Positions 1 to 64,000 of a stretch of 64,000 bases of DNA are shown here, piece by piece. A program made the position numbers and the translations under genes. Position 1 is the first letter of the stretch; every line of letters starts with the position of its first letter. The stretch spans positions 1 to 64,000 of the forward strand of contig NZ_JACJKB010000006.1 of the NCBI RefSeq assembly GCF_016900375.1, written 5' to 3'. This DNA comes from Collinsella tanakaei. GTDB taxonomy: Bacteria; Actinomycetota; Coriobacteriia; Coriobacteriales; Coriobacteriaceae. Below the pieces are notes generated by a model. That model had not been told where the DNA came from. It saw nothing but the letters and a program-made list of their open reading frames with translations, and did not search any database.

Positions 1-76
1 TGCTCCGCGGCGAACGGCTGCGCCGTTCACACGCTCCGCACCCCGAACGGGGTTCGAATCCCTATGCACGGGGCCC
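1..76 (+). tRNA. Possible 3' part of a tRNA cut by the window start
   Basis: The stretch carries a canonical T-arm core, GGTTCGAATCC at about 50-60, preceded by two small hairpins (GAACGG/CCGTTC and CCCC/GGGG) that could belong to a long variable arm. The T-stem has one mismatch and the 5' half and anticodon lie outside the window, so identity cannot be read. A terminator-like hairpin follows directly. It could also be a degenerate tRNA relic. Confidence 0.3.
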
Positions 77-86
77 TAATGAGAAA

Positions 87-115
87 CGGCACCATTGCTG
101 GTGCCGAAATCTTTT
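87..115 (+). terminator. Rho-independent terminator
   Basis: Perfect 7-bp stem CGGCACC/GGTGCCG with a 6-nt loop, followed by AAATCTTTT. It would end the tRNA-like transcript at the left edge. Confidence 0.6.
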
Positions 116-118
116 CTA

Positions 119-194
119 TGGTGGGCGATGAGGGATTCGAACCCCCAGCCTTGTGCGTGTAAAGCACCTGCGCTAACCGTTGCGCCAATCGCCC
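119..194 (-). tRNA. tRNA-Val (anticodon TAC)
   Basis: Read on the minus strand the acceptor arms GGGCGAT/ATCGCCC pair, the D-arm and a canonical T-arm (GGGGGTTCGAATCCC) are present, and the anticodon loop TTTACAC gives TAC, valine. The 3' CCA is encoded at 119-121. A -10-like TATACT lies just upstream on the minus strand (complement of 204-209). Confidence 0.93.
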
Positions 195-373
195 GTGGGG
201 GACAGTATAGCATGCTGCGGGGGATGTCTGGCGTCTTCCGTTGATTCTCGTGCCGAATAGCGGCCGTTCGCGCCTTATACGATCCCCTTACATCAATCTC
301 GTTTTCCCAGCATGCATAATGAGCCTTATCGTACGAGGAGTAACCCGCGCACGCTTCGCGCAAGGAGGCGCCC

Positions 374-3300
374 GTGTCTGCATCCCATCGGTTCCTTTAT
401 CGTGCCGCGGCGCTGCTGTCGTCGGCGGCCTTGGCGTTCGGGCTGTCATGCGCATCGGTAATCCCGGCGTTTGCCGAGACGGTCGCATCGTGCCAGCTCA
501 CGGACGACCTGCGGGGGGAGTACGAGGCCGACGGTACGCTCGATCAGCGCCTTGCTCGCGCGGAGGAGCTCGGCCACGACCGACCTTCCGAAGAGCTCAT
601 CGCCCGGGCACGCCAGCGCGAGGCGGGCGTTTCCACGCAGGAGAATTCGGTGCCGTCCAACTGGGCGGGCGGCATGCCGACCGAGGGTGAAGCGCACGTC
701 ATCGCCCTGTACGTCGATTTTCCCGCAGGCGAAAATGAACCCGCCTACACCTTCGAGGAAGGCGACACCCTGGACGCGCTTGACGCGCTTATCGATGGTG
801 GGAGCGGTGCCTTCCCATATGAGGACCTGGCGAGCTACTATTACCGCTCGAGCTACGGCGCGCTTAAGATCACCGGCGACGCATACGCCTACACGGCCCA
901 GCATCCGCGCAGCTACTACGAGGGGTATCCGTACGACGCCGACAACGGTTTGTTTGTCGAGGCGCTGCGCGCGCTCGATGGGGCCATCGACTATACCGAC
1001 TACGACGGCGACAAAGATGGCTACATCGATGCTGTCTACCTGCACTTCGCCGGACCTGATTCCGGTTGGATGTCAATGTGGTGGAGCCAGGAATTCAAAG
1101 TCGAGCGCGATGACCTTTCGTTCGATGGCGTCGGCCTGTCCAACTGCGTGCTGCTCCACAACCCCTCGAACGAGCCTGCCGGGCATGCCACCATCATCCA
1201 CGAAACCGGGCACGCACTTGGGCTGCCGGACTATTACAACGCGACGGCTCAGACGCAGTTCGGGACATGGCCGACGGGCATCATCGGCTCCGACATGATG
1301 ATGGACAACGTGGGCGATCACAACGGGTTCTCGAAATGGCTGCTCGGTTGGCTGGACGAAGACCAGGTCACGCACGTTGCCGCGTCGGCGGACGGCATCG
1401 ACGTCATGCGGGGCGAAGAGACAGTCGGCCATATCGAGCCGGCGGAGGACGGAACGTCTGAGGTCACCCTCGACCTAGAGCGCTTTGTGACCGATGCGCC
1501 TGAAGACACGGGCGGCATCATCGTTGTCTCCAACGCGGACGAGGGCATCTTCTCCGATTACTACGTGCTGCAATACGATGGGTTCGGCGGCAATCAGTCG
1601 CTGTACGTGAGCGAAGACGGTGGAGATCAAAACCGCCTGCCGAACGGGTTTCGCATGTATCGCGTACGCGCCGAGCTGAATTCCGAAGGTACCGATTTTA
1701 AGTTCACCAATATTGCCGGGCAGGTGAACAGTCAGCTTATCGAGCTCGTGGACCCCGATATGGAGGTCGAGCACCTGCAAGGCTCGGGAACCGTGACCTG
1801 CCGCGCCTCGTCGGGGGAGTACGGCTGCTTGCTCACAGCGGGCACCGAGGTGACATCCGATACGTTCCCGTCGACGAATTTCTACGAGAGCCCGGCACTT
1901 GGCTACACGGGCATTGGCGTGCGCATCGACGCGTGCGAGCAGACCGGCGGCACGGTCACGATATCGCATACGGGCAAAACGATGCCCGATCTGCCCGAAT
2001 TCACCGTTAGCCTCGATGAGGGGGAGGCGCTCTACAACACCGGCTCGCTGCACCTCACGGCGAGTTACGCGACGCTCGCCACGTATCGGACCGACCCTGC
2101 GCTGCTGGTGGACGGCGAGCGCGTGCCGGTTGTCGTGCGGATCGACCGCGAGCACATCGAGGTCGATTATCGTTTTGACGCGTCGCTCATCGGCCCTGAT
2201 TCTGTCTGCGAGCTGCTGCTGCCTGCGGGAACGTTTGCCGTGGGGATGACGGAAAGCGGCGAAGAGGTTACGTCCGAAGAGCTTCGCATTCCGCTTCCGG
2301 CGGGCGCCGTCGCGGATGTTGCAGATGCGGGGACCTATTCGATTGAGCGCGGTGCCGGCACGGCTCGCCTGGTGAGCGACGTGGTCGAGCTCGAAGACGG
2401 TCGCCGTGCGATCTTCCATGTGCCGCTCGGTGGCATGGAGGCCGTGGTGACATCGCCTGACGGCATTGAAATCGCGCGTGTTCCCATTGAAGGGCTGGAG
2501 GAGCCCGCGCTGGATGCCCGGGCGCTGACGGCAACGTCGCTTTCCGGCGACCGCGCCGCCTTGGTGTTCACCACCTATTCGGGTCCGTATCAGGTGGCGG
2601 TCGTCGACTTCGCGACCCGCAGCGGTCGCGTCATCTTCTCCCAGGACCTCTATGCAAAGCCGGAGGTCGTGGAGGCCGATGGCGACCTGCTGATCTTCAA
2701 CAGCCAGATGGCAGCGCTTGCCGAGCTGTTGCCGGACGGCCAGGTTCAGCTCCGGTACGGTTGCTTACACGTCTCGGAAATGTTTGCGGCGGGCTCGGAG
2801 CATCTCGTGTGGGTTGCCCAGGACGGCAATGCTGGGTCGGGTGGTGTCGCTTCGTCCGTGCATGCCGCAGCGGCGCGCGACATTGCCGATGCGCTGCGTC
2901 AGGTCGGCACGGAGGACTCCGATGGGATGTTTGAAGGGGAGTCGGTCATTGCGGCATTGGACGATGATGACGTCATCACGTTCGATACCGAGGGGTATAG
3001 CTATCTGGTCGATGCGGATGCGCGCGACGGCGTGTTCGCGCTCCTTGTGCCCTCCTGGGGCGTCACGGCCGGTGAATCTGCTGCTCGCGGGGGCTATGTT
3101 GTGACCTTCGACGATCGCGGGACACGGACGGCATCGTATGGGGTCGTGTCTGCGTTGGACAATGAAGATGGGGGCGCTTCATATGAGTTCTCCCGGTTGA
3201 GCATAGGCGCCGACGGAGCATTTGCCGTGTCGCGCACGACGGGGGAGAACGACGCGTACACCGAGCACGAGATCGTTTTGTTTACGTCGGAGACGGAATC

Positions 3301-3748
3301 TTCGGCGGACGGGGTGGTCCAGGGTGCGCACCTGTTCGTGAACGGATCGATGCGAGGCACGTGGATTGAGAATGGGTCGTGGCTCGCCATCGGCTGGCCC
3401 ATGGAAGCGCAGCTGGCCGTGGGAAGTTATTCTGAAGGCGCGGATGCTGTGGGGGATGCCGTTGAGCCTGATTACCTGCGCTATTACGTGACGGCTCCGG
3501 TCGGTGTGCCGGATGAACCCGAGCCTGAGCCCAAGCCGGAACCGGAGGCCCCAGATGCCCCCGATGCTCCCGACCAGCCAGAAGCTGGCCAGCCCGTCGC
3601 GCCGGCGGCGGACGACGTCGCATCGGAGCCGGATGCCGGGCCCGCCCTCCCCTCAACGGGCGATGCCGCCGCGCTCGTCGCCGCAGCCCTTGCGATGTGC
3701 GGTGCTTTCGCCCTCGTTTTGGGCGCGCGGTGCAACCGCCGGGTGTGA
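374..3748 (+). CDS. Secreted M6-family metalloprotease with LPxTG-type anchor
   Basis: The 1124-residue product has a signal peptide (residues 1-34, hydrophobic core then AFA), an M6 (immune inhibitor A-like) peptidase domain with the zinc motif HETGH at 276-280 inside IIHETGHALGLPDYY, a long region of probable beta-sandwich/propeller-like repeats, a Pro/Glu/Asp-rich wall-spanning linker (about 1040-1085), and a C-terminal LPSTG motif with hydrophobic segment and Arg tail. The GTG start is chosen because AAGGAGG sits 6 nt upstream. M6 proteases degrade host or matrix proteins, and the LPSTG motif predicts covalent wall attachment by a sortase. No sortase gene is in this window. The substrate is unknown. 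Confidence 0.88.
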   Translation: MSASHRFLYRAAALLSSAALAFGLSCASVIPAFAETVASCQLTDDLRGEYEADGTLDQRLARAEELGHDRPSEELIARARQREAGVSTQENSVPSNWAGGMPTEGEAHVIALYVDFPAGENEPAYTFEEGDTLDALDALIDGGSGAFPYEDLASYYYRSSYGALKITGDAYAYTAQHPRSYYEGYPYDADNGLFVEALRALDGAIDYTDYDGDKDGYIDAVYLHFAGPDSGWMSMWWSQEFKVERDDLSFDGVGLSNCVLLHNPSNEPAGHATIIHETGHALGLPDYYNATAQTQFGTWPTGIIGSDMMMDNVGDHNGFSKWLLGWLDEDQVTHVAASADGIDVMRGEETVGHIEPAEDGTSEVTLDLERFVTDAPEDTGGIIVVSNADEGIFSDYYVLQYDGFGGNQSLYVSEDGGDQNRLPNGFRMYRVRAELNSEGTDFKFTNIAGQVNSQLIELVDPDMEVEHLQGSGTVTCRASSGEYGCLLTAGTEVTSDTFPSTNFYESPALGYTGIGVRIDACEQTGGTVTISHTGKTMPDLPEFTVSLDEGEALYNTGSLHLTASYATLATYRTDPALLVDGERVPVVVRIDREHIEVDYRFDASLIGPDSVCELLLPAGTFAVGMTESGEEVTSEELRIPLPAGAVADVADAGTYSIERGAGTARLVSDVVELEDGRRAIFHVPLGGMEAVVTSPDGIEIARVPIEGLEEPALDARALTATSLSGDRAALVFTTYSGPYQVAVVDFATRSGRVIFSQDLYAKPEVVEADGDLLIFNSQMAALAELLPDGQVQLRYGCLHVSEMFAAGSEHLVWVAQDGNAGSGGVASSVHAAAARDIADALRQVGTEDSDGMFEGESVIAALDDDDVITFDTEGYSYLVDADARDGVFALLVPSWGVTAGESAARGGYVVTFDDRGTRTASYGVVSALDNEDGGASYEFSRLSIGADGAFAVSRTTGENDAYTEHEIVLFTSETESSADGVVQGAHLFVNGSMRGTWIENGSWLAIGWPMEAQLAVGSYSEGADAVGDAVEPDYLRYYVTAPVGVPDEPEPEPKPEPEAPDAPDAPDQPEAGQPVAPAADDVASEPDAGPALPSTGDAAALVAAALAMCGAFALVLGARCNRRV

Positions 3749-3839
3749 GGGGGCCGTCGGCTCGCCGCACGTGGGGCCGTGCCGCATGCAAACGGGCTAC
3801 AATGGTGCGCGACGGATCCGCATCCCAAAAGGAGTGTCC

Positions 3840-4745
3840 ATGCCCCATACCGTGCTGCCCGACATCCCAAGCGGCGAGCTCAAAGAGCGCCTTTCGCGCG
3901 TGCGCTACGTGTTCACCGACCTCGATGGCACCATGCTCGCGCCCGGCTCGTGCGCGCTGACCGATGCCGCCGGCAATCCGAGCCTCGATCTGGTCTCGAC
4001 GCTCGTGGATCTCAAGCGCGCGGGCATCGAGGTCATCCCGTGCTCGGGGCGCAACCGCTCCATGCTGCACGAGGATTCGCGCGTGTTCGGCCTTAACTCC
4101 TATATCGGCGAGATGGGCGGCCTGCTCATGCTCGACCGCAACGAGAGCCGCTGGGAGTACTTCACGGCGGACATGCCGTTCAACCCCATCTGGGGCTTCT
4201 CGCCGCATGAGTGCATCGAGGCGACGGGCATCCTCGAGGAGTTCTCCAACCGCTGGCCGGGGCTGCTCGAGTACCACAACGACATGTCGACGGGCTACAA
4301 GCACCGCGAGGTCACGGTGGGCCTGCGCGGCGAGATCCCCGATGAGGACGCGCGCGACATCATCCGTCGCTCCGGTGCCGAGCTCGACTGGGGCGATAAC
4401 GGCTACCTCAACTACATCTCGGCCCCGACGACGCTCAAGCTTCCCGAGGGCGTCAAGGGCCGTGCGTTCAACATCATGCCCCAGGGCCTGAACAAGGGCC
4501 GCGGCATCGAGCGCTTCTGCGAGCTGCGCGGCATCGACCTCGGCGAGACGCTCGCCATCGGCGACGCGACCTCGGACTTCCTCATGGCCGATTACGTCGA
4601 CACGTTCTTCCTGGTGGAAAACGGCCTCAAGAATCCGACCGCCGAGGAGTTTCTGGCTAGCCACGACAACGCCTTCGTCACGCGTGGGCGCATCGTGGAC
4701 GGCTGGGTGCAGGCCATGCGCTGCGTGCTCGCGGCGCGCGGGTAG
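3840..4745 (+). CDS. HAD-superfamily (Cof-like) sugar-phosphate phosphatase
   Basis: The 301-residue cytosolic protein starts at an ATG with AAAAGGAG upstream; the open frame extends further upstream but that part overlaps the protease gene and lacks a ribosome site. HAD motif I is FTDLDGTML (nucleophile Asp27, acid/base Asp29) and the late acidic motif is IGDATSDF at about 240-247. The cap region between them resembles the Cof/mannosyl-3-phosphoglycerate phosphatase group, which hydrolyses small phosphorylated sugars. It is 14 bp upstream of murI, so likely co-transcribed. The substrate cannot be read from sequence. Confidence 0.8.
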   Translation: MPHTVLPDIPSGELKERLSRVRYVFTDLDGTMLAPGSCALTDAAGNPSLDLVSTLVDLKRAGIEVIPCSGRNRSMLHEDSRVFGLNSYIGEMGGLLMLDRNESRWEYFTADMPFNPIWGFSPHECIEATGILEEFSNRWPGLLEYHNDMSTGYKHREVTVGLRGEIPDEDARDIIRRSGAELDWGDNGYLNYISAPTTLKLPEGVKGRAFNIMPQGLNKGRGIERFCELRGIDLGETLAIGDATSDFLMADYVDTFFLVENGLKNPTAEEFLASHDNAFVTRGRIVDGWVQAMRCVLAARG

Positions 4746-4759
4746 AAGGGAAGCGGGAG

Positions 4760-5659
4760 ATGGAGTTTGCATCCGATTTGCTGCCGGTGAACAACCGCCC
4801 CATCGGCGTGTTCGATTCCGGTCTGGGTGGTCTCACCGTGGCGCGCGCCATCGCGACGGCTCTGCCGCATGAGTCGATCTACTACCTGGGCGACACCAAG
4901 CGCTGCCCGTACGGCGTCCGCACCGAGGACGAGGTCCGCTCCTTCGTGCTGCAGGCGGGGCGCTGGCTGGCGGCGCGCGATATCAAGATCATGATCATCG
5001 CCTGCAATACGGCGACGGCTGCGGGTCTGCGCATCGCCCAGCAGATGCTGCCCGTTCCGGTCATCGGCGTCATCGCTCCCGGCGCGCGGGCGGCCATCAA
5101 CAGCACGCGCACCCGCAAGGTGGGCGTGCTCGCCACGCCACTCACGGTGCGCACCGGCGCCTACACGCGGGCGATCCAGGCGCTCGATGCGGGTGTCGCG
5201 GTGTACGGATGCCCCGCCCCGAGCTTCGTCGAGATCGTCGAGAACGAGCTGGCCACCGGCGCGCATCTGCAGGAGCGCTGGCTGCAGAACGGCGACGTGT
5301 TCGACACGCCGGAGACCTGCGAGGAGGTCGCCCGCACGCTCGTGCCGATCGTGGAATCGGGTGCCGAGGTCGATACGGTCGTGCTCGGCTGCACCCACTT
5401 TCCGCTGCTGGCGGGACCCATCCGCAAGGCACTCGGCCCGAACGTGCGCGTGGTGTCGTCCGCCGAGGAGACGACGCGCGAGCTGACCGACATCCTGCAA
5501 CGTCGCGAGCAGCTGGCCGACGAGGATATCGAGCCGCAGCATCGCTTTGCCACGACCTCCGACAACATCGCGGAGTTCGCCGCGGCGGGCAGTTTCATCT
5601 TCGGCCAGCCGCTCAAGAGCATCGAGCACATCAGCCTCGACGAGCTCAACAACTACTAA
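4760..5659 (+). CDS. murI: Glutamate racemase
   Basis: This 299-residue enzyme interconverts L- and D-glutamate for peptidoglycan. It shows the family's N-terminal FDSGLGGLTV, the first catalytic cysteine in ACNTA (Cys82) and the second in GCTHFPLL (Cys211). Both catalytic cysteines are present, so it should be active. Length is normal. It follows the HAD phosphatase by 14 bp and precedes rph, with a palindromic repeat in the gap. Confidence 0.97.
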   Translation: MEFASDLLPVNNRPIGVFDSGLGGLTVARAIATALPHESIYYLGDTKRCPYGVRTEDEVRSFVLQAGRWLAARDIKIMIIACNTATAAGLRIAQQMLPVPVIGVIAPGARAAINSTRTRKVGVLATPLTVRTGAYTRAIQALDAGVAVYGCPAPSFVEIVENELATGAHLQERWLQNGDVFDTPETCEEVARTLVPIVESGAEVDTVVLGCTHFPLLAGPIRKALGPNVRVVSSAEETTRELTDILQRREQLADEDIEPQHRFATTSDNIAEFAAAGSFIFGQPLKSIEHISLDELNNY

Positions 5660-5661
5660 CC

Positions 5662-5692
5662 TGAAAGTTTGGGGACAGGTCCCAAACTTTCA
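5662..5692. repeat. Palindromic repeat, copy A (murI-rph gap)
   Basis: Perfect 12-bp inverted repeat, TGAAAGTTTGGG and CCCAAACTTTCA, around a 7-nt loop, starting 3 bp past the murI stop. Close relatives are at 53570-53600 and 54710-54740. There is no T-tract, so it may be an intercistronic stabiliser or a REP-like element rather than a simple terminator. Confidence 0.85.
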
Positions 5693-5710
5693 CAGCATAG
5701 AGGAGTTCGA

Positions 5711-6451
5711 ATGGATCGAATCGAGATTAACCGTGCGAACGGGCGCGCCGCGGATGCGCTGCGCCCCGTCAAGCTCACGCGTGAGGTCATGAAGCACGCC
5801 CTCGGGTCGTGCATGGTCGAGTTCGGCGATACGCGCGTGCTGTGCGCCGCCACCATCGAGGAGGGCCTGCCCGCGTGGCGCCGCGCCAGCCGTGCCGGTT
5901 GGGTCACGGCCGAGTACGCCATGCTGCCCGCCTCCACGAACCGCCGCAGCCGCCGCGAAACGGGTGCGCGCAAGGGCCGCTCCATGGAGATCGAGCGCCT
6001 GATCGGACGCAGCCTGCGCACGGTCACGAACCTGCGCGCCCTCGGCGAGTACACGGTGACGGTTGACTGCGACGTCATCCAGGCCGATGGCGGCACGCGC
6101 ACGGCGAGCATCACCGGCGCCTGGGTCGCCCTGCACGACGCCCTCATGGCCTGGGTCGAGGCGGGCAAGATCCCGCGCCTGCCGCTGACCGGCCAGGTTG
6201 CCGCCGTGTCCATGGGCGTGGTCGACGGCGCCGAGCTGCTCGACCTCGATTACGCGGAGGACTCCCAGGCGGAGGTCGACATGAACCTCGTGGCAACCGA
6301 TACGGGCGAGATCGTCGAGATCCAGGGCACCGGCGAGCGCACGCCGTTTACCCGCGAGCGCTTGGGCCGCCTGCTCGACCTGGGCGACGCCGGTATCAAG
6401 AAGCTCATCGACCTGCAGAACCAGGTCACCGCATTCCGCGACGACGACTAG
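5711..6451 (+). CDS. rph: Ribonuclease PH
   Basis: The 246-residue phosphorolytic 3'-5' exoribonuclease trims tRNA 3' ends. Recognisable family segments are the N-terminal RANGRAADALRPVKLT, the glycine-serine EFGDTRVLCAATIEEG strand, RRSRRETGARKGRSMEIERL and the active-site region DCDVIQADGGTRTASITGA. The ATG at 5711 follows AGGAG. It sits in the murI-rph-rdgB-dtd run; the rph-rdgB order is common in bacteria. Confidence 0.96.
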   Translation: MDRIEINRANGRAADALRPVKLTREVMKHALGSCMVEFGDTRVLCAATIEEGLPAWRRASRAGWVTAEYAMLPASTNRRSRRETGARKGRSMEIERLIGRSLRTVTNLRALGEYTVTVDCDVIQADGGTRTASITGAWVALHDALMAWVEAGKIPRLPLTGQVAAVSMGVVDGAELLDLDYAEDSQAEVDMNLVATDTGEIVEIQGTGERTPFTRERLGRLLDLGDAGIKKLIDLQNQVTAFRDDD

Positions 6452-6490
6452 CTGCCGCCCGCATCCGTGCCGGGCAGAAAGGGGAATCCC

Positions 6491-7135
6491 ATGGCACTGG
6501 AACCCATCAACATCGAGGAACTCGATCCGGCGCGCACCATCGTCGTGGCGACGGGCAATATGCACAAGCTTGTGGAGATCGAGGCGATCCTCTCGCGCGT
6601 GCTCACCGACGTGCGTTTCGTGGCGCTTGGCCAGCTCGGCGATTTTGACGACCCGGAGGAGACCGGCACCACGTTTTTGGAGAACGCGCTCATCAAGGCC
6701 GAGGCGGCCGTCGAGCAGACGGGCTTCCCGGCGATCGCCGACGACTCGGGCCTCGTGGTCGACGCGCTCGATGGCGAGCCGGGCGTCTACTCCGCCCGCT
6801 ATGCCGGCGTCCATGGTGATGACGCGGCCAACAACGCCAAGCTGCTCGCCAATATGGAGGGCGTGGCCGACGCCGACCGCACGGCGCGCTTCGTGAGCGT
6901 CGTCGCGCTGATCGATGCCGACGGCCTTGTGACCTACGGCGAGGGCACCTGCGAGGGTACGGTCGGCTACGAGGAGCGCGGCGAGTTCGGCTTCGGCTAC
7001 GATCCGCTGTTTCTGCCCGACGACACGCCCGGCAAGACCATGGCCGAGCTCACGTCCGACGAGAAGAACGCCATCAGCCACCGCTTCCACGCGCTGCAGG
7101 CGCTGGCCGCCAAGCTTGCGGGCGAGGACGAATGA
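6491..7135 (+). CDS. rdgB: XTP/dITP diphosphatase (house-cleaning NTPase)
   Basis: The 214-residue Ham1/RdgB protein hydrolyses deaminated purine triphosphates (XTP, dITP, ITP) so they are not built into nucleic acid. The signature VVATGNMHKLVEI near the start, DDSGLVVDALDGEPGVYSARY in the middle and GEFGFGYDPLFLPD near the C-terminus are all present. The ATG at 6491 is preferred over an upstream in-frame ATG because AAAGGGGAA precedes it. Its stop overlaps the dtd start by 4 bp (ATGA). Confidence 0.95.
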   Translation: MALEPINIEELDPARTIVVATGNMHKLVEIEAILSRVLTDVRFVALGQLGDFDDPEETGTTFLENALIKAEAAVEQTGFPAIADDSGLVVDALDGEPGVYSARYAGVHGDDAANNAKLLANMEGVADADRTARFVSVVALIDADGLVTYGEGTCEGTVGYEERGEFGFGYDPLFLPDDTPGKTMAELTSDEKNAISHRFHALQALAAKLAGEDE

Positions 7136-7578
7136 GGGCGGTCGTCCAGCGCGTCACGCGCGCCAGCGTGACGATCGACGGCGAGGTCACCGGCTCCATC
7201 GGCGCCGGTTACCTCGTGCTGCTCGGCGTGGGCGCCAACGACACGCGCGCCGAGGCCGATCGCCTGTGGGATAAGCTGCGGACTCTGCGCATCAACGAGG
7301 ACGAGAACGGCAAGACCAACCTCTCGCTTGCCGATACGGGAGGCGAGGTGCTCGTGGTGTCGCAGTTTACGCTCTACGCCAACTGCCGGCGCGGACGGCG
7401 CCCCTCGTTTACCGAAGCGGCGGCGCCGGCGCTCGCCACGGAGCTCTACGAGTACTTCGTGAGCCTGGTGCGCCAAGACGTCGAGCACGTGGCGACCGGC
7501 ACCTTCGCCGCCTACATGCAGGTCGAGCTCGTCAACGACGGGCCCTTCACCATCGTGCTCGATACCGACACGCTGTGA
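7132..7578 (+). CDS. dtd: D-aminoacyl-tRNA deacylase
   Basis: The 148-residue DTD1-type enzyme removes D-amino acids mischarged on tRNA. It begins MRAVVQRVTRASVTIDGEV, has the catalytic SQFTLYA segment (residues about 80-86), and near the other active-site loop carries RRPSFTEAA, close to the family GxxPSF motif. It is translationally coupled to rdgB by a 4-bp overlap, and a strong hairpin follows the stop. Confidence 0.95.
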   Translation: MRAVVQRVTRASVTIDGEVTGSIGAGYLVLLGVGANDTRAEADRLWDKLRTLRINEDENGKTNLSLADTGGEVLVVSQFTLYANCRRGRRPSFTEAAAPALATELYEYFVSLVRQDVEHVATGTFAAYMQVELVNDGPFTIVLDTDTL

Positions 7579-7626
7579 CGGTGCGGTACCTCAGTCGGTT
7601 GGCGGCCTAACCGAAGAGCAAGCGCT

Positions 7627-7657
7627 CGGGGCGCGGTCCAATGCGGTCCGCGCCCCG
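7627..7657 (+). terminator. Hairpin terminator after dtd
   Basis: A long GC-rich inverted repeat, CGGGGCGCGG and CCGCGCCCCG, lies 49 bp past the dtd stop. The tail CTTGTAT is only weakly T-rich. Confidence 0.5.
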
Positions 7658-7739
7658 CTTGTATATGGTGACCCTGTGTCATCCTCGGCAAACATGCCTT
7701 GCTGTGCGCTGCCGACGTGCATGAATGTTCGCAGGTTGC

Positions 7740-7745
7740 TATACT
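7740..7745 (+). promoter_or_regulatory. Probable -10 element for veg-ispE
   Basis: TATACT lies in an AT-richer stretch 79 bp upstream of veg. No convincing -35 is visible at the usual distance. Confidence 0.4.
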
Positions 7746-7823
7746 CTGCACGTTTGATTATGTTGGGGCCATTCTGTGCATAAACGCATATGCGCTTCGC
7801 CCCTGTCATATGGGAGGCGATTT

Positions 7824-8120
7824 ATGGAAGAGCTTGAGGTCAACCACGTCGACGACATCCACGGCAAGCTGTCCGAGATGGTCGGCCAGCGCGTGAAGGT
7901 GCGCGCGAACATGGGCCGCACCCGCGTGGTCGAGCGCAACGGCTGCATCAAGACCGTTCACCCGTCCGTCTTCATCGTCGAGGTCGACGAGCGCCGCGGT
8001 CGCAAGTCGCGCCAGTCCTACCAGTATGTCGACGTCCTGACCGGCACGGTCGAGCTGTTTGACATCGAATCCGGCGAGCGCCTGTTCACGCCGCTCGGCA
8101 ACCAGCTCGAGGAGCACTGA
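7824..8120 (+). CDS. veg: Veg-family protein
   Basis: The 98-residue product matches the small basic Veg family: HGKLSEMVGQRVKVRANMGR near the start, and the central NGCIKTVHPSVFIVEVDE segment. In Bacillus, Veg affects biofilm formation and nucleoid/cell division phenotypes; the mechanism is not settled. GGGAGG precedes the ATG. As in many Gram-positive genomes it is directly upstream of ispE (2 bp gap), which supports the call. Confidence 0.88.
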   Translation: MEELEVNHVDDIHGKLSEMVGQRVKVRANMGRTRVVERNGCIKTVHPSVFIVEVDERRGRKSRQSYQYVDVLTGTVELFDIESGERLFTPLGNQLEEH

Positions 8121-8122
8121 TC

Positions 8123-9019
8123 ATGCCCGCATCCAAGTTCATCTTGGTGACGGCGCCTGCCAAGGTCAACCTGTACCTGGGCGTTCATGCCGATAAGGAC
8201 GAGCGGGGCTACCATCGCGTCGACACGGTGATGACCACGCTCGACCTGACCGATACGCTGGCGATCGCGCCGTCCGACCAGCTCATGGTGAGGACCGTGC
8301 CCGAGGCTGACTTTCCCATGGAGCAGAACACCGCCTACCGCGCCGCGAAGGCGATGGGGGAGGCCTTCGACCGCGAGCCGAATTTCGCGATCCTGATCGA
8401 CAAGCACATCCCCGTGCGCAGCGGTCTGGGCGGACCCTCGACCGATGCCGCCGCGACCATTATGGGCATCTGCCGCTATTGGGGTATCGACCCCACCGAT
8501 CCCCGCATCGACGCGGTCGCGCGCTCCATCGGCGCCGACGTGCCGTTCTTCCTGTACGGACCTCCTGCGTACTTCACGGGCGCGGGCGACGCCATGCAGG
8601 AGGTCTACCGCCCGCTCACGGGTACGCCGGTCGCGCTCGTCAAGCCTGCCGAGGGTGGCGTGTCCACGGCGGAGGCCTATGCGCGCTTCGATGCCGACCC
8701 GCAGCCGATGCCCGAGCTCGACGAGCTGCTCGTCGCCATGCGCGAGCATGACGAGCAGGGGATTTTCGGGCACGTTGCCAACAACCTCGCGCCCGCAGCG
8801 TGCTCCGTCATGCCCGAGATCGCCGAGATCCTCGCGTGGATGCGCGAGCAGCCCGGCGTGCGCGCCTGCGAGGTCTCGGGTTCCGGTTCGGTGGTGTTCG
8901 CCGTGTGCGACACGCAGATGGCTGCCGAGGCTATCGCCCTTTCGGCACTGAACGATCACAGTTGGTGGGGACAGGCGGCCAAGATGGGCAAGACCGGCCC
9001 GGTGATCGCTGTCGGCTAG
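8123..9019 (+). CDS. ispE: 4-diphosphocytidyl-2-C-methyl-D-erythritol kinase
   Basis: The 298-residue GHMP kinase phosphorylates CDP-ME in the non-mevalonate isoprenoid pathway. The substrate-binding start APAKVNLYLGV, the ATP loop PVRSGLGGPSTDAAA (about residues 95-109) and the late GSGSVVFAV motif are clear. The next two pathway genes by synteny, ispD and ispF, are at 36-38 kb. Translation is probably coupled to veg. Confidence 0.95.
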   Translation: MPASKFILVTAPAKVNLYLGVHADKDERGYHRVDTVMTTLDLTDTLAIAPSDQLMVRTVPEADFPMEQNTAYRAAKAMGEAFDREPNFAILIDKHIPVRSGLGGPSTDAAATIMGICRYWGIDPTDPRIDAVARSIGADVPFFLYGPPAYFTGAGDAMQEVYRPLTGTPVALVKPAEGGVSTAEAYARFDADPQPMPELDELLVAMREHDEQGIFGHVANNLAPAACSVMPEIAEILAWMREQPGVRACEVSGSGSVVFAVCDTQMAAEAIALSALNDHSWWGQAAKMGKTGPVIAVG

Positions 9020-9121
9020 CGGCCCATCACGGCTTCGGGGCCGTTTTCGAGATGTGAAGAATCCTCGGCCCCAATTTCGCCTAGCATTCCCGCGAAGAGT
9101 GTGTTAGGATAATCGAGCTTT

Positions 9122-9198
9122 CGGGTTGTGGCTCAGTTTGGTAGAGCACCGCGTTCGGGACGCGGGGGTCGCTGGTTCAAATCCAGTCAACCCGACCA
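9122..9198 (+). tRNA. tRNA-Pro (anticodon CGG)
   Basis: Full cloverleaf: acceptor CGGGTTG/CAACCCG, anticodon stem CCGCG/CGCGG with loop TTCGGGA (CGG), T-arm CTGGTTCAAATCCAG, and encoded CCA at 9196-9198. Confidence 0.97.
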
Positions 9199-9210
9199 TC
9201 GCAACGACGC

Positions 9211-9250
9211 AGGCCAGAGTGGGTTTCCACTCTGGCCTGTTTGCGTTTGA
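9211..9250 (+). terminator. Terminator of tRNA-Pro
   Basis: Perfect 12-bp stem AGGCCAGAGTGG/CCACTCTGGCCT with a 4-nt loop followed by GTTTGCGTTTGATTT. Confidence 0.85.
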
Positions 9251-9287
9251 TTTGCGGCGGTGAGCGCGGCTTTGAGCTGTCGAGTGT

Positions 9288-9462
9288 CAAATCCGCGACT
9301 TTTGAGATACCTCACCGTCTTTATAGGTTTATAAAACCGCGATTTGCACTGATTCTATGCATGTGATGTATTAAAAGCGCTGGTCAAAGGTTAACGTTAT
9401 GCACGAGCGTAAGCGACACTATGTCACTTACGCTACAACCCTCTCAAAAGTCGCGTATTTGG
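9288..9462 (-). repeat. MITE-like foldback element, copy 1
   Basis: About 175 bp bounded by terminal inverted repeats: CAAATCCGCGACTTTTGAGA on the left, and CCAAATACGCGACTTTTGAG read inward from the right on the other strand. It is in the opposite orientation to copies 2 and 3. An internal hairpin AGCGTAAG/CTTACGCT sits near the right end (about 9408-9436). Shared internal words with copy 2 include AGCGCTTTTAAT and TGCATAGAATCAG. There is no open frame of note; it is non-coding and clearly AT-richer than its surroundings. Confidence 0.85.
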
Positions 9463-9499
9463 TCCGGACCGTACAGCAAGCGAGCACGACAGGGGTGAA

Positions 9500-9533
9500 A
9501 AAGGGGTGAAACGCCGTTCGGCCCCTTTGCGTT
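9500..9533. terminator. Hairpin with weak T-tail
   Basis: AAAGGGG and CCCCTTT pair around about 15 nt and are followed by GCGTTTG. It lies in the gene-free stretch between the foldback element and the tatA promoter. What it would terminate is unclear. Confidence 0.35.
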
Positions 9534-9588
9534 TGCGGCAGGGCCATTACCGGCGTCTTTGCCCACTCGCGTGTAAAATATGGCGGTG

Positions 9589-9617
9589 TTGTCCCTACCG
9601 CGTGTGCGCGGTATACT
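9589..9617 (+). promoter_or_regulatory. tatA promoter
   Basis: TTGTCC and TATACT separated by 17 bp, ending about 75 bp upstream of the tatA ATG. This is a near-consensus vegetative promoter. Confidence 0.65.
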
Positions 9618-9692
9618 CTTTCGAGCTGGAACGCCTTGATATTCTTCACGCGTTTCCGCTTTGAACGTGCCATGTAATGTGGGAGGAAGAAT

Positions 9693-9941
9693 ATGTTCCC
9701 TAAAGGTATGGAATGGATCATCATCCTGGTCATCGCGCTGCTGATCTTCGGCCCCAAGAACCTGCCGAAGCTCGGTGCATCGCTGGGCAAGACGGTGAAG
9801 AACATCCGCGAGGGCATGTCCGGCGAAGACGAGGCTGCTGAGGAGCCCGAGAGCGAGGAGGACAAGGAGATCCGCGAGCTCGAGGCCAAGCTTGCCGAGG
9901 CCAAGGCCAAGAAGGAAGAGTCTCCCGTCGAGGAGGACTAG
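9693..9941 (+). CDS. tatA: Sec-independent (Tat) translocase subunit TatA/E
   Basis: The 82-residue protein has one N-terminal membrane helix (about 7-22), the FGPKNLPKLGASLGK hinge and amphipathic helix, and a long acidic Glu/Lys-rich tail. TatA oligomers form the pore for folded proteins. GGGAGG precedes the ATG. TatC is not in this window and the gene appears to be transcribed alone, with its own promoter and terminator. Confidence 0.92.
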   Translation: MFPKGMEWIIILVIALLIFGPKNLPKLGASLGKTVKNIREGMSGEDEAAEEPESEEDKEIRELEAKLAEAKAKKEESPVEED

Positions 9942-9966
9942 CCCCGTCCCGACAAAGGGCTGCACG

Positions 9967-10000
9967 ATGACCGGCCGCCCGCGGGGCAGCCGGTCATTTT
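9967..10000 (+). terminator. Terminator of tatA
   Basis: Stem ATGACCGGC/GCCGGTCAT followed by TTTTA. Confidence 0.75.
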
Positions 10001-10074
10001 ACGTCTTACAGTAAGCAAGCGGCGGGGCGCGAGCGCCGTCGATACAAGGCAGATGCAAGCAAGGAGTTACCTGC

Positions 10075-10548
10075 ATGGACGCAAGCGAGATCGTACTTAC
10101 AGCCGACGGCCGCCAGAAGCTCATTGAGGAGCTCGAGTGGCGCGAGGGCGAGAAGAACCGCGAGATCATCGAGCACATCAAGGAGGCCCGTGCCTTCGGC
10201 GACCTCTCGGAGAACGCCGAGTACGACGCCGCCAAGGAGGAGCAGGCCAAGAACGCCGCCCGTATCGCCGAGATCCAGGCCATCTTGGCCAACGCCCGTG
10301 AGGTCGCTGCGTCCGACCAGGGCCTGATCGTCTCCATCGGCTGCACCGTCTCGCTCGTCGACGGCGACGGCGTTGCCACCGAGGTCACCCTTGTCGGCAC
10401 CACCGAGACCAACTCTCTGGAGCACAAGATCTCCAACGAGTCCCCCGTTGGCCGCGCCATCATCGGCCACGCCGCCGGCGAGACCGTCGAGGTCGTGACG
10501 CCCTCCGGCAAGACCCGCCTGTACACCATCACGAACATCACGCGGTAG
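10075..10548 (+). CDS. greA: Transcription elongation factor GreA
   Basis: The 157-residue factor stimulates transcript cleavage by backtracked RNA polymerase. The N-terminal coiled-coil contains LTADGRQKLIEELEW and the acidic tip region FGDLSENAEYDAAKEEQ. The C-terminal FKBP-like domain ends SPVGRAIIGHAAGETVEV. Length is normal. AAGGAG precedes the ATG; a strong hairpin separates it from lysS. Confidence 0.96.
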   Translation: MDASEIVLTADGRQKLIEELEWREGEKNREIIEHIKEARAFGDLSENAEYDAAKEEQAKNAARIAEIQAILANAREVAASDQGLIVSIGCTVSLVDGDGVATEVTLVGTTETNSLEHKISNESPVGRAIIGHAAGETVEVVTPSGKTRLYTITNITR

Positions 10549-10577
10549 CAGAGGGTCCCGCGCGAAACGGACAAGCT

Positions 10578-10620
10578 CGCTCCCCGGGACCGCGAGTCCT
10601 CGGGGAGCGTTTCCCTTTTT
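10578..10620 (+). terminator. Terminator between greA and lysS
   Basis: CGCTCCCCG/CGGGGAGCG stem followed by TTTCCCTTTTT. The T-run ends 14 nt before the lysS ATG, so it could also act as an attenuator for read-through into lysS. Confidence 0.75.
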
Positions 10621-10633
10621 GAGGAGGAGAACC

Positions 10634-12604
10634 ATGGAAGAGACCCAGACCGATGTCTCGACGCTCAACGACGAGCGCGCCCGTCGCCTGGCGGACCGTG
10701 CGGCGATGTACGCCGCCGGCAGGAATCCCTACCCCGAGCACTCCGATGTCGAGAACTACGTGGCCGACATCGAGGCCGATTATGCCGACCTTGAGGCCGG
10801 CGCGGACACTACCGACGTCGTGAAGATCGGCGGCCGCGTGGTCGCCAAGCGCGGCCAGGGCAAGATCGTGTTCATCGTGCTGCGCGATCCCACCGGCGAC
10901 ATCCAGCTGTTCTGCCGCATCAACGACATGCCGGCCGAAGCCTGGGAGCTCATCTCCGAGCTCGACCTGGGCGACATCATCGGCGCCGAGGGCGTCGTGG
11001 TCCGCACCAAGCGCGGCCAGCTTTCCGTCGCCCCCACCAAGCTGACGCTGCTCTCGAAGGCCGTGCGCCCGCTGCCCGAGAAGTTCCACGGCCTCTCCGA
11101 CAAGGAGACCCGCTATCGCCAGCGCTACGTCGACCTCATCGTGAACGCCGATGTCCGCGAGACCTTCGCCAAGCGCTCGCGCATCATCTCCGCCTTTCGC
11201 CGCTATATGGAGGACAACGGTTACATGGAGGTCGAGACCCCGATCCTTCAGACCATTCAGGGCGGCGCCACCGCGAAGCCGTTCATCACGCACTTCAACG
11301 CGCTCAACCAGGAGAACTACCTGCGCATCGCCACCGAGCTGCACCTCAAGCGTCTGCTCGTGGGCGGCTACGAGCGCGTGTTCGAGCTCGGTCGCATCTT
11401 CCGCAACGAGGGCATGGACCTCACGCATAACCCCGAGTTCACCACGATGGAGGCCTACCGCGCCTTCTCCGACCTCGAGGGCATGAAGGAGCTTGCCGAG
11501 GGCGTCATCAAGGCCGCTAACGCCGCTGTGAACGACTCCGAGCAGCTCGAGTACCAGGGCGTCACCATCGATCTTTCCGGCACGTGGCCGAGCCGCCCCA
11601 TGACCGAGATCGTCTCGGAGGTCATGGGCCGCGAGCTCAACCTCGACACGCCGATCGACGAGTTGCGCGCCGCTGCCGCCGAGTGCGGCATCGAGGTCAA
11701 CCCCGCCTGGGGTGCCGGCAAGCTCATCGCCGAGATCTACGACGAGAAGGGCGAGGAGACCCTCATCAACCCGACCTTCGTCGTGGACTACCCGGTCGAG
11801 GTCAGCCCGCTGGCCAAGCGCCGTGAGGACGACCCGCGCCTGACGCACCGCTTCGAGCTCGTCATCGCCGGCCACGAGTACGCCAACGCCTTCAGCGAGC
11901 TCAACGACCCGGTCGATCAGGCCGAGCGCTTCGCCAAGCAGATGGAGGAGAAGGCCGGCGGCGACGACGAGGCCATGGAGTACGACGAGGACTACGTGCG
12001 CGCGCTCGAGTACGGCATGCCTCCCGCGGGCGGCATCGGCATCGGCATCGACCGCGTCGTCATGCTGCTCACCAACCAGGCGTCCATCCGCGACGTGCTG
12101 CTCTTCCCGCACATGAAGCCGGAGCGCGGCAGCGCGAACGGTGCCGCCGCGGCGCGTGCCGCCCAGGAGGCCGAGGCCGCTGAGGCCGCTGCCGGCGTGA
12201 GCATCGCCCCGAACAAGGTTCCCACCATCGACTACGACAAGGTGGCCATCGAGCCGCTGTTCGAGGACATGGTGGACTTCGACACCTTCAGCAAGTCCGA
12301 CTTCCGCGCCGTGAAGGTCAAGGCCTGCGAGGCCGTGCCCAAGAGCAAGAAGCTGCTGCAGTTCACGCTCGACGACGGCTCGGGCACCGACCGCACCATC
12401 CTGTCCGGCATCCACATGTACTATGAGCCGGAGGATCTGGTCGGCCGTACGCTGATCGCCATCACCAACCTGCCGCCGCGCAAGATGATGGGCATCGACT
12501 CCTGCGGCATGATCATCAGCGCCGTGCACAACGAGGGCGACGACGAGCGCCTGAACGTGCTCATCGTCGACGACGCCATCCCGGCGGGCGCCAAGCTGTA
12601 CTAA
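10634..12604 (+). CDS. lysS: Lysyl-tRNA synthetase with C-terminal tRNA-binding domain
   Basis: The 656-residue class II enzyme has an OB-fold anticodon domain (about 55-150), then the catalytic core with FRNEGMDLTHNPEFT (motif 2) and GIGIDRVVML (motif 3). Bacterial LysS is usually near 500 residues. Here, after an Ala/Glu-rich linker at about 500-525, a further ~110-residue OB-fold of the Trbp111/EMAPII type follows (DFRAVKVKACEAVPKSKKLL, then NLPPRKMMGIDSCGMI), as normally found at the C-terminus of methionyl-tRNA synthetase. GAGGAGGAG precedes the chosen ATG. The extra domain presumably adds non-specific tRNA affinity. Confidence 0.95.
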   Translation: MEETQTDVSTLNDERARRLADRAAMYAAGRNPYPEHSDVENYVADIEADYADLEAGADTTDVVKIGGRVVAKRGQGKIVFIVLRDPTGDIQLFCRINDMPAEAWELISELDLGDIIGAEGVVVRTKRGQLSVAPTKLTLLSKAVRPLPEKFHGLSDKETRYRQRYVDLIVNADVRETFAKRSRIISAFRRYMEDNGYMEVETPILQTIQGGATAKPFITHFNALNQENYLRIATELHLKRLLVGGYERVFELGRIFRNEGMDLTHNPEFTTMEAYRAFSDLEGMKELAEGVIKAANAAVNDSEQLEYQGVTIDLSGTWPSRPMTEIVSEVMGRELNLDTPIDELRAAAAECGIEVNPAWGAGKLIAEIYDEKGEETLINPTFVVDYPVEVSPLAKRREDDPRLTHRFELVIAGHEYANAFSELNDPVDQAERFAKQMEEKAGGDDEAMEYDEDYVRALEYGMPPAGGIGIGIDRVVMLLTNQASIRDVLLFPHMKPERGSANGAAAARAAQEAEAAEAAAGVSIAPNKVPTIDYDKVAIEPLFEDMVDFDTFSKSDFRAVKVKACEAVPKSKKLLQFTLDDGSGTDRTILSGIHMYYEPEDLVGRTLIAITNLPPRKMMGIDSCGMIISAVHNEGDDERLNVLIVDDAIPAGAKLY

Positions 12605-12630
12605 GCGCGCTCGCTTCAGAGTCATGAAAA

Positions 12631-12664
12631 AGCGGACCGTCCGGTTTTCCGGGCGGTCCGCTTT
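12631..12664. terminator. Bidirectional terminator lysS / CAP-SLH gene
   Basis: AGCGGACCG...CGGTCCGCT stem, with AAAA on the left and TTT on the right, between two convergent genes. Confidence 0.8.
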
Positions 12665-12683
12665 GCTGTTGAGCGAGGCTGCG

Positions 12684-14186
12684 CTACGGCAGGATGTCCG
12701 CACCGTAGGCGTTCATGAGGATGGTCGCCGCCTGCTCACGCGTGACGGGATTATGCGGCTGGAGGTAGAGCGTGCCATTGTCGTCCACGCCGTTGATGAG
12801 TTTCTGCTCGACGGCCCAGGCAAGGGACTCCGCCGACCAGGAGCTGGCGCTATCGTGGTCGACCAGGGCCTGGAAGGCGCTGTCGTCGACCGCCGCCAGG
12901 TCTGCATCGGCAAAGCGCGCCAGGATGACCGCGAACTGCTCGCGGGTGATGGGATCGTTCGGGGCGAAGCGCGTCGGGCCGTTGTCCGAGGTCACGCCGG
13001 TGATGACCCCGTTTTCGACCGCCCAGTTGGCCGCGGCGGTGTACCAGACGTTGCTCTCCACGTCGGACAGGCCGGTGGTATTGGCGACGTTGTCACCGCT
13101 GGCGCCGGGCTCGGCGATGCGCCAGAGGATCGTGGCCATCTGCGCGCGGGTCATGGTGTCGCCGACGCCGAAGCGGTCGGAATCGCTGTAGCCGGTGATC
13201 AGGCCGTTGGAGGACGCGAAGGCGACGGCATCGGCGTACCAGGCGTCTTGGAGGACATCGGAGAACGGGCTGCCCTCGGCGACGGTCAGGTAGATGTCGA
13301 TCTGCAGGCCGCCGGAGATGCCCGTGATGGTCACCGTGCCGGTCTTGTGCGCACCGATGGTGCCGTCGGCGGTCACGGACATGATGCTCTCGTTGGACGA
13401 GGACCACTTGAAGCTGTCGGAGCTGATGACGTAGCCGGGGGTCCAACCCTGCTCGCCGGCGTTGATGCCCCGCAGGATGATGGAGTTGTGGAAGCCGAGC
13501 GGCACGATGGCCGACGAGGCGCCGGCACCGGCGCCCGGGATGTTGACGGAGATATTGGGGTTGACGTGGCCGGTGTAAACCTCGACGGAGCGCACGGCTT
13601 CCGTGTCGGCGGGCTGGGCTGCGGCGCTGGCGCCGCTGGGGCTGAAGCACTGGACCCAGTAGATGGCGCCGTCCTGCGCACGGTAGCAGCCGATGCCGAT
13701 GCTCGTGTAGCTCGGGTTCATGATGTTGTCGTGATGGCCCGGGGAGTTCATCCAGCTGGTCATCACCTCGGCGGCGCTCCTTTGCCCCGCGGCGATGTTT
13801 TCGGCCATCATCTTGCCGGAGATGGTGAAGCACAGGGTGCCGTTCGGGCGGGTGTGGCTGTAGGACACAACGGTCTCGGCTGCGCGCTGCATGGCGTCCT
13901 CGAGCAGCGAGGCGTCCATGGAGAGTGCGCGCAAGCCCTCGGCGGTGCGGTGCTGGTTCACGATATCCAGCACGTCGAACGCCTCGCTGTACAGCTCGGC
14001 GCCCGGGATGTTCAGGGTCGTGTAGGTCGCTTGCAGGTCGATGCTCTGGTCGATCGCCTGATCGTCGGTGGAGCGTACGATCGGCTCACCGATGCTCGTG
14101 GGGTTATCTGCCTGCGCGAACGCCATGGCCGGCGCAAGCGTGAGCATCGCCGCAAGCAGAAGCGCTAGGATGCGATGTCGTTTCAT
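12684..14186 (-). CDS. Secreted CAP-domain protein with three SLH repeats
   Basis: The 500-residue product has a signal peptide (1-25, ending AFA), a CAP/SCP domain at about 65-190 (SHTRPNG, MAENIAAGQ, then WMNSPGHHDNIMNP with the typical second His pair), a bacterial Ig-like segment at about 225-325, and three S-layer homology repeats from about 325 to the end (each with a D.WY...A..WA pattern and TREQ/TRAQ). SLH repeats normally bind secondary wall polymers, so this is expected on the cell surface, non-covalently held. The ligand of the CAP domain is unknown. AAGGAG precedes the ATG. Confidence 0.87.
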   Translation of the reverse strand: MKRHRILALLLAAMLTLAPAMAFAQADNPTSIGEPIVRSTDDQAIDQSIDLQATYTTLNIPGAELYSEAFDVLDIVNQHRTAEGLRALSMDASLLEDAMQRAAETVVSYSHTRPNGTLCFTISGKMMAENIAAGQRSAAEVMTSWMNSPGHHDNIMNPSYTSIGIGCYRAQDGAIYWVQCFSPSGASAAAQPADTEAVRSVEVYTGHVNPNISVNIPGAGAGASSAIVPLGFHNSIILRGINAGEQGWTPGYVISSDSFKWSSSNESIMSVTADGTIGAHKTGTVTITGISGGLQIDIYLTVAEGSPFSDVLQDAWYADAVAFASSNGLITGYSDSDRFGVGDTMTRAQMATILWRIAEPGASGDNVANTTGLSDVESNVWYTAAANWAVENGVITGVTSDNGPTRFAPNDPITREQFAVILARFADADLAAVDDSAFQALVDHDSASSWSAESLAWAVEQKLINGVDDNGTLYLQPHNPVTREQAATILMNAYGADILP

Positions 14187-14405
14187 ATGAGGCTCCTTCC
14201 TATTACCAACACCCTATTTCCGATGGTTCCATAATGGGGAATGCTGGAGCCGCGTTGTTGCGCAACGAGGACAAGGGGTGCGAGCGGGTCGGCGAGCGCG
14301 CATGTTGAGCCGAATGGCGTCGCCCGGTTGAATGCGCCGGCCGCTGCGCGTACGATAACCCATTGCGGACATAACGCCTTGCCGTCTGCGAGGGGAGGGG
14401 GAGCG

Positions 14406-15638
14406 ATGGCGCTCGAATCGGTTGGAAAACAGGATCGGCCGGGCCGCGGTTTGACGCCCGCCCAGCTGCGCGTCGTCGTGACCCTTGGTTTCTGCGGCCT
14501 CGTGTCGGCGGCGGACAACTGGTTCGTGTCGCCGGCGCTTCCAGCCATCGCGAACACGCTCGCGGTGCTGCCCACCGCGGCGACCATCGTGCTCACGGCC
14601 TATATGGTTCCCTACGGCGTGCTGCAGCCGGTCGCGGGATCGCTGGCAGACCGGATCGGTCGCCTGCGCATGCTGCGCATCATCGTTGCCGGACTATGCG
14701 CCGGCACGGTGCTGTGCGCTGTGGTGCCCAGCTTGCCGGCGCTCGTTGCTGCCCGCATCGTCACAGGCTGCTTTGCTGCCGGCATCATCTCGGTGTCGCA
14801 GGCGTTTGTGAGCGATGTCGTCGGGCGCGAGAACAGAGCGGCAGCTGTCGGCATCCTGATGGGCGTCACGTTCACGGGTCAGGGGCTGTCTGCCGGACTG
14901 GGCGGTATCCTGACTGACGTGCTCGGCTGGCGCGCCGCGTTTGCGGCGTTCGGCGTCCTAGCGGCGATCGCTTGGCTGCTGCTGTTCACGCTGCGCGAGC
15001 CCGCGCACGCCTCCGGCGACGGTGCCACCACGGCATCCGGCGGCTTCGCTTCGCAGTTCTTCCGGTCGGCCGTGCGCATTTTTTTCGGCCGCTGCCGCGC
15101 CGTGTATCTGCTCGCATGCTCAACCGGCGTGCTGTTCCTCGGTGTCTACGGCCTTATGGGGACCTTCCTCAACCAGGCGTGCGGCCTTTCCTCCACGCAG
15201 GCGGGTCTCGTCATGATGTTCTATGGCGTGTTCTGCCTTATCGGAGGATCCATCTCCGGCAAGATCAGCGCCCGCCGCGGCGTGCCATTCGTCATAGCTT
15301 TGGGTAGCGCCTCCGGAGTTATGGCCGCCCTTGCGCTCGCGGTATCCGCCGCCACGGGCTCTTGGGTTCCGGCGCTTGCGGCGGCGGCGTGTCTGGGGTT
15401 GGGCTACATCTTTGTGCAGCCCTCGCTCGTGACGCTTTCGATGGATGCCGATCCCTCGCAGGTCGGCCTGTGCACCGGCCTCATCGGGCTCGGTGTCTTT
15501 GCCGGCGGCGGTATCGGATCGAGCATCGGTAGCGCGGTGCTCGGAATGGGCGGTTACCTGGCACTGTGGGCTTTGGCCCTGTGCGGCCTTGCGGTGCAGC
15601 TCCTTGTGAGCAAGCGCGTTCTGGGGCGTCGGGCGTAG
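14406..15638 (+). CDS. Major facilitator superfamily exporter
   Basis: The 410-residue protein has about 12 hydrophobic segments and the MFS motif A between helices 2 and 3 (GSLADRIGRLRML). The layout resembles drug:H+ antiporters. The ATG at 14406 is preferred because GGGGAGGGGG lies just upstream. It converges on the DMT exporter gene, with only 1 bp between the two stops. The substrate cannot be inferred. Confidence 0.82.
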   Translation: MALESVGKQDRPGRGLTPAQLRVVVTLGFCGLVSAADNWFVSPALPAIANTLAVLPTAATIVLTAYMVPYGVLQPVAGSLADRIGRLRMLRIIVAGLCAGTVLCAVVPSLPALVAARIVTGCFAAGIISVSQAFVSDVVGRENRAAAVGILMGVTFTGQGLSAGLGGILTDVLGWRAAFAAFGVLAAIAWLLLFTLREPAHASGDGATTASGGFASQFFRSAVRIFFGRCRAVYLLACSTGVLFLGVYGLMGTFLNQACGLSSTQAGLVMMFYGVFCLIGGSISGKISARRGVPFVIALGSASGVMAALALAVSAATGSWVPALAAAACLGLGYIFVQPSLVTLSMDADPSQVGLCTGLIGLGVFAGGGIGSSIGSAVLGMGGYLALWALALCGLAVQLLVSKRVLGRRA

Positions 15639-15639
15639 G

Positions 15640-16620
15640 CTACGCTCCTTTTCGGGCGGGCGCGCGGTTGACGATGACGATGCCCACCGTGATCAGCACG
15701 AGCGCGATGAGCGTCTGCTGCCAGGGCAGCGTGCCGGCCTCGCCGAGCAGTACGCTCGAGAGCACGACGCCGAACACCGGGTTCATAAAGCCGAAGATGG
15801 CCACGCGCGATGTTGGGTTGTACTTGAGCAGGATGGACCACAGCGAATAGGCGATGCCGGACACGCAGGCCAGGTAGAGCAGCATGCCGATGCCCGCAGG
15901 CGTCACTTGGGAGAGATGGCCACCCAGCGCGAGCCCTGCTGCAGCCAGCACGGCTCCGCCGAGCATGAACTGGTAGCCCGAAAGCGCCACCGGGTTCTCG
16001 TGCTGCGAGTACATGCGGATAAGCGACGACGACACGGCGTAGGAGAGCGACGCGATGAGGATGAAGCCCTCGCCGGTGAGGCTCATGGCCCCACCGAGGT
16101 CGCCCGTCAGGTTGACGAGGATCACGCCCGCGAAGCCGATCAGGCAGCCGACGAGTTTTCGCCCCGTGAGCCGCTCCTGGCGGAATACAAGCGTGGCGAC
16201 CAGGATCGTCAAAAACGTGCTCGATGCGTTGACGATGGTGCCCTTGACGCCCGACGCGTGCGACACGCCGACGTAGAAGAACGCGTACTGCACAATGGTC
16301 TGGGCAAGCGAAAGACGTGCCACCATGCCAAACGAGCTGCGCTTCAAGCGGACGAGGCGACGCTCAGCGATCGATGCGGCGGCGATGGCGATAACGCCTG
16401 CGAGCATAAAGCGCAGCCCCGCGAACAGGAACTCCGACGGCACGTCGGCCGACTCGATGCCGAGCAGCTGGTATCCGATCTTGATGCAGGGGATGGCGCT
16501 GCCCCACAGGCCGCAGCTGACCATGGCGAGCAGGCAGACGACCCATGTGCGGGTGAGCAGCGGACGGGTTGTTGCTGCGCTGTTCGCGGCGCATGCGGCG
16601 GTAGATGCGGGTGTTGTCAT
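15640..16620 (-). CDS. EamA/DMT-family transporter
   Basis: The 326-residue protein has about ten membrane segments in two EamA repeats (for example GLWGSAIPCIKIGYQLLG in repeat 1, FGFMNPVFGVVLSSVLLGE in repeat 2). The family exports or imports small metabolites such as amino acids or nucleosides. The start at 16620 is chosen because GAGGT lies 6 nt upstream and the preceding frame is not membrane-like. It ends 1 bp from the convergent MFS gene. Confidence 0.82.
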   Translation of the reverse strand: MTTPASTAACAANSAATTRPLLTRTWVVCLLAMVSCGLWGSAIPCIKIGYQLLGIESADVPSEFLFAGLRFMLAGVIAIAAASIAERRLVRLKRSSFGMVARLSLAQTIVQYAFFYVGVSHASGVKGTIVNASSTFLTILVATLVFRQERLTGRKLVGCLIGFAGVILVNLTGDLGGAMSLTGEGFILIASLSYAVSSSLIRMYSQHENPVALSGYQFMLGGAVLAAAGLALGGHLSQVTPAGIGMLLYLACVSGIAYSLWSILLKYNPTSRVAIFGFMNPVFGVVLSSVLLGEAGTLPWQQTLIALVLITVGIVIVNRAPARKGA

Positions 16621-16823
16621 GGGTGACCTCGGTTCATATGTGATTGCCGCAAGGGATGGTACCACCTGTTGTGGTGGCATGCGGTGTAGCAAGATGGTGC
16701 TCGACGGCCTCGGTGCCTCCGGTGAGTGGGCGCGCGCAAGGAGATTTCGGGATTCAGCCTCCTCGCGCGGCGGGTTCAGCCCTCGTTTCGCGCCAAGCAA
16801 GGATGTGCCGCACGGCTCGGTAC

Positions 16824-16997
16824 CAAAAACGCGACTTTTGAGAGGTATACAGTCTAAGTGATGTGACGTCACTTAGACTCGTGCATAGCATATATCTCTG
16901 ACCAGCGCTTTTAATGCGTCGTATGCATAGAATCAGACCAAATCGTGACGATAAAAACCCACAATAGCGATGAGATATCTCAAAAGTCGCGAATTTG
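16824..16997 (+). repeat. MITE-like foldback element, copy 2
   Basis: Terminal inverted repeats start CCAAAAACGCGACTTTTGAG on the left and CAAATTCGCGACTTTTGAGA read inward from the right. A perfect 10-bp internal hairpin GTCTAAGTGA/TCACTTAGAC lies at about 16852-16878. It occupies the gap between the EamA gene and the araC-type gene and has no coding potential. Confidence 0.87.
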
Positions 16998-17125
16998 TCC
17001 CCCGGCGTCTCAAAATCCCCTTCGTAGCCGCCGCGCCGATGCATAAATGGGGCTTCGCCGTTGCACCTGCCCGTCTCGAGCGCGTTACGGTACCATGACA
17101 CGCAAGCCGAAAGGAGATGTGCCCC

Positions 17126-18208
17126 ATGGAGTCCGCCCAGCTGCGCTATACGTACGAGAATCCGCTCGCCAATCTCAAGCTTGAGCACTACGTGTACCGC
17201 ATCGGGTCGTATCACTACAACTGGCATGCCGATTTCGAGCTGCTCATGGTGGTGCGCGGCTCGGTCGAGATGTGCGTCAGCGGGCAGCGCCATATCCTCG
17301 AAGAGGACGACATGGTCCTCATCAATCCCAACGAGGGCCATGCGACCCTCGGCCTGGGGCAGGGGAACATCGCCATGGTGCTCCACATCGATCCAGCCTT
17401 TTTCAAGGGGTACTACGACGAGGGCGTTCGCCTGCAGCTTGTGTCTACCGCGCAAACGCGGCGTGATCCACGTTTTGCCGTGATCCGCCGCTGCTTGGCC
17501 CAGATGATGGTCTTGGGCACGCGCAGCGACCCCGCCTCGCGCCTTCGCTACGACGCGCTGTTCTACCGGCTGGTCTCGGCGATCGTGCCCACCGACGGCG
17601 TTCTCGGGCAGCAGACGGCGGCGTATCGAATCGACCGTCGCGGCAAGGATGCCGTCAATCGCTTGGCAGCCTACGTCGAGGACAACTACCGCGACCGCAT
17701 CACGCTGGCAGACCTCGCGGCGCGGACCGGCTACAACGCGAGTTACATCTCGCAGCTGTTCAAGGGCAAGCTCGGCATCAACTTTTCGGAGTACCTGCTG
17801 CGCGTGCGCCTGTCCGCGGCGACGGCAGAGCTGAGCTCGAGCGACGCGCGCGTGAGCGATATCGCCGCGGCGCACGGCTTTGCCGATCTCAAGTCGTTCA
17901 ACACGGCGTTTCGCAAGACGTTCGGGAAGACGCCTGCCGAGTACCGCAGGCTGATCTCAGACGATAACCGCGCGGGAGATACGACTTTCAAGCAGGTGTT
18001 CGTGTCGTCGGATGACGAGTACGTGGGCGCGAAGCTCGCGCGCTACGTTGTCGAGGGCGCAGGGCAAAACGTCTACCAGGTTGCGGAGCGCCCGGTACCG
18101 GATGGTGCGGAGGCGATGCGCAAGATGATCGAGGCGGTGCACGGTGCGCAGGCGCTGCTCGCCGAGGCGCTTGGCGCGGCGGGGGAGATGTCGCCGTCCG
18201 GTAACTGA
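17126..18208 (+). CDS. AraC-family transcription regulator
   Basis: The 360-residue protein has an N-terminal cupin sensor (about 20-100, including HADFELLMVVRG) and two C-terminal helix-turn-helix motifs (ITLADLAARTGYNASYISQL, then VSDIAAAHGFADLKSFNTAF and the AraC signature FRKTFGKTPAEYRR). A ~70-residue tail follows the HTH, which is unusual for the family. AAGGAG at 17111-17116 is 9 nt before the chosen ATG; an in-frame ATG right next to the site is too close. It lies 460 bp upstream of ttdAB in the same direction, so it may regulate tartrate use, but that is inference. Confidence 0.9.
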   Translation: MESAQLRYTYENPLANLKLEHYVYRIGSYHYNWHADFELLMVVRGSVEMCVSGQRHILEEDDMVLINPNEGHATLGLGQGNIAMVLHIDPAFFKGYYDEGVRLQLVSTAQTRRDPRFAVIRRCLAQMMVLGTRSDPASRLRYDALFYRLVSAIVPTDGVLGQQTAAYRIDRRGKDAVNRLAAYVEDNYRDRITLADLAARTGYNASYISQLFKGKLGINFSEYLLRVRLSAATAELSSSDARVSDIAAAHGFADLKSFNTAFRKTFGKTPAEYRRLISDDNRAGDTTFKQVFVSSDDEYVGAKLARYVVEGAGQNVYQVAERPVPDGAEAMRKMIEAVHGAQALLAEALGAAGEMSPSGN

Positions 18209-18668
18209 CGTCGCCCGCGCTTGAAGACGGCTGTCGGCTGCTTGCCGATCGGTGCGCATGCGGTTTTGCACCGCCGTGCCACAGTGGGCTCCGAAGCCAC
18301 GTCGCGCCGCTCACCGCCCGTGGGCCACCGTTCGCGGCGCAGCGCGCAATCGATGTAAAAACTCGTTTTCTAAAACAACGCCCTAGGGCAAATCTTTAGG
18401 TCCGCTTCGCGGCTCCATGGATGCGCTCTCCGCGCTCGCAGACGCTGGACGCGCAGGATAACGCCGCGATGCCGCCGGCTTCTCCCTTTATGTTTTCTCG
18501 AGCGAAAGGCGCCCTTCCGACTGTTCTTCCGCTGTTCTTCGCGCCTGTGCCCCACCTTGAGAAACGGAAGGCATGCCCGTTGGCGACCCCCTATTCTTCC
18601 AAGTGTCGAAAGCGCAGGAACACCGCATGTGACCTGCACAAAGTTACGAAAAGGGAGGTTGAGTCAAC
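18209..18668. other. Gene-free stretch before ttdA
   Basis: 460 bp with no convincing gene, tRNA or terminator. It includes an AT-richer patch near 18355-18400 with the palindrome GCCCTAGGGC (about 18382-18391) that could belong to a promoter or operator of ttdA. Nothing else stands out. Confidence 0.5.
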
Positions 18669-19568
18669 GTGGAGAAGAACGAGAGCTTGGAGCGGCTGAC
18701 GAATATCGTTGCCGACTTCACCAGCCTGGTGGGCAAGCGCCTGCCCGACGACGTCACGGCAAAGCTCAAGGAGCTGGCCGAGACCGAAACCACGCCCATG
18801 GCGCAGATGATCTACAAGACCATGGCGGCCAATCAGGAGAAGGCGTGGGAGCTGAACCGCCCCTCGTGCCAGGACACGGGCCTTATCCAGATGTTCGTGA
18901 GCGTGGGTAGCAAGTTCCCCTACATCGACGAGCTGGCCGACGTGCTCAAGGAGGCCGTCTTCCGCGCCACGCAGAAGGCCCCGCTGCGTCACAACACCGT
19001 CGAGACCTTCGACGAGAAGAACACCTACACCAACGTCGGCACGAAGTCCCCGTGGCTGTACTGGGATATCGTCCCCGGTGACGACAAGGTCAAGATCCAC
19101 GTCTACATGGCCGGCGGCGGCTGCTCGCTCCCCGGTTCCGGCAAGACCTTCATGCCCGGCGAGGGTTACGAGGCGGTTGTGAAGTTCGTGCTCGACCTCA
19201 TGACGTCCTACGGCCTGAACGCCTGCCCGCCGCTCATGGTCGGCATCGGCATCGGCACCTCGATCGACTCCGCGGCCTACATGTCCAAGCTCGCGCTCAT
19301 GCGCCCGGTGGGCAGCCGCAACGAGAATCCGCTCGCCGCTCAGCTTGAGGAGGAGCTCATCGAGGGTATCGATAAGGTCGGCCTGGGCCCGCAGGGTCTC
19401 GGCGGCTCCAAGTCCGTCATGGACGTGCACATTGAGAACTCCGCGCGCCATCCGTCCGTCCTGTCCTGCGCGGTCAACGTGGGCTGCTGGTCGCATCGCC
19501 GCGGCACCATCGTCATCGATTCCGACCTGAACTACGAGCTGCTTACGCACAAGGGGGTTGAGCTGTGA
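18669..19568 (+). CDS. ttdA: L(+)-tartrate dehydratase alpha subunit (class I fumarase family)
   Basis: The 299-residue Fe-S hydro-lyase matches Escherichia coli TtdA along its length by memory, including [38 protein letters not shown] and [12 protein letters not shown]. The three likely cluster ligands are Cys67, Cys186 and Cys273. TtdAB dehydrates L-tartrate to oxaloacetate; related class I fumarases act on malate/fumarate, so annotation as fumarate hydratase is the main alternative. The GTG start follows AAAGGGAGG at a somewhat long spacing. Its stop overlaps ttdB by 4 bp. Confidence 0.87.
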
Positions 19569-20185
19569 AAAAGGTACTCCACACGCCGGTTTCCGCAGAA
19601 GATCTGAAGGATATCCACGTCGGCGACGTCATCTATCTGACCGGCCACATCACCACCTGCCGTGACGTCGCGCACCGTCGCCTGATCGAACTCGGCCGCG
19701 AGCTTCCCATCGACCTCAACGGCGGCGCCATCTTCCACGCGGGTCCCATCGTCCGCAGCACCAAGAACGAGGACGGCACCGAGACCCACGAGATGATCTC
19801 GCTCGGGCCCACCACCTCGATGCGCATGGAGAAGTTCGAGAAGGAGTTCATCGAGCAGACCGGCGTCAAGGTCATCGTCGGCAAGGGCGGCATGGGCCCC
19901 AACACCGAGGCCGGCTGCAAGATCGGCCCCGCCATCCACTGTGTGTTCCCCGCGGGCTGCGCGGTGCTCGCCGCCACCGAGGTCGAGGAGATCGAGGACG
20001 CCAACTGGCGTGAACTCGGCATGCCCGAGACCCTGTGGACCTGCCGCGTCAACGAGCTCGGTCCGCTGATCGTCTCCATCGACGCCGAGGGCAACAACCT
20101 GTTCGAGCAGAACAAGGTCACCTACAACGAGCGCAAGGAAGAGGTGCTCGAGGAGCTGTACGACAAGGTGCACTTCATCAAGTAA
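19565..20185 (+). CDS. ttdB: L(+)-tartrate dehydratase beta subunit
   Basis: The 206-residue partner of TtdA carries [52 protein letters not shown] and the C-terminal [18 protein letters not shown], all conserved in TtdB. The length fits TtdB (about 200) better than the shorter beta subunits of two-part fumarases. Translation is coupled to ttdA (GTGAAAAA... start overlapping the ttdA stop). The complex should be cytosolic and oxygen-sensitive. Confidence 0.87.
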
Positions 20186-20365
20186 CGCAGACGCACCTGC
20201 AACCGCTTGTTCTCCTTTTTGAAGCGGGCGCGGCGTCGCTGGAATTCCCGCCGTTGGCGCCGCGCCCGCACGTGGGGGATGCCCGTATGCACGCAACATC
20301 GGACATCGTCCGCTTTATAGTCTTTACCAACCAAACAGTGATTTCAACTTGGAGGTGCTTCCCCC

Positions 20366-21733
20366 TTGCTGACCGCTTTGGCCCTTGCCATGATCGTGAG
20401 CTTCATCGTGCTTCTGTCCATCAAGAAGCTCTCGGTTTTCAATGCGCTCACGCTGGTGCCTCTCGTCTTCGGCGTCGTGGCGATGTTCGTCACCGGTTCG
20501 AGCTTCTCCGACCTGTTCACCTGGATCAAAGAGGGCGTGTTCTACTCGGTGGACTACGAGGCGCAGAGCACGTCGATGGGCGTCATCTCGCCGGGCCTCA
20601 CGATCCTGTTCTCGATTCTGTACTTCGACCTCATGCTGGGCGTCGGCCTGTTCGATCCCGTTGCCGCCTTCTTTATCAAGATGGCCAAGGGCGATCCGTT
20701 GAAGGTCCTCATGTCCACGGTGATGGTTGCCTCGGTCGTTTCGTTCAACGGCGATACCACCACGACGATCATCATCTGCCTGTCCGCGTTCATCAACCTT
20801 TACAAGCAGATGGGCCTGAAGCTCATCTACCTCGCGATCGTTATCGTCGCGCCGATCGGCATCTGGAACCAGCTGCCGTGGGGCGGCCCCACCATCGCCT
20901 CTGCGACGGCGCAGGGCATCGAGGTGAACGAGCTCTTTGCGGCGCTTCTGCCCGGCCTTATCGCGGCGCAGATCATGGTCATCGTCATCACGTACTTCCT
21001 GGGCCGCAAGGAGCGCAAGCGCCTCGGCTGGTCGCTTGAGGATGCCAAGGCGGTTTCGCCCGAGCAGCTCGATAAGATGATCGCCGCCGTGCGCGACAAG
21101 GATGTCGAGCTCAAGCGCCCCAAGCTGTTCGCGTTCAACCTGATTCTTACGCTTCTGGCTGTTGTGCTTCTCATCCAGGGCGAGATTCACGGCTCAATCA
21201 TCTTCATGCTCGCCTCGGCCATCGCACTTGTGGTCAACTACCCGAACGTCGACGAGAGCTCCCAGCGTCTTGAGGACCTCGCCGCCGACGTCCTGCCGAC
21301 CGCCGTCATCACCCTTGGCGCCGGCGTGTTCTCCGGTGTGCTGTCCGGCTCCGGCATGGCGACCGCTCTGGCGAACTTCATCGCCAACATCATCCCGACG
21401 CAGCTGTCCAGTCACATGGCACCCATCTACGCGGTTATCGCCACGCCCGCCATCTGCTTCCTGCCGCAGGACGCCTTCTACTTCGGTATCGCTTCGGTTA
21501 TGAAGGACGTTATGGCTCAGTTCGGCATCACGGCCACGCAGGCCGCGGTCGCCTCGATGGTCGGCCAGTCCTTCCGCCTCGTGAGCCCCGTTATTCCCGC
21601 GCTCTACATGCTGTGCGGCGAGTGCAAGCTCAACTTCCCGGAGTTCATGAAGGAATACGGCAAGTACTATGGCCTCATCCTGCTCGTCTTGTACCTGGTC
21701 GTCTACGGCGTGATCGGTGCGCTTCCGATCTAG
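20366..21733 (+). CDS. CitMHS-type di/tricarboxylate transporter
   Basis: The 455-residue protein is mostly hydrophobic, with about 11-12 membrane segments and the family-like stretches SFNGDTTTTIIICLSAF and WNQLPWGGPTIASA. CitMHS proteins import citrate-metal complexes or related hydroxy acids with protons. A TTG start at 20366 is preferred because TTGGAGG lies about 10 nt upstream. Its position 180 bp behind ttdAB suggests it takes up tartrate, malate or citrate for that enzyme. A good terminator follows. Confidence 0.82.
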   Translation: MLTALALAMIVSFIVLLSIKKLSVFNALTLVPLVFGVVAMFVTGSSFSDLFTWIKEGVFYSVDYEAQSTSMGVISPGLTILFSILYFDLMLGVGLFDPVAAFFIKMAKGDPLKVLMSTVMVASVVSFNGDTTTTIIICLSAFINLYKQMGLKLIYLAIVIVAPIGIWNQLPWGGPTIASATAQGIEVNELFAALLPGLIAAQIMVIVITYFLGRKERKRLGWSLEDAKAVSPEQLDKMIAAVRDKDVELKRPKLFAFNLILTLLAVVLLIQGEIHGSIIFMLASAIALVVNYPNVDESSQRLEDLAADVLPTAVITLGAGVFSGVLSGSGMATALANFIANIIPTQLSSHMAPIYAVIATPAICFLPQDAFYFGIASVMKDVMAQFGITATQAAVASMVGQSFRLVSPVIPALYMLCGECKLNFPEFMKEYGKYYGLILLVLYLVVYGVIGALPI

Positions 21734-21765
21734 CACAAAATATCATTCGCCATCCCTTTTCCGTT

Positions 21766-21801
21766 GGCGGGTGCGCCCCTCTGGGACGCACCCGCCGTTT
21801 T
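21766..21801 (+). terminator. Terminator of the ttd-transporter unit
   Basis: 10-bp stem GGCGGGTGCG/CGCACCCGCC followed by GTTTTGC. Confidence 0.8.
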
Positions 21802-21906
21802 GCGCTGTATGCTGGACGAAAATGAACGCTTCGGAGCCCTGTCTTCCTCGAATCACTGCGGGTTTTGCCTGCGATTCGGGTAATGCGGGGGCGTGTTGCA
21901 TAGGCG

Positions 21907-22090
21907 AGGATCAAATCTGCGACTTTTGAGAGGTATGCATGGTAAGTGACGTAACGTCACGTAGCATCGTGCATAACAAATTCATCTGACCTGCGTATAT
22001 GATAATCAACGTGCATAGAATCGACTCAAATCGTTGCGATAAAAACCCACAATACCGGTGAGGTATCTCAAAAGTCGCGGATTTGATCCT
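21907..22090 (+). repeat. MITE-like foldback element, copy 3
   Basis: About 184 bp. The terminal inverted repeats are longest here: AGGATCAAATCTGCGACTTT at the left, and the same with one change (C for T) read inward from 22090. The internal palindrome is GTGACGTAACGTCAC (about 21946-21960). The stretch ATAAAAACCCACAAT is shared exactly with copy 2. Non-coding. Confidence 0.9.
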
Positions 22091-22182
22091 TGGTGTCGTG
22101 CGTCTCCATTGGGAGCTCTTGGTTCAGTGCATATTTGGATGCCGTCAGGGCCAAGAAGGCTTTCTGGGTAGGCGGAAAAGGA

Positions 22183-22213
22183 AACCGGCTGCCGCGATGC
22201 GCGGCAGCCGGTT
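22183..22213 (-). terminator. Terminator of the 106-residue gene
   Basis: Perfect 13-bp stem AACCGGCTGCCGC/GCGGCAGCCGGTT with a 5-nt loop. On the minus strand it is followed by TCCTTTTCC, and it lies 33 bp past the stop. Confidence 0.8.
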
Positions 22214-22245
22214 TTACAGTAAGAAGGTGTATGTCGGGAAGCGAT

Positions 22246-22566
22246 TTACTTCTTGCCGAACAGACCGCCCAGGCCCTCGGCGATACCGGAGAGCGGGGAG
22301 TTCTCGAGCACGTCGCCCAGGTTCTCGGTCAGGCCGCCGAGATTCTCCGTGATGGCGCCGAGGTCGAGGCCCTCGGGCAGCTCGATGCCGCCGCCCATGA
22401 CGGTCTCCTTGATGTGGTCGACAACGCCCATGAGGTCAGCGCCCTCGAGCTTGTCGCCGGTGATACCCTCGATGGCGGCACCGGGATCGGAGATGAAATT
22501 CTTGATGGCCTCGGGGCTGTCACCAAGCGCGCCCATGACCTGCTCTGCAATCGCCTTGATATCCAT
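22246..22566 (-). CDS. Small hypothetical protein, Gly/Leu-rich
   Basis: The 106-residue acidic protein starts MDIKAIAEQVMGALGDSPE and is built of short amphipathic segments with repeating LGGLTENLG/GLGGLFGKK-like words. I do not recognise a family. There is no signal peptide or membrane helix. AAAGGAC precedes the start, and its own terminator follows. It diverges from the AIM24 gene, with an AT-rich 239-bp gap between them. Confidence 0.7.
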   Translation of the reverse strand: MDIKAIAEQVMGALGDSPEAIKNFISDPGAAIEGITGDKLEGADLMGVVDHIKETVMGGGIELPEGLDLGAITENLGGLTENLGDVLENSPLSGIAEGLGGLFGKK

Positions 22567-22805
22567 GGCAGTCCTTTCTCGAAATAACGGGCCTTCTGCC
22601 CGAAAGAGAATATACCCGGTTGCGCGGTATCCGCCTAGCAGGTCAACCGTCCATAGAGTGTGCCGGATGCTGCTTACATTCCCGATGATGCCAACAAAAG
22701 ACCAACAGAAATATAATACACAATATAGAACACTATAGACCGTATGAATAGCCGTATAGTTGAGCCACAGCTGGAGCGCATAGCGTGCAAACGTGAGGGG
22801 GAGAG
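22567..22805. promoter_or_regulatory. Divergent AT-rich promoter region
   Basis: The gap between the small hypothetical gene and the AIM24 gene is unusually AT-rich for this genome around 22690-22765, with several TATAAT-like words on both strands (for example TATAATAC and the complement of ACTATAG). It is likely to hold both promoters; exact elements cannot be fixed. Confidence 0.5.
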
Positions 22806-23486
22806 ATGCGATACGAGATCGTAAGCGAGGCGTATCCGGTGGTCGTGTGCTACCTGGAGGGCGGAGAGCAGATGCGGACGGAGCGCGGATCGATGGTATG
22901 GATGGATCCGTGGATCGACATGGCAACCGAGGGCGGCGGCCTGGAGGGGGTCTTCGGGCGCATGCTAACCGGAGAGCATATCTTCCAGAATGTCTTCACG
23001 GCGCGGCAGCCTGGCAAGATCGCATTCGGTTCGAGCTTCCCCGGGCGCATCCTGCCGATCGCCATTGCGCCTGGCCGCGATTTCATCGTGCAGAAGGCGG
23101 GCTTTCTGGCCTCGGAGATGGGCGTCGAGCTCTCGATGTTCGCCAACCATCGCGTCGGTGGCGGCCTGTTCGGGGGCGAAGGGTTCATCATGCAGCGTCT
23201 CTCGGGATGCGGTGCAGCGTTTATCGAGGTCGACGGGGACCTCGTGAGCTACGAGCTCGCACCGGGCGAGCAGCTCGTCGTCGATACGGGAAGCGTGCTC
23301 GGGTTCACCGCGGGCGTGTCGCTCGATGTCCAGATGGTCAAGGGCGCGATGAACCTGGTCTTCGGCGGCGAGGGCGTCTTCAACACGGTCCTGACCGGTC
23401 CGGGTACGGTGTGGCTGCAAACGATGCCGTTGAACAGCCTGGTCAACGCGATCCTGCCGGTGCTCAAGCCGAGCGGACGCCAATAG
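22806..23486 (+). CDS. AIM24/TIGR00266 family protein
   Basis: The 226-residue protein has the family's glycine-rich double-stranded beta-helix pattern: MVWMDPWIDMATEGGG, then GKIAFGSSFPGRILPI, FIVQKAGFLASE and GGLFGGEGFIMQRLSG. The family is widespread and has no firm biochemical role. GAGGGGGAGAG precedes the ATG. There is no membrane helix or signal peptide. Confidence 0.85.
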   Translation: MRYEIVSEAYPVVVCYLEGGEQMRTERGSMVWMDPWIDMATEGGGLEGVFGRMLTGEHIFQNVFTARQPGKIAFGSSFPGRILPIAIAPGRDFIVQKAGFLASEMGVELSMFANHRVGGGLFGGEGFIMQRLSGCGAAFIEVDGDLVSYELAPGEQLVVDTGSVLGFTAGVSLDVQMVKGAMNLVFGGEGVFNTVLTGPGTVWLQTMPLNSLVNAILPVLKPSGRQ

Positions 23487-23573
23487 CGGCGCCGCGCTCC
23501 ATAAACAAAACGCTTACGAGCGAGGAGAATTCTTGATAGGGTAGTTCCCACAGCTGCTCAAACCAACATATCG

Positions 23574-23613
23574 AAGCTGGCGTGCCCGCGCGAATCGGTA
23601 CGCCAGCTTTTTT
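23574..23613 (+). terminator. Terminator after the AIM24 gene
   Basis: AAGCTGGCGT/ACGCCAGCTT stem followed by TTTTTCG. It lies 88 bp past the stop and 50 bp before the DUF2798 start, so it could also be an attenuator of the latter. Confidence 0.8.
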
Positions 23614-23663
23614 CGTTTGGGCTGCCTGCGTCGTGCATCCGTCGAGAAAGGATTACCAAACAC

Positions 23664-24167
23664 ATGCCGACCAACAAGCGCGAAAGCCTCATCTTCACCG
23701 TCATCATGTGCTTCTGCATGGTGCTCTGGATGTCCGTCTATAACGTGGCGCGCATCCACGGTTGGGAGTTCAGCCTGACCACGCTTGCCGAGGCCTGGCT
23801 CGGATTTCCGCCCGCCTACATCGTGGCGATGCTGCTCGACGTGCTGGTTGCCAGCCGTTTTGCCAAGTGGTTCGCCTTCCGCTTCCTCGTGACGCCGGGT
23901 GTGAGCAGCCCGCGCGCCATGACGCTCGCCATCAGCACGATGATGGTGTTCCCGATGGTGCTGTTCATGTCGCTCTACGGCGCGCTCGAGGCCTTTACCC
24001 ACGTGGGCGACGCTGCCATGATCCTGCCGACTTGGATTTCCAATATCCCGTGGAACTTCGTGGCGGCCCTGCCGTGGAACCTGCTCGTCGCCGGCCCCGT
24101 CTCGCGCTGGCTGTTCCGCCGTGCCTTCCCCGAGGGTACGGTGCTGGCAGCTCCGGCTCAGGCGTAG
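23664..24167 (+). CDS. DUF2798-family membrane protein
   Basis: The 167-residue protein has four hydrophobic helices in two similar halves. Each half has a phenylalanine-rich first helix (FTVIMCFCMVLWMSVYNVAR, and MMVFPMVLFMSLYGALEAF) and an ending with WxxNLLVAGP or DVLVASRF followed by a basic turn. This is the tandem DUF2798 arrangement. The function is unknown; in other bacteria the genes are often under stress- or drug-responsive control. Confidence 0.8.
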   Translation: MPTNKRESLIFTVIMCFCMVLWMSVYNVARIHGWEFSLTTLAEAWLGFPPAYIVAMLLDVLVASRFAKWFAFRFLVTPGVSSPRAMTLAISTMMVFPMVLFMSLYGALEAFTHVGDAAMILPTWISNIPWNFVAALPWNLLVAGPVSRWLFRRAFPEGTVLAAPAQA

Positions 24168-24196
24168 AGCGCCTGACATCAAGTTGCAATCACGAT

Positions 24197-24230
24197 GATC
24201 CCCGCCGGTAGATGGAACCCGGCGGGGATC
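24197..24230. terminator. Shared hairpin between convergent genes
   Basis: GATCCCCGCCGG/CCGGCGGGGATC, perfect 12-bp stem, between the DUF2798 gene and the convergent membrane-protein gene. No T-run on either side. Confidence 0.55.
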
Positions 24231-24244
24231 GCTGAATCGGACGG

Positions 24245-25012
24245 CTACGCGGCATGCCGCCGTTCGACGACATAACAGATGCCGAGCGCCGCGAGCAGCA
24301 GAACCAGAAGAGCGGCAGCGATAACGGCGGCATTGATCACATCGTAGGGATGGTCGCTCGGGAGTATCGCGTACCCTGCTCCCGGATCGCCGAAGAGCGA
24401 CCCGAGGTAGAGCCGCATGCGGTCCAGAGGACCGACGGGCGCCCCGAATGCCGTTACCAGCTGAAGAACGATAGGCGCTGCAATAGTGGGAAGGGCATGG
24501 GGCCCGGGCAGACCGCGCACGCGGCGGGCGATGGTAAGTCCCAGTGCGAGAAGCAAGGCGAGCGGCACCACGGCCCGGCTGACGGAGAAGACGTCCGACG
24601 TTCGAAGCCCTACGAGCGGAAACTCAAGCCACGATCCGCTGGCAAGCGAGGTTGCGCAGCGGTAGACAAGCTGCATCGACGCAAAGATCGTCCAGCTCAG
24701 GGCAAGCAGCGCAAGCAGGCGCACAGAGACGGCCCATCGGGGGAGCGTCCCACACGCGGCGGCCATGCCGTCGGCGCACTGCTCAACGGTCTGCGAGCCC
24801 AGAAGGGCGGCGACGGCATCGAGCCCGCGGCTCTCGCTTTCGCCCATGGCGAGCAGCGTATCGTACAGCAGCGCCTCGCGGTCGGCACACGAGACGCCGC
24901 GGCAGGCAAGTGCCCCGCGAAGCCGGCGGACGGTTTTCCTCGCTGCGGGGGAGCGCAGAGCACGCTCAAGCTTCCGGTTGCGCAGCCGTGCGGAAATCAG
25001 GTTATCGGCCAT
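24245..25012 (-). CDS. Membrane protein of unknown function, PadR partner
   Basis: The 255-residue protein has a basic cytosolic N-terminal region (about 1-95) containing a helical segment like the prefix domains found in PadR-linked membrane proteins (REALLYDTLLAMGESESRG), then about five hydrophobic segments. Its start overlaps the padR-type gene by 11 bp, so the two are co-translated and likely one functional unit. I do not recognise a named family. Confidence 0.7.
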   Translation of the reverse strand: MADNLISARLRNRKLERALRSPAARKTVRRLRGALACRGVSCADREALLYDTLLAMGESESRGLDAVAALLGSQTVEQCADGMAAACGTLPRWAVSVRLLALLALSWTIFASMQLVYRCATSLASGSWLEFPLVGLRTSDVFSVSRAVVPLALLLALGLTIARRVRGLPGPHALPTIAAPIVLQLVTAFGAPVGPLDRMRLYLGSLFGDPGAGYAILPSDHPYDVINAAVIAAALLVLLLAALGICYVVERRHAA

Positions 25013-25346
25013 GATGAACCTCGCAATCTGAAGAGCCAAGCACCCGCGCCACCGCGTGGGAGAGTTCGGAGAATTCCTGCGCGAACTGGGCGATTTCCTG
25101 GCGCCCAGCATCGGTGGCGGCATAGTACTTGCGTCGCGGTCCCTTTTCCGACGCGCGATACGTCGCACGGATCGCACCGCGCTTCTCGAGCCTCATAAGC
25201 AGCGGATAAAGCGTTCCCTCGGCAACATCATGAAACCCATACCGGTCCAACTCTGAAACAAGCTCATACCCATACGTCTCACCCCGCCCGATCAGCGCCA
25301 GCACGCACCCCTCAAGCACCCCCTTGAGCATCTGAGAAGACCCCAT
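25002..25346 (-). CDS. PadR-family transcription regulator
   Basis: The 114-residue protein has the PadR winged helix: LKGVLEGCVLALIGRGETYGYELVSEL, then the wing EGTLYPLLMRLEKRGAI and RKYYAATDAGRQEI. The start at 25346 follows GGGAGGTGGAG; longer upstream starts lack a site. PadR repressors commonly control their own operon and a membrane protein, which fits the 11-bp overlap with the next gene. Confidence 0.92.
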   Translation of the reverse strand: MGSSQMLKGVLEGCVLALIGRGETYGYELVSELDRYGFHDVAEGTLYPLLMRLEKRGAIRATYRASEKGPRRKYYAATDAGRQEIAQFAQEFSELSHAVARVLGSSDCEVHHGR

Positions 25347-25381
25347 CTCCACCTCCCAAACCCTACCTAGCAAAACAAAGT

Positions 25382-25418
25382 ACCAACTACATAGTAACAC
25401 CAAGTATCGAAAGTGCAA
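25382..25418 (-). promoter_or_regulatory. padR promoter with repeat operator
   Basis: On the minus strand TTGCAC (complement of 25413-25418) and TACTAT (complement of 25391-25396) are 16 bp apart. The -10 lies between two direct repeats on the plus strand, ACCAACTA at 25382 and ACCAAGTA at 25399, a plausible PadR operator. The word ACATAGTAA recurs in front of the second padR gene. Confidence 0.6.
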
Positions 25419-25522
25419 GAACCAAATCGACCAGTACCCGCTTCAACCCCCAACACCCCTCACCCCCGTGGCCGCTCCAACCACGCCAGCCCCGCCGCCC
25501 GCGTTCGAACAGGGTCGCCGCA

Positions 25523-25630
25523 GGCTGGAAAGGGGAAAGGCCCCCCGGCTTCCCGTTCGAAACAATCCCGCAGCCCGCAGGGCGAGGACGTTTCGAACGG
25601 GAAGCCGGGGGGCCTTTCCCCTTTCCAGCC
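25523..25630. repeat. Perfect 41-bp inverted repeat past the activase gene
   Basis: The arms 25523-25563 and 25590-25630 are exact reverse complements, with a 26-nt loop. The arms begin GGCTGGAAAGGGGAAAGG and end CCGTTCGAAAC. The right arm starts 10 bp beyond the activase stop (minus strand). There is no T-run. It could be an extreme 3' hairpin protecting the long mRNA, or a foldback insertion. Confidence 0.9.
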
Positions 25631-25639
25631 GGATGGAGG

Positions 25640-28600
25640 CTACCCCTGCTCGCGGGCCTCCATCATGAGCATTTGGAGGCGGTTCTCGATGTTGGCTTGG
25701 CTCGTGTCGGGGTCGTAGTCGAGCGGCAGGATCGAGGCGTCCGGATACCGCTCCTTCAGGCTCTTCACGATGCCGCGCCCCACGATATGGTTCGGCAGGC
25801 ATCCGAAGGGCTGCAGAATCAAAAACGCACGGCAGCCGCGCGCCGCGTGGTGCAGGATCTCCGCGGGAATCAGCACGCCTTCGCCGGCGTCGAACGTGTG
25901 GTGCACGATGTCGTCGCTCGCACGCACGAGCTCTCCCATGCGCTCGGGCGCCTCGTAGAGCGGGTGCTTCGAGGCGATCCGGTCGCACGCGCTCTGGGCG
26001 AACTCGAAGGCATCGTCCGAAACGGCCCACTCGGCCTTCTGCGAAAGCGGCTTGTGGATGCCGTACTCGCGCACCTGCGCGTGCTTGTAGAAATACGTCT
26101 TGCGGATGACGTCGGTCATGCGCGCCTCGATGACCTCGAAGCCGTTGCGCTCCAGGTAGCGCTCGATGTCGCGGTTGGCGCCGGGATGGAAGTTCAGCAG
26201 ATACTCGCCGACGATCAGCACGGTGGGCCGCGGATGCGAGCGGTCGATCTTCACGTCGGCCATGACCTGGATGGCGCGACGGAAGCCGGAAAGCGCCCCG
26301 CGCACGCCGTGGCGCTTCGTGCCCTCGATCACGTGGTCCAGGGCGATCTCGAAGGCGCGGTCGGCGGCGCCCGGCTCGAGCTCGTAGGGGCGCATCTTGC
26401 GCAGCAGCTCCTCCAGGGCGTCGATCATCGGCAGGCCATAGGCGATGCGCATGGCGGTCATGAGGCTCATCTTGAAGCCAGGGTGCAGGTCGTGGTTGTC
26501 GGCAAGGTCGTTCGTGAGGATGGGCACCTGCGAAAAGCCCGCATCGTCGAGTGCCTTGCGCAGCAGCGCCGAGTAGTGCGTCAGGCGGCAATCGCCCACG
26601 TACTTGGCCATCATGACCGCGGTGTGGTCGAGGTCGTACCCGCCGTTCATCAGGCCGTCGAGCACCTCGCCGATCACGATCTGCGCGGGGAAGCAGATGT
26701 CGTTGTGAACATAACGCTTGCCCAGGCGGATGGCGTTCTCGCGCCCGACCGGCAGCGAGACGGCGCGCACGCCCTGCTTGGTGAAAGCGGCGGCCATGAG
26801 GCGCGAGAAGGCGTGCGACGTGTTGGGCACGAGCACCGTGTAGGTGTCGCGCTCGTCTTTGGTGAACTTCACCGGGTAGGGATCGGAAAGCTCGCGGACC
26901 TCGTCGTCGGCGTCGCCGCGCGCACGGCGGATGCGCGTCGTCTCCAAAAACGAGCGCACGCGGATGCGCAGGGCGCCCTCGGCGGCACTCTCGTCCACCT
27001 TGAGCAGAAGCGGCCGCTTGGCCGACACCTCGTGCATGAGGCGCGCCGCCTCGTCGGCGAGGTACGCATCGTGTCCGCAGCCGAAGCTCGCGATCTGCGC
27101 GAACTCGAGGCCCTCGGTGCGCGCGGCGATGAGCGCGCACGATAGGATGCGGGCGTGGTAGTTGTTGGCGATATCCAGACGGCTGCGCGTGAGGTCCACC
27201 TCGCGCATGCCCGGGACGGCGTCGGCGGTGAGCACGGGCACACCCTGCTCGATGAACATGCCGGGCAGATTGTGGTTCACGATCGGGTCGGTCTGGTAGG
27301 GGCGCGACGCCAGCACGACGCAGGTGCCGCCGGCGGCCTGCGTCTGCTCGAGAACCTCGCGGCCGCGCGCCTCGAGCGCGTCGGTGAAGGCCGCCTGCGC
27401 GCGGTCGGCCTCGGCGAGCGCGGCGCGCGTGGCGTCGACCGGGATGCCGAACGTCGTCGCTAGGTACTGCACGAGCTGCCGCTCGCGGTCGTCGGCGGTG
27501 TACCAATGGAACAGCGGCGAGTCGAAGGGGATCCCGAAGCGCTTGGCGGGGTTGTCCGACGAGCGGATGACCATGGGGTAGCCCTTCACCACGGCGCACA
27601 TGGACTCCGCCGTGCTGGCCGTCCCCTCGGGCGCGACGGTGGTGATGATGGGCATGAAGATGCGGTCGACCTGCCGCGTGGCGAGGTCGCGGATGTGGCC
27701 GTGGACGAGCTTCGCCGGAAAGCAGACCGTGTCGGAGCTCACGGCGGAAAGGCCGCTCTCAAACATCTTGTGCGTGCTCATGGCCGAGAGCACGACGGTG
27801 AAGCCGAGCGACTCGAGCAATGCGGTCCAAAACGGCGCACTGTCCCAGATAGCGAGCACGCGCGGAATGCCGATGCGGATGCCGTTGTCGGGCAGGATCT
27901 GGGCGTGCTCGGGCCGGCGGAACAGCAGCTTTGTGCGCTCCTCGAACAGGTTCGGCACGCGCGCTGCCTGCTCGGCCGCCTGCTTGGCGCGCTCGCGTAC
28001 CTGGGCGTCGTGCGGGTCGCCCATCACCTCGCCGCGCGAGCAGCGGTTGCCCGTCACATAGCGCTCGCCCGTGGAGAAGCTGATGATGGTGCGCGCGCAG
28101 TGGTTGCCGCAAAACGGGCAGGTGACGTTGCCCTCGCGGGTGAACGAGAGCGCGCGGACGGCGTCGAAGCCGATGAAGGACGAGCCGGAAGCGCTGTCGC
28201 CCCCGTTCCTCTCCACCTGCTCCTTGGCGAGCAGAGCGGCGCCGATGGCGCCCATGAGGCCGGGGTAGGGGCTGCGCGTGACCTCGCGGCCCACGTACTG
28301 CTCGAAGGCGCGCAGCACGGCGTCGTTGGTGAAGGTGCCGCCCTGCACCACGATGTGCTCGCCGAGCGCATCCATGTTGGGCACGCGCACGACCTTCGTG
28401 AACACGTTCTCGATGATTGAGCGGCAAAGTCCCGCCATGATGTCCGCGGGCGTCTTGCCGTCGCGCTGCTCGGAGATGACGCTGCTGGTCATGAAGACGG
28501 TGCAGCGGCTTCCGAGCGACGCGGGATCGGTGGACGAGAACGCGGTCTCGGCGATGTCCGCCAACGGGATGCTGAGCGAGCGGGCGAAGTTCTCCAAAAA

Positions 28601-30052
28601 CGAGCCGCAGCCCGACGAGCACGCCTCGTTGACGATGACGTCTGTGATCACGCCGTCGTCGACCCACATGGCCTTCATGTCCTGTCCGCCGATATCGAGG
28701 ATGAACGTGGCGTCGGGGCGGTAGGCGAGCGCGGCGCGCGCGTGGGCGACGGTCTCGACGGTGTGGTAGTCGGCCCCGAAGGCGCGGGCGAAGAGCTGCT
28801 CGCCGTAGCCTGTCGTGCCGAGGCCGCGCACCTGCAGCGTCACGCCACGCGCCGCATAGGCATCCGCGAGGCCCACGAGGGCGTCGCGCGCCACGTCGAT
28901 GGGTTCGCCCTGGTTCGAGGAGTAAAACGAGTCGACGGGCGTGCCGTCCAGGCCTAAGAGCACGAGCTTCGTGGTGGTGCTGCCGGCATCGATGCCCACG
29001 TAGACGGGCAGCGTCGTGCCCGCTGCGAGCTCGGGCGGCGTGATGGCCTTGATCTCATGGCGCCGCTCGAAGGCGCGGCGCTCCTTCTCGGAGGAAAAGA
29101 AGGGCGCCACGCGCGTGGCGCGCGGCTGGGGCGTGCGGGCGAGAGCGTCGAGCGCGTCGGCGGCAGCTGCGAGGTTGCAGGGGGTCTGCGCGGAGTTGCT
29201 CCCGCGCCGCTCGAGCCAGAGCGCCGCGCCGCGCGCGACGATCGTCTCGGGATGCTCGGGGATGATGACCTGCTCGGGCGCCAAGCCGAGGCGCTCGGCG
29301 AACACGCGCACGAGCGTGGGGTTGAACGTGAGCGGGCCGCCCTGGAACACGACGGGCGGCTCGATGTCCAGACCCTGGGCCAGGCCGCCGACCGTCTGCT
29401 TGACGAGCGCGTGGAACGTGGAGAGCGCGATGTCCTCCTTGGCAGCGCCCTGGTTGAGCAGCGGCTGGATGTCGGTTTTGGCGAAGACTCCGCAGCGGCC
29501 CGAGATCTCGTACACCGTCGAGCCGCGCTCCGCCAGGGCCTCGAAGCTCTCGGTGGGAACTCCCAGCACCGAGGCGATCTCGTCGATGAACGCGCCGGTA
29601 CCGCCGGCGCAGGTGCCGTTCATACGCATGTCGTCGACGCGCGAGGCGCCGCCGTAGGGGTCGGTCTTGAAGAAGACCATCTTGGCGTCCTGCCCGCCGA
29701 GCTCGATGACCGTGCGCGCCTGCGGGTAGAGCGCCTGCACGGCGGCAGCGCCCGCAACGACTTCCTGCACGAAGGGGACGCCGCAGGTCTCGGCGATGGG
29801 TGCCGCCCCCGAACCGGTCACCGCGAGGGCGACCGGCTGCCCGTCGAGCTTTTCTGCCACGCGGCGCAGGGCGGCAGCGGCGCAAGCGACCTGATGCGCG
29901 TGGTGGCGCTCATAGCTCGTGTGGAGGACCCTATGCGTGCCGGGCTCGACGACTACGACCTTGACGGTCGTCGATCCGACGTCGAGGCCGATGAGCAGCC
30001 GCTCAGGCGGCATAGGGGAGGTGGATAGCGCTTCGTGCTGGGTGTCGGGCAT
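25640..30052 (-). CDS. Fused 2-hydroxyacyl-CoA dehydratase activase / dehydratase-like protein
   Basis: The 1470-residue protein has two ASKHA ATPase (BadF/HgdC-like) modules in tandem: the first at about 15-280 (IGLDVGSTTVKVVVVEPG, cluster motif NGTCAGGTGAFIDEIA near residue 140) and the second at about 350-610 (YVGIDAGSTTTKLVLLG, NEACSSGCGSFLENFA). A Cys-rich hinge follows (CPFCGNHCARTI), then a DUF2229 segment and a long HgdB-like dehydratase region to the C-terminus. In 2-hydroxyglutaryl-CoA dehydratases such an activase injects an electron using ATP. Large fused versions are typical of anaerobes and the substrate is not known. No canonical dehydratase subunits are nearby. The promoter region is shared with the divergent nucleoside hydrolase. 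Confidence 0.88.
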   Translation of the reverse strand: MPDTQHEALSTSPMPPERLLIGLDVGSTTVKVVVVEPGTHRVLHTSYERHHAHQVACAAAALRRVAEKLDGQPVALAVTGSGAAPIAETCGVPFVQEVVAGAAAVQALYPQARTVIELGGQDAKMVFFKTDPYGGASRVDDMRMNGTCAGGTGAFIDEIASVLGVPTESFEALAERGSTVYEISGRCGVFAKTDIQPLLNQGAAKEDIALSTFHALVKQTVGGLAQGLDIEPPVVFQGGPLTFNPTLVRVFAERLGLAPEQVIIPEHPETIVARGAALWLERRGSNSAQTPCNLAAAADALDALARTPQPRATRVAPFFSSEKERRAFERRHEIKAITPPELAAGTTLPVYVGIDAGSTTTKLVLLGLDGTPVDSFYSSNQGEPIDVARDALVGLADAYAARGVTLQVRGLGTTGYGEQLFARAFGADYHTVETVAHARAALAYRPDATFILDIGGQDMKAMWVDDGVITDVIVNEACSSGCGSFLENFARSLSIPLADIAETAFSSTDPASLGSRCTVFMTSSVISEQRDGKTPADIMAGLCRSIIENVFTKVVRVPNMDALGEHIVVQGGTFTNDAVLRAFEQYVGREVTRSPYPGLMGAIGAALLAKEQVERNGGDSASGSSFIGFDAVRALSFTREGNVTCPFCGNHCARTIISFSTGERYVTGNRCSRGEVMGDPHDAQVRERAKQAAEQAARVPNLFEERTKLLFRRPEHAQILPDNGIRIGIPRVLAIWDSAPFWTALLESLGFTVVLSAMSTHKMFESGLSAVSSDTVCFPAKLVHGHIRDLATRQVDRIFMPIITTVAPEGTASTAESMCAVVKGYPMVIRSSDNPAKRFGIPFDSPLFHWYTADDRERQLVQYLATTFGIPVDATRAALAEADRAQAAFTDALEARGREVLEQTQAAGGTCVVLASRPYQTDPIVNHNLPGMFIEQGVPVLTADAVPGMREVDLTRSRLDIANNYHARILSCALIAARTEGLEFAQIASFGCGHDAYLADEAARLMHEVSAKRPLLLKVDESAAEGALRIRVRSFLETTRIRRARGDADDEVRELSDPYPVKFTKDERDTYTVLVPNTSHAFSRLMAAAFTKQGVRAVSLPVGRENAIRLGKRYVHNDICFPAQIVIGEVLDGLMNGGYDLDHTAVMMAKYVGDCRLTHYSALLRKALDDAGFSQVPILTNDLADNHDLHPGFKMSLMTAMRIAYGLPMIDALEELLRKMRPYELEPGAADRAFEIALDHVIEGTKRHGVRGALSGFRRAIQVMADVKIDRSHPRPTVLIVGEYLLNFHPGANRDIERYLERNGFEVIEARMTDVIRKTYFYKHAQVREYGIHKPLSQKAEWAVSDDAFEFAQSACDRIASKHPLYEAPERMGELVRASDDIVHHTFDAGEGVLIPAEILHHAARGCRAFLILQPFGCLPNHIVGRGIVKSLKERYPDASILPLDYDPDTSQANIENRLQMLMMEAREQG

Positions 30053-30089
30053 ACGATGGGGACCTGCGTGCTTTCTATCAACGGTTGAA

Positions 30090-30175
30090 TGTCAATCTGA
30101 CAGACAAACGATACCCAAACGGGACGGAAATAAAAGGGTTCCCGCAAAAATACTAAGGTACATGACAATCTGACA
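30090..30175. promoter_or_regulatory. Divergent control region with repeated CAATCTGACA
   Basis: Between the activase gene and the nucleoside hydrolase gene the 10-mer CAATCTGACA occurs at 30093-30102 and again at 30166-30175. The first copy lies in a perfect dyad TGTCA-ATC-TGACA. This looks like a regulator binding site; the regulator is unknown. Confidence 0.45.
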
Positions 30176-30203
30176 AGATGGGGCCAGGTACAAACTTGTC
30201 GCC
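30171..30203. repeat. GACAAG palindromic repeat, copy 1
   Basis: GACAAG and CTTGTC bracket a G/C-rich core (GGGGCCAGGTAC). A similar block, GATTGGGGCCGGGTCCGAAC followed by TTGTCGC, lies between leuA and leuC at 56689-56712. Confidence 0.5.
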
Positions 30204-30260
30204 CGGATGCGTGAGATAATCGGGGTACGAACGCATCGCGCGGTCCGGAAGGGGAAGGCC

Positions 30261-31202
30261 ATGCCCAAAGACATCATCATCGACTGCGATCCGGGACACG
30301 ACGACGCGGTGGCACTGCTGCTTGCGCTGGGAAATCCCGAGGTCAACCTCATCGGCGTGACCACCGTCGGCGGCAACCAGAGCCTGGGCAAGGTGACGTA
30401 CAACGCCCGAGCGGTGCTCGAGGCGGCGGGTGCCCGCGATGTGCCCGTGCACGCGGGCTGCGCCCGTCCGCTCGTGCGGGAAGGAGAGGTCGCCGCGGCG
30501 ATCCACGGCGAAAGCGGGCTCGACGGCGTCGACCTGCCCCGCCCTGTACGGCCGCTGGGCGAAGCCCATGCCGTCACGTGGCTGATCGATACCATCATGG
30601 CCCGCGAACCCAAGTCGGTGACGCTCGTTCCCACCGGCCCGCTCACCAACATCGCCTTGGCGGTTCGTCTGGAACCGCGGATCGTCGAGCGCGTGCGCGA
30701 GGTCGTGCTCATGGGCGGTGCCGTTCGCACCGGAAACTGGAGCCCGGTGGCGGAATTCAACGTCAAGACCGACCCTGAGGCGGCGCACATCGTCTTCCAC
30801 GAGGCATGGCCCCTCACGATGGTGGGACTCGACCTTACGCACCAGGCTCTGTGCACGCCGGAGGTGCAGGCGCGCATCGCGGCGCTCGGGACCGACCTTG
30901 CGGGGCACGTGTGCAACATGATGGATTTCTTCCGCGCGGCGTACCGGGCCGACCGCGTCTTCGCGGACCCGCCGGTCCACGACCCGTGCGCCGTCGCCTA
31001 CGTGATCGACCCGGGCGTGATGACCACCCGCCGCTGCCCGATCGACGTCGAGCTGACGGGAACCTGCACGGCCGGCATGACCGTGGCCGACCTGCGCGGG
31101 GTCGAGCCCGAGGCGGACGCGTGCGCCACGCAGGTGGCGGTGCGCCTCGATGTCGAGGCGTTTTGGGATATGGTCGTGGCGGCCATCGCCGCGCTGGGGT
31201 AG
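30261..31202 (+). CDS. Inosine-uridine preferring nucleoside hydrolase
   Basis: The 313-residue enzyme cleaves ribonucleosides to base and ribose. The calcium-binding signature DCDPGHDDAVALLLAL is at residues about 8-23, with the later active-site stretches LVPTGPLTNIA, MGGAVRTGNWSPVAEFN and HDPCAVAYV. The ATG at 30261 follows GGAAGGGGAAGG. With the ribokinase 35 bp downstream it forms a nucleoside salvage pair: hydrolysis, then ribose phosphorylation. Substrate preference (pyrimidine or purine) cannot be set from sequence. Confidence 0.93.
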   Translation: MPKDIIIDCDPGHDDAVALLLALGNPEVNLIGVTTVGGNQSLGKVTYNARAVLEAAGARDVPVHAGCARPLVREGEVAAAIHGESGLDGVDLPRPVRPLGEAHAVTWLIDTIMAREPKSVTLVPTGPLTNIALAVRLEPRIVERVREVVLMGGAVRTGNWSPVAEFNVKTDPEAAHIVFHEAWPLTMVGLDLTHQALCTPEVQARIAALGTDLAGHVCNMMDFFRAAYRADRVFADPPVHDPCAVAYVIDPGVMTTRRCPIDVELTGTCTAGMTVADLRGVEPEADACATQVAVRLDVEAFWDMVVAAIAALG

Positions 31203-31237
31203 CGACCCGCGGCGCTGAGGGGAACTGAGGAGGACGC

Positions 31238-32149
31238 ATGCACAAGGTGATCGTATTCGGAAGCCTCAACATGGACCTGAGCATCGCGTGCGAGCGCATG
31301 CCGCAGGCCGGGGAGACGCTCACGGGCGGGGGCTTCGTGGTGAACGCGGGCGGCAAGGGCGCCAACCAGGCGGTCGGCGCTGCGCGCCTGGGCGCTCAGG
31401 TGCACATGCTGGGTGCCGTGGGCGCCGACGCGTTCGGCGACCAGCTGCTGGCTGGGCTCGCGCGCGCCGGTGTGGATTGCGGGCGCGTTGCCCGTCTGGA
31501 CGACCGCACGACGGGCGTCGCCGTTATCGTCCGCGCGGCGGGGGATAACCGCATCGTGCTCGACCCGGGGGCAAACCACGCGCTGTCTGCATCCGACGTC
31601 TCTCGGGCGCTCGATGCCCTGGCGGAGCCCGGGGACGTGTTCCTCACGCAGCTCGAATGCGACGTCCCGACCACCTTGTCGGCGCTGGCTGACGCCCATG
31701 CGCGCGGACTGTATACGATCTTCAACCCGGCTCCGGCGCTCGATGTGCCGCGCGAAACCTGGGAAAACGTCGGCTTGGTATGCCTGAACGAGACGGAGTG
31801 CGAAATCGTGACGGGTGTGTTCCCTGCCGACGAGGAGTCCGCGGTTCGCGCCATGGAGCTGCTTGCGGGCTGGGGTCCCACGACGGTCGCGCTCACGCTC
31901 GGGTCGAAGGGGTCACTCGTGCTGCATGCCGGCGAGCTCATCGCCTCGGTGCCGCCCACTGTGGACGTGCAGGACACGACCGGCGCCGGCGACACCTACA
32001 TCGGCGCGCTCGCGCAGGGGGCGGCTGCCGGCGCCTCGCTTGTCGAGACGGTGGAGCGCGCGACGCGCGCATCGGCGCTCGCGTGCACGCGGGTCGGCGC
32101 GCAGCAGGCCATCCCGACGGCGGACGAGGTGGCGCGCGCCTTCTCGTAG
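31238..32149 (+). CDS. rbsK: Ribokinase
   Basis: The 303-residue PfkB-family kinase carries the N-terminal GSLNMDLSIAC and GGKGANQAVGAARLG motifs and the C-terminal anion hole/catalytic motif DTTGAGDTYIGAL (catalytic Asp near residue 252). It should convert ribose, released by the upstream nucleoside hydrolase, to ribose 5-phosphate. Other PfkB sugars are possible, but the residue pattern fits ribokinase best. GAGGAGG precedes the ATG. Confidence 0.9.
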   Translation: MHKVIVFGSLNMDLSIACERMPQAGETLTGGGFVVNAGGKGANQAVGAARLGAQVHMLGAVGADAFGDQLLAGLARAGVDCGRVARLDDRTTGVAVIVRAAGDNRIVLDPGANHALSASDVSRALDALAEPGDVFLTQLECDVPTTLSALADAHARGLYTIFNPAPALDVPRETWENVGLVCLNETECEIVTGVFPADEESAVRAMELLAGWGPTTVALTLGSKGSLVLHAGELIASVPPTVDVQDTTGAGDTYIGALAQGAAAGASLVETVERATRASALACTRVGAQQAIPTADEVARAFS

Positions 32150-32259
32150 GGGATGCGCATACCGTTCGGCGGCGCTCCTTGAGGCCGTTGCGGCCGCTTG
32201 CGGCGGCCGCTGCGCGTCCGTCGCTATGGAGAAACGCCCCATACCCCAGGCGATACGCG

Positions 32260-32277
32260 ATAATCGGTTAAGATTAT
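32260..32277. promoter_or_regulatory. Dyad upstream of clpC
   Basis: ATAATC-GGTTAA-GATTAT, a perfect 6-bp inverted repeat with a 6-bp spacer, 70 bp before the clpC ATG. It does not match the CtsR heptad or the HspR/HAIR element. Confidence 0.4.
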
Positions 32278-32346
32278 TCGACTTTGGGTACAGCATGTCA
32301 GAACGTATCCCTCAGCACTTCATATGAGCATGTAAGAGGTATTCGC

Positions 32347-34977
32347 ATGTTAGATCGATTCACCGACCGCGCGCGCCGCGTCATGTCGCTGGCCAAGGAG
32401 GAGGCGCTCGCGCAGAATTCCACCAAGGTGGGCACCGAGCACCTGCTGCTCGCGCTCGCCAAGGAGCAGGAGGGCATCGCCGCCGAGGCGCTGCGATCCC
32501 TCGAGATCAGCTACGACGACATCATGGCGCAGCTCAAGGAGACCCGCACCACCGTGCCCGACGAGGACGAGAAGGCCGAGGCCGCCAAGCTGGCCTTCAC
32601 GCCGCGCGTCATCTCGGTCATGGAGCGCTCCTTCCGCCTCGCGCGCGAGAACAACCAGACCTACGTGTCGACCGAGCACCTGCTCGTGGGCATCGTCGAC
32701 GAGGGTGACGGCATGGCGATGGACATCCTCATGCGCCTGGGCGTCTCCGCCGCCTCGGTGCGCGCGGCCGTCGACAAGCTCACCTCGAAGGACCAGGGCC
32801 GCAAGCGCCCCATGGCCGGATCGGCGTCGGGCCGTCCCGGTGCGGGCCTGCCGTTCTTCTCCGGCGAGACGGCGCGCGCGGAGGAGGAAAACGGCAGCAC
32901 GCTGGCGCAGTTCGGCACGAACCTCACGCAGCAGGCGCGCGACGGCAAGCTCGATCCCGTCATCGGCCGCGAGAAGGAGATCTCGCGCATGATGGAGATC
33001 CTCTCGCGCCGCACGAAGAACAACCCGCTCATCCTGGGCGACCCGGGCGTCGGCAAGACCGCCATCGTCGAGGGCCTCGCGCAGCAGATCGCCGCGGGCG
33101 ATGTTCCCGAGAACCTGCTCAACATGAACATCTGGACGCTCGACCTGCCCGGTCTCGTTGCCGGCGCCAAGTATCGCGGCGAGTTCGAGGAGCGCCTGAA
33201 GAACGTGATCGCCGAGGCCACCGAGGCCGACGACATCATCCTGTTCATCGACGAGATGCACACCCTTATCGGCGCGGGTTCGGCCGAGGGCTCCATCGAC
33301 GCGAGCTCCATGCTCAAGCCCGTGCTCGCACGCGGTTCGTTCCAGATCATCGGAGCCACGACCGCCGAGGAGTTCCGCAAGTACCTGACGAAGGACCCGG
33401 CGTTCGAGCGGCGCTTCCAGCCCATCGATGTCGAGGAGCCGAGCGTCGAGGACACCATCAAGATCCTGAAGGCCCTGCTGCCGCGCTACGAGCAGCATCA
33501 CCACGTGCAGTACACGCCGGCGGCGGTCGATGCCGCGGCGAGCCTGTCGTCCCGCTACATCCAGGACCGCTTCCTGCCCGATAAGGCCATCGACCTGATC
33601 GACGAGGCCGGTGCACGTGCCCGCATCGCGCGCAACCGCGCCCCCGAGCCGGTCCGCACGGCGGAAACGAAGCTGAACGAGCTCAAGGATGCCGTGGACA
33701 AGGCGACCGCCGACGATGACATGAACCAGGCCGCCGAGCTCACCGAGCAGCAGCATGCGGCCGAGATCGCCCTGTCCGAGGCGCGCGCCGCCTGGAACGC
33801 CGAGATGGACGCGAGCCCGCTCGTGATCGACGTGCCGCAGATCGCCGACATCGTGTCCGCGACCTCGGGCGTGCCCGTGTCGTCGCTGACCGAGGACGAG
33901 AGCCGTCGCCTGCTGGCCTGCGAGGACGTGCTCAAGACCCGCATCATCGGGCAGGATGAGGCGGTCCACGCCGTGGCCAAGGCCATCCGCCGCAGCCGCT
34001 CGCCGCTCAAGGACCCGCGCCGTCCCGGCGGCTCGTTCATCTTCCTGGGCCCGACGGGCACCGGTAAGACCGAGCTCGCCAAGACGCTCGCCGAGTACCT
34101 GTTCGGCAGCAAGGACGCGCTCATCAGCTTCGACATGTCCGAGTTCTCGAGCGAGTACGAGGTCTCCAAGCTCATCGGTAGCCCCCCGGGCTATGTGGGC
34201 CACGAGGAGGGCGGCCAGCTCACCAAGGCCGTGCGCCGCCATCCGTATTCGGTCGTCCTGTTCGACGAGATCGAGAAGGCGCACCCGGATATCTTCAACA
34301 TCCTGCTGCAGGTGCTCGATGAGGGCCGCCTGACCGACGGCCAGGGCAAGACGGTCGACTTCCGCAACACGGTGATCATCATGACGTCCAACGTGGGCGC
34401 GCGCGAGATCGCCCAGGACGCGAGCGTGGGCTTCGGCACGACGGGCGAAAGCGGCCTGACCGCCGGCGAGATCAAGAGCCGTGCGATGGGAGAGCTCAAG
34501 CGCCTGTTCCGCCCCGAGTTCCTGAACCGTATCGACGACATCGTCGTGTTCCAGAAGCTCACGGGCGATTCGCTGACCAAGATCGCGCACCTGCTCGTGG
34601 ACGACCTGCGCCAGCGCCTGATCGCGAACGGCATGAACATCGTGCTGACCGACGCCGCGATCGCCAAGATCGTGGCCGAGGGCACCGACCTCACCAACGG
34701 CGCCCGTCCGCTGCGCCGCGCCATCCAGCGCCTGATCGAGGACCCGCTATCCGAGGAGCTGCTGGCGGGCGAGTGGCGCGAGGGCGACACGGTGCTGACC
34801 GACGTCGTCGATGGCGAGTTCGTGTTCAGCCACGGCACGGGCGAGATCCCCGCGCCCCGCGGGACCGGCGCACTCGGCGGCTCGTTTGAGCCCGCGCCCC
34901 GCAGCGGCGGCGGCGCGCCCGCGCTTACGGGCGGTGGCTCGGGCGGTGTTGCCCAGGCTGGCGCCGGCACCCGATAA
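32347..34977 (+). CDS. clpC: ClpC, ATP-dependent Clp protease unfoldase subunit
   Basis: The 876-residue Hsp100 AAA+ protein has the double N-domain (about 1-145, starting MLDRFTDRARRVM), the first AAA module with GDPGVGKT (about 232-239), a middle coiled-coil (about 430-510), and the second AAA module with GPTGTGKT (about 568-575) and SPPGYVGHEEGGQLT. It feeds substrates to ClpP. A Gly/Ala/Pro-rich tail of about 40 residues follows the core. AAGAGGT precedes the ATG. In Bacillus clpC follows ctsR-mcsA-mcsB; none of these is here, so control must differ. Confidence 0.96.
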   Translation: MLDRFTDRARRVMSLAKEEALAQNSTKVGTEHLLLALAKEQEGIAAEALRSLEISYDDIMAQLKETRTTVPDEDEKAEAAKLAFTPRVISVMERSFRLARENNQTYVSTEHLLVGIVDEGDGMAMDILMRLGVSAASVRAAVDKLTSKDQGRKRPMAGSASGRPGAGLPFFSGETARAEEENGSTLAQFGTNLTQQARDGKLDPVIGREKEISRMMEILSRRTKNNPLILGDPGVGKTAIVEGLAQQIAAGDVPENLLNMNIWTLDLPGLVAGAKYRGEFEERLKNVIAEATEADDIILFIDEMHTLIGAGSAEGSIDASSMLKPVLARGSFQIIGATTAEEFRKYLTKDPAFERRFQPIDVEEPSVEDTIKILKALLPRYEQHHHVQYTPAAVDAAASLSSRYIQDRFLPDKAIDLIDEAGARARIARNRAPEPVRTAETKLNELKDAVDKATADDDMNQAAELTEQQHAAEIALSEARAAWNAEMDASPLVIDVPQIADIVSATSGVPVSSLTEDESRRLLACEDVLKTRIIGQDEAVHAVAKAIRRSRSPLKDPRRPGGSFIFLGPTGTGKTELAKTLAEYLFGSKDALISFDMSEFSSEYEVSKLIGSPPGYVGHEEGGQLTKAVRRHPYSVVLFDEIEKAHPDIFNILLQVLDEGRLTDGQGKTVDFRNTVIIMTSNVGAREIAQDASVGFGTTGESGLTAGEIKSRAMGELKRLFRPEFLNRIDDIVVFQKLTGDSLTKIAHLLVDDLRQRLIANGMNIVLTDAAIAKIVAEGTDLTNGARPLRRAIQRLIEDPLSEELLAGEWREGDTVLTDVVDGEFVFSHGTGEIPAPRGTGALGGSFEPAPRSGGGAPALTGGGSGGVAQAGAGTR

Positions 34978-34990
34978 TCTCCAGCTTCGC

Positions 34991-35025
34991 AAAGGCGGCT
35001 CCCTCCTAGGAGCCGCCTTTGTCCA
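34991..35025 (+). terminator. Terminator of clpC
   Basis: 12-bp perfect stem AAAGGCGGCTCC/GGAGCCGCCTTT with a 6-nt loop, then GTCCATTTTC. Confidence 0.8.
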
Positions 35026-35165
35026 TTTTCAGGACGGAGATGTTTCCAGGCCCCCGCGGGTGGGAAAATCCGACATTTCAAGTTTGAAAAAGAAGTCTCG
35101 GGGCATCATCTTTCATGCGAGAATAAAAGCATGACTGTGGCGGAAACGTTCGATGGAGCAGCACA

Positions 35166-36227
35166 TTGGATAAACTCGAGATTCAGAAGCGTATGGACCA
35201 AGCCGTTCGCCTGACCGCTCCCGGCCAGCCTATCAGGACCGCTCTCGATATGATCATCGCGGGCCACCTTGGCGCGTTGATCTGCGTGGGCGACACCGAG
35301 CACGTGCTCGCCTCGGGCAACGATGGCTTCCCCCTGAACATCTCGTTTACCTCCAACCGTCTGTTCGAGCTTTCGAAGATGGACGGCGCCGTCGTTATCG
35401 ACGAGGACCTCTCGCACATCCTGCGCGCCAACTTTCACCTGAACCCGGATGCCTCCATCTCCACGAACGAGACGGGCATGCGCCACCGCACCGCCGCCCG
35501 CATGAGCGTGCTCACCGACGCCATCGTCATCTCGGTTTCGTCGCGCCGCTCGGTGGTGAACGTCTACGTGCACGGCAAGTCGTACGAGATCCAGCCGGTC
35601 TCCATGATCATGAGCTCCGTCAACCAGCTCATCGCCACATTGCAGACCACCCGGACCTCGCTCGACAAGTCGCTCGTGCGCCTGACCGCCCTCGAGCTCG
35701 ACGACTACGTCACGCTCGCTGACATCACGGACATCTTCTCGCTGTTCGAGATCATGCAGCAGGCGAAAACTGAGCTCAAAAGCTGCATCGTCAAGCTCGG
35801 CAACCAGGGCAAGCTCGTCCAGATGCAGATGGAGCAACTGGCGGGCGAGAGCATGGATACCGAGTACGACCTCATGATCCGCGATTACGCCTCCGATTCG
35901 TCCGAGGAGAACGCGCTGCGCATCCGCGAGTGCTTCAGCGCTATGACGCCCGAGGAGCTTTCGAATCCTAGCCGCGTCGCTGCGGCGCTCGGCTTCGACG
36001 ACCTCGACGAGGACTCCGTCATGACCCCGCTCGGCCTGCGCACGCTTTCGCGCGTGTCCGTCGTGCGCGACGGCGTTGCCGAGAAGATCGTGGACGAGTA
36101 CGGCTCGCTCCAGGGTTTGATGGGCGATATCCAGAAGGATCCCGAGCGCCTGGGCGATTTCGGTGTGAACAACCCCGCGATTCTTGCGGATACGCTTGCG
36201 CGCATGCAGGGCAAGGCGGGTGCCTAG
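35166..36227 (+). CDS. disA: Diadenylate cyclase DisA
   Basis: The 353-residue octameric scanning protein makes c-di-AMP from two ATP. The DAC domain shows the catalytic DGA (Asp73 in MDGAVVIDED) and RHR (106-108 in GMRHRTAAR). A helical spine and a C-terminal helix-hairpin-helix DNA-binding region follow (about 290-350). A TTG start is used with GGAG about 10 nt upstream. The stop is 1 bp from the ispD start, so the two are co-transcribed. radA, usually adjacent in Bacillus, is not between clpC and disA. Confidence 0.95.
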   Translation: MDKLEIQKRMDQAVRLTAPGQPIRTALDMIIAGHLGALICVGDTEHVLASGNDGFPLNISFTSNRLFELSKMDGAVVIDEDLSHILRANFHLNPDASISTNETGMRHRTAARMSVLTDAIVISVSSRRSVVNVYVHGKSYEIQPVSMIMSSVNQLIATLQTTRTSLDKSLVRLTALELDDYVTLADITDIFSLFEIMQQAKTELKSCIVKLGNQGKLVQMQMEQLAGESMDTEYDLMIRDYASDSSEENALRIRECFSAMTPEELSNPSRVAAALGFDDLDEDSVMTPLGLRTLSRVSVVRDGVAEKIVDEYGSLQGLMGDIQKDPERLGDFGVNNPAILADTLARMQGKAGA

Positions 36228-36228
36228 G

Positions 36229-36942
36229 ATGGAAGCCGCGCGCGGGGATGTCTGCGCGGTCGTCGTTGCCGGCGGCAGCGGCCAGCGCTTCGGAAACCCC
36301 GGTGGCAAGCAACTTATCGATGCGGCGGGCAAGCCGCTCATGTCGTGGTCGCTTCTGGCGTTCGACCGGGCGCCGTCGGTCGGCCATATCGTGGTGGTGT
36401 GCCCTGCCGAGCGCACCGATGAGGTACGCCGCGTGGCGGTCGAGCCGTTCGGGCTCTCCACGCCGGTGAGCTTTGCTGCGGCGGGGGAGACCAGGCAGGA
36501 TTCCACCCGTTCCGGCCTTGATGCAGTGCCGTTTACCTGCGCTTTCGTTGCCATCCATGATGGGGCGCGCCCCCTGATCACCCCGGAGCTTATCGAGCGC
36601 GCCGTGGCGGTGCTGCGCGATACGGACGGTGCGGACGGCGTGGTGTGCGGCCAGCCGGCTGTCGATACGCTGAAGCTCGTCGACGAGGAGGCCGTCATCC
36701 AGGGAACACCCCCGCGCAGCAGTTATTGGACCGTGCAGACCCCGCAGATCTTCACGGTGGAGGCCCTGCGTCGCGCCGAGGAGGCCGCACGTGCCGAGGG
36801 GTTCGTGGGTACCGACGACGCTTCGTTGGTGGAGCGCGCCGGCGGGCGCGTGCTGTGCGTCGAGAGCCCGCGCGACAACCTCAAGGTGACGCTTCCGGAG
36901 GACCTGCCGCTCGTCGAGTTCCTGCTGGGGCAGCGGCAGTAG
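36229..36942 (+). CDS. ispD: 2-C-methyl-D-erythritol 4-phosphate cytidylyltransferase
   Basis: The 237-residue enzyme makes CDP-ME in the MEP pathway. It has the nucleotide-binding AVVVAGGSGQRFG with GGKQLI, the central IHDGARPLI, and the late QTPQIF and TDDASLVE motifs. The start is placed 1 bp after the disA stop; an upstream in-frame start would overlap disA by over 40 bp. Confidence 0.95.
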   Translation: MEAARGDVCAVVVAGGSGQRFGNPGGKQLIDAAGKPLMSWSLLAFDRAPSVGHIVVVCPAERTDEVRRVAVEPFGLSTPVSFAAAGETRQDSTRSGLDAVPFTCAFVAIHDGARPLITPELIERAVAVLRDTDGADGVVCGQPAVDTLKLVDEEAVIQGTPPRSSYWTVQTPQIFTVEALRRAEEAARAEGFVGTDDASLVERAGGRVLCVESPRDNLKVTLPEDLPLVEFLLGQRQ

Positions 36943-37582
36943 CGTCGCGGGCTGTGTTTTGCCCCGCGTTCCGGGCGTATCTGGGCGGCGGTGGATGAAA
37001 TCCTTAGTTTTGTACCGCGCGGGGAAGTTAAGCCTATGCCCGTTGAATGCGCAAAGCGGACAAATCGCTCATGGCGGTCATAAAGGACTGTTTTCGGACT
37101 CGTTTTTTGGCAGCGTGCTCGGCGCATGCCCGTTCTTGCATGCTGTGCCGGTACATAAGTCACGATTTCAGCCACGGTGTACCGCGGAGGGCGGTGGCGG
37201 GTGGCAAGAAATGTAACTTAAGCATTTTTAGATGGCTGCTGGTCAGGGGCTTTTCGCCGTCGACGGGTTGAAATAGCTTCTGATATGAGCGATTGTGACC
37301 GGTTTGACGGCGGAAATCGCGCGAACTGTGAAGCTTTTTGACGGCCTTAGATCCAGACCCATTCAGGCAGTGGGTCTGTAAAATGCTCAAGCTGCAATTA
37401 TAGCCAGGTGCGCCTCACGCCGCCCGAATTCCCCGCGTGTGCCCCGACTGTCGCACGGCAATCTTCCGGAAGGCCGCGCCCCGCAAGATGAACGTGCCCG
37501 TACGAGACCCGGCTCGCGCCGCATGCGCTTGCCATCGTGCGGTATGATGCATGGGTACGCACTAGATGAGGAAGGCTTTGCC
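36943..37582. other. AT-richer gene-free stretch between ispD and ispF
   Basis: 640 bp with no credible gene. Part of it (about 37000-37390) is AT-richer than the flanks and contains several short hairpins, including AGACCCA/TGGGTCT at 37355-37377 followed by GTAAAATG, and a near-palindrome starting GTACATAAGTCACG. It may be a non-coding RNA, a repeat element or a decayed gene. A promoter for ispF could lie near its right end. Confidence 0.5.
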
Positions 37583-38074
37583 ATGCAGCTGCCCGCGCTC
37601 TCCATAGGACACGGCTACGACGTCCACCGTCTGGTGGAGGGGCGTCGCTGCATCATCGGCGGCGTGGACATTCCCTACGAGAAAGGCCTGCTTGGCCACT
37701 CGGATGCCGACGTGCTGGCGCATGCGTTGGCCGACGCCATCCTCGGCGCCTGCCGCGGCGGCGATATCGGCAAGCTCTTTCCGGACACGGATCCGGCCTA
37801 TGAGGGCGCCGACTCCCTCGTGTTGCTCTCGCGCGTGATGGCGTTTGCCCGCGAGCGCGGCTATGAGCTTGTTGACGCCGACTGCACCATTGCGGCCCAG
37901 GCACCCAAGATCACCCCGCATCGTGATGCGATGCGCGAGAACCTCGCCCGTGCCCTCGGTGTGCGCGTGGATCAGATCGGCGTGAAAGCCACCACCACCG
38001 AAAAGCTCGGCTGGGAAGGCCAAGGCGAAGGCATCGGCGCCTGGGCCGTCTGCCTTCTCACACGATGTATCTAA
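37583..38074 (+). CDS. ispF: 2-C-methyl-D-erythritol 2,4-cyclodiphosphate synthase
   Basis: The 163-residue trimeric zinc enzyme cyclises CDP-MEP. The zinc-binding start [39 protein letters not shown] and the C-terminal [17 protein letters not shown] are all present. GAGGAAGG precedes the ATG at 37583. Separated from ispD by 640 bp, unlike the tight ispDF pairs or fusions of many bacteria. Confidence 0.95.
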
Positions 38075-38076
38075 AA

Positions 38077-38107
38077 GAGTTCGGCGCAGCCGAACTCGCC
38101 ATCTTTC
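38077..38107 (+). terminator. Terminator of ispF
   Basis: Perfect 9-bp stem GAGTTCGGC/GCCGAACTC with a 3-nt loop, then GCCATCTTTCCTT. Confidence 0.65.
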
Positions 38108-38193
38108 CTTCCCGCTAAGGACCCCTTGCCCGCTCGATGGGCGCAGCAACGTCGCCTATTGGGTGCGGTACCATCTAGTTGAGTTGACATGCA

Positions 38194-38305
38194 GGGAGGT
38201 TTGCTGGATTCGCCCGCTGCGAGTTCCGCACGCAAAGGAGAGCCCAGTGGGCTCTCCGTCTTGCGCAGGACTGCCCGAGCGCCGGGCGAATCCAGCAAAC
38301 CTCCC
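38194..38305. repeat. Long palindrome in the cysS leader
   Basis: The arms 38194-38216 and 38283-38305 are perfect 23-bp reverse complements (starting GGGAGGTTTGCTGG). Inside lies the palindrome GGAGAGCCCA/TGGGCTCTCC (38237-38257) flanked by partly pairing CTGCG...CGCAG. The right arm ends 16 bp before the cysS ATG, adjacent to its ribosome site. No T-box consensus and no T-run are visible. Confidence 0.85.
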
Positions 38306-38321
38306 CAGAAGGGTATCTACC

Positions 38322-39794
38322 ATGAAGATCTACAACAGCAAGACTCGCAAGAAGGAAGACTTCCAGCCCATCGAGGAGGGCAAGGTCCGCATGTACGTGT
38401 GCGGCCCCACGGTCTACGACAACATCCATATCGGCAACGCGCGCACGTTCATCAGCTTCGACGTCATCCGCCGCTGGCTGATCGCCTCCGGCTACGAGGT
38501 CACCTTCGCGCAGAACCTGACCGACGTGGACGACAAGATCATCAACCGCGCCAACGAGCAGGGCCGCACGGCCGAGGAGGTCGCGAGCGAGTTCTCCGAC
38601 AAGTTCATCGCCGTCATGCACAAGGCCAATGTGATGGATCCCGATGTCCGCCCGCGCGCGACCAAGGAGATCGGTCCCATGATCGGCATGATCAAGACGC
38701 TGATCGAGCAGGGCCATGCCTACGCGGCCGACAACGGTGACGTGTACTTCGCGGTGCGCAGCGACCCCACCTACGGTGAGGTGTCCGGTCGCAAGATCGA
38801 CGATCTTATGGTCGGCGCGCGTATCGAGGAGAACGAGGACAAGAACGACCCGCTCGACTTCGCCCTGTGGAAGGCGGCCAAGCCCGGCGAGCCCATGTGG
38901 AACTCCCCGTGGGGCCAGGGCCGTCCCGGCTGGCATACCGAGTGCGCCGCCATGGTGCATCGCTACTTGGGCACGCCGATCGACATCCACGGTGGCGGTT
39001 CTGACCTTGCCTTCCCGCACCACGAGAACGAGTGCGCCCAGGCTACCTGCGCCTGGCACCAGGGCTTTGCCAACACCTGGATGCACACGGGTATGCTGCT
39101 GGTGGACGGCGAGAAGATGAGCAAGAGCCTCGGCAACTTCTTTACGCTCGAGGAGGTGCTCGAGAAGCACTCCGCCGCGGCGCTTCGCCTGCTCATGCTG
39201 CAGACGCACTATCGCAGTCCGCTCGACTTCTCCTGGGAGCGCCTCGAGGGCGCGGAGAACTCGCTCGCGCGTATTGCCGGCACGGTCAACAACCTCGTGT
39301 GGGCTGCGCGCCACAGCGAGAGCGAGCCGGATGCCGAGCTCGCGGCCAAGCTTGGCGCTGCGGTCGATGCGGCCAAGGCCGAGTTCGAGGCCCAGATGAA
39401 CGACGACTTCAACACCGCTGGTGCGGTGGCGGCATACTTCCAGCTGGTAACCGAGGCCAACACGTACCTGGATCAGGCAGGATCCGCTGCCGACAAGGAT
39501 GTCGCTGCCGGCGCTGCGGCGAGCATCGCCGGTGCGTTCAAGGTGCTCGGTGTCGAGCTGCCGGAGCCCGAGGAGGAGCTGCCCGTAGGTCTGCTCGGCG
39601 TCGCGGCGGGGCTTGTCGCCTACACGGGCGACGACGTGAACGAGGCCGCCGAGAAGATTCTCGCCGCCCGCGCCGAGGCGCGCGCCGCCAAGAACTGGGA
39701 CCTCGCCGATGCCATCCGCGACCAGCTGCGCGACATGGGTCTCATGATTGAGGACACCGCCGCCGGCTCCCGTATCAAAACGATTCAGAAGTAG
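38322..39794 (+). CDS. cysS: Cysteinyl-tRNA synthetase
   Basis: The 490-residue class I synthetase has the zinc-ligand start CGPTVYDNIHIGNARTF (with the HIGN signature), the WHTECAAM zinc motif, the KMSKSLGN ATP motif (residues about 265-272), and a C-terminal DALR-type helical domain. The ATG at 38322 begins the conserved MKIYNSKTRKKEDF. Its leader contains a large palindrome that may control expression. It follows ispF and precedes rlmB as in Bacillus. Confidence 0.96.
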   Translation: MKIYNSKTRKKEDFQPIEEGKVRMYVCGPTVYDNIHIGNARTFISFDVIRRWLIASGYEVTFAQNLTDVDDKIINRANEQGRTAEEVASEFSDKFIAVMHKANVMDPDVRPRATKEIGPMIGMIKTLIEQGHAYAADNGDVYFAVRSDPTYGEVSGRKIDDLMVGARIEENEDKNDPLDFALWKAAKPGEPMWNSPWGQGRPGWHTECAAMVHRYLGTPIDIHGGGSDLAFPHHENECAQATCAWHQGFANTWMHTGMLLVDGEKMSKSLGNFFTLEEVLEKHSAAALRLLMLQTHYRSPLDFSWERLEGAENSLARIAGTVNNLVWAARHSESEPDAELAAKLGAAVDAAKAEFEAQMNDDFNTAGAVAAYFQLVTEANTYLDQAGSAADKDVAAGAAASIAGAFKVLGVELPEPEEELPVGLLGVAAGLVAYTGDDVNEAAEKILAARAEARAAKNWDLADAIRDQLRDMGLMIEDTAAGSRIKTIQK

Positions 39795-39796
39795 GC

Positions 39797-39903
39797 GTGA
39801 AAAAACCCTAGAGGTTTTTGCACCTGGCAGGGCCGTCTTCCGCCTTTGGGCGGGAGGCGGCCTTCAATGTGAAAATACCCCAGGGGTTTTTACACCTGCC
39901 GGG
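39797..39903. repeat. Paired hairpin repeats between cysS and rlmB
   Basis: Two similar palindromic units lie 72 bp apart: GTGAAAAAACCCTAGAGGTT continuing TTTGCACCTG from 39797, and GTGAAAATACCCCAGGGGTT continuing TTTACACCTG from 39869. Both keep GTG...CAC ends, A-run/T-run arms and a trailing ACCTG. A third hairpin (GGCCGTCTTCCGCC with GGCGGGAGGCGGCC) separates them. The first follows the cysS stop directly and probably terminates transcription; the T-runs on both strands suggest bidirectional action. Confidence 0.75.
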
Positions 39904-39989
39904 CACGCATATAGCGTGTGGAATTGGGGCAGGGGCGCTTTCACCTTATATACTGCTAGCCGAACAGATGCGAATCAGATAGGAGCCTT

Positions 39990-40931
39990 ATGGTACGACA
40001 GCAGAACAACAGGGGGCAGCGCACCGATAGCCGCTCTACCTGCAACGATAGCCGCAAGGCCGCCGGGGCACCGCGCTCCGCAAAGGGGCAGGGGAGCGCG
40101 CCTTCGCGCGGCAAGTCCCGTGCGGGCAAGCCGTCGCCGCGTCCTGTGCGTGGCGGCCAGGGTCCCGCTGCGCCGGCAGGCTCCTTCCTGGAGGGCCGCC
40201 GTGCTGCCGCCGAGGCCCTGCGCACGGGCTTTCCCATCAAGCGCGCGCTGGTGGCGGAGAACGCTTCGAAGGATGTGACGCTCAGCCAGCTGGTCGACGC
40301 GCTTCGCTCGGCGAGCGTACCGGTCCAGTATGTGGCGCGCGAGCAGCTCGAGGTGATTTCGAGCCATGGTGCGCACCAGGGCATCGCGCTCGAGGTCGGC
40401 GACTATCCGTATGCCGATCTGGCCGATATCATCGCCCGTACAGGCGACGGCCCCGCGCTCGTGGTCGTGCTCGACCACGTGACCGATGCCGGCAACTTCG
40501 GCGCCATCGTGCGCTCGGCCGAGGTCGTGGGCGCGGCGGGCGTGGTCATCGCCAGCAAGCGTGCCGCGGAGGTTACGGTCGCCACCTACAAGACCAGCGC
40601 CGGAGCGGTCATGCACCTGCCGATCGCGCGCGTTCCCAACATCGCGCGCGCCCTGGAGGACCTCAAGGAAGCGGGCTTTTGGGTCTGCGGTTCGTCAGAG
40701 CACGCCGAGCAGGTGTGCTGGGATGCCCCGCTTGCCGGCAAGGTTGCGATGGTTATGGGCTCGGAGGGCGAGGGCATCTCGCGCCTGGTGCTGGAGACCT
40801 GCGATTTTCTGACCAAGCTGCCCCAACGCGGCGAGACCGAGAGCCTGAATGTTGCCCAGGCTGCCACGACGATGATGTTCGAGTGGATGCGCCAGAACCG
40901 CTCCGGCCTGTTCGCAGGGGCGGTCGAATAG
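39990..40931 (+). CDS. rlmB: 23S rRNA (guanosine-2'-O-) methyltransferase, SpoU family
   Basis: The 313-residue protein has a disordered basic N-terminal tail (about 1-60, rich in Arg, Ser, Gly), an RNA-binding L30e-like domain beginning LEGRRAAAEALRTG, and the trefoil-knot SPOUT methyltransferase with the three motifs DHVTDAGNFGAIVRSAE, VMGSEGEGISRLV and ESLNVAQAATTMMFE. It probably methylates G2251-type 23S rRNA. The basic tail is longer than in E. coli RlmB. GGAG precedes the ATG. It is 3 bp from the NYN gene. Confidence 0.93.
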   Translation: MVRQQNNRGQRTDSRSTCNDSRKAAGAPRSAKGQGSAPSRGKSRAGKPSPRPVRGGQGPAAPAGSFLEGRRAAAEALRTGFPIKRALVAENASKDVTLSQLVDALRSASVPVQYVAREQLEVISSHGAHQGIALEVGDYPYADLADIIARTGDGPALVVVLDHVTDAGNFGAIVRSAEVVGAAGVVIASKRAAEVTVATYKTSAGAVMHLPIARVPNIARALEDLKEAGFWVCGSSEHAEQVCWDAPLAGKVAMVMGSEGEGISRLVLETCDFLTKLPQRGETESLNVAQAATTMMFEWMRQNRSGLFAGAVE

Positions 40932-40934
40932 GGC

Positions 40935-41621
40935 ATGACGAAGAAGAATCGTGCAAAGTCCAAGGCCAAGCGCTTTGGCGAGGGCTCGGCGCAGAAGTAT
41001 GTGGACGCAAGCACCTACGGTGTGGGCAACGCGTTCGCCTCGGCATTCTCCGTGCCCGACGTCCCGCGCGGATCCAATGTGAGCGGCAAACGCGAGCTTT
41101 TGGTGGTTGACGGCTACAACGTTATCCATTGCTCGCCGCGCTACGAGTCCCTCATCTTCGAAAAGGGGGACGAGCCGTATTCGCACGACGTGTACGACCG
41201 CGCCCGCACGGCGCTCGTGGCGGATGTCGCGGCGTTCGCTGGTCGGCGCTACGAGCCGGTCATCGTGTTCGACGGCGCAGGCAACCTGAGTTTCGATCGG
41301 CCCAACCTGCCGCAGGCGGGCGTGCGGATCGAGTACTCGCCGACGGGCGTATCGGCGGACACGGTTGTGCAGCAGCTGTGCACGGAGGCCCGCGAGGCAG
41401 GGCGCGCCTGCACGGTGGTCACAAGCGACGGCACCATTCAGGCGACCGTGATGGGCAAGGGCGTGGCGCGCATCTCGGCCCGCATGTTCGTGGAGGAGCT
41501 GCGTCATGTCGATGATGACGTGCGCGAGGCGGAGGAGGCCCCGCAGGTAAAGATGACGCTCGGCAGCCGTCTTTCGCCTGAGACCCTCGCCAAGCTCAAG
41601 GCATTCCGCGCACAGCAGTAA
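40935..41621 (+). CDS. NYN-domain ribonuclease, YacP/Rae1 family
   Basis: The 228-residue protein has a Lys-rich start, then a PIN-like NYN domain: LLVVDGYNVIH (first catalytic Asp), a middle IVFDGAG, and CTVVTSDGTIQ with the late acidic residues. In Bacillus the homologue Rae1 is a ribosome-associated endonuclease encoded in the same position (cysS-mrnC-rlmB-yacP), which supports the family call. Translation is probably coupled to rlmB. Confidence 0.88.
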   Translation: MTKKNRAKSKAKRFGEGSAQKYVDASTYGVGNAFASAFSVPDVPRGSNVSGKRELLVVDGYNVIHCSPRYESLIFEKGDEPYSHDVYDRARTALVADVAAFAGRRYEPVIVFDGAGNLSFDRPNLPQAGVRIEYSPTGVSADTVVQQLCTEAREAGRACTVVTSDGTIQATVMGKGVARISARMFVEELRHVDDDVREAEEAPQVKMTLGSRLSPETLAKLKAFRAQQ

Positions 41622-41696
41622 CATCGGCGGATTGTGCTTGCCCGACCTTGGCGCCATCCGCTATCCTGTAAAGGCTTCGCGCTCAGCGCCAAGCGT

Positions 41697-41771
41697 GCCA
41701 GCGTGGCTCAACGGTAGAGCAAGTGATTTGTAATCACTGGGTTGCGGGTTCGATTCCTGTCGCTGGCTCCA
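41697..41771 (+). tRNA. tRNA-Thr (anticodon TGT)
   Basis: Acceptor GCCAGCG/CGCTGGC, anticodon stem AGTGA/TCACT with loop TTTGTAA (TGT), T-arm CGGGTTCGATTCCTG, and encoded CCA at 41769-41771. Confidence 0.97.
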
Positions 41772-41779
41772 TGAGATTG

Positions 41780-41815
41780 ACGGGCCCGGTTCCACGGCGG
41801 AACCGGGCCCGTTTT
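41780..41815 (+). terminator. Terminator of tRNA-Thr
   Basis: Perfect 14-bp stem ACGGGCCCGGTTCC/GGAACCGGGCCCGT, 5-nt loop, then TTTGC. Confidence 0.85.
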
Positions 41816-42113
41816 GCGTATGTGCAGGAATCGAACCCGGCTGCGGGCGCGAAGCGGTGCGGATGCGCGAGCATCCGCCGCGAAGCCGAAGGGGAGCCAA
41901 CGAAGATTCCAGCCGTCGCTCCCGGACCCGCGATCGCCAACAACAGAAGCTGCCAGACGCCTTTCGGACGATGCGGACAACCACGGCGCCAGACATCACC
42001 GATAACAGGCTTCTTCACAAGCTCACCACGATAAAGCAGTATCAAAACCGCAGGTCAGCGTATGTTTGACAAAGGAGGGATACGCCCGGAGCCGTGTATT
42101 AGAAGACTTTCCG
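41816..42113. other. Gene-free stretch before the tRNA-tuf cluster
   Basis: About 300 bp without a credible gene. At 41824-41838 it contains an inverted copy of 15 nt of the T-arm of the preceding tRNA-Thr (CAGGAATCGAACCCG). Confidence 0.5.
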
Positions 42114-42143
42114 TTGACACGCGGACCCCGAGCGTCGTAATAT
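42114..42143 (+). promoter_or_regulatory. Strong promoter of the tRNA-tuf cluster
   Basis: TTGACA at 42114-42119 and TAATAT at 42138-42143 with an 18-bp spacer, 46 bp upstream of tRNA-Tyr. This is the best consensus promoter in the window, suiting tRNA and EF-Tu genes. Confidence 0.85.
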
Positions 42144-42189
42144 CCTTTCTGCGCAAGGGCGGCCAGCCGCTCCGAGCGCGTGAACACAT

Positions 42190-42271
42190 GGGAGTTTGCC
42201 CGAGTGGTTAATGGGGACGGGCTGTAAACCCGTTGGCTATGCCTACATAGGTTCGAATCCTATAGCTCCCA
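42190..42271 (+). tRNA. tRNA-Tyr (anticodon GTA)
   Basis: Class II tRNA with a long variable arm. Acceptor GGGAGTT/AGCTCCC (one G-T pair), anticodon stem ACGGG/CCCGT with loop CTGTAAA (GTA), T-arm AGGTTCGAATCCT. CCA is not encoded. Confidence 0.96.
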
Positions 42272-42280
42272 CCCGTTCAC

Positions 42281-42356
42281 GCCTGTGTAGCTCAGTCGGT
42301 AGAGCACCTCGTTGGTAACGAGGAGGTCACCGGTTCAAGTCCGGTCGCAGGCTCCA
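42281..42356 (+). tRNA. tRNA-Thr (anticodon GGT)
   Basis: Acceptor GCCTGTG/CGCAGGC, anticodon stem CCTCG/CGAGG with loop TTGGTAA (GGT), T-arm CCGGTTCAAGTCCGG, CCA encoded at 42354-42356. Nine bp after tRNA-Tyr. Confidence 0.97.
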
Positions 42357-42360
42357 GTAC

Positions 42361-42434
42361 GGCGGTGTAGCTCAGCTGGTTAGAGCACACGGTTCATACC
42401 CGTGGCGTCACTGGTTCGAATCCAGTCACCGCTA
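42361..42434 (+). tRNA. tRNA-Met, elongator (anticodon CAT)
   Basis: Acceptor GGCGGTG/CACCGCT (terminal G-T), anticodon stem CACGG/CCGTG with loop TTCATAC (CAT), T-arm CTGGTTCGAATCCAG. The G-U-type first pair and overall form fit elongator Met; a lysidine Ile tRNA is possible but less likely. CCA is not encoded. Confidence 0.9.
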
Positions 42435-42525
42435 CCCAGGTAACACGGTGGCTTTCCTATATCCTAGGGGAGCCACTAAGTTTATTGGTACGTCCCGCGG
42501 AGGGACACCTTAAGGAGGAGGCTTC

Positions 42526-43716
42526 ATGGCCAAGGAAAAGTTCGAGCGCACTAAGCCGCATGTTAACATCGGCACCATCGGTCACGTCGACCACGGTAAG
42601 ACCACGCTGACCGCTGCCATCACCAAGGTTCTCTCCGAGACCGACGGCTGCAAGGCTGACTTCACCGCGTTCGAGAACATCGACAAGGCTCCCGAGGAGC
42701 GCGAGCGCGGCATCACCATCTCCGTTGCTCACGTCGAGTACGAGACCGCTACCCGTCACTATGCTCACGTTGACTGCCCCGGCCACGCCGACTACGTCAA
42801 GAACATGATCTCCGGTGCTGCCCAGATGGACGGCGCTATCCTGGTCATCGCCGCCACCGACGGCCCCATGGCTCAGACCCGCGAGCACATCCTGCTCGCC
42901 CGTCAGGTCGGCGTTCCCTACATCGTCGTCTTCCTGAACAAGTGCGACATGGTCGACGATGACGAGCTCATCGACCTCGTCGAGATGGAGACCCGTGAGC
43001 TCCTCTCCGAGTACGACTTCCCCGGCGACGACATCCCCGTCATCCGTGGTTCCGCTCTCGGCGCCCTCAACGGCGAGGAGAAGTGGTACGCCTCCATCCG
43101 TGAGCTCATGGATGCTGTCGACTCCTACATCCCGACCCCCGAGCGCGACAACGAGAAGCCGTTCCTGATGGCTGTCGAGGACGTCATGACCATCTCTGGT
43201 CGTGGCACCGTCGCCACCGGTCGTGTCGAGCGTGGCGAGCTCAAGCTCAACGACCCCGTCGAGATCGTCGGCATCAAGGAGACCCAGTCCTCCGTTGCTA
43301 CCGGCATCGAGATGTTCCGCAAGACCATGGACTTCTGCGAGGCTGGCGACAACGTCGGCATCCTGCTCCGTGGTATCAAGCGTGAGGACATCGAGCGCGG
43401 CCAGGTTCTCTGCAAGCCCGGTTCGGTTCACCCGCACACCAAGTTCACCGGCGAGGTCTACGTCCTCACCAAGGAGGAGGGCGGCCGCCACACGCCGTTC
43501 TTCGATGGCTACCGTCCGCAGTTCTACTTCCGTACCACTGACGTGACCGGTTCCGTCAAGCTCCCCGAGGGCACCGAGATGGCCATGCCTGGTGACCACA
43601 TCACCATCGAGGGCGACCTCATTCACCCGATCGCCATGGAGGAGGGCCTGCGCTTCGCTATCCGCGAGGGTGGCCACACCGTCGGCTCGGGCATCGTCAG
43701 CACCATCATCGAGTAA
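42526..43716 (+). CDS. tuf: Elongation factor Tu
   Basis: The 396-residue GTPase delivers aminoacyl-tRNA to the ribosome. G motifs are GHVDHGKTT (19-27), the switch I RGITI, DCPGH (G3), NKCD (G4) and GSAL (G5). The C-terminal barrels end [30 protein letters not shown] precedes the ATG. Codon choice is strongly biased to C-ending codons, as expected for a highly expressed gene. It follows three tRNA genes, probably in one transcript from the strong promoter at 42114, and it is separate from the str operon. Confidence 0.98.
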
Positions 43717-43748
43717 CTTTAGTCGCTCGTAGCTGATCGCTTTGTTAG

Positions 43749-43783
43749 AACCCGGCTCCTCTTTCGGGGGAGCCGGGTTTTCC
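43749..43783 (+). terminator. Terminator of tuf
   Basis: AACCCGGCTCC/GGAGCCGGGTT perfect 11-bp stem followed by TTCC. Confidence 0.85.
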
Positions 43784-43848
43784 ATGTCTGTTCCTTTGTG
43801 CAGGTTGTGTAACGTATTTGCAGAAATCCACCGGATATCAAAGGAGCA

Positions 43849-43877
43849 TTGACACACTATCGTATCTGCGGTTTAAT
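43849..43877 (+). promoter_or_regulatory. Promoter of the rpmG-secE-nusG unit
   Basis: TTGACA at 43849-43854 and TTTAAT at 43872-43877 with a 17-bp spacer, 45 bp before the rpmG ATG. Confidence 0.75.
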
Positions 43878-43922
43878 GTTCCACCGTGCCCGTAGGGGAC
43901 GGTAAATGGAGGTTTTTGATAC

Positions 43923-44072
43923 ATGCGTACTCTCGTTACACTTGCCTGCACCGAGTGCAAGCGTCGCAACTATACGACGACCAAGAACAAGGCGAACATG
44001 CCTGATCGCATGGAGATCAAGAAGTATTGCCCCTGGTGCCGTCGTCACACCGTGCACAAAGAGACCCGCTAG
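43923..44072 (+). CDS. rpmG: Ribosomal protein L33
   Basis: A 49-residue protein starting [17 protein letters not shown] and ending [14 protein letters not shown]. Two CxxC pairs (Cys9/Cys12 and Cys36/Cys39) mark the zinc-binding form of bL33. TGGAGG precedes the ATG. Placement in front of tRNA-Trp, secE and nusG is standard in Gram-positive genomes. Confidence 0.96.
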
Positions 44073-44084
44073 TCTCACTTACAT

Positions 44085-44160
<76 letters not shown>

Positions 44161-44169
44161 GTTTGTAAT

Positions 44170-44200
44170 CCGTAAGCCTCCTTGTGAGGCTTACGGTTTC
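44170..44200 (+). terminator. Hairpin between tRNA-Trp and secE
   Basis: CCGTAAGCCTC/GAGGCTTACGG perfect 11-bp stem with a 5-nt loop, then TTTC. It probably partly terminates the rpmG-tRNA transcript before secE. Confidence 0.65.
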
Positions 44201-44235
44201 TAATGAAGATGTGCTTTAGCCCGGAGGTAAGCGCT

Positions 44236-44592
44236 ATGGCCAACAAGAAGACGAAGAAGAAGGGCGCTGAGGCCACCCAGGCCGCCCCTGCTTCCAAGGT
44301 TGAGCCCAAGAAGGCTGACCTCAAGAAGGCCGATTCCAAGAAGGCCTCCAAGAAGAGCGATAAGAAGGCTGCCAAGGCCAAGGACGCCAAGCCCGGTATC
44401 ATCGCCCGCTCCAAGAAGTACATCAGCTCTGTTCGCTCCGAGATGAAGCGCGTCGTGTGGCCTTCCAAGAAGGAGCTTGTCAACTACTCGATCGCAGTCA
44501 TCGTTTCGCTGATCGTCGTCGGTGTCGTTATTGCCGGCCTCGACGCCCTCATCAGCGGCGGCCTGGTTGTCTTCTCCGGGCTGAGGGGGTAA
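44236..44592 (+). CDS. secE: Preprotein translocase subunit SecE
   Basis: The 118-residue protein has a Lys/Ala-rich N-terminal extension of about 60 residues, the amphipathic SecE signature RSEMKRVVWPSKKELVNYS (about 76-94), and one membrane helix (about 95-115). It stabilises SecY. CGGAGG precedes the ATG at 44236. The tail is much longer than in Bacillus SecE (about 60 residues total), a feature of many actinobacteria. It is 2 bp upstream of nusG. Confidence 0.94.
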   Translation: MANKKTKKKGAEATQAAPASKVEPKKADLKKADSKKASKKSDKKAAKAKDAKPGIIARSKKYISSVRSEMKRVVWPSKKELVNYSIAVIVSLIVVGVVIAGLDALISGGLVVFSGLRG

Positions 44593-44594
44593 GC

Positions 44595-45131
44595 ATGAGC
44601 AAGCGTTGGTACGTGGTCCACACCTACTCCGGTTACGAGAATAGGGTTAAGTCCGATCTCGAGCATCGTATCGAGACTATGGGCATGCAGGACCGCATCT
44701 TCAATATCGAGATTCCTGTCGAGCGCGTCACCGAGATCAAAGAGGGCGGCAAGCGCGAGACTAAGGATTCCAAGATCTTCCCCGGCTATGTGCTCGTCCG
44801 CATGGAGATGGACGATGACGCTTGGACCTGCGTGCGCAACACGCCCGGCGTCACCGGCTTTTTGGGTGCCAACGGCAAGCCCGCTCCGCTTTCGCGCGAG
44901 GAGTATAACAAGATGATGCGGAAGTCGACCAAGGGCGGCACGCCCAAGCGCACCTCCGTCAGCATCGAGGTCGGTACCCCCGTCAAGGTCATCTCCGGTC
45001 CGCTTGCCGACTTCGACGGCAAGGTCTCCGAGGTCAACGCCGAGGCGGGCAAGGTCAAGGTCACGCTGATGATCTTCGGCCGCGAGACCCCGGTCGAGCT
45101 TTCGTTCGATCAGATCTCTGTTATCGGTTAG
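44595..45131 (+). CDS. nusG: Transcription termination/antitermination factor NusG
   Basis: The 178-residue protein has the NGN domain starting KRWYVVHTYSGYENRVKSDL and containing PGYVLVRMEMDD and NTPGVTGFLG, then the KOW domain (about 125-178, GTPVKVISGPLADFDGKV). It binds RNA polymerase and couples to ribosomes or Rho. The length is close to the Bacillus form. secE-nusG-rplK-rplA order is the usual one. Confidence 0.97.
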   Translation: MSKRWYVVHTYSGYENRVKSDLEHRIETMGMQDRIFNIEIPVERVTEIKEGGKRETKDSKIFPGYVLVRMEMDDDAWTCVRNTPGVTGFLGANGKPAPLSREEYNKMMRKSTKGGTPKRTSVSIEVGTPVKVISGPLADFDGKVSEVNAEAGKVKVTLMIFGRETPVELSFDQISVIG

Positions 45132-45254
45132 GCGTCTATCGCGCGTTCGCGCTTCGCTGCCCGGCTGCTCACCGGGACGGTGTGCTTCTAACGAGTTCGC
45201 GCTGACGATATAGGAACTATTCGACACGTTCGTGTTTTACAGGAAGGAATGACA

Positions 45255-45686
45255 ATGGCTGAGAAGAAGGTTGCCACCGTCATCAAGCTCCAGATTCCTG
45301 CTGGCGCTGCGAACCCCGCTCCTCCCGTCGGCCCCGCTCTGGGCGCCGCTCAGGTCAACATCATGCAGTTCTGCCAGGCGTTCAACGCCGCTACGCAGGA
45401 CAAGCAGGGCGACATCATCCCCGTTGAGATCACCGTCTACGAGGATCGCTCCTTCAACTTCATCTGCAAGACCCCTCCGGCGGCTCACCTTATCAAGAAG
45501 GAGCTCAAGCTGAAGGGCGGCTCTGCTGTTCCCCAGCGCGACAAGGTCGGCCAGCTCACCCAGGAGCAGCTCACCAAGATCGCCGAGATCAAGATGCCGG
45601 ACCTCAATGCCAACGACATCGAGGCCGCTAAGAAGATCGTCGCCGGTACCGCCCGCTCCATGGGCGTGACCATCGCCGACGCATAA
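45255..45686 (+). CDS. rplK: Ribosomal protein L11
   Basis: The 143-residue protein shows [46 protein letters not shown] and the C-terminal rRNA-binding [15 protein letters not shown]. Two in-frame ATGs are 6 bp apart; the second is chosen because AGGAAGGA lies at proper distance and the protein then begins MAEKK. Confidence 0.97.
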
Positions 45687-45794
45687 GTTTTCTTTGGTAA
45701 CCTCGGGCACGTCAAAACGGCGTGCCCGTCTGCGCAATTCGGCGCAATCGGATGTGGGAGGGCATAGGCCCGTTCACCACAGGAGGTATGTATC

Positions 45795-46502
45795 ATGGCT
45801 AAGCATGGTAAGACGTTCCGCGCTGCCGCGGAGAAGGTCGATCGCTCCGAGCTCTACACCCCGCTCGCGGCTGTCAAGCTCGTGAAGGAGATCGCCCCGG
45901 CCAAGTTCGACGAGACCGTTGAGGCTCACTTCCGTCTGGGCATCGACACCCGTAAGGCCGACCAGAACATCCGTGGCTCCATCTCTCTGCCCCATGGCAC
46001 CGGCAAGTCCGTGCGTGTCGCCGTCTTCGCCGATGGCGCCAAGGCTGATGAGGCTCGCGAGGCTGGCGCCGACATCGTCGGTTCCGACGAGCTGATCGCC
46101 GACATCCAGAAGGGCGAGATCAACTTCGACGCCGCTATCGCCACCCCGAACATGATGGCCAAGGTTGGCCGCATCGGTAAGATCCTCGGCCCCCGTGGCC
46201 TCATGCCGAACCCCAAGCTCGGCACCGTGACCATGGACGTCGCTAAGATGGTCGGCGAGCTCAAGGCCGGCCGTGTTGAGTACCGCGCTGACCGCTACGG
46301 CATCTGCCACGTGCCGGTGGGCAAGGTCTCCTTCGACGACGAGAAGCTCGTGGAGAACTACGCCGCTCTGTACACCGAGATCCTGCGCGTTAAGCCTTCT
46401 TCCGCGAAGGGCAAGTACGTGAAGAGTATCTCCATGTCCTCCACCATGGGCCCGGGCGTCAAGGTTGACCCCGCCGTCCAGCGTGACTTCATGGCTGAGT
46501 AG
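45795..46502 (+). CDS. rplA: Ribosomal protein L1
   Basis: The 235-residue protein carries [21 protein letters not shown], the [12 protein letters not shown] segment, [15 protein letters not shown] and the conserved end [16 protein letters not shown]1 often represses its own L11-L1 operon by binding the leader; no structure was checked here. ACAGGAGGT precedes the ATG, and a terminator follows at 46526. Confidence 0.97.
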
Positions 46503-46525
46503 CCAAACGCGACATAGCTTGCTGT

Positions 46526-46560
46526 AAAGCCCGGTTCCGCGCTTGCGGGGCCGGGCTTTT
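46526..46560 (+). terminator. Terminator of rplK-rplA
   Basis: AAAGCCCGG and CCGGGCTTTT pair around a 16-nt GC-rich loop, with a T-run. Confidence 0.8.
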
Positions 46561-46884
46561 GCTTTGAACGGCAGTGGAGTGCAGGCGAGGGGTTAGAAAA
46601 TGCCTTGATTCGAGTTGGGGGGGGGGAGGGGTGTATTCTTTCGACGGATAACAGTCATGCAGTGGATGGTCGGACTGCACGGAAATGTTGGAAGGGACCT
46701 CATACAGATGCCCAGCATGAGACGGGCGGCCGAAGGGACTGCTGCCGTCGCTGCGCGTTTGTTGCGTCACCTGCCTGCCCCTGCAGCACAACCGACCGGC
46801 GCGACCGACGGCAGCGTAACCGACGGAATTCGATTCAGCACTCTCGACAACCAAACAAGACCGTGCCATGCGGTTTCTCGGCGC

Positions 46885-49563
46885 ATGGCGACCACGATGC
46901 TGGGCGCCCATTCCCTGAGGCGCTTTCTCGCGGTCGCCGTCGTTCTAGTCGCGGCGCTCGGCGCCGGGCTCGCGCCGAGGGCGGCGCTGGCGGAGGGGGA
47001 CGAGTACGAGGTCTCGAGCGGCACGTACGAAAGCGTCGTGGAGCAGATCAGGGGGAGCGTCGATGCGGGCTCCGACGTGACGCTGGTGCTCACCGAAGAC
47101 CTGGAGCTCACATCGTCGAGTTATCAGCGAGCGCCCGTCGAGTTCGGCATAGAGGGCTATCACGTGACCTATAGGAGCGCCGAGGGCGGGCCCTACGCCC
47201 TCGGCGCCAGCAGCTACTATCTGCAGGGCGCGATCGGGGACGTCACCTTCGACAACGTGTGGCTCGCCGTCGGCCAGCACCAGGATCGGGACCAGGGCAC
47301 CGTCTCGAGCTTCTACGCGAACGGGCACACGGTCGAGTTCACCGAGAACTTTAGCCAGCCGATCGCGAGCCTGTACGGCGGCTCGAGCGGAGAGTCCGTC
47401 GACTCCACGCACCTCATCATCAACGGTGACCTCATCGCCGGAGGGGCCTCCCAGAACTGGAAGGTCTACGGCGGCGGCTGCTACAGCGGCTCCGGCAACA
47501 GCTCCTCAGACGGAAGGGTCGAGGGCGATGTCGTCATCGAGCTGGGCGCGCACTCGCGCGTCCCATTGGTCTACGGCGGCGGCAAGGACGCCCCCGTCGT
47601 CGGCGACGTCACCATCACGCTGCGTGGGGACGCCTCGGATCCAAACCACCACGTCGGGAACATCACGGGCGGCGGCAGCGTGACCGATGACGCCCCCGAC
47701 AATGCAAACTACCCCGGACGATACGCCGGCACGGTGGGCGGCGACGTCACGATCAACCTCGAGAGCGGACGGTGCGCCGGGCTTGCGTCGGGCGGCAGCT
47801 ACGTGTCAAGCGGGAGCTCGGATAGGAGCGCCCCCGAAGACATCCAGAATCTGAATGATAAGTACGCGAGGTATGATTACCTGTTCTCCGGGACCGTAGC
47901 CGGAAACGTGAGCGTCACGATGGGGCGAGAAGGCGACGCCGCAAGGACGCTCGTGCTCGAGACGTCGGTCAACAACAGCGGCGGCTCCACGTACTCGGTC
48001 ATTCAGGGGGACGTGGGCCTGACCGTCAACGACGGCGCCAAGCTCCAGGACCTTCAGGGCATGGGGCGCAACGACATCGTCGAGGGCGCCGTCGGCATTA
48101 CGGTCAACGGCGGCGAGGTCGAGGATACCGTCTGGGGCCTCGGGGAGGCGTGGTATTCCTCCGAGGGCGCGCACGAGGTCGGCCGCGGCGACGATCCCGA
48201 CGAAGGCAATTACTACCCCAAGGACGCCGTCACCATTACGCTCAACGGCGGCAGCGTCGGGAGCATCGCATGGTTCGAGCAGTACCTGTATGACGGGCGG
48301 GGCGCAAAGTACGGCACGCCGCAGGTCTACGGCAACGTCGTCGTGAACGTGAACGGCGGGAAGGTCGGACAGGTCTACGTCTGCAATCCGAGCGAGGCCG
48401 ACCCGACCGGCTGGGCGAGCGGGCACGAGGAACTCGCCTACGTGCGCGGCGACAAGGGCATCGAGCTCCACGTGAGGGGTGGCCAGTTCACGAACGTGCC
48501 TTCGATTTACGCGTATAGCCTCAGCCGCGTCTACCGTGGACAGCGCATCTACTTCGAGAACGATTCCGCGGTCTACCTCTATCAGATTGTGGGCGCTAAC
48601 GCGAGAAACAACGAGGTTTATGCCGAGGCAACGGGAGAGAGCGGCGCGGACATCATCGTGGACAACTCCGCACCAGCCACGCTCATGTACTACACGAGGG
48701 GTGGCTCAACGCGGCCAGTCTTCGGCGCATTGGATGACGAGGACGAGCTTTGCGGGAGCATCGACATCCAGTCTGGTACGCTCGCGATGGCCGGAGAGGC
48801 TGCCATTCTCGGAGACCTCACCATCTCAGATAAGGGCACGCTCACCATGCCCACCACCGAGTCGGCCGGAGTCTCGAGCTCCCTCAACGTTGACGGCCGG
48901 GCTGCTATCGACGACGGTGTGAGTGGAGGCCAGCTCCAGACTACGACGGCAAGCACCTACAATTGGTCCAGCAGCGGCGCATCGCGCGTGTATTCGACAA
49001 CAACCGAGGCATCGCCCAAGGAAGGCGAGGTCTACGTGCGGTCCATGGACACCAACGAGACCGCTAAGGCCGAGAGCGACGCCGAGCTGCTCGATCTCGA
49101 CAGCGCCCCGGGAGTGGCCGCTGGCCTCTATGTCGAGTACACTCAGCAGGATGCGGCGCTCACGGCGAACGGCGCGAAGTACTCTCACGCCTGGCGCATC
49201 GCCCAGGGCGAGGTTCTCGAGGTTGAGGAGTATCACGTCCTCTACGAGTTCGTCTGCGGCACGCGAGGGGCGAGCCTTCCGGACGCGGTGACCGACCTTC
49301 TGCCGACAGACGGAAACGCGTACGCCATGGGAGACACGGTGACGGCGATTCAGCCCACCCAGACGTCCGTACCGGGGCCGAAGAACAGCGACGAGGACTC
49401 CCCGATGGGCGTGTGGACGTTCGTGCAGTATGATGCGGACTCCAAGGTCGTGTCCGAAGAGACGCTGAAGCCCGGGACGTCGTCAGACGATCCGGCCCGA
49501 TACGTCAAGTTCAAGGGGACGTGGGAGTGGACCGAGGGCGCTTTCACGGTCTCCTACTCCTAG
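46885..49563 (+). CDS. Large surface adhesin, N-terminal part (ends at in-frame TAG)
   Basis: The product is 892 residues from the ATG at 46885, which gives a signal peptide (RRFLAVAVVLVAALGAGLAP, cleavage after AALA). Longer in-frame starts exist (46708, with GGAAGGG 11 nt upstream), so the true start is uncertain. The body consists of glycine- and asparagine-rich repeats such as VTITLNGGSVGSI and VVVNVNGGKVGQV, typical of a right-handed beta-helix adhesin. Translation stops at TAG 49561-49563, but the same frame then stays open to 51438, where a wall anchor is encoded. The stop therefore removes the anchor. Confidence 0.7.
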   Translation: MATTMLGAHSLRRFLAVAVVLVAALGAGLAPRAALAEGDEYEVSSGTYESVVEQIRGSVDAGSDVTLVLTEDLELTSSSYQRAPVEFGIEGYHVTYRSAEGGPYALGASSYYLQGAIGDVTFDNVWLAVGQHQDRDQGTVSSFYANGHTVEFTENFSQPIASLYGGSSGESVDSTHLIINGDLIAGGASQNWKVYGGGCYSGSGNSSSDGRVEGDVVIELGAHSRVPLVYGGGKDAPVVGDVTITLRGDASDPNHHVGNITGGGSVTDDAPDNANYPGRYAGTVGGDVTINLESGRCAGLASGGSYVSSGSSDRSAPEDIQNLNDKYARYDYLFSGTVAGNVSVTMGREGDAARTLVLETSVNNSGGSTYSVIQGDVGLTVNDGAKLQDLQGMGRNDIVEGAVGITVNGGEVEDTVWGLGEAWYSSEGAHEVGRGDDPDEGNYYPKDAVTITLNGGSVGSIAWFEQYLYDGRGAKYGTPQVYGNVVVNVNGGKVGQVYVCNPSEADPTGWASGHEELAYVRGDKGIELHVRGGQFTNVPSIYAYSLSRVYRGQRIYFENDSAVYLYQIVGANARNNEVYAEATGESGADIIVDNSAPATLMYYTRGGSTRPVFGALDDEDELCGSIDIQSGTLAMAGEAAILGDLTISDKGTLTMPTTESAGVSSSLNVDGRAAIDDGVSGGQLQTTTASTYNWSSSGASRVYSTTTEASPKEGEVYVRSMDTNETAKAESDAELLDLDSAPGVAAGLYVEYTQQDAALTANGAKYSHAWRIAQGEVLEVEEYHVLYEFVCGTRGASLPDAVTDLLPTDGNAYAMGDTVTAIQPTQTSVPGPKNSDEDSPMGVWTFVQYDADSKVVSEETLKPGTSSDDPARYVKFKGTWEWTEGAFTVSYS

Positions 49564-49614
49564 GGCGAGCAGCCTTTCGGCGAAGACATCCTTTACGACG
49601 CTGACGGCAGCGTC

Positions 49615-51438
49615 GTGACGCCTGCGCTGCCCGAGGCGACGGGCGGATACCATCGCAACGATGTCGTCACCGTCGACACGAATTACACGAGCTCGACCGT
49701 CTACTACACGCACGACCAGGACGGCAACGTGAACGGGTCGTACACGTTCTCGGGATGGTCGTCAGATGACGTCAGCATCTCGGAGGACGGCACCTTCACC
49801 ATGCCGGCAGCCGACGTCGAGCTCGAGGGCACCTGGACCCGCAACGAGATGGGCCAGGACCGGCTCACCTACGACAAGAACGCCGACGCCGCGACGGGCG
49901 CCACGGGCCCCACCGTCGGCTATGAGGGCGGGACGGTAAAGGTCGCCGAGAACGGCTTCACCCGCCCTGGCTTCAGGTTCACGGGCTGGAACACGCAGCC
50001 CGATGGTGAAGGCACCGGCTACGATGAAGGCGCCAACTACGCCCTCACCGACGGCGATGATGTCCTCTACGCCCAATGGGAGCGCATCGCTACCCCGCTG
50101 ACCCCGAAGGCCGTATCCCTCGTGGCCTACGAGGGCGGCGCAGGGTCGTCCGCCAACCCGTACGACGCCCTGCCCGAGCCCGTGTGGCGCTTCGAGGCCG
50201 AGGGCTGGACGCTGTACGTGGACGGCGTGAAGCAGGATCCGGATGCCGCCGCCTTCCAGTGGGGCTACTTCGCCGCGGGCTCCGAGACCGAGCAGATCTC
50301 CGCTGCCCAGAAGGGCGTCTACGAGCTGCACGCCTGGCCCCTCGAGGGCGATCCAGAGGTGGTCGCGCAGGATTCCGATGGCTCTTGGTACATCCTCGAC
50401 CTCGGCGGCGACACGGAGGTCGTCGACGAGGAAGACAGGGCCGTGACCGTTTCCGTCCGCGACGTCGTGAACGGGAAGGAGGCGGAGGAGCTCTCCGCGG
50501 AAGTCCTCAAGCCCGTGGTCGCCGGCGGCGGGCACGCCGCCGCGGCGCGCGCTGTGTGCGCCGAGGGCGGCGCCCACGCCCACGTGGCGGAGAGGACCGG
50601 GTTCGAGAAGAACGGCATCGACGGGCTCCCGGTCGCCGACCCCTCCCAGGTCTCCCTCCTGTACGACGACCTGATCCCGAACGTGCTCGGCGGTGCCGAC
50701 CGCATGGGCGCGCTCGACGAGAAGGCGCGCGCGGCGGTGGGCGGCGAGTTCGCCTCCGGCGGCTACGGGAAGGACTTCAAGTACCTCGACCTCGTCGACA
50801 AGAGCGACGGCAACCTCTGGGTCGCCACCGCCGACGGCTCGGACACGACCGTCTTCATCCCCTACCGCGGCGACATGACTGCCGACAAGACGATCTCCGG
50901 CGTCAGGTTCACCGGCCTCACGCGCGACTACACGGTGGGCGGAACCGACGATGACGTCGACGCCGCCGTGAGCGCCTCGAGCGCGTTCGAGCTGGACGTG
51001 GTCAAGTCGGACGGCGGCATCACGTTCACCATCCCGAGCGGGCAGTTCGGTCCCATTGAGCTGATGTGGGTAGGTGATTCGGGCGGCGAAGGTCCCGACA
51101 TCCCGAATCCCCCGGTGACCGATCCCGATGAGCCGGACGATCCGGACATCCCTGACGAGCCCGACACCCCGGACGAGCCGGATAACCCTGACGAGCCCGA
51201 TACGCCGGAACCGGACGAGCCCGACACTCCGGAAGAGCCCGACGAGCCGGATACCCCGGACACCCCGGAGCCCAGCGAGCCGAGCACGCCGGAACCCAGC
51301 GAGCCCACCAAGCCGAGCAACCCCGAGGCGACGATCCCCCAGACCGGTGACGCGCTCACCATCGCCGCGGCACTCAGTGCACTTGCTGGCACGGGCGTGA
51401 TCGGCGCGGGCGTCGCTGCCAGGCGCCGTCGCGAATAA
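49615..51438 (+). CDS. Adhesin C-terminal part with InlB-type repeat and LPxTG anchor
   Basis: The frame continues unbroken from codon 49564, directly after the TAG, in the same phase as the upstream part. A GTG at 49615 is the first possible start but has no ribosome site, so independent translation is unlikely. Domains: a Listeria-Bacteroides (InlB_B/Flg_new-like) repeat, with RPGFRFTGWNTQPDGEGTGY then YALTDGDDVLYAQWE; a further folded region; a long Pro/Asp/Glu linker (about 51090-51330); and IPQTGD with a hydrophobic segment and RRRR tail, a sortase signal. Best read as the severed 3' half of the upstream gene. Confidence 0.7.
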   Translation: MTPALPEATGGYHRNDVVTVDTNYTSSTVYYTHDQDGNVNGSYTFSGWSSDDVSISEDGTFTMPAADVELEGTWTRNEMGQDRLTYDKNADAATGATGPTVGYEGGTVKVAENGFTRPGFRFTGWNTQPDGEGTGYDEGANYALTDGDDVLYAQWERIATPLTPKAVSLVAYEGGAGSSANPYDALPEPVWRFEAEGWTLYVDGVKQDPDAAAFQWGYFAAGSETEQISAAQKGVYELHAWPLEGDPEVVAQDSDGSWYILDLGGDTEVVDEEDRAVTVSVRDVVNGKEAEELSAEVLKPVVAGGGHAAAARAVCAEGGAHAHVAERTGFEKNGIDGLPVADPSQVSLLYDDLIPNVLGGADRMGALDEKARAAVGGEFASGGYGKDFKYLDLVDKSDGNLWVATADGSDTTVFIPYRGDMTADKTISGVRFTGLTRDYTVGGTDDDVDAAVSASSAFELDVVKSDGGITFTIPSGQFGPIELMWVGDSGGEGPDIPNPPVTDPDEPDDPDIPDEPDTPDEPDNPDEPDTPEPDEPDTPEEPDEPDTPDTPEPSEPSTPEPSEPTKPSNPEATIPQTGDALTIAAALSALAGTGVIGAGVAARRRRE

Positions 51439-51630
51439 CGACCACCCATTCCGAAGCCATCCCGAGGTTATGCCCCGGGTGAGCTTATAGCCTTCCGTCC
51501 AGCTGGGTATCTCTTGGGAGGCCCGGTTTGGCCCCGACCCCGACCATCGGGGCTATGGACGGGAGGGCGGCCGCGCTCCGTACCGACCAGCGGGGCGCGG
51601 TCCAATCGACAGCTACAGCGCAGCACGCGC
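51439..51630. other. Gene-free stretch after the adhesin
   Basis: No gene is visible between the adhesin stop and the hairpin at 51631; the whole gap to the second padR gene is 520 bp. Confidence 0.5.
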
Positions 51631-51676
51631 AAAAAGCGCCGGATTCCGAGTTTCCACCCGGAGTCCGGCGCTTTTG
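51631..51676. terminator. Bidirectional hairpin terminator
   Basis: AAAAGCGCCGGA and TCCGGCGCTTTT pair around about 20 nt. The A-run and T-run allow it to act on both strands. It lies 193 bp past the adhesin stop. Confidence 0.75.
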
Positions 51677-51883
51677 CATGTCGCGTGCGTTCAGGCAATT
51701 GCTCAACCCGGCTAGGGAAGAACGGATTCAAACCGAACCGTGGCCCGTTGGTGAACACATGCCAGGTCGCTCGTCGACGCAACAGAGGAGTGTGCCTATG
51801 CCATATCCGCCTCCACCACGCCCCTCCACCATTACCCCACCGTTTACCTTCCTATCTCTACCGTCTATCCTCGCACTCAAGAG

Positions 51884-51916
51884 TACTATTGTACACATAG
51901 TAATCTGTGTTACATT
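51884..51916 (+). promoter_or_regulatory. Promoter and PadR-type operator of the second padR gene
   Basis: The dyad TACTAT-TGTACAC-ATAGTA (51884-51902) is a perfect 6-bp inverted repeat. It overlaps a possible -35 TTGTAC (51889) that is 16 bp from TACATT (51911). The stretch is clearly AT-rich, and ACATAGTAA is shared with the control region of the other padR gene. Confidence 0.6.
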
Positions 51917-51958
51917 AACGGTGAAAGACAAGAAGCCAACGTACCAGGAGGTGACGCA

Positions 51959-52306
51959 ATGTCCACGAGAGATGCGGTAAGCGACCTCATCCGGGGCAAT
52001 ATCGATGCCATCATCCTGTGCACGCTGTCGGGCGGCGATAGCTACGGCTACGAGATCCTCAAGGAAATCGCCGCCACGAGCCAAGGCGAGTACGAGATGA
52101 AGGAGCCCTCGCTCTACACGAGCCTGAAGCGCCTCGAGGGGCAGGGCTTCGTCAAGAGCTACTGGGGCAACGAAACCCAGGGGGCCCGCCGCAAGTACTA
52201 CCATATGACCGAGGAAGGGGCCCGGGAGCTCACCGAGGCAACCGAGCGCTGGGTCAACGTCCGTCACATCATCGACCGCCTGCTCAAGCAGGAAGGGGGA
52301 GCATAA
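51959..52306 (+). CDS. PadR-family transcription regulator
   Basis: The 115-residue winged-helix protein begins MSTRDAVSDLIRGNIDAIIL and carries GGDSYGYEILKEI, EPSLYTSLKRLEGQGFVKS and RRKYYHMTEEGARE. CAGGAGGTG precedes the ATG. Its stop overlaps the next ATG by 1 bp (TAATG), so it is coupled to the membrane protein gene, the usual PadR arrangement. Confidence 0.93.
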   Translation: MSTRDAVSDLIRGNIDAIILCTLSGGDSYGYEILKEIAATSQGEYEMKEPSLYTSLKRLEGQGFVKSYWGNETQGARRKYYHMTEEGARELTEATERWVNVRHIIDRLLKQEGGA

Positions 52307-53508
52307 TGAACGAGCTGCGTATGTACGTCGAGCATCTGTTCGAAGGCAAGGTGCTCACGCCCGAGACCATCGAGCTTAAGGAAGAAATCTACGGCAACCT
52401 GATGGCCCGCTACGAGGACTACGTGGCCCAGGGGCTCTCCGAGGCAGACGCCCTGGCACGCACCAAGGCGAGCATCACCGATGTCGACGACATGATGGCC
52501 GATGACGCCGCGAGCGCAGCCGACGATGCGCTGTCCTCCGCGCCCACCACGGTGATCCCGCCGGCGGCTGAGACCGTGAAGATGCCCGTCTCCGCAACGG
52601 AGGCCGCCGCGAACGCGACCGCCCAGGCTCCCGGCACGCCGGTGGCGCCCGAGAACCTGTCCGCGGCCGGCCAGCCTGCGGTTGCCGCTCCCAAGGAGCA
52701 GCCCAAGTGGATCAAGACGATCATCATCGCGGCGGCTGTCATCCTCGGTCTGCTCGCAATCGGCTATGGCGTGAACGAGTTCATCCTCGATCCCATGCAG
52801 GATCACCAGGAGGATGTCGCCGAGGCTCAGGCCGAGCAGCAATGGCGTGAGCAGCAGAGCCAGAAGCAGAACAACGCCGACAGCTCGAATACGGGTTCCG
52901 GTTCCAGCACGGGCGCGTCGAACAACGGCGGGACCGGCCAGTCGACCACGGATAACCAGGGCGCGACGCCCCAGTTCTCCGACCCCGAGGATCAGCTCGA
53001 GTACGAGGCCACGATGGCCGTGATGGACGAGATCCAGGCCAGCACCGCCGAGTCGCTGCGTTCGTACGTGGGGAGCGATTTTTACGGCCAGGCCTCCATG
53101 CTTCCGATGATGGAAACCATGCCGCTCGGCCGCTACGCCAACAACGTTGAGATCGACAGTGGGCTCACGCAGCTCAAGGCCGAGTACCTGGGCATCGACC
53201 GCAACGTCGACGGCGACGCCATCGACAACGCGCTCGCCTATGACGTGGTTGCGCTCATGGCGGTGTGCCCGTCGCTCCAGAGCATCCAGCTCACGGTGAA
53301 CGAGGACGACGATCACGACCTCGAGTACGACGTGTACGTCTTCGAGCGCACGGTCGTCGAGGAGCTGCTGGGCCGCGCCACGTCGAACGCCATCACGCAG
53401 GTGAACGACTCGCTGCTCGAGTCCGAGGACTCGTGGAACCAGGTGCGCAACTACGTGGCGACGGAGCGCTTCTCCGACGCCCTGATGGAGCGCGCCGAGC
53501 GCAACTAA
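52306..53508 (+). CDS. Single-pass membrane protein with permease-prefix domain
   Basis: The 400-residue protein starts with a permease-prefix-like helical domain (MNELRMYVEHLFEGKVLTPE, with LKEEIYGNLMARYEDYVAQG), then an Ala/Pro-rich linker, one membrane helix (about 145-165, IIIAAAVILGLLAIGYGVNE), and an extracellular Ser/Gly/Asn-rich spacer. A C-terminal domain of unknown fold follows (about 225-400). Coupling to padR suggests it is both target and effector of that regulator. Function unknown. Confidence 0.75.
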   Translation: MNELRMYVEHLFEGKVLTPETIELKEEIYGNLMARYEDYVAQGLSEADALARTKASITDVDDMMADDAASAADDALSSAPTTVIPPAAETVKMPVSATEAAANATAQAPGTPVAPENLSAAGQPAVAAPKEQPKWIKTIIIAAAVILGLLAIGYGVNEFILDPMQDHQEDVAEAQAEQQWREQQSQKQNNADSSNTGSGSSTGASNNGGTGQSTTDNQGATPQFSDPEDQLEYEATMAVMDEIQASTAESLRSYVGSDFYGQASMLPMMETMPLGRYANNVEIDSGLTQLKAEYLGIDRNVDGDAIDNALAYDVVALMAVCPSLQSIQLTVNEDDDHDLEYDVYVFERTVVEELLGRATSNAITQVNDSLLESEDSWNQVRNYVATERFSDALMERAERN

Positions 53509-53538
53509 CTAGCGAACGATAGCGCTACGGATTACTGC

Positions 53539-53567
53539 AAGGGGGCTGCTCCAGGGCGGCCCCTTTT
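53539..53567 (+). terminator. Terminator of the second padR unit
   Basis: AAGGGG and CCCCTT stem followed by TT, 31 bp past the stop, running directly into repeat copy B. Confidence 0.6.
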
Positions 53568-54625
53568 CATGAAAGTTCGGGGCCTGTCCCCAAACTTTCA
53601 TCGAGGGAGCGGATGATGCGGGCGGCTGCACGGGCGTCATCGCGGGTGATGCCGCGGTAGAAGACGAGGCGTACGAGGGTGCCCATGACCGGCTTGATGG
53701 CAAGGCCGCGCTCGGCCGCAAGCTCGCAGTAGCGGATGGCGTCGACCCCGAGCGGCTTCGGGTCGATGACCACGATGTTGGTGGAAACCGTTCCCACGAT
53801 GGGGGTGTGCTCGAGGCCCGCGATGCCCTCGGCGCAGATGCGGGCGCTCTCGTGGTCCTCGGCAAGGCGGTCGACCATGTGCTCGAGGGCGTAGATGCCC
53901 GGGGCGGCGATGATACCCGCCTGCCGCATGGCTCCGCCGAGAGCCTTGCGTGCGCGGCGCACCTTGAGGATGGTCTCCTGGTCGCCGCAGACAAGCGAGC
54001 CGACCGGCGCGGAGAGCCCCTTGGACAAGCAGAACATGACGGTGTCGGCATGGCGGCAGAGCTCGGCGACGTCGGCACCGAGAGCGATGGCGGCGTTGAA
54101 GATTCGAGCACCGTCCATGTGGACGCGCACGCCTGCCGCCTGCGCAAGCTTGTACACGGCGGCGAGGCGCTCGGCGGGAATGGGGGCGCCACCGGCGAAG
54201 TTCAGGGTGTTCTCGACGCATACGAGGTCGATGGGTTGCTCGGCAAGCTCGCGCTCGATGTCCTCGAGCAGCGGCAGGCCGGCTTCATCGTGGCGATAGG
54301 TACGTGCGGCCATGCGTCCATATGCAGAGTCGAACAGATACGGCTCGCTTTTCATGAAGTGCTGCAGCTCGTCGACGAGCAGCGTCGATCCCGGCGCCGC
54401 CTGCGCGAGCACGGCTGCGCTGTTGGCCATGGTGCCCGAGGGGAAGAGCACGGCCGCCTGCTTGCCGGTGATGCGCGCCGCAAGGTCCTCGAGCTCGTTG
54501 ACCGTGGGATCCTCTCCGCGGCCGAGTTCGTGCGTGCGGTCGTCGTCGCCCAGCTGGGCGGTCAGGATGGTCTCGAGCATCTCAGGCGTAGGCTGGCTCA
54601 GTGTGTCGCTGCGCAGGTCGATCAT
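53567..54625 (-). CDS. Low-specificity L-threonine aldolase (PLP enzyme)
   Basis: The 352-residue beta-eliminating lyase cleaves L-threonine or allo-threonine to glycine and acetaldehyde. Family marks are the start MIDLRSDTLSQPTPEML, GKQAAVLFPSGTMAN, VCVENTLNFAGG, HMDGARIFNAA and the PLP lysine in MFCLSKGLSAPVGS. GAGGAGG precedes the ATG at 54625. The last ten codons and stop lie inside palindromic repeat copy B, so the C-terminus (ESLGTGPELS) is repeat-encoded. Confidence 0.88.
   Translation of the reverse strand: MIDLRSDTLSQPTPEMLETILTAQLGDDDRTHELGRGEDPTVNELEDLAARITGKQAAVLFPSGTMANSAAVLAQAAPGSTLLVDELQHFMKSEPYLFDSAYGRMAARTYRHDEAGLPLLEDIERELAEQPIDLVCVENTLNFAGGAPIPAERLAAVYKLAQAAGVRVHMDGARIFNAAIALGADVAELCRHADTVMFCLSKGLSAPVGSLVCGDQETILKVRRARKALGGAMRQAGIIAAPGIYALEHMVDRLAEDHESARICAEGIAGLEHTPIVGTVSTNIVVIDPKPLGVDAIRYCELAAERGLAIKPVMGTLVRLVFYRGITRDDARAAARIIRSLDESLGTGPELS
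53570..53600. repeat. Palindromic repeat, copy B
   Basis: TGAAAGTTCGGGG at 53570-53582 and CCCCAAACTTTCA at 53588-53600 with one mismatch and a 5-nt loop CCTGT. It overlaps the 3' end of the threonine aldolase gene. Confidence 0.85.
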
Positions 54626-54709
54626 GGCGGGCCTCCTCAAATCGTTCGGCTGCTTCTATTGTCCCATGGCCTCTTCCAGCTACGTCCCCAAAGGTGCCAA
54701 GGGCAACCG

Positions 54710-54740
54710 TGAAAGTTTGGGACCTGTCCCCAAACTTGCA
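54710..54740. repeat. Palindromic repeat, copy C
   Basis: TGAAAGTTTGGG at 54710-54721 and CCCCAAACTTGCA at 54728-54740 (one mismatch). It lies 85 bp upstream of the aldolase start, so with copy B it brackets that gene. Confidence 0.85.
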
Positions 54741-54774
54741 TGAGATTCTCGACCCACGGGGCACTTTAGTTTGC

Positions 54775-54796
54775 TACACTGCATTACATTGCAGTG
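54775..54796 (+). promoter_or_regulatory. leu promoter -10 with overlapping dyad
   Basis: An extended -10, TGCTACACT, ends at 54780. Overlapping it is the perfect dyad CACTGCA-TTACAT-TGCAGTG (54777-54796), placed at the likely start of transcription and about 40 bp before the leader peptide. It is a candidate operator. The -35 is weak. Confidence 0.55.
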
Positions 54797-54837
54797 GCGG
54801 TTCTGACGGACCGCTCGCATACGAAAGGACGGAACGC

Positions 54838-54936
54838 ATGGATATCAGGGAGCACAGCATGGTTGCGCGCGCCTTCGCGCCTGCCGCTGAGCTGTCCCTA
54901 AACCTAGCGCTCCTACTAGCTGCCAATGCGCGCTAG
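54838..54936 (+). CDS. leuL: leu operon leader peptide
   Basis: A 32-residue peptide starting MDIREHSM and ending AELSLNLALLLAANAR. Six of its ten residues around LSLNLALLL are leucine, four of them written with CTA, a codon avoided elsewhere in this GC-rich genome. GAAAGGACGG precedes the ATG. A terminator follows 43 bp later and then leuA. This is the classic layout for ribosome-mediated attenuation: stalling at scarce leucyl-tRNA would favour read-through. Confidence 0.88.
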   Translation: MDIREHSMVARAFAPAAELSLNLALLLAANAR

Positions 54937-54979
54937 GGTCCTTCGTTTACCTTGATGGCGTAACGCCACGACTCGTCTG

Positions 54980-55050
54980 AAGCACCCCACCGCGCATCTG
55001 ACCGCTGCCTTGCAGGGCGTGACGCGCGACGGGGTGCTTTTCCGTTTTTC
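54980..55050 (+). terminator. leu attenuator terminator
   Basis: AAGCACCCC (54980-54988) and GGGGTGCTT (55031-55039) pair, with inner GCGC pairs, followed by TTCCGTTTTT. It lies between the leader peptide and leuA. Confidence 0.85.
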
Positions 55051-55125
55051 AGCGATGCGAGCCGCCACCTCCTGCGGGCCCGAGTGAAATCCGTCGACCG
55101 GCACGATTACCAGGAGGAACCGCAT

Positions 55126-56661
55126 ATGACCAGAAAGATCGCCATCTTCGATACCACGCTGCGTGACGGCGAGCAGTCGCCCGGCGCGAGCATGAACACC
55201 GAGGAAAAGCTCATCATCGCGCGCCAGCTCATCCGCATGAATGTCGACGTCATCGAGGCCGGTTTCCCCATCTCGAGCCCGGGCGACTTCAAGAGCGTGG
55301 CCGAGATCGGCCGCCTCGCTGGCGACAAGTGCACGGTCTGCGGCCTGACGCGCGCCGTCGACAAGGACATCGAGGTCGCGGCTGAGGCCCTGAAGACCGC
55401 CAAGCGCCCGCGTATCCACACCGGCCTGGGCGTGTCGCCCTCGCACCTGCGCGACAAGCTGCGCCTGACCGAGGACGAGGCCATCGAGCGCGCCATCCAT
55501 GCGGTCAAGTTCGCCCGCAACTTCGTGGACGACGTCGAGTTCTACGCAGAGGACGCCGGCCGCGCCGATCAGGACTTCCTCGTTCGCATCATCGAGGCTG
55601 CCGTCAAGGCGGGCGCCACGGTCGTGAACATCCCCGACACCACCGGCTACAACATGCCGTGGGAGTTCGGCGCGCGCATCCGCGACCTGCGCGAGCGCGT
55701 CGATGGCATCGAGGACGTGACCATCTCCGTCCATACGCACAACGACCTCGGCATGGCCACCGCTCTGGCGCTCGAGAGCGTCCGCAACGGCGCCACGCAG
55801 ATCGAGTGCACTATCAACGGCCTGGGTGAGCGCGCGGGCAACACCTCGCTCGAAGAGGTCGTCATGGCCATCAAGATGCACGGCCGCGAGCTCGATGCCC
55901 ACACCGACATCGTCACGCAGGAGCTCACCCACGCGAGCAAGCTCGTGAGCTCCATCACCGGCATCATGGTCCAGCCCAACAAGGCCATCGTCGGTGCCAA
56001 CGCCTTCGCGCACTCTTCGGGCATCCACCAGGACGGCGTGCTGAAGGCGCGTGATACCTACGAGATCATCGACCCCGCCGACGTCGGCGCCGCCGGCTCG
56101 CAGATCATCCTGTCCGCCCGCTCCGGCCACGCCGCGCTGCGCCACCGCATGTCCGAGCTCGGCTACACGTTTACCGACGAGGAGTTCGAGGGTATCTACC
56201 AGACCTTCCTCGAGGTCGCCGACAAGAAGAAGGAAGTGTACGACGAGGACCTCGAGTCCATCGTGCACGAGCGCGAGCGCGTCACCTCCGCCATCTGGAC
56301 CCTCGGTGCGGTCCAGGTGTCCTGCGGCTTCCCGCTCACCCCGACGGCCACGCTCACCCTCGTGGACGAGACTGGCGAGGAGCACACCGTCGCCGCCTAC
56401 GGTACCGGCCCGGTGGACGCCGTCTACAAGGCCGTCGACCAGATCGTGAACGTCGAGAACGATCTCTCCGAGTTCTCGATCAAGTCCATCACCCGCGGTA
56501 TCGACGCGCTGGGCGAGGTCACGGTGCGCGTGACCGCCGGCAACGGCGAGGTCTACATCGGCCGCGGCAGCGATAACGACATCATCGTGTCGTCCACGAA
56601 GGCCTACATCAACGCGCTGAACCGCCTGATCTCCGACCAGCGCGAGGCGGCCGCCAAGTAG
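55126..56661 (+). CDS. leuA: 2-isopropylmalate synthase
   Basis: The 511-residue enzyme condenses acetyl-CoA with 2-oxoisovalerate, the first leucine-specific step. The TIM barrel has [16 protein letters not shown], the metal HTHNDLGMA and [15 protein letters not shown]. The C-terminal third (about 390-511) is the leucine-sensing regulatory domain ([15 protein letters not shown] and following). CAGGAGGAA precedes the ATG. Regulation is by feedback and by the upstream attenuator. Confidence 0.96.
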
Positions 56662-56670
56662 CAAGAACCG

Positions 56671-56706
56671 TTCGGACCCGGCCGACAGATTGGGGCCGGG
56701 TCCGAA
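56671..56706 (+). repeat. Perfect hairpin between leuA and leuC
   Basis: 13-bp arms TTCGGACCCGGCC and GGCCGGGTCCGAA around a 10-nt loop, then CTTGTCGC. It starts 10 bp past the leuA stop without a T-run. Related to the block at 30171-30203. It may set the leuA to leuCDB mRNA ratio. Confidence 0.7.
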
Positions 56707-56751
56707 CTTGTCGCAACCCGACATACCCGAGCAATCGAAGGAGAACTACCC

Positions 56752-58020
56752 ATGCCAAGACCCATGACCGTGGCCGAGAAGATCCTTGCAGCGCATGCCG
56801 GCCTCGAAGAGGTTCGCCCCGGCCAGCTCGTCGAGTGCGATCTGGACATCGTGCTGGCAAACGACATCACCGCGCCGATCGCCATCGACGTGTTCCATGA
56901 GCTGGGCGCCACCGAGGTCTTTGACCGCGACCGCGTGTGCCTCGTGCCCGACCACTACGCGCCCAACAAGGACATCAAGAGCGCCGAGCAGACCAAGAAG
57001 ATGCGCGACTTCGCCCACGAGCAGAAGGTGACGCATTACTGGGAGCAGGGCTGCGCGGGCATCGAGCACGCGCTGCTGCCCGAGACCGGCACCGTCGTGC
57101 CGGGCGACCTCATCATCGGCGCCGACTCGCACACCTGCACCTACGGTGCTCTGGGCGCATTCTCGACCGGCGTGGGCTCCACCGACGCCGGCGTGGGCCT
57201 TGCCACCGGCCGCGCGTGGTTCAAGGTGCCGCCCACCATCAAGTTCGAGATCGAGGGCGACCTCGTCGACGGCGCCTCCGCCAAGGACGTCATCCTGCAT
57301 ATCATCGGCCTCATCGGCGTCGACGGCGCCCTGTACCAGGCCATGGAGTTCACCGGCTCCACCATTCGCAACATGTCGATGGAAGGCCGCATGACCATCT
57401 CCAACATGGCCATCGAGGCCGGCGGCAAGGCGGGCATCATGGAGGTCGACGACGTCGCACGCGCATGGCTCGAGGGCCGCTGCCAGCGCGAGTACGTCGA
57501 GTACCATGCCGATCCGGATGCTGAGTACGCCCAGGTCATCCACATCGACGCCGCCGACATCAAGCCCTGCGTGTCCTGGCCGCATCTGCCGTCCAACACG
57601 CATCCGGTGAGCGAGTCCACGCACATCACCATCGACCAGGCGGTCATCGGCAGCTGCACGAACGGCCGCATCGAGGACATGCGCGCCGCCGCCGAGGTGC
57701 TGCGCGGCCGTACGGTCAACCCCAACGTCCGCTGCATCGTCATCCCCGCCACGCAGGCTGTCTTCAAGCAGTGCATGGCCGAGGGCCTGGCCGACGTGTT
57801 CATCGACGCCGGTTGCGTGTTCTCCACGCCGACCTGCGGCCCCTGCCTGGGCGGATACATGGGCATTCTCGCCGCGGGCGAGCGCTGCGTGTCCACCACC
57901 AACCGCAACTTCGTCGGCCGCATGGGCGATCCAACCTCCGAGGTCTATCTGGCGAGCCCCGCTGTTGCCGCCGCCAGCGCCGTCGCCGGCCACATCGCCG
58001 CCCCGTCCGACATCCAGTAA
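56752..58020 (+). CDS. leuC: 3-isopropylmalate dehydratase large subunit
   Basis: The 422-residue aconitase-family subunit carries the 4Fe-4S cluster. Features are the early LECDLDIVLANDITAP-like region, GADSHTCTYGALGAF, the cluster cysteines in GSCTNGRIEDM and FSTPTCGPCLGGYMG, and the C-terminal NRNFVGRMG. It is the short (about 420-residue) form shared by many anaerobes and archaea. It isomerises 2- to 3-isopropylmalate with LeuD, 12 bp downstream. Confidence 0.95.
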   Translation: MPRPMTVAEKILAAHAGLEEVRPGQLVECDLDIVLANDITAPIAIDVFHELGATEVFDRDRVCLVPDHYAPNKDIKSAEQTKKMRDFAHEQKVTHYWEQGCAGIEHALLPETGTVVPGDLIIGADSHTCTYGALGAFSTGVGSTDAGVGLATGRAWFKVPPTIKFEIEGDLVDGASAKDVILHIIGLIGVDGALYQAMEFTGSTIRNMSMEGRMTISNMAIEAGGKAGIMEVDDVARAWLEGRCQREYVEYHADPDAEYAQVIHIDAADIKPCVSWPHLPSNTHPVSESTHITIDQAVIGSCTNGRIEDMRAAAEVLRGRTVNPNVRCIVIPATQAVFKQCMAEGLADVFIDAGCVFSTPTCGPCLGGYMGILAAGERCVSTTNRNFVGRMGDPTSEVYLASPAVAAASAVAGHIAAPSDIQ

Positions 58021-58032
58021 GGAGACTCAACC

Positions 58033-58533
58033 ATGCACTTCGAAGGCACCGTTTTCCGTTATGGGCGCGATGTCGACACCGACGTCATCATTCCGGCCCG
58101 CTACCTCAACAGCTCCGACCACGCGCATCTCGCCGCGCATGCCATGGAGGATCTCGACCCCACGTTCGCCACGCGCGTGAAGCCCGGCGACATCGTCGTG
58201 GCCGAGGAGAACTTCGGCTGCGGCTCCTCGCGCGAGCACGCGCCGGTGGCCATCAAGGCGGCGGGCGTGTCGTGCGTCATCGCCAAGAGCTTCGCGCGCA
58301 TCTTCTACCGCAACGCCATCAACGTGGGCCTCGCGATCCTCGAGTGCCCCGAGGCCGTGGATGCCATCGCCGACGGCGCGAAGGTCGCTGTCGACACCGA
58401 GACGGGTACCATCACCAACCTGGACACGGGCGCGACGTTCACCGCCGAGCCGTTCCCGCCCTTCATCGCCGAGATCATCGAGGCGGGCGGTCTGGTCGAG
58501 CGCACCCGCGCCAAGCTGGCGGCCGGGAAGTAA
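58033..58533 (+). CDS. leuD: 3-isopropylmalate dehydratase small subunit
   Basis: The 166-residue swivel-domain partner of LeuC has the family segments [33 protein letters not shown] and [21 protein letters not shown] precedes the ATG. Short LeuD matches the short LeuC form. Confidence 0.95.
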
Positions 58534-58602
58534 GGCGCGGCCATGCCTCTCGATAACCCGTTTGCATCTGGACCCAGCTCGATCAATTGGAGTTGCAACG
58601 TC

Positions 58603-59709
58603 ATGAAGACCTATAAGATTTGCTGCCTGCCCGGCGACGGCATCGGCCCCGAGATCATGGCCGAGGGCAAGAAGGTGCTCGAGGCCGTGGGCAGGAAGTT
58701 CGGCGTGTTGTTTGCCTGCGAGGATGCGCTTATCGGCGGCTCGGCCATCGATGCGACCGGCACCGCGCTACCCGACGCGACCCTCGATGCTGCCAAGGTG
58801 TCCGACGCCGTGCTGCTCGCCGCGGTCGGCGGTCCCAAGTGGGATACGACCGACCCCGCCGCGCCGCGCCCGGAGCAGGGCCTGCTCAAGATCCGTAAGG
58901 AGCTCGGTCTCTACACCAATCTGCGCCCCGTGCAGATCTTCTCGGCGCTCGCCGGCGCCTCGACGCTCAAGCCCGAGGTCATCGACGGCGTGGATATGAT
59001 GATCGTGCGCGAGCTCACCGGTGGCCTGTACTTCGGCCGTCGCGAGCGCTTCTACGACGAGGAGGGTGCGGGCACGGGCGGCAAGCCCGGCCAGCGCGCC
59101 TACGATACGCTCGAGTACCGCGAGTACGAGATCGAGCGCATCGCCCGCCAGGCGTTTGAGGCCGCCCGTAAGCGCCGCGGCAAGGTGGCGAGCGTGGACA
59201 AGGCCAACGTGCTCGAGACGAGCCGCATGTGGCGCGAGATCGTCCACCGCATCGGCGAGGCCGAGTATCCCGACGTGGCGCTCGAGGACGTGCTCGTGGA
59301 CAACGCCGCCATGCAGCTCATCAACCGTCCCGCCGACTTCGACGTCGTAGTGACCGAGAACATGTTCGGCGACATCCTGTCCGACGAGGCCGCCCAGATC
59401 ACCGGATCGCTCGGCATGCTCGCATCCGCGAGCCTGGGCGACGGCGTGGCGCTCTACGAGCCGAGCCACGGTTCCGCGCCCGACATCGCCGGCCAGGGCA
59501 TTGCCAACCCGCTCGCGCAGATCCTGTCCGTCGAGATGATGCTGCGCTACAGCTTCGACATGGGCGAGGCAGCCGACGCCATCCGCGCCGCCGTGACCGC
59601 CGTGCTCGATGACGGCTTGCGCACGCGCGACATCGCCGACGCGTCGACGCCTGCGGAGGACATCCTGGGCACCGCCGCCATGGGCGATGCCGTTGTAGCA
59701 CGGCTGTAG
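58603..59709 (+). CDS. leuB: 3-isopropylmalate dehydrogenase
   Basis: The 368-residue NAD-dependent enzyme oxidises 3-isopropylmalate. It shows [14 protein letters not shown], the ELTGGLYFG substrate loop, [13 protein letters not shown], and the late [20 protein letters not shown] with [13 protein letters not shown]. The ATG at 58603 follows GGAG; an in-frame ATG at 58543 would add 20 residues but has a poorer site. It is the last gene of the operon and is followed by a terminator. Confidence 0.95.
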
Positions 59710-59740
59710 GCTTTTTCGGAGAGAAGCTTCGCTAGGAATT

Positions 59741-59778
59741 CGACCGGCCCGAAGGTTCGCCTTCGGGCCGGTCGCGTT
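59741..59778. terminator. Terminator of the leu operon
   Basis: CGACCGGCCCGAAGG and CCTTCGGGCCGGTCG long perfect stem followed by CGTTTCG. It also lies just past the stop of the convergent antitoxin gene. Confidence 0.75.
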
Positions 59779-59788
59779 TCGGGGCGTT

Positions 59789-60058
59789 TCAAGCTGTCGC
59801 GATAATCTGCCTCACAGAAGCGAGGGCTTCTTCTGGCGTGTAGCGCGTGTCGGTTTCGACGGCCTGTCGTTCCGCCTCTTTCAGCTTGCGGTAGACTTCG
59901 CTGTCAAACTCGAGCGAGCGGAATGTCTTCATACCCATGGATGTCGTATCTGCAGAGCCGTCTCGAACAGAAATGGCTGACTCGCTGCCGTCATGGACGT
60001 CGTGGGAAATCTCTGTGAACTTGTTTTGCAAACCGGATATCGTGCGAATGCTCTGCAT
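59789..60058 (-). CDS. Phd/YefM-type antitoxin
   Basis: The 89-residue protein starts MQSIRTISGLQNKFTEISHD, the typical prevent-host-death opening, and ends with a charged tail containing RSLEFDSEVYRKLKEAE. The middle strand that is usually LTKNGxGDMVVMS reads ISVRDGSADTTSMGM, a divergent version. AGAAGGA precedes the ATG. No RelE/Doc-type toxin follows it (the leu terminator does), so it is an orphan or works with a neighbour. Confidence 0.75.
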   Translation of the reverse strand: MQSIRTISGLQNKFTEISHDVHDGSESAISVRDGSADTTSMGMKTFRSLEFDSEVYRKLKEAERQAVETDTRYTPEEALASVRQIIATA

Positions 60059-60214
60059 GGCAGTCCTTCTTTTCGAGACGGTTATCGAAAAAGATAGCAC
60101 GCAGTTGCTCAAGACTTCTTTATCGAAAGTGACTAGTAGCGTGAGCATCGAAGATATATGGGGGATCGGAGGAGTACGGTTCCTCCTTTCCCTTGAATAC
60201 CCGCGAGCGTGATT

Positions 60215-60490
60215 CTACAGATAGAACGTCATATCGCCATGGAAATAAGCTTTCCAGCGGTCGCATATCTCTTCATGGTTCATCATCACGAAGTCCATAA
60301 CGTTTGCCAGATCGTGTTTAGTGAGTCTGCTGCCGTTGCTTGCAAGCTTGCAGCCTCCGTTCCGAGTAAGCCATATCTTCGTGGCGCCTGCCGATGGCTT
60401 TCCCTTCGATACGTGAACGTGCACGGGCTCCCCGTTCTCACCCGTCCAAAAATAGATGGCAAAGCCCTGGAACAGATACAGCCTAGGCAT
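60215..60490 (-). CDS. DUF4160-family protein
   Basis: The 91-residue protein has the family core FQGFAIYFWTGENGEPVHVH and a C-terminal helix with NHEEICDRWKAYF. DUF4160 proteins usually sit beside a DUF2442-type partner and are suspected toxin-antitoxin components; activity is unproven. Its start overlaps the upstream gene by 8 bp. Confidence 0.82.
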   Translation of the reverse strand: MPRLYLFQGFAIYFWTGENGEPVHVHVSKGKPSAGATKIWLTRNGGCKLASNGSRLTKHDLANVMDFVMMNHEEICDRWKAYFHGDMTFYL

Positions 60491-60743
60491 ATGATTTTGA
60501 CGCCTCCCGAGCGAGGCGCAGAATCAGGGGCGCGTTGTTGTGAACGAAGGAATCGAGATATGCCATATCGTCGGCGCTGAATCCTTCGACATCCGACCAT
60601 TCAAATGAGGGGAGAAGACAGCGTGCCGAGTCGAATCCAAGTTCGATGGGCCTTTCAATAGACAGCTCTACGGTTCCATCGTCCAAAACATCTGAATACG
60701 CGAGCTGAGTGCCATCCTCTAGTTCGACATAGGTATAGAACAC
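60483..60743 (-). CDS. Small partner protein of DUF4160
   Basis: An 86-residue acidic protein starting FYTYVELEDGTQLAYSDVL after the initiator, with RCLLPSFEWSDVEGFS in the middle. The GTG at 60743 is preferred because AAAGGAGG lies 5 nt upstream; an ATG at 60758 would place that site inside the gene. It resembles the DUF2442-like proteins found next to DUF4160. An 8-bp overlap couples the two. Confidence 0.7.
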   Translation of the reverse strand: MFYTYVELEDGTQLAYSDVLDDGTVELSIERPIELGFDSARCLLPSFEWSDVEGFSADDMAYLDSFVHNNAPLILRLAREASKSYA

Positions 60744-60808
60744 GGTTCCTCCTTTCATTTACGATTGAGTATACCCGCGATACGACCGACTTTGCGATTG
60801 AGGCGTCT

Positions 60809-61243
60809 ATGACAGTTGAACGGCTGACAGAAGACCTGCTCGAGCGTCTGCTGACGGCGGATAGCCCGGAGGAGTATCTCGACTGCGACTATCTGGTCGA
60901 TCAGGAGCTGGTGGACTATCTCGAGCAGCTTCGGCGGGAACGCGGCCTGAAAAAGGCCGACGTGATCCGCGGATCGGCGCTGAACAGCACCTTCGTGTAC
61001 GACATTTTCAACGGCAAAAGCAAGCCGGGGCGCAACAACGCGATCATGCTGGCTTTTGGTTTGCACTGCAGCCTGAGGGAGACCCAGCGCCTGCTGCGTC
61101 TGGTGGGCGTGGCAGAGCTTTGGCCCAAAAACCGGCGCGACGCCATCATCATCTGGTGCATCAACCAGGGGGACGACCTTACCGCATGCGATGAGGAGCT
61201 CTGGAGGCTCGGGGAGGAGACCTTGGTCGATCCGGAATCGTAA
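60809..61243 (+). CDS. XRE-type helix-turn-helix regulator
   Basis: The 144-residue protein has a predicted HTH at about 40-100 (LRRERGLKKADVIRGSALN, then FNGKSKPGRNNAIMLAFGL) and an N-terminal helical stretch. Such short regulators are found next to membrane Ser/Thr kinases in Coriobacteriia, as here, with the kinase 145 bp downstream. Its gene diverges from the DUF4160 pair. Target genes unknown. Confidence 0.78.
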   Translation: MTVERLTEDLLERLLTADSPEEYLDCDYLVDQELVDYLEQLRRERGLKKADVIRGSALNSTFVYDIFNGKSKPGRNNAIMLAFGLHCSLRETQRLLRLVGVAELWPKNRRDAIIIWCINQGDDLTACDEELWRLGEETLVDPES

Positions 61244-61387
61244 GGGGCCGGGCGGCCGCGCTCTCGCACGGCAGGCGCATGCTCGTCGGATTTGCCGTGT
61301 TGCGGGCGCCATTCAAGCCCTCGTTTCGGCTGTCATTCCGGTAGGATTGCAGAGGGTGCCGGATCGTGCGTGGGGAGGTGCACGGAA

Positions 61388-63016
61388 ATGAATGACGACC
61401 AGGTCGTGCATGGTATGAGCATCGATGATGCCTACCAGGTCGAACGTGTACTCTCTAAGCGTCGTGGCTTTATCACCGAGCTCGTAACGCTCGATGGCTC
61501 CGGTCCGTTTATCCGCAAGAAGATGCCGCTCGACCAGGCGAACCGTTCGGTGTGGGCGCTTCTCGCCTCGTGCGGATGCCTCAGGCTGCCCCAAGTTGTT
61601 GCCAGCTATGAGCTGCCGGACAAATTCGTGGTCGTCTGTTCCTGCGTGCCCGGCGAGACGTTGGCGACGCGGCTGGAACAGCGGGGGCGTCTAGCTGAGC
61701 TGGAAGCCGTGAGCATCGCCCTCGATCTGTGCGAGGCCGCGGGGAGCCTGCATGCCCACGGCATCATCCACTGCGACATCGCGCCGTCGAACATCGTGCT
61801 TGCAGCAGATGGCGCGCATCTGATCGACATGGGCATCGCGCGCATGATGTCCGATCCCGTGCCGCCTCAGGGTTCCCGGATGGGCACGAGGGGCTATGCA
61901 TCTCCCGAGCAGTGCTTTGCCGCTGCCGATGCGCGCAGCGATGTCTACGGAATCGGTTGCGTGCTTGGCGCGATGGTCACGGGCGTGCACCCCGATGACG
62001 AACGCTATGCCTCGTTGCTTACAGATGAGGCCATCGTGCCGTCCCCTTTGCGCGTCGCCATCGAGCGCGCGACCTCCTTTGAGCCGAGCTGCCGTTACGC
62101 CGACGCCGATGCGCTTGCCGATGCATTGCGCGGAGAGCACGCAGGGGATGCCGCGCCGGATGTGGCTAAGAAAGGGGAGCGCACCCGTAAAGCTCCTGCT
62201 GCTAAGCCCTTTGTGCTCGCGATTGCTGGAATCGCCATTCTCTGCGTCGTGGGTGTCGCGCTGGTGGCGTCCGGGCTGCTTGGACGTAAAGCCGATGCGA
62301 ATCACGGGCAAGATGCGACATTCGCCGACGATGCGATAGAAGACGAGGCGGATGGCAGCTCGGCTTCAACGGGCGTGCTCGAGGCGCTGGACATGGACGA
62401 TGCTTCCTCTGGCAACGATTCTGCGGCCGCCCAGGAGGCGCGCGAGGCACTGGTGGTCAGCGAATCGTGGTGGAGCCCCAGGGATAACGGCTACTTCGAG
62501 TACCTATTCGCGCTTACGAACACAAGCGATAGCGTCGCGGTCGATTACCCGATGGTTCGCATTACGGGCAGGGACGCAGCGGGCGCGGTCGTGACGACGA
62601 TAGAGGACGGCGTCATGGCGATCGCTCCCGGTCAGACCGTCTACAAGTTCGGCATCAGGGGAAACGGGACGCTGCCGTCTGAGCTCGAGTTCTCGACAGC
62701 GCTTGTTATGGGCAGCTTCGCGCATGAGCAGGCGGATGCGCCGAGCGCGTTTTCCATCACGGGGCTGAATGCCTCTTCGAGCTTGTTCGGCACGTCGTTT
62801 ATCGGTGAGCTAACCGCTGAGCACCTGGGCTCCGACGCAGAGATCGCCAGCAGCGCGGCGATGACCATCGTCCTTCGCGATGAGACGGGCGCCATCGTGG
62901 GCGGCACCACAGATTTTTGTCAGCTGCCTGCCGAAGGCGAGACCGTGCCGTTCGAGACCACGCCGCTCGAAGTTCCGGAGTACGCCAGCATCGAAGCGCA
63001 TGCAATCCCCTGGTAA
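61388..63016 (+). CDS. Transmembrane Hanks-type Ser/Thr protein kinase
   Basis: The 542-residue protein has a kinase domain (about 15-255) with catalytic loop HCDIAPSN (128-135, so HCD replaces HRD), the metal motif as DMG instead of DFG, and GTRGYASPEQ for the activation/APE segment. A membrane helix (about 275-299) follows a basic Lys/Arg patch, then an external domain of about 200 residues (VVSESWWSPRDNGYFEYLFA onward) that is probably a beta-rich sensor. The glycine loop at the start is degenerate (SKRRGFITEL). The ATG at 61388 is preceded by GGGGAGG. Activity is likely but not certain. Confidence 0.85.
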   Translation: MNDDQVVHGMSIDDAYQVERVLSKRRGFITELVTLDGSGPFIRKKMPLDQANRSVWALLASCGCLRLPQVVASYELPDKFVVVCSCVPGETLATRLEQRGRLAELEAVSIALDLCEAAGSLHAHGIIHCDIAPSNIVLAADGAHLIDMGIARMMSDPVPPQGSRMGTRGYASPEQCFAAADARSDVYGIGCVLGAMVTGVHPDDERYASLLTDEAIVPSPLRVAIERATSFEPSCRYADADALADALRGEHAGDAAPDVAKKGERTRKAPAAKPFVLAIAGIAILCVVGVALVASGLLGRKADANHGQDATFADDAIEDEADGSSASTGVLEALDMDDASSGNDSAAAQEAREALVVSESWWSPRDNGYFEYLFALTNTSDSVAVDYPMVRITGRDAAGAVVTTIEDGVMAIAPGQTVYKFGIRGNGTLPSELEFSTALVMGSFAHEQADAPSAFSITGLNASSSLFGTSFIGELTAEHLGSDAEIASSAAMTIVLRDETGAIVGGTTDFCQLPAEGETVPFETTPLEVPEYASIEAHAIPW

Positions 63017-63047
63017 GCGACCATCTTTTACGAGCTAGCACGTGTTG

Positions 63048-63090
63048 ACGCGCGGTTCCTCAGTTGCCAGCTGAGGAGCCGCGCGTTTTG
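63048..63090 (+). terminator. Terminator of the kinase gene
   Basis: A 16-bp stem (ACGCGCGGTTCCTCAG with CTGAGGAGCCGCGCGT, one G-T pair), 7-nt loop, then TTTGATT. Confidence 0.85.
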
Positions 63091-63168
63091 ATTCGCGAAT
63101 ATTACAAGCGCTCTTCCGGAAGGGCCCGAGTGGATCTTGGGCCGAGTCGATCCAGGAAGGGGCTGCCT

Positions 63169-64000
63169 ATGAGCAAGCTCAAACAGAACGGTCGAACCCA
63201 ACGGGCGTCGAGTGCGTACAGCCAAAGCACAACCGATGGGGCCGAATCCCGGCGCATGGTCCTTGCCGTCCTTCAACCGGACGGTACAGCATGTGGTGGG
63301 GAGGAGGCGACGATGTGGGAACGTTCGCAAGTTGAGCGGCTGACCGGCTTGAGCCGGCACATGATCCAAGACCTTTGCTATCACAACACGAAAGGCGGCG
63401 GACTGGGCTTTTGGGAGCCTGCCGTGTCAAAGCCGGGATACTCGCGGTTCGACGAGGGCGACCTGCTGATGTTCTACCTTGTCGGCCAGCTCAAACGTGC
63501 AGGCTTCACGTTGCGCGAGGTGGAGCCGACGGTGTTCGCCATCCTCGAGAACGACGACTCACTTGTTCGCACGCTTCAGGGGAAGGCCGACGAGCTCCAT
63601 GCGCGCCGCGCGGAACTTGCTGACCAGCTCTCGGCGTTGGAATGTCTCGAGGATGCGGTGTCGTCAAAGCCAGCAGATCGCCTGTATGCCGTGATGGAGG
63701 CGGTGCTCGTGCAAAGTGTCGATCGGGCTGTTGAGGATGCCGGACGGAGGCTCGGCGCCACGCGCGAGGAGGTCGATTCCGTGCACGCGCTGCTGCTCGA
63801 CGTGGCGCGCGGCATGATGAGCGAGTTGCGCGATGGCGCAGATCGTGTTGACGAGGCGGACGATGCGACCAGCACGCGGCTGTGCATTGGAGAGGCGAGG
63901 GCAGGTATCGCCAGTCTGTTGCATCGCGGCATGGTGCCGACTGGCCCCGCGGCGTGCGGTTTCGTGCGCAGGGTGTCTCGAAAGCTCGCGCGGAGGTGCG
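63169..64000 (+). CDS. MerR-type regulator, cut by the window end
   Basis: The frame is open from the ATG at 63169 (CAGGAAGGGG upstream) to the last base, giving at least 277 residues. After about 48 variable residues comes a MerR-like winged HTH (SQVERLTGLSRHMIQDLCYH, then a wing ending SRFDEGDLLMFYLVGQLKRA and GFTLREVEP), followed by a predicted coiled-coil (ADELHARRAELADQLSALE) and a long effector region. The effector is unknown and the C-terminus is missing. Confidence 0.75.
   Translation, partial: MSKLKQNGRTQRASSAYSQSTTDGAESRRMVLAVLQPDGTACGGEEATMWERSQVERLTGLSRHMIQDLCYHNTKGGGLGFWEPAVSKPGYSRFDEGDLLMFYLVGQLKRAGFTLREVEPTVFAILENDDSLVRTLQGKADELHARRAELADQLSALECLEDAVSSKPADRLYAVMEAVLVQSVDRAVEDAGRRLGATREEVDSVHALLLDVARGMMSELRDGADRVDEADDATSTRLCIGEARAGIASLLHRGMVPTGPAACGFVRRVSRKLARRC

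Follow-up and report, generated by a model that had tools for sequence, protein, structure and literature searches.

Among described systems, the REP-type extragenic palindrome (PMC3733652) is the closest kind of element to the long hairpin analyzed here, which lies behind an activase gene of Collinsella tanakaei. In the part of that account used here, REPs and BIMEs, including the GTAG- and CGTC-tagged super-families, are dispersed palindromes that are plausibly transcribed and lie mostly just downstream of coding regions, and in these respects the present element is similar; as with the CGTC REPs, no dedicated transposase was found adjoining it, and its centre starts with the letters CGTC. 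It differs from the REPs and BIMEs of the same account in its variable arms and near-invariant centre, and in size, about 110 nt as compared with 20–40. About 16 copies (15 that match an exact pattern and a 16th) are present in its own genome, as compared with the many copies of a CGTC REP, but some published REP families are also small (PMC3733652), so that copy number alone is not excluding. The CGTC-REP stem of 8–9 bp, with A-T as the first two pairs, was not found either: the apical stems of the element have about 3–7 bp, and the first pair is G-C in 139 of 140 copies and G-U in one. GTCC, which is present in 137 of 141 copies and usually as CGTC, is predicted by folding to be paired (GUCC with GG(A/G)AU), whereas the tag of the CGTC REPs is unpaired (PMC3733652). 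A CGTC REP was rejected as a likeness of letters only, the element departing from it in stem and unit, two of the three features tested.

Hairpins generated and mended by template switching, as far as two sources describe them (PMC8794818, PMC8604942), share with the element perfect arms, multi-base compensatory changes, hairpin-primed copying, and spacer inversion. In contrast to those hairpins, the element recurs as one family with a near-invariant centre across genera, and the rRNA examples have perfect runs that are short. Priming from a hairpin loop can fix stems and keep the loop (PMC8794818), and spacer inversion is known from template switching in yeast (PMC8604942). A third comparison is with the inverted repeats at bacterial terminators: perfect repeats are enriched downstream of transcription ends, but in the portion of the source drawn on here (PMC13155455) it is the arms that are conserved and the spacers that vary, the reverse of the element. 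None of the 4227 models of Rfam 15 reached its gathering score with the window element and nine further loci, permissive scans of two copies gave sub-threshold matches only, and Rfam families resemble the element solely in being long hairpins. The element is not described in the literature that we found on Collinsella or Coriobacteria RNA motifs, terminators, palindromes, inverted repeats, or repeats with a conserved loop and variable stem.

We read the element as a dispersed gene-end palindrome in which the arms are recopied on DNA and the centre is a putative recognition module of the 3′-UTR, an interpretation that we consider probable, with a confidence somewhat above even. The usual rule is reversed in that the arms may change freely, provided that they match, and it is the spacer that hardly varies.

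The hairpin at the activase gene end

An inverted-repeat search of the window (the whole stretch of 64,000 nucleotides that was analyzed) reproduced the coordinates of the original prediction, with 41-nt arms at 25523–25563 and 25590–25630 that are 100% complementary and 26 nt apart. This is the longest inverted repeat in the window with arms at most 300 nt apart; the next in rank have arms of 25 nt (96%) and 23 nt (100%). In the transcript sense the stop codon is followed by 9 nt, the 5′ arm, 26 nt, and the 3′ arm; the hairpin thus abuts the activase gene, as had been claimed, its arm ending 9 nt past the stop codon, and reading of the sequence 3′ of it in the transcript direction revealed no T-run. 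The intervening 26 nt had been described as a loop. The length is correct but the segment is not a free loop: folding predicts a small hairpin interrupted by an asymmetric internal loop, and the segment is repeated elsewhere. The parts of the locus, all on the minus strand, are as follows.

25640–30052 (minus), host (upstream) gene, a CoA-enzyme activase of 1470 amino acids with BcrAD_BadFG and DUF2229 domains (open reading frame and domain search)
Stop codon of the host gene 25640–30052 (minus), the 5′ neighbour of the element
25590–25630 (minus), 5′ arm in the transcript sense, 41 nt, exact reverse complement of the 3′ arm (sequence and repeat search)
25584–25590 (minus), 5′ side of the centre, sense CGTCCTC (GTCCTC in 137 of 141 copies)
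25573–25583 (minus), small apical hairpin, sense GCCCTGCGGGC (from folding; stem variable yet paired)
25564–25572 (minus), 3′ side of the centre, sense TGCGGGATT (TGCGG[AG] in 133 of 140 copies)
25523–25563 (minus), 3′ arm in the transcript sense, 41 nt (sequence and repeat search)
25549–25604 (minus), span of covariance model R1 (75 bits; the window copy is among the 24 used to build R1)

An activase fragment that was searched alongside other host genes gave no Pfam match.

A dispersed family with a near-invariant centre

Searching for the arms elsewhere was one of the checks proposed with the original prediction. When 151 bases around the hairpin were used to search the own genome (G000, 2.48 Mb in 87 contigs), ten further places were obtained in addition to the query locus itself on both strands, but it is the spacer that recurs: eight of the ten match solely query bases 62–93, the spacer region. 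The conserved part of this multi-copy family is the spacer, which had been overlooked. When read in context and folded, the further places were found to sit at the tips of separate long hairpins. The pattern AATCCCGCAG-N4-18-GAGGACG has 15 matches in the own genome as compared with 0 for a reversed-pattern control, and the covariance model, constructed from 24 copies, gave 17 matches at E ≤ 0.001; a 16th copy was read at C24:76-127. The centre in the transcript sense is GUCCUC, a small hairpin, and then UGCGGG-AUU.

For the wider family 141 copies were fetched, mostly those with the best R1 scores, out of a larger set. They represent 138 distinct contexts, and one place is present twice (L182 and L094:2289); repeats were removed by sequence for the arm-pair, inverted-gene-end, and orientation counts. 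Copy L129, in which the right end of the centre is mis-set, was kept in the arm-pair, isolated-mispair, fold-based T, cluster, inverted-gene-end, and orientation counts and in the GTCCTC count over 141, and was left out of the apical, TGCGG[AG], and aligned-arm T counts. The copies lie mostly at gene ends and share a near-invariant centre and arms that are free yet complementary: across copies and orthologues the letters of the arms can change completely while complementarity is kept. The apical hairpin occurs in 58 distinct versions among 140 copies, and over these versions its stems comprise 250 Watson-Crick, 2 G-U, and 3 A-C pairs when the innermost unpaired positions are treated as loop. 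The covariation score of 24 sequences is 0.466, as compared with 0.153 for shuffles and at most 0.156 for slid controls. In a subset, designated type A, a second internal loop (5′ AC, 3′ UUA) recurs eight pairs outward of the centre.

R1 has matches in 57 of 65 genomes of the taxonomic family at E ≤ 0.001. At E ≤ 1e-5 it also matches 47 genomes in a sample of 246 from the class, and 43 of the 47 are of the same family; because, judging by the order of listing, 50 of the 246 belong to that family, matches outside it are present in 4 of about 196 class genomes. A wider contig scan with a loose pattern gave at least 116 stretches. Among the matches listed, four pair 15 or more of 20 arm positions, three of them from Collinsella and one from an uncultured Coriobacteriaceae, one further match pairs 14 of 20, and those from other phyla pair 12 of 20 at most. 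On viral contigs 95 stretches fit the loose pattern and none has well-paired arms (at most 11 of 20 positions), and carriage by phage was rejected on this basis.

Each of the 15 own copies that match the exact pattern is preceded by a same-strand open reading frame of at least 115 codons that ends 33–55 nt before the centre. The Pfam assignments of these host genes (class II aldolase, L24, phosphotransacetylase, semialdehyde dehydrogenase, GHMP kinase, serine dehydratase, two P-type ATPases, FtsX, an ABC transporter, and others) are mostly mutually unrelated. Orientation was counted in the copies that have 550 nt of flank on each side (129 of 141, or 126 without repeats), using open reading frames of at least 120 codons with an end within 80 nt. 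Of the 126 copies, 92 have such an end only 5′ of the element, 19 have one on each side, 4 have one only 3′ of it, and 11 have none, so that a long reading frame ends just 5′ of the element in 111 of the 126. The orientation is strong but not absolute, since 4 copies are inverted with respect to the sole long reading frame end and 11 are without one. Integron attC sites, which go with an integrase and mobile cassettes, too follow stop codons and were considered solely on that account. The 129 host proteins form 57 clusters, 30 of which have two or more members, for example aldolase (10 rows, one place being counted twice), GHMP kinase (6), and activase (4). They are largely housekeeping genes, several of them retained across genera, and the same host gene often keeps the element across species and genera despite differing arm letters.

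A role in 3′-UTR recognition would account both for the orientation of the centre and for its recurrence at the same genes in different genera. We infer that conservation of the centre reflects recognition of the transcript (or of the DNA hairpin) by a putative factor, which most likely acts at the 3′ end of the mRNA. The centre would then be selected as the recognition module of a transcribed 3′-UTR, and a putative bound protein or nuclease may set or protect the end of the mRNA. On this reading the element marks a 3′-end module of common gut bacteria, the partner of which could be sought biochemically.

A tentative alternative, possible but with the odds against it, is that the element is a mobile palindrome similar to a REP or MITE, in which the centre is a hairpin recognized by a transposase (e.g. 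Y1/RAYT), gene ends are tolerated sites, and the arms are passengers. Two own-genome copies at unrelated genes, L019 and L032, have common arms and a common centre within unlike flanks, which indicates that whole elements can be copied between loci, and the REPs of the portion of PMC3733652 used here are likewise found mostly downstream of coding regions. Y1_Tnp proteins are encoded in 53 of the 65 family genomes, with four in the own genome, and five of the eight element-free genomes (G019, G021, G028, G046, and G056) are also without Y1_Tnp. However, elements are present in 7 of the 12 genomes that lack a Y1 match, including G051 with 15 and G055 with 17, whereas G030, G032, and G060 have Y1 but no element. 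The elements also remain at the same genes across genera, and transposition leaves arms that are unrelated yet complementary unexplained. An association with a RAYT gene such as that of the GTAG REPs, or REPtron, was suggested by the presence of Y1_Tnp. It was rejected when R1 was used to scan 20 Y1_Tnp loci, selected from more than 100 matches listed and extending about 1.3 kb to each side, and no element was found beside any of them (best E 0.042).

Complementarity of the arms

Selection for pairing in RNA is expected to tolerate G-U and not A-C, whereas restoration of the arms at the DNA level should make both about equally rare. The aligned arms of 129 distinct copies contain 3312 Watson-Crick, 47 G-U, and 35 A-C pairs and 115 others, many of which, we suppose, stem from the recurring AC/UUA loop. 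Isolated mispairs comprise 25 G-U, 15 A-C, and 20 transversions; the difference between G-U and A-C has p = 0.15, so that there may be a modest preference for G-U. The 16 own copies have 512 Watson-Crick pairs, 1 G-U, and 0 A-C. As a control, 24 tRNAs, including some from other phyla, gave 486 Watson-Crick, 31 G-U, and 0 A-C pairs, a set biased to pairs because the finder requires them, and the G-U to A-C ratio differs between arms and tRNAs with p about 1.5e-6. An A-C frequency close to that of G-U is unlike the outcome of RNA selection. Strong selection for arm stability alone could lower G-U too, but not lift A-C alike.

Changes were also scored between related copies, in 33 pairs chosen by hand. 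In the pairs with at least 50% of positions unchanged, 21 changes are double Watson-Crick changes, 8 are single and involve G-U, and 11 are single mismatches, where overlapping comparisons count some changes repeatedly, one pair is non-orthologous, and 86 positions are unscored (77 pair differently, 8 are unaligned, and 1 is other). Two marks of template switching are thus present: (i) double Watson-Crick changes without a significant excess of G-U and (ii) inversion of the spacer with retention of the arms. The latter was observed in one case, asd, where the centre is reversed between G000 and G033 and the arms are nearly identical. In addition, an inverted copy of the asd gene end is conserved in three species, so the event is old.

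The similar frequencies of A-C and G-U, the double changes, the inverted centre, and the inverted gene-end flanks described below fit fold-back template switching on DNA, and maintenance of arm complementarity at the DNA level is strongly indicated. The original prediction had offered gene-conversion-like maintenance as one explanation of the perfect arms; the double Watson-Crick changes, the lack of a significant G-U excess over A-C, and the single inverted centre narrow this to fold-back template switching. In the proposed mechanism, the strand that bears the hairpin would fold back during replication, and one arm would be recopied from the other by template switching. Such recopying would mend mismatches as double changes, may occasionally turn the centre round, and may in some copies have extended the palindrome into the coding region. 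The many orthologous copies make the family a natural system in which to measure the writing and repair of hairpins by template switching in bacteria. Covariation alone is no proof of an RNA structure, and the ratio of G-U to A-C among mispairs is a simple added test.

Extension into the gene end was analyzed by taking the 60 nt that precede the 5′ arm, which are mostly gene end, and comparing them with the 70 nt that follow the 3′ arm, read as the reverse complement; cross scores were taken from all other copies. The mean score is 9.32 for own pairs and 7.90 for cross pairs, and none of 5000 permutations reached the observed mean. Among 127 copies, which include orthologues and hence are not independent, 24 exceed 95% of the cross scores, as compared with 6.35 expected, and 103 are below that line. 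The top score is that of phosphotransacetylase (L029), in which the final ~50 nt on the upstream side, including the stop codon, are for the most part found again in inverted form downstream. The signal of the window copy is not significant (score 10.0; 20% of cross scores are as high). The 3′ flanks of some copies are thus decayed inverted copies of the end of their own gene, and the plain reading of these sequences is that fold-back copying around the centre pulled the gene end into the palindrome in some copies. In L020 (G000:C1:258.7 kb), the 5′ arm has a partial inverted copy of a T-tract; its source looks like the terminator of a convergent gene, which suggests that copying may proceed in the opposite direction as well.

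Fold-back copying allows a different view of the centre, namely that it is a palindrome-writing module, a conserved self-priming DNA hairpin that, at a gene end, would cause the machinery of replication or repair to fold back and copy upstream sequence into the downstream flank. We regard this as unlikely; if true, the element would rebuild its arms from host sequence and need none of its own. It is equally doubtful that the reason for conservation of the centre is the priming of fold-back itself, as opposed to recognition by a factor.

A conventional structured RNA, in which selection acts on the transcript and the covariation of the arms is due to ordinary compensatory mutation, is quite improbable. 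Strong covariation and gene-end orientation are what such an RNA would show, and G-U is slightly more frequent than A-C (47 to 35 overall and 25 to 15 among isolated mispairs). However, G-U accounts for only 47 of the 3394 Watson-Crick, G-U, and A-C pairs, the isolated mispairs do not show the significant excess over A-C that characterizes the tRNAs, the own copies are almost entirely Watson-Crick, and the inversion of the centre is a further point against it.

Transcript ends, orthologous loci, and other repeats

The original prediction described the hairpin as without a T-run and far beyond a normal terminator, and this holds for the window copy and for the family. An ordinary intrinsic terminator with an unusually long stem is very improbable, despite the position of the elements right behind stop codons and the presence of at least four T in the 8 nt past the arm in 46 of 138 copies, several of them within TGCGTTT. 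Five or more T in 8 nt are present in only 13 of 138 copies and TTTT within 12 nt in 7 of 138. With the stem end taken from the fold, the counts are 34 of 139 for at least four T and 8 of 139 for at least five, but the fold-based end overruns the arms (>40 pairs) in 54 of 141 copies and for this reason the count was repeated at the aligned arm end, as given above. A separate strict terminator lies 38–230 nt further on in 16 of 137 copies, as compared with 3 of 137 in antisense and 0 of 135 in a coding control, and a terminator has no need for an invariant centre. A canonical terminator was rejected on account of the weak or missing T-tract and of the separate terminators further down in some copies.

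The end of the activase gene was matched in 23 of 43 genomes of the genus, with short and weak matches only in G020 and G030. Fourteen activase loci were read, including the own locus. Six relatives (G033, G040, G018, G043, G045, and G039) have a long hairpin with this centre or a variant, and six of the 14 loci have no such hairpin. At the activase end of G044 (L046), where relatives carry the element, there is a ~36-bp perfect palindrome without the centre. The arms differ from those of the own copy in G045, G043, G018, and G040. The 3′ flank in relatives had been proposed as a check, and in the separate assembly G033 it has nearly identical arms and core, with one double Watson-Crick difference among others. 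Recent formation of the window copy, which had been suggested from the identity of its arms, is not supported in view of this orthologous gene end. An assembly artefact with a false second arm, to which perfect arms in an 87-contig assembly could point, is very unlikely and of negligible weight because the orthologous gene end in a separate assembly (G033, L041) has nearly identical arms and core, and the same architecture is present in many separate assemblies. At the 3′ end of the G040 activase gene (L042), a full element is preceded by what appears to be a tandem duplication of the gene end together with the hairpin's 5′ half.

The fba gene end was read in 23 of the 43 genomes with a match. 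This centre is present in 5, and an equally long hairpin with another centre is present in at least 10 of the 23, including G033, so that the centre is not indispensable at fba. The G033 hairpin (L206) has arms similar to type A and a different centre, which looks as if it had been swapped within the same kind of arms. The 3′ end of fba in G040 (L233) has a ~40-bp perfect palindrome without the centre, where the element is present in relatives. The CTCACCTGGC..GCCAGAAGTCGCG centre of the main clade was considered as a second dispersed class and rejected, being found only once per genome where it occurs; its positions agree with the fba matches, and the remaining pattern matches differ in the middle.

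A second long hairpin of the window, at 38194–38305, lies in the leader between ispF (YgbB) and cysS. It has 23-bp perfect outer arms and an inner imperfect pair of 25 nt, and the inner part, TTCCGCA..GCAGGAC, has a loose likeness to the centre with a longer top; no Rfam model matched this hairpin at its gathering score. Near RAYT-like genes (L370 2072–2155, L374 849–932, L371, and L373) there are other perfect palindromes with 40-nt and 38-nt arms, and short GGGAAAATAGGGAC / GTCCCTATTTTCCC pairs occur at the same kind of locus (8 of 20 loci scanned); these palindromes and short pairs are possibly the true REPs of those enzymes. Three elements of ~175–185 bp, at 21907–22090, 16824–16997, and 9288–9461 of the window, have terminal inverted repeats of 20–25 nt (TCTCAAAAGTCGCG..TTTG) that are 134 nt apart. 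From their sequences these would constitute a MITE-like family, and among the 23 own-genome matches listed several are full-length, and others are end pieces or have the same ends on the opposite strand.
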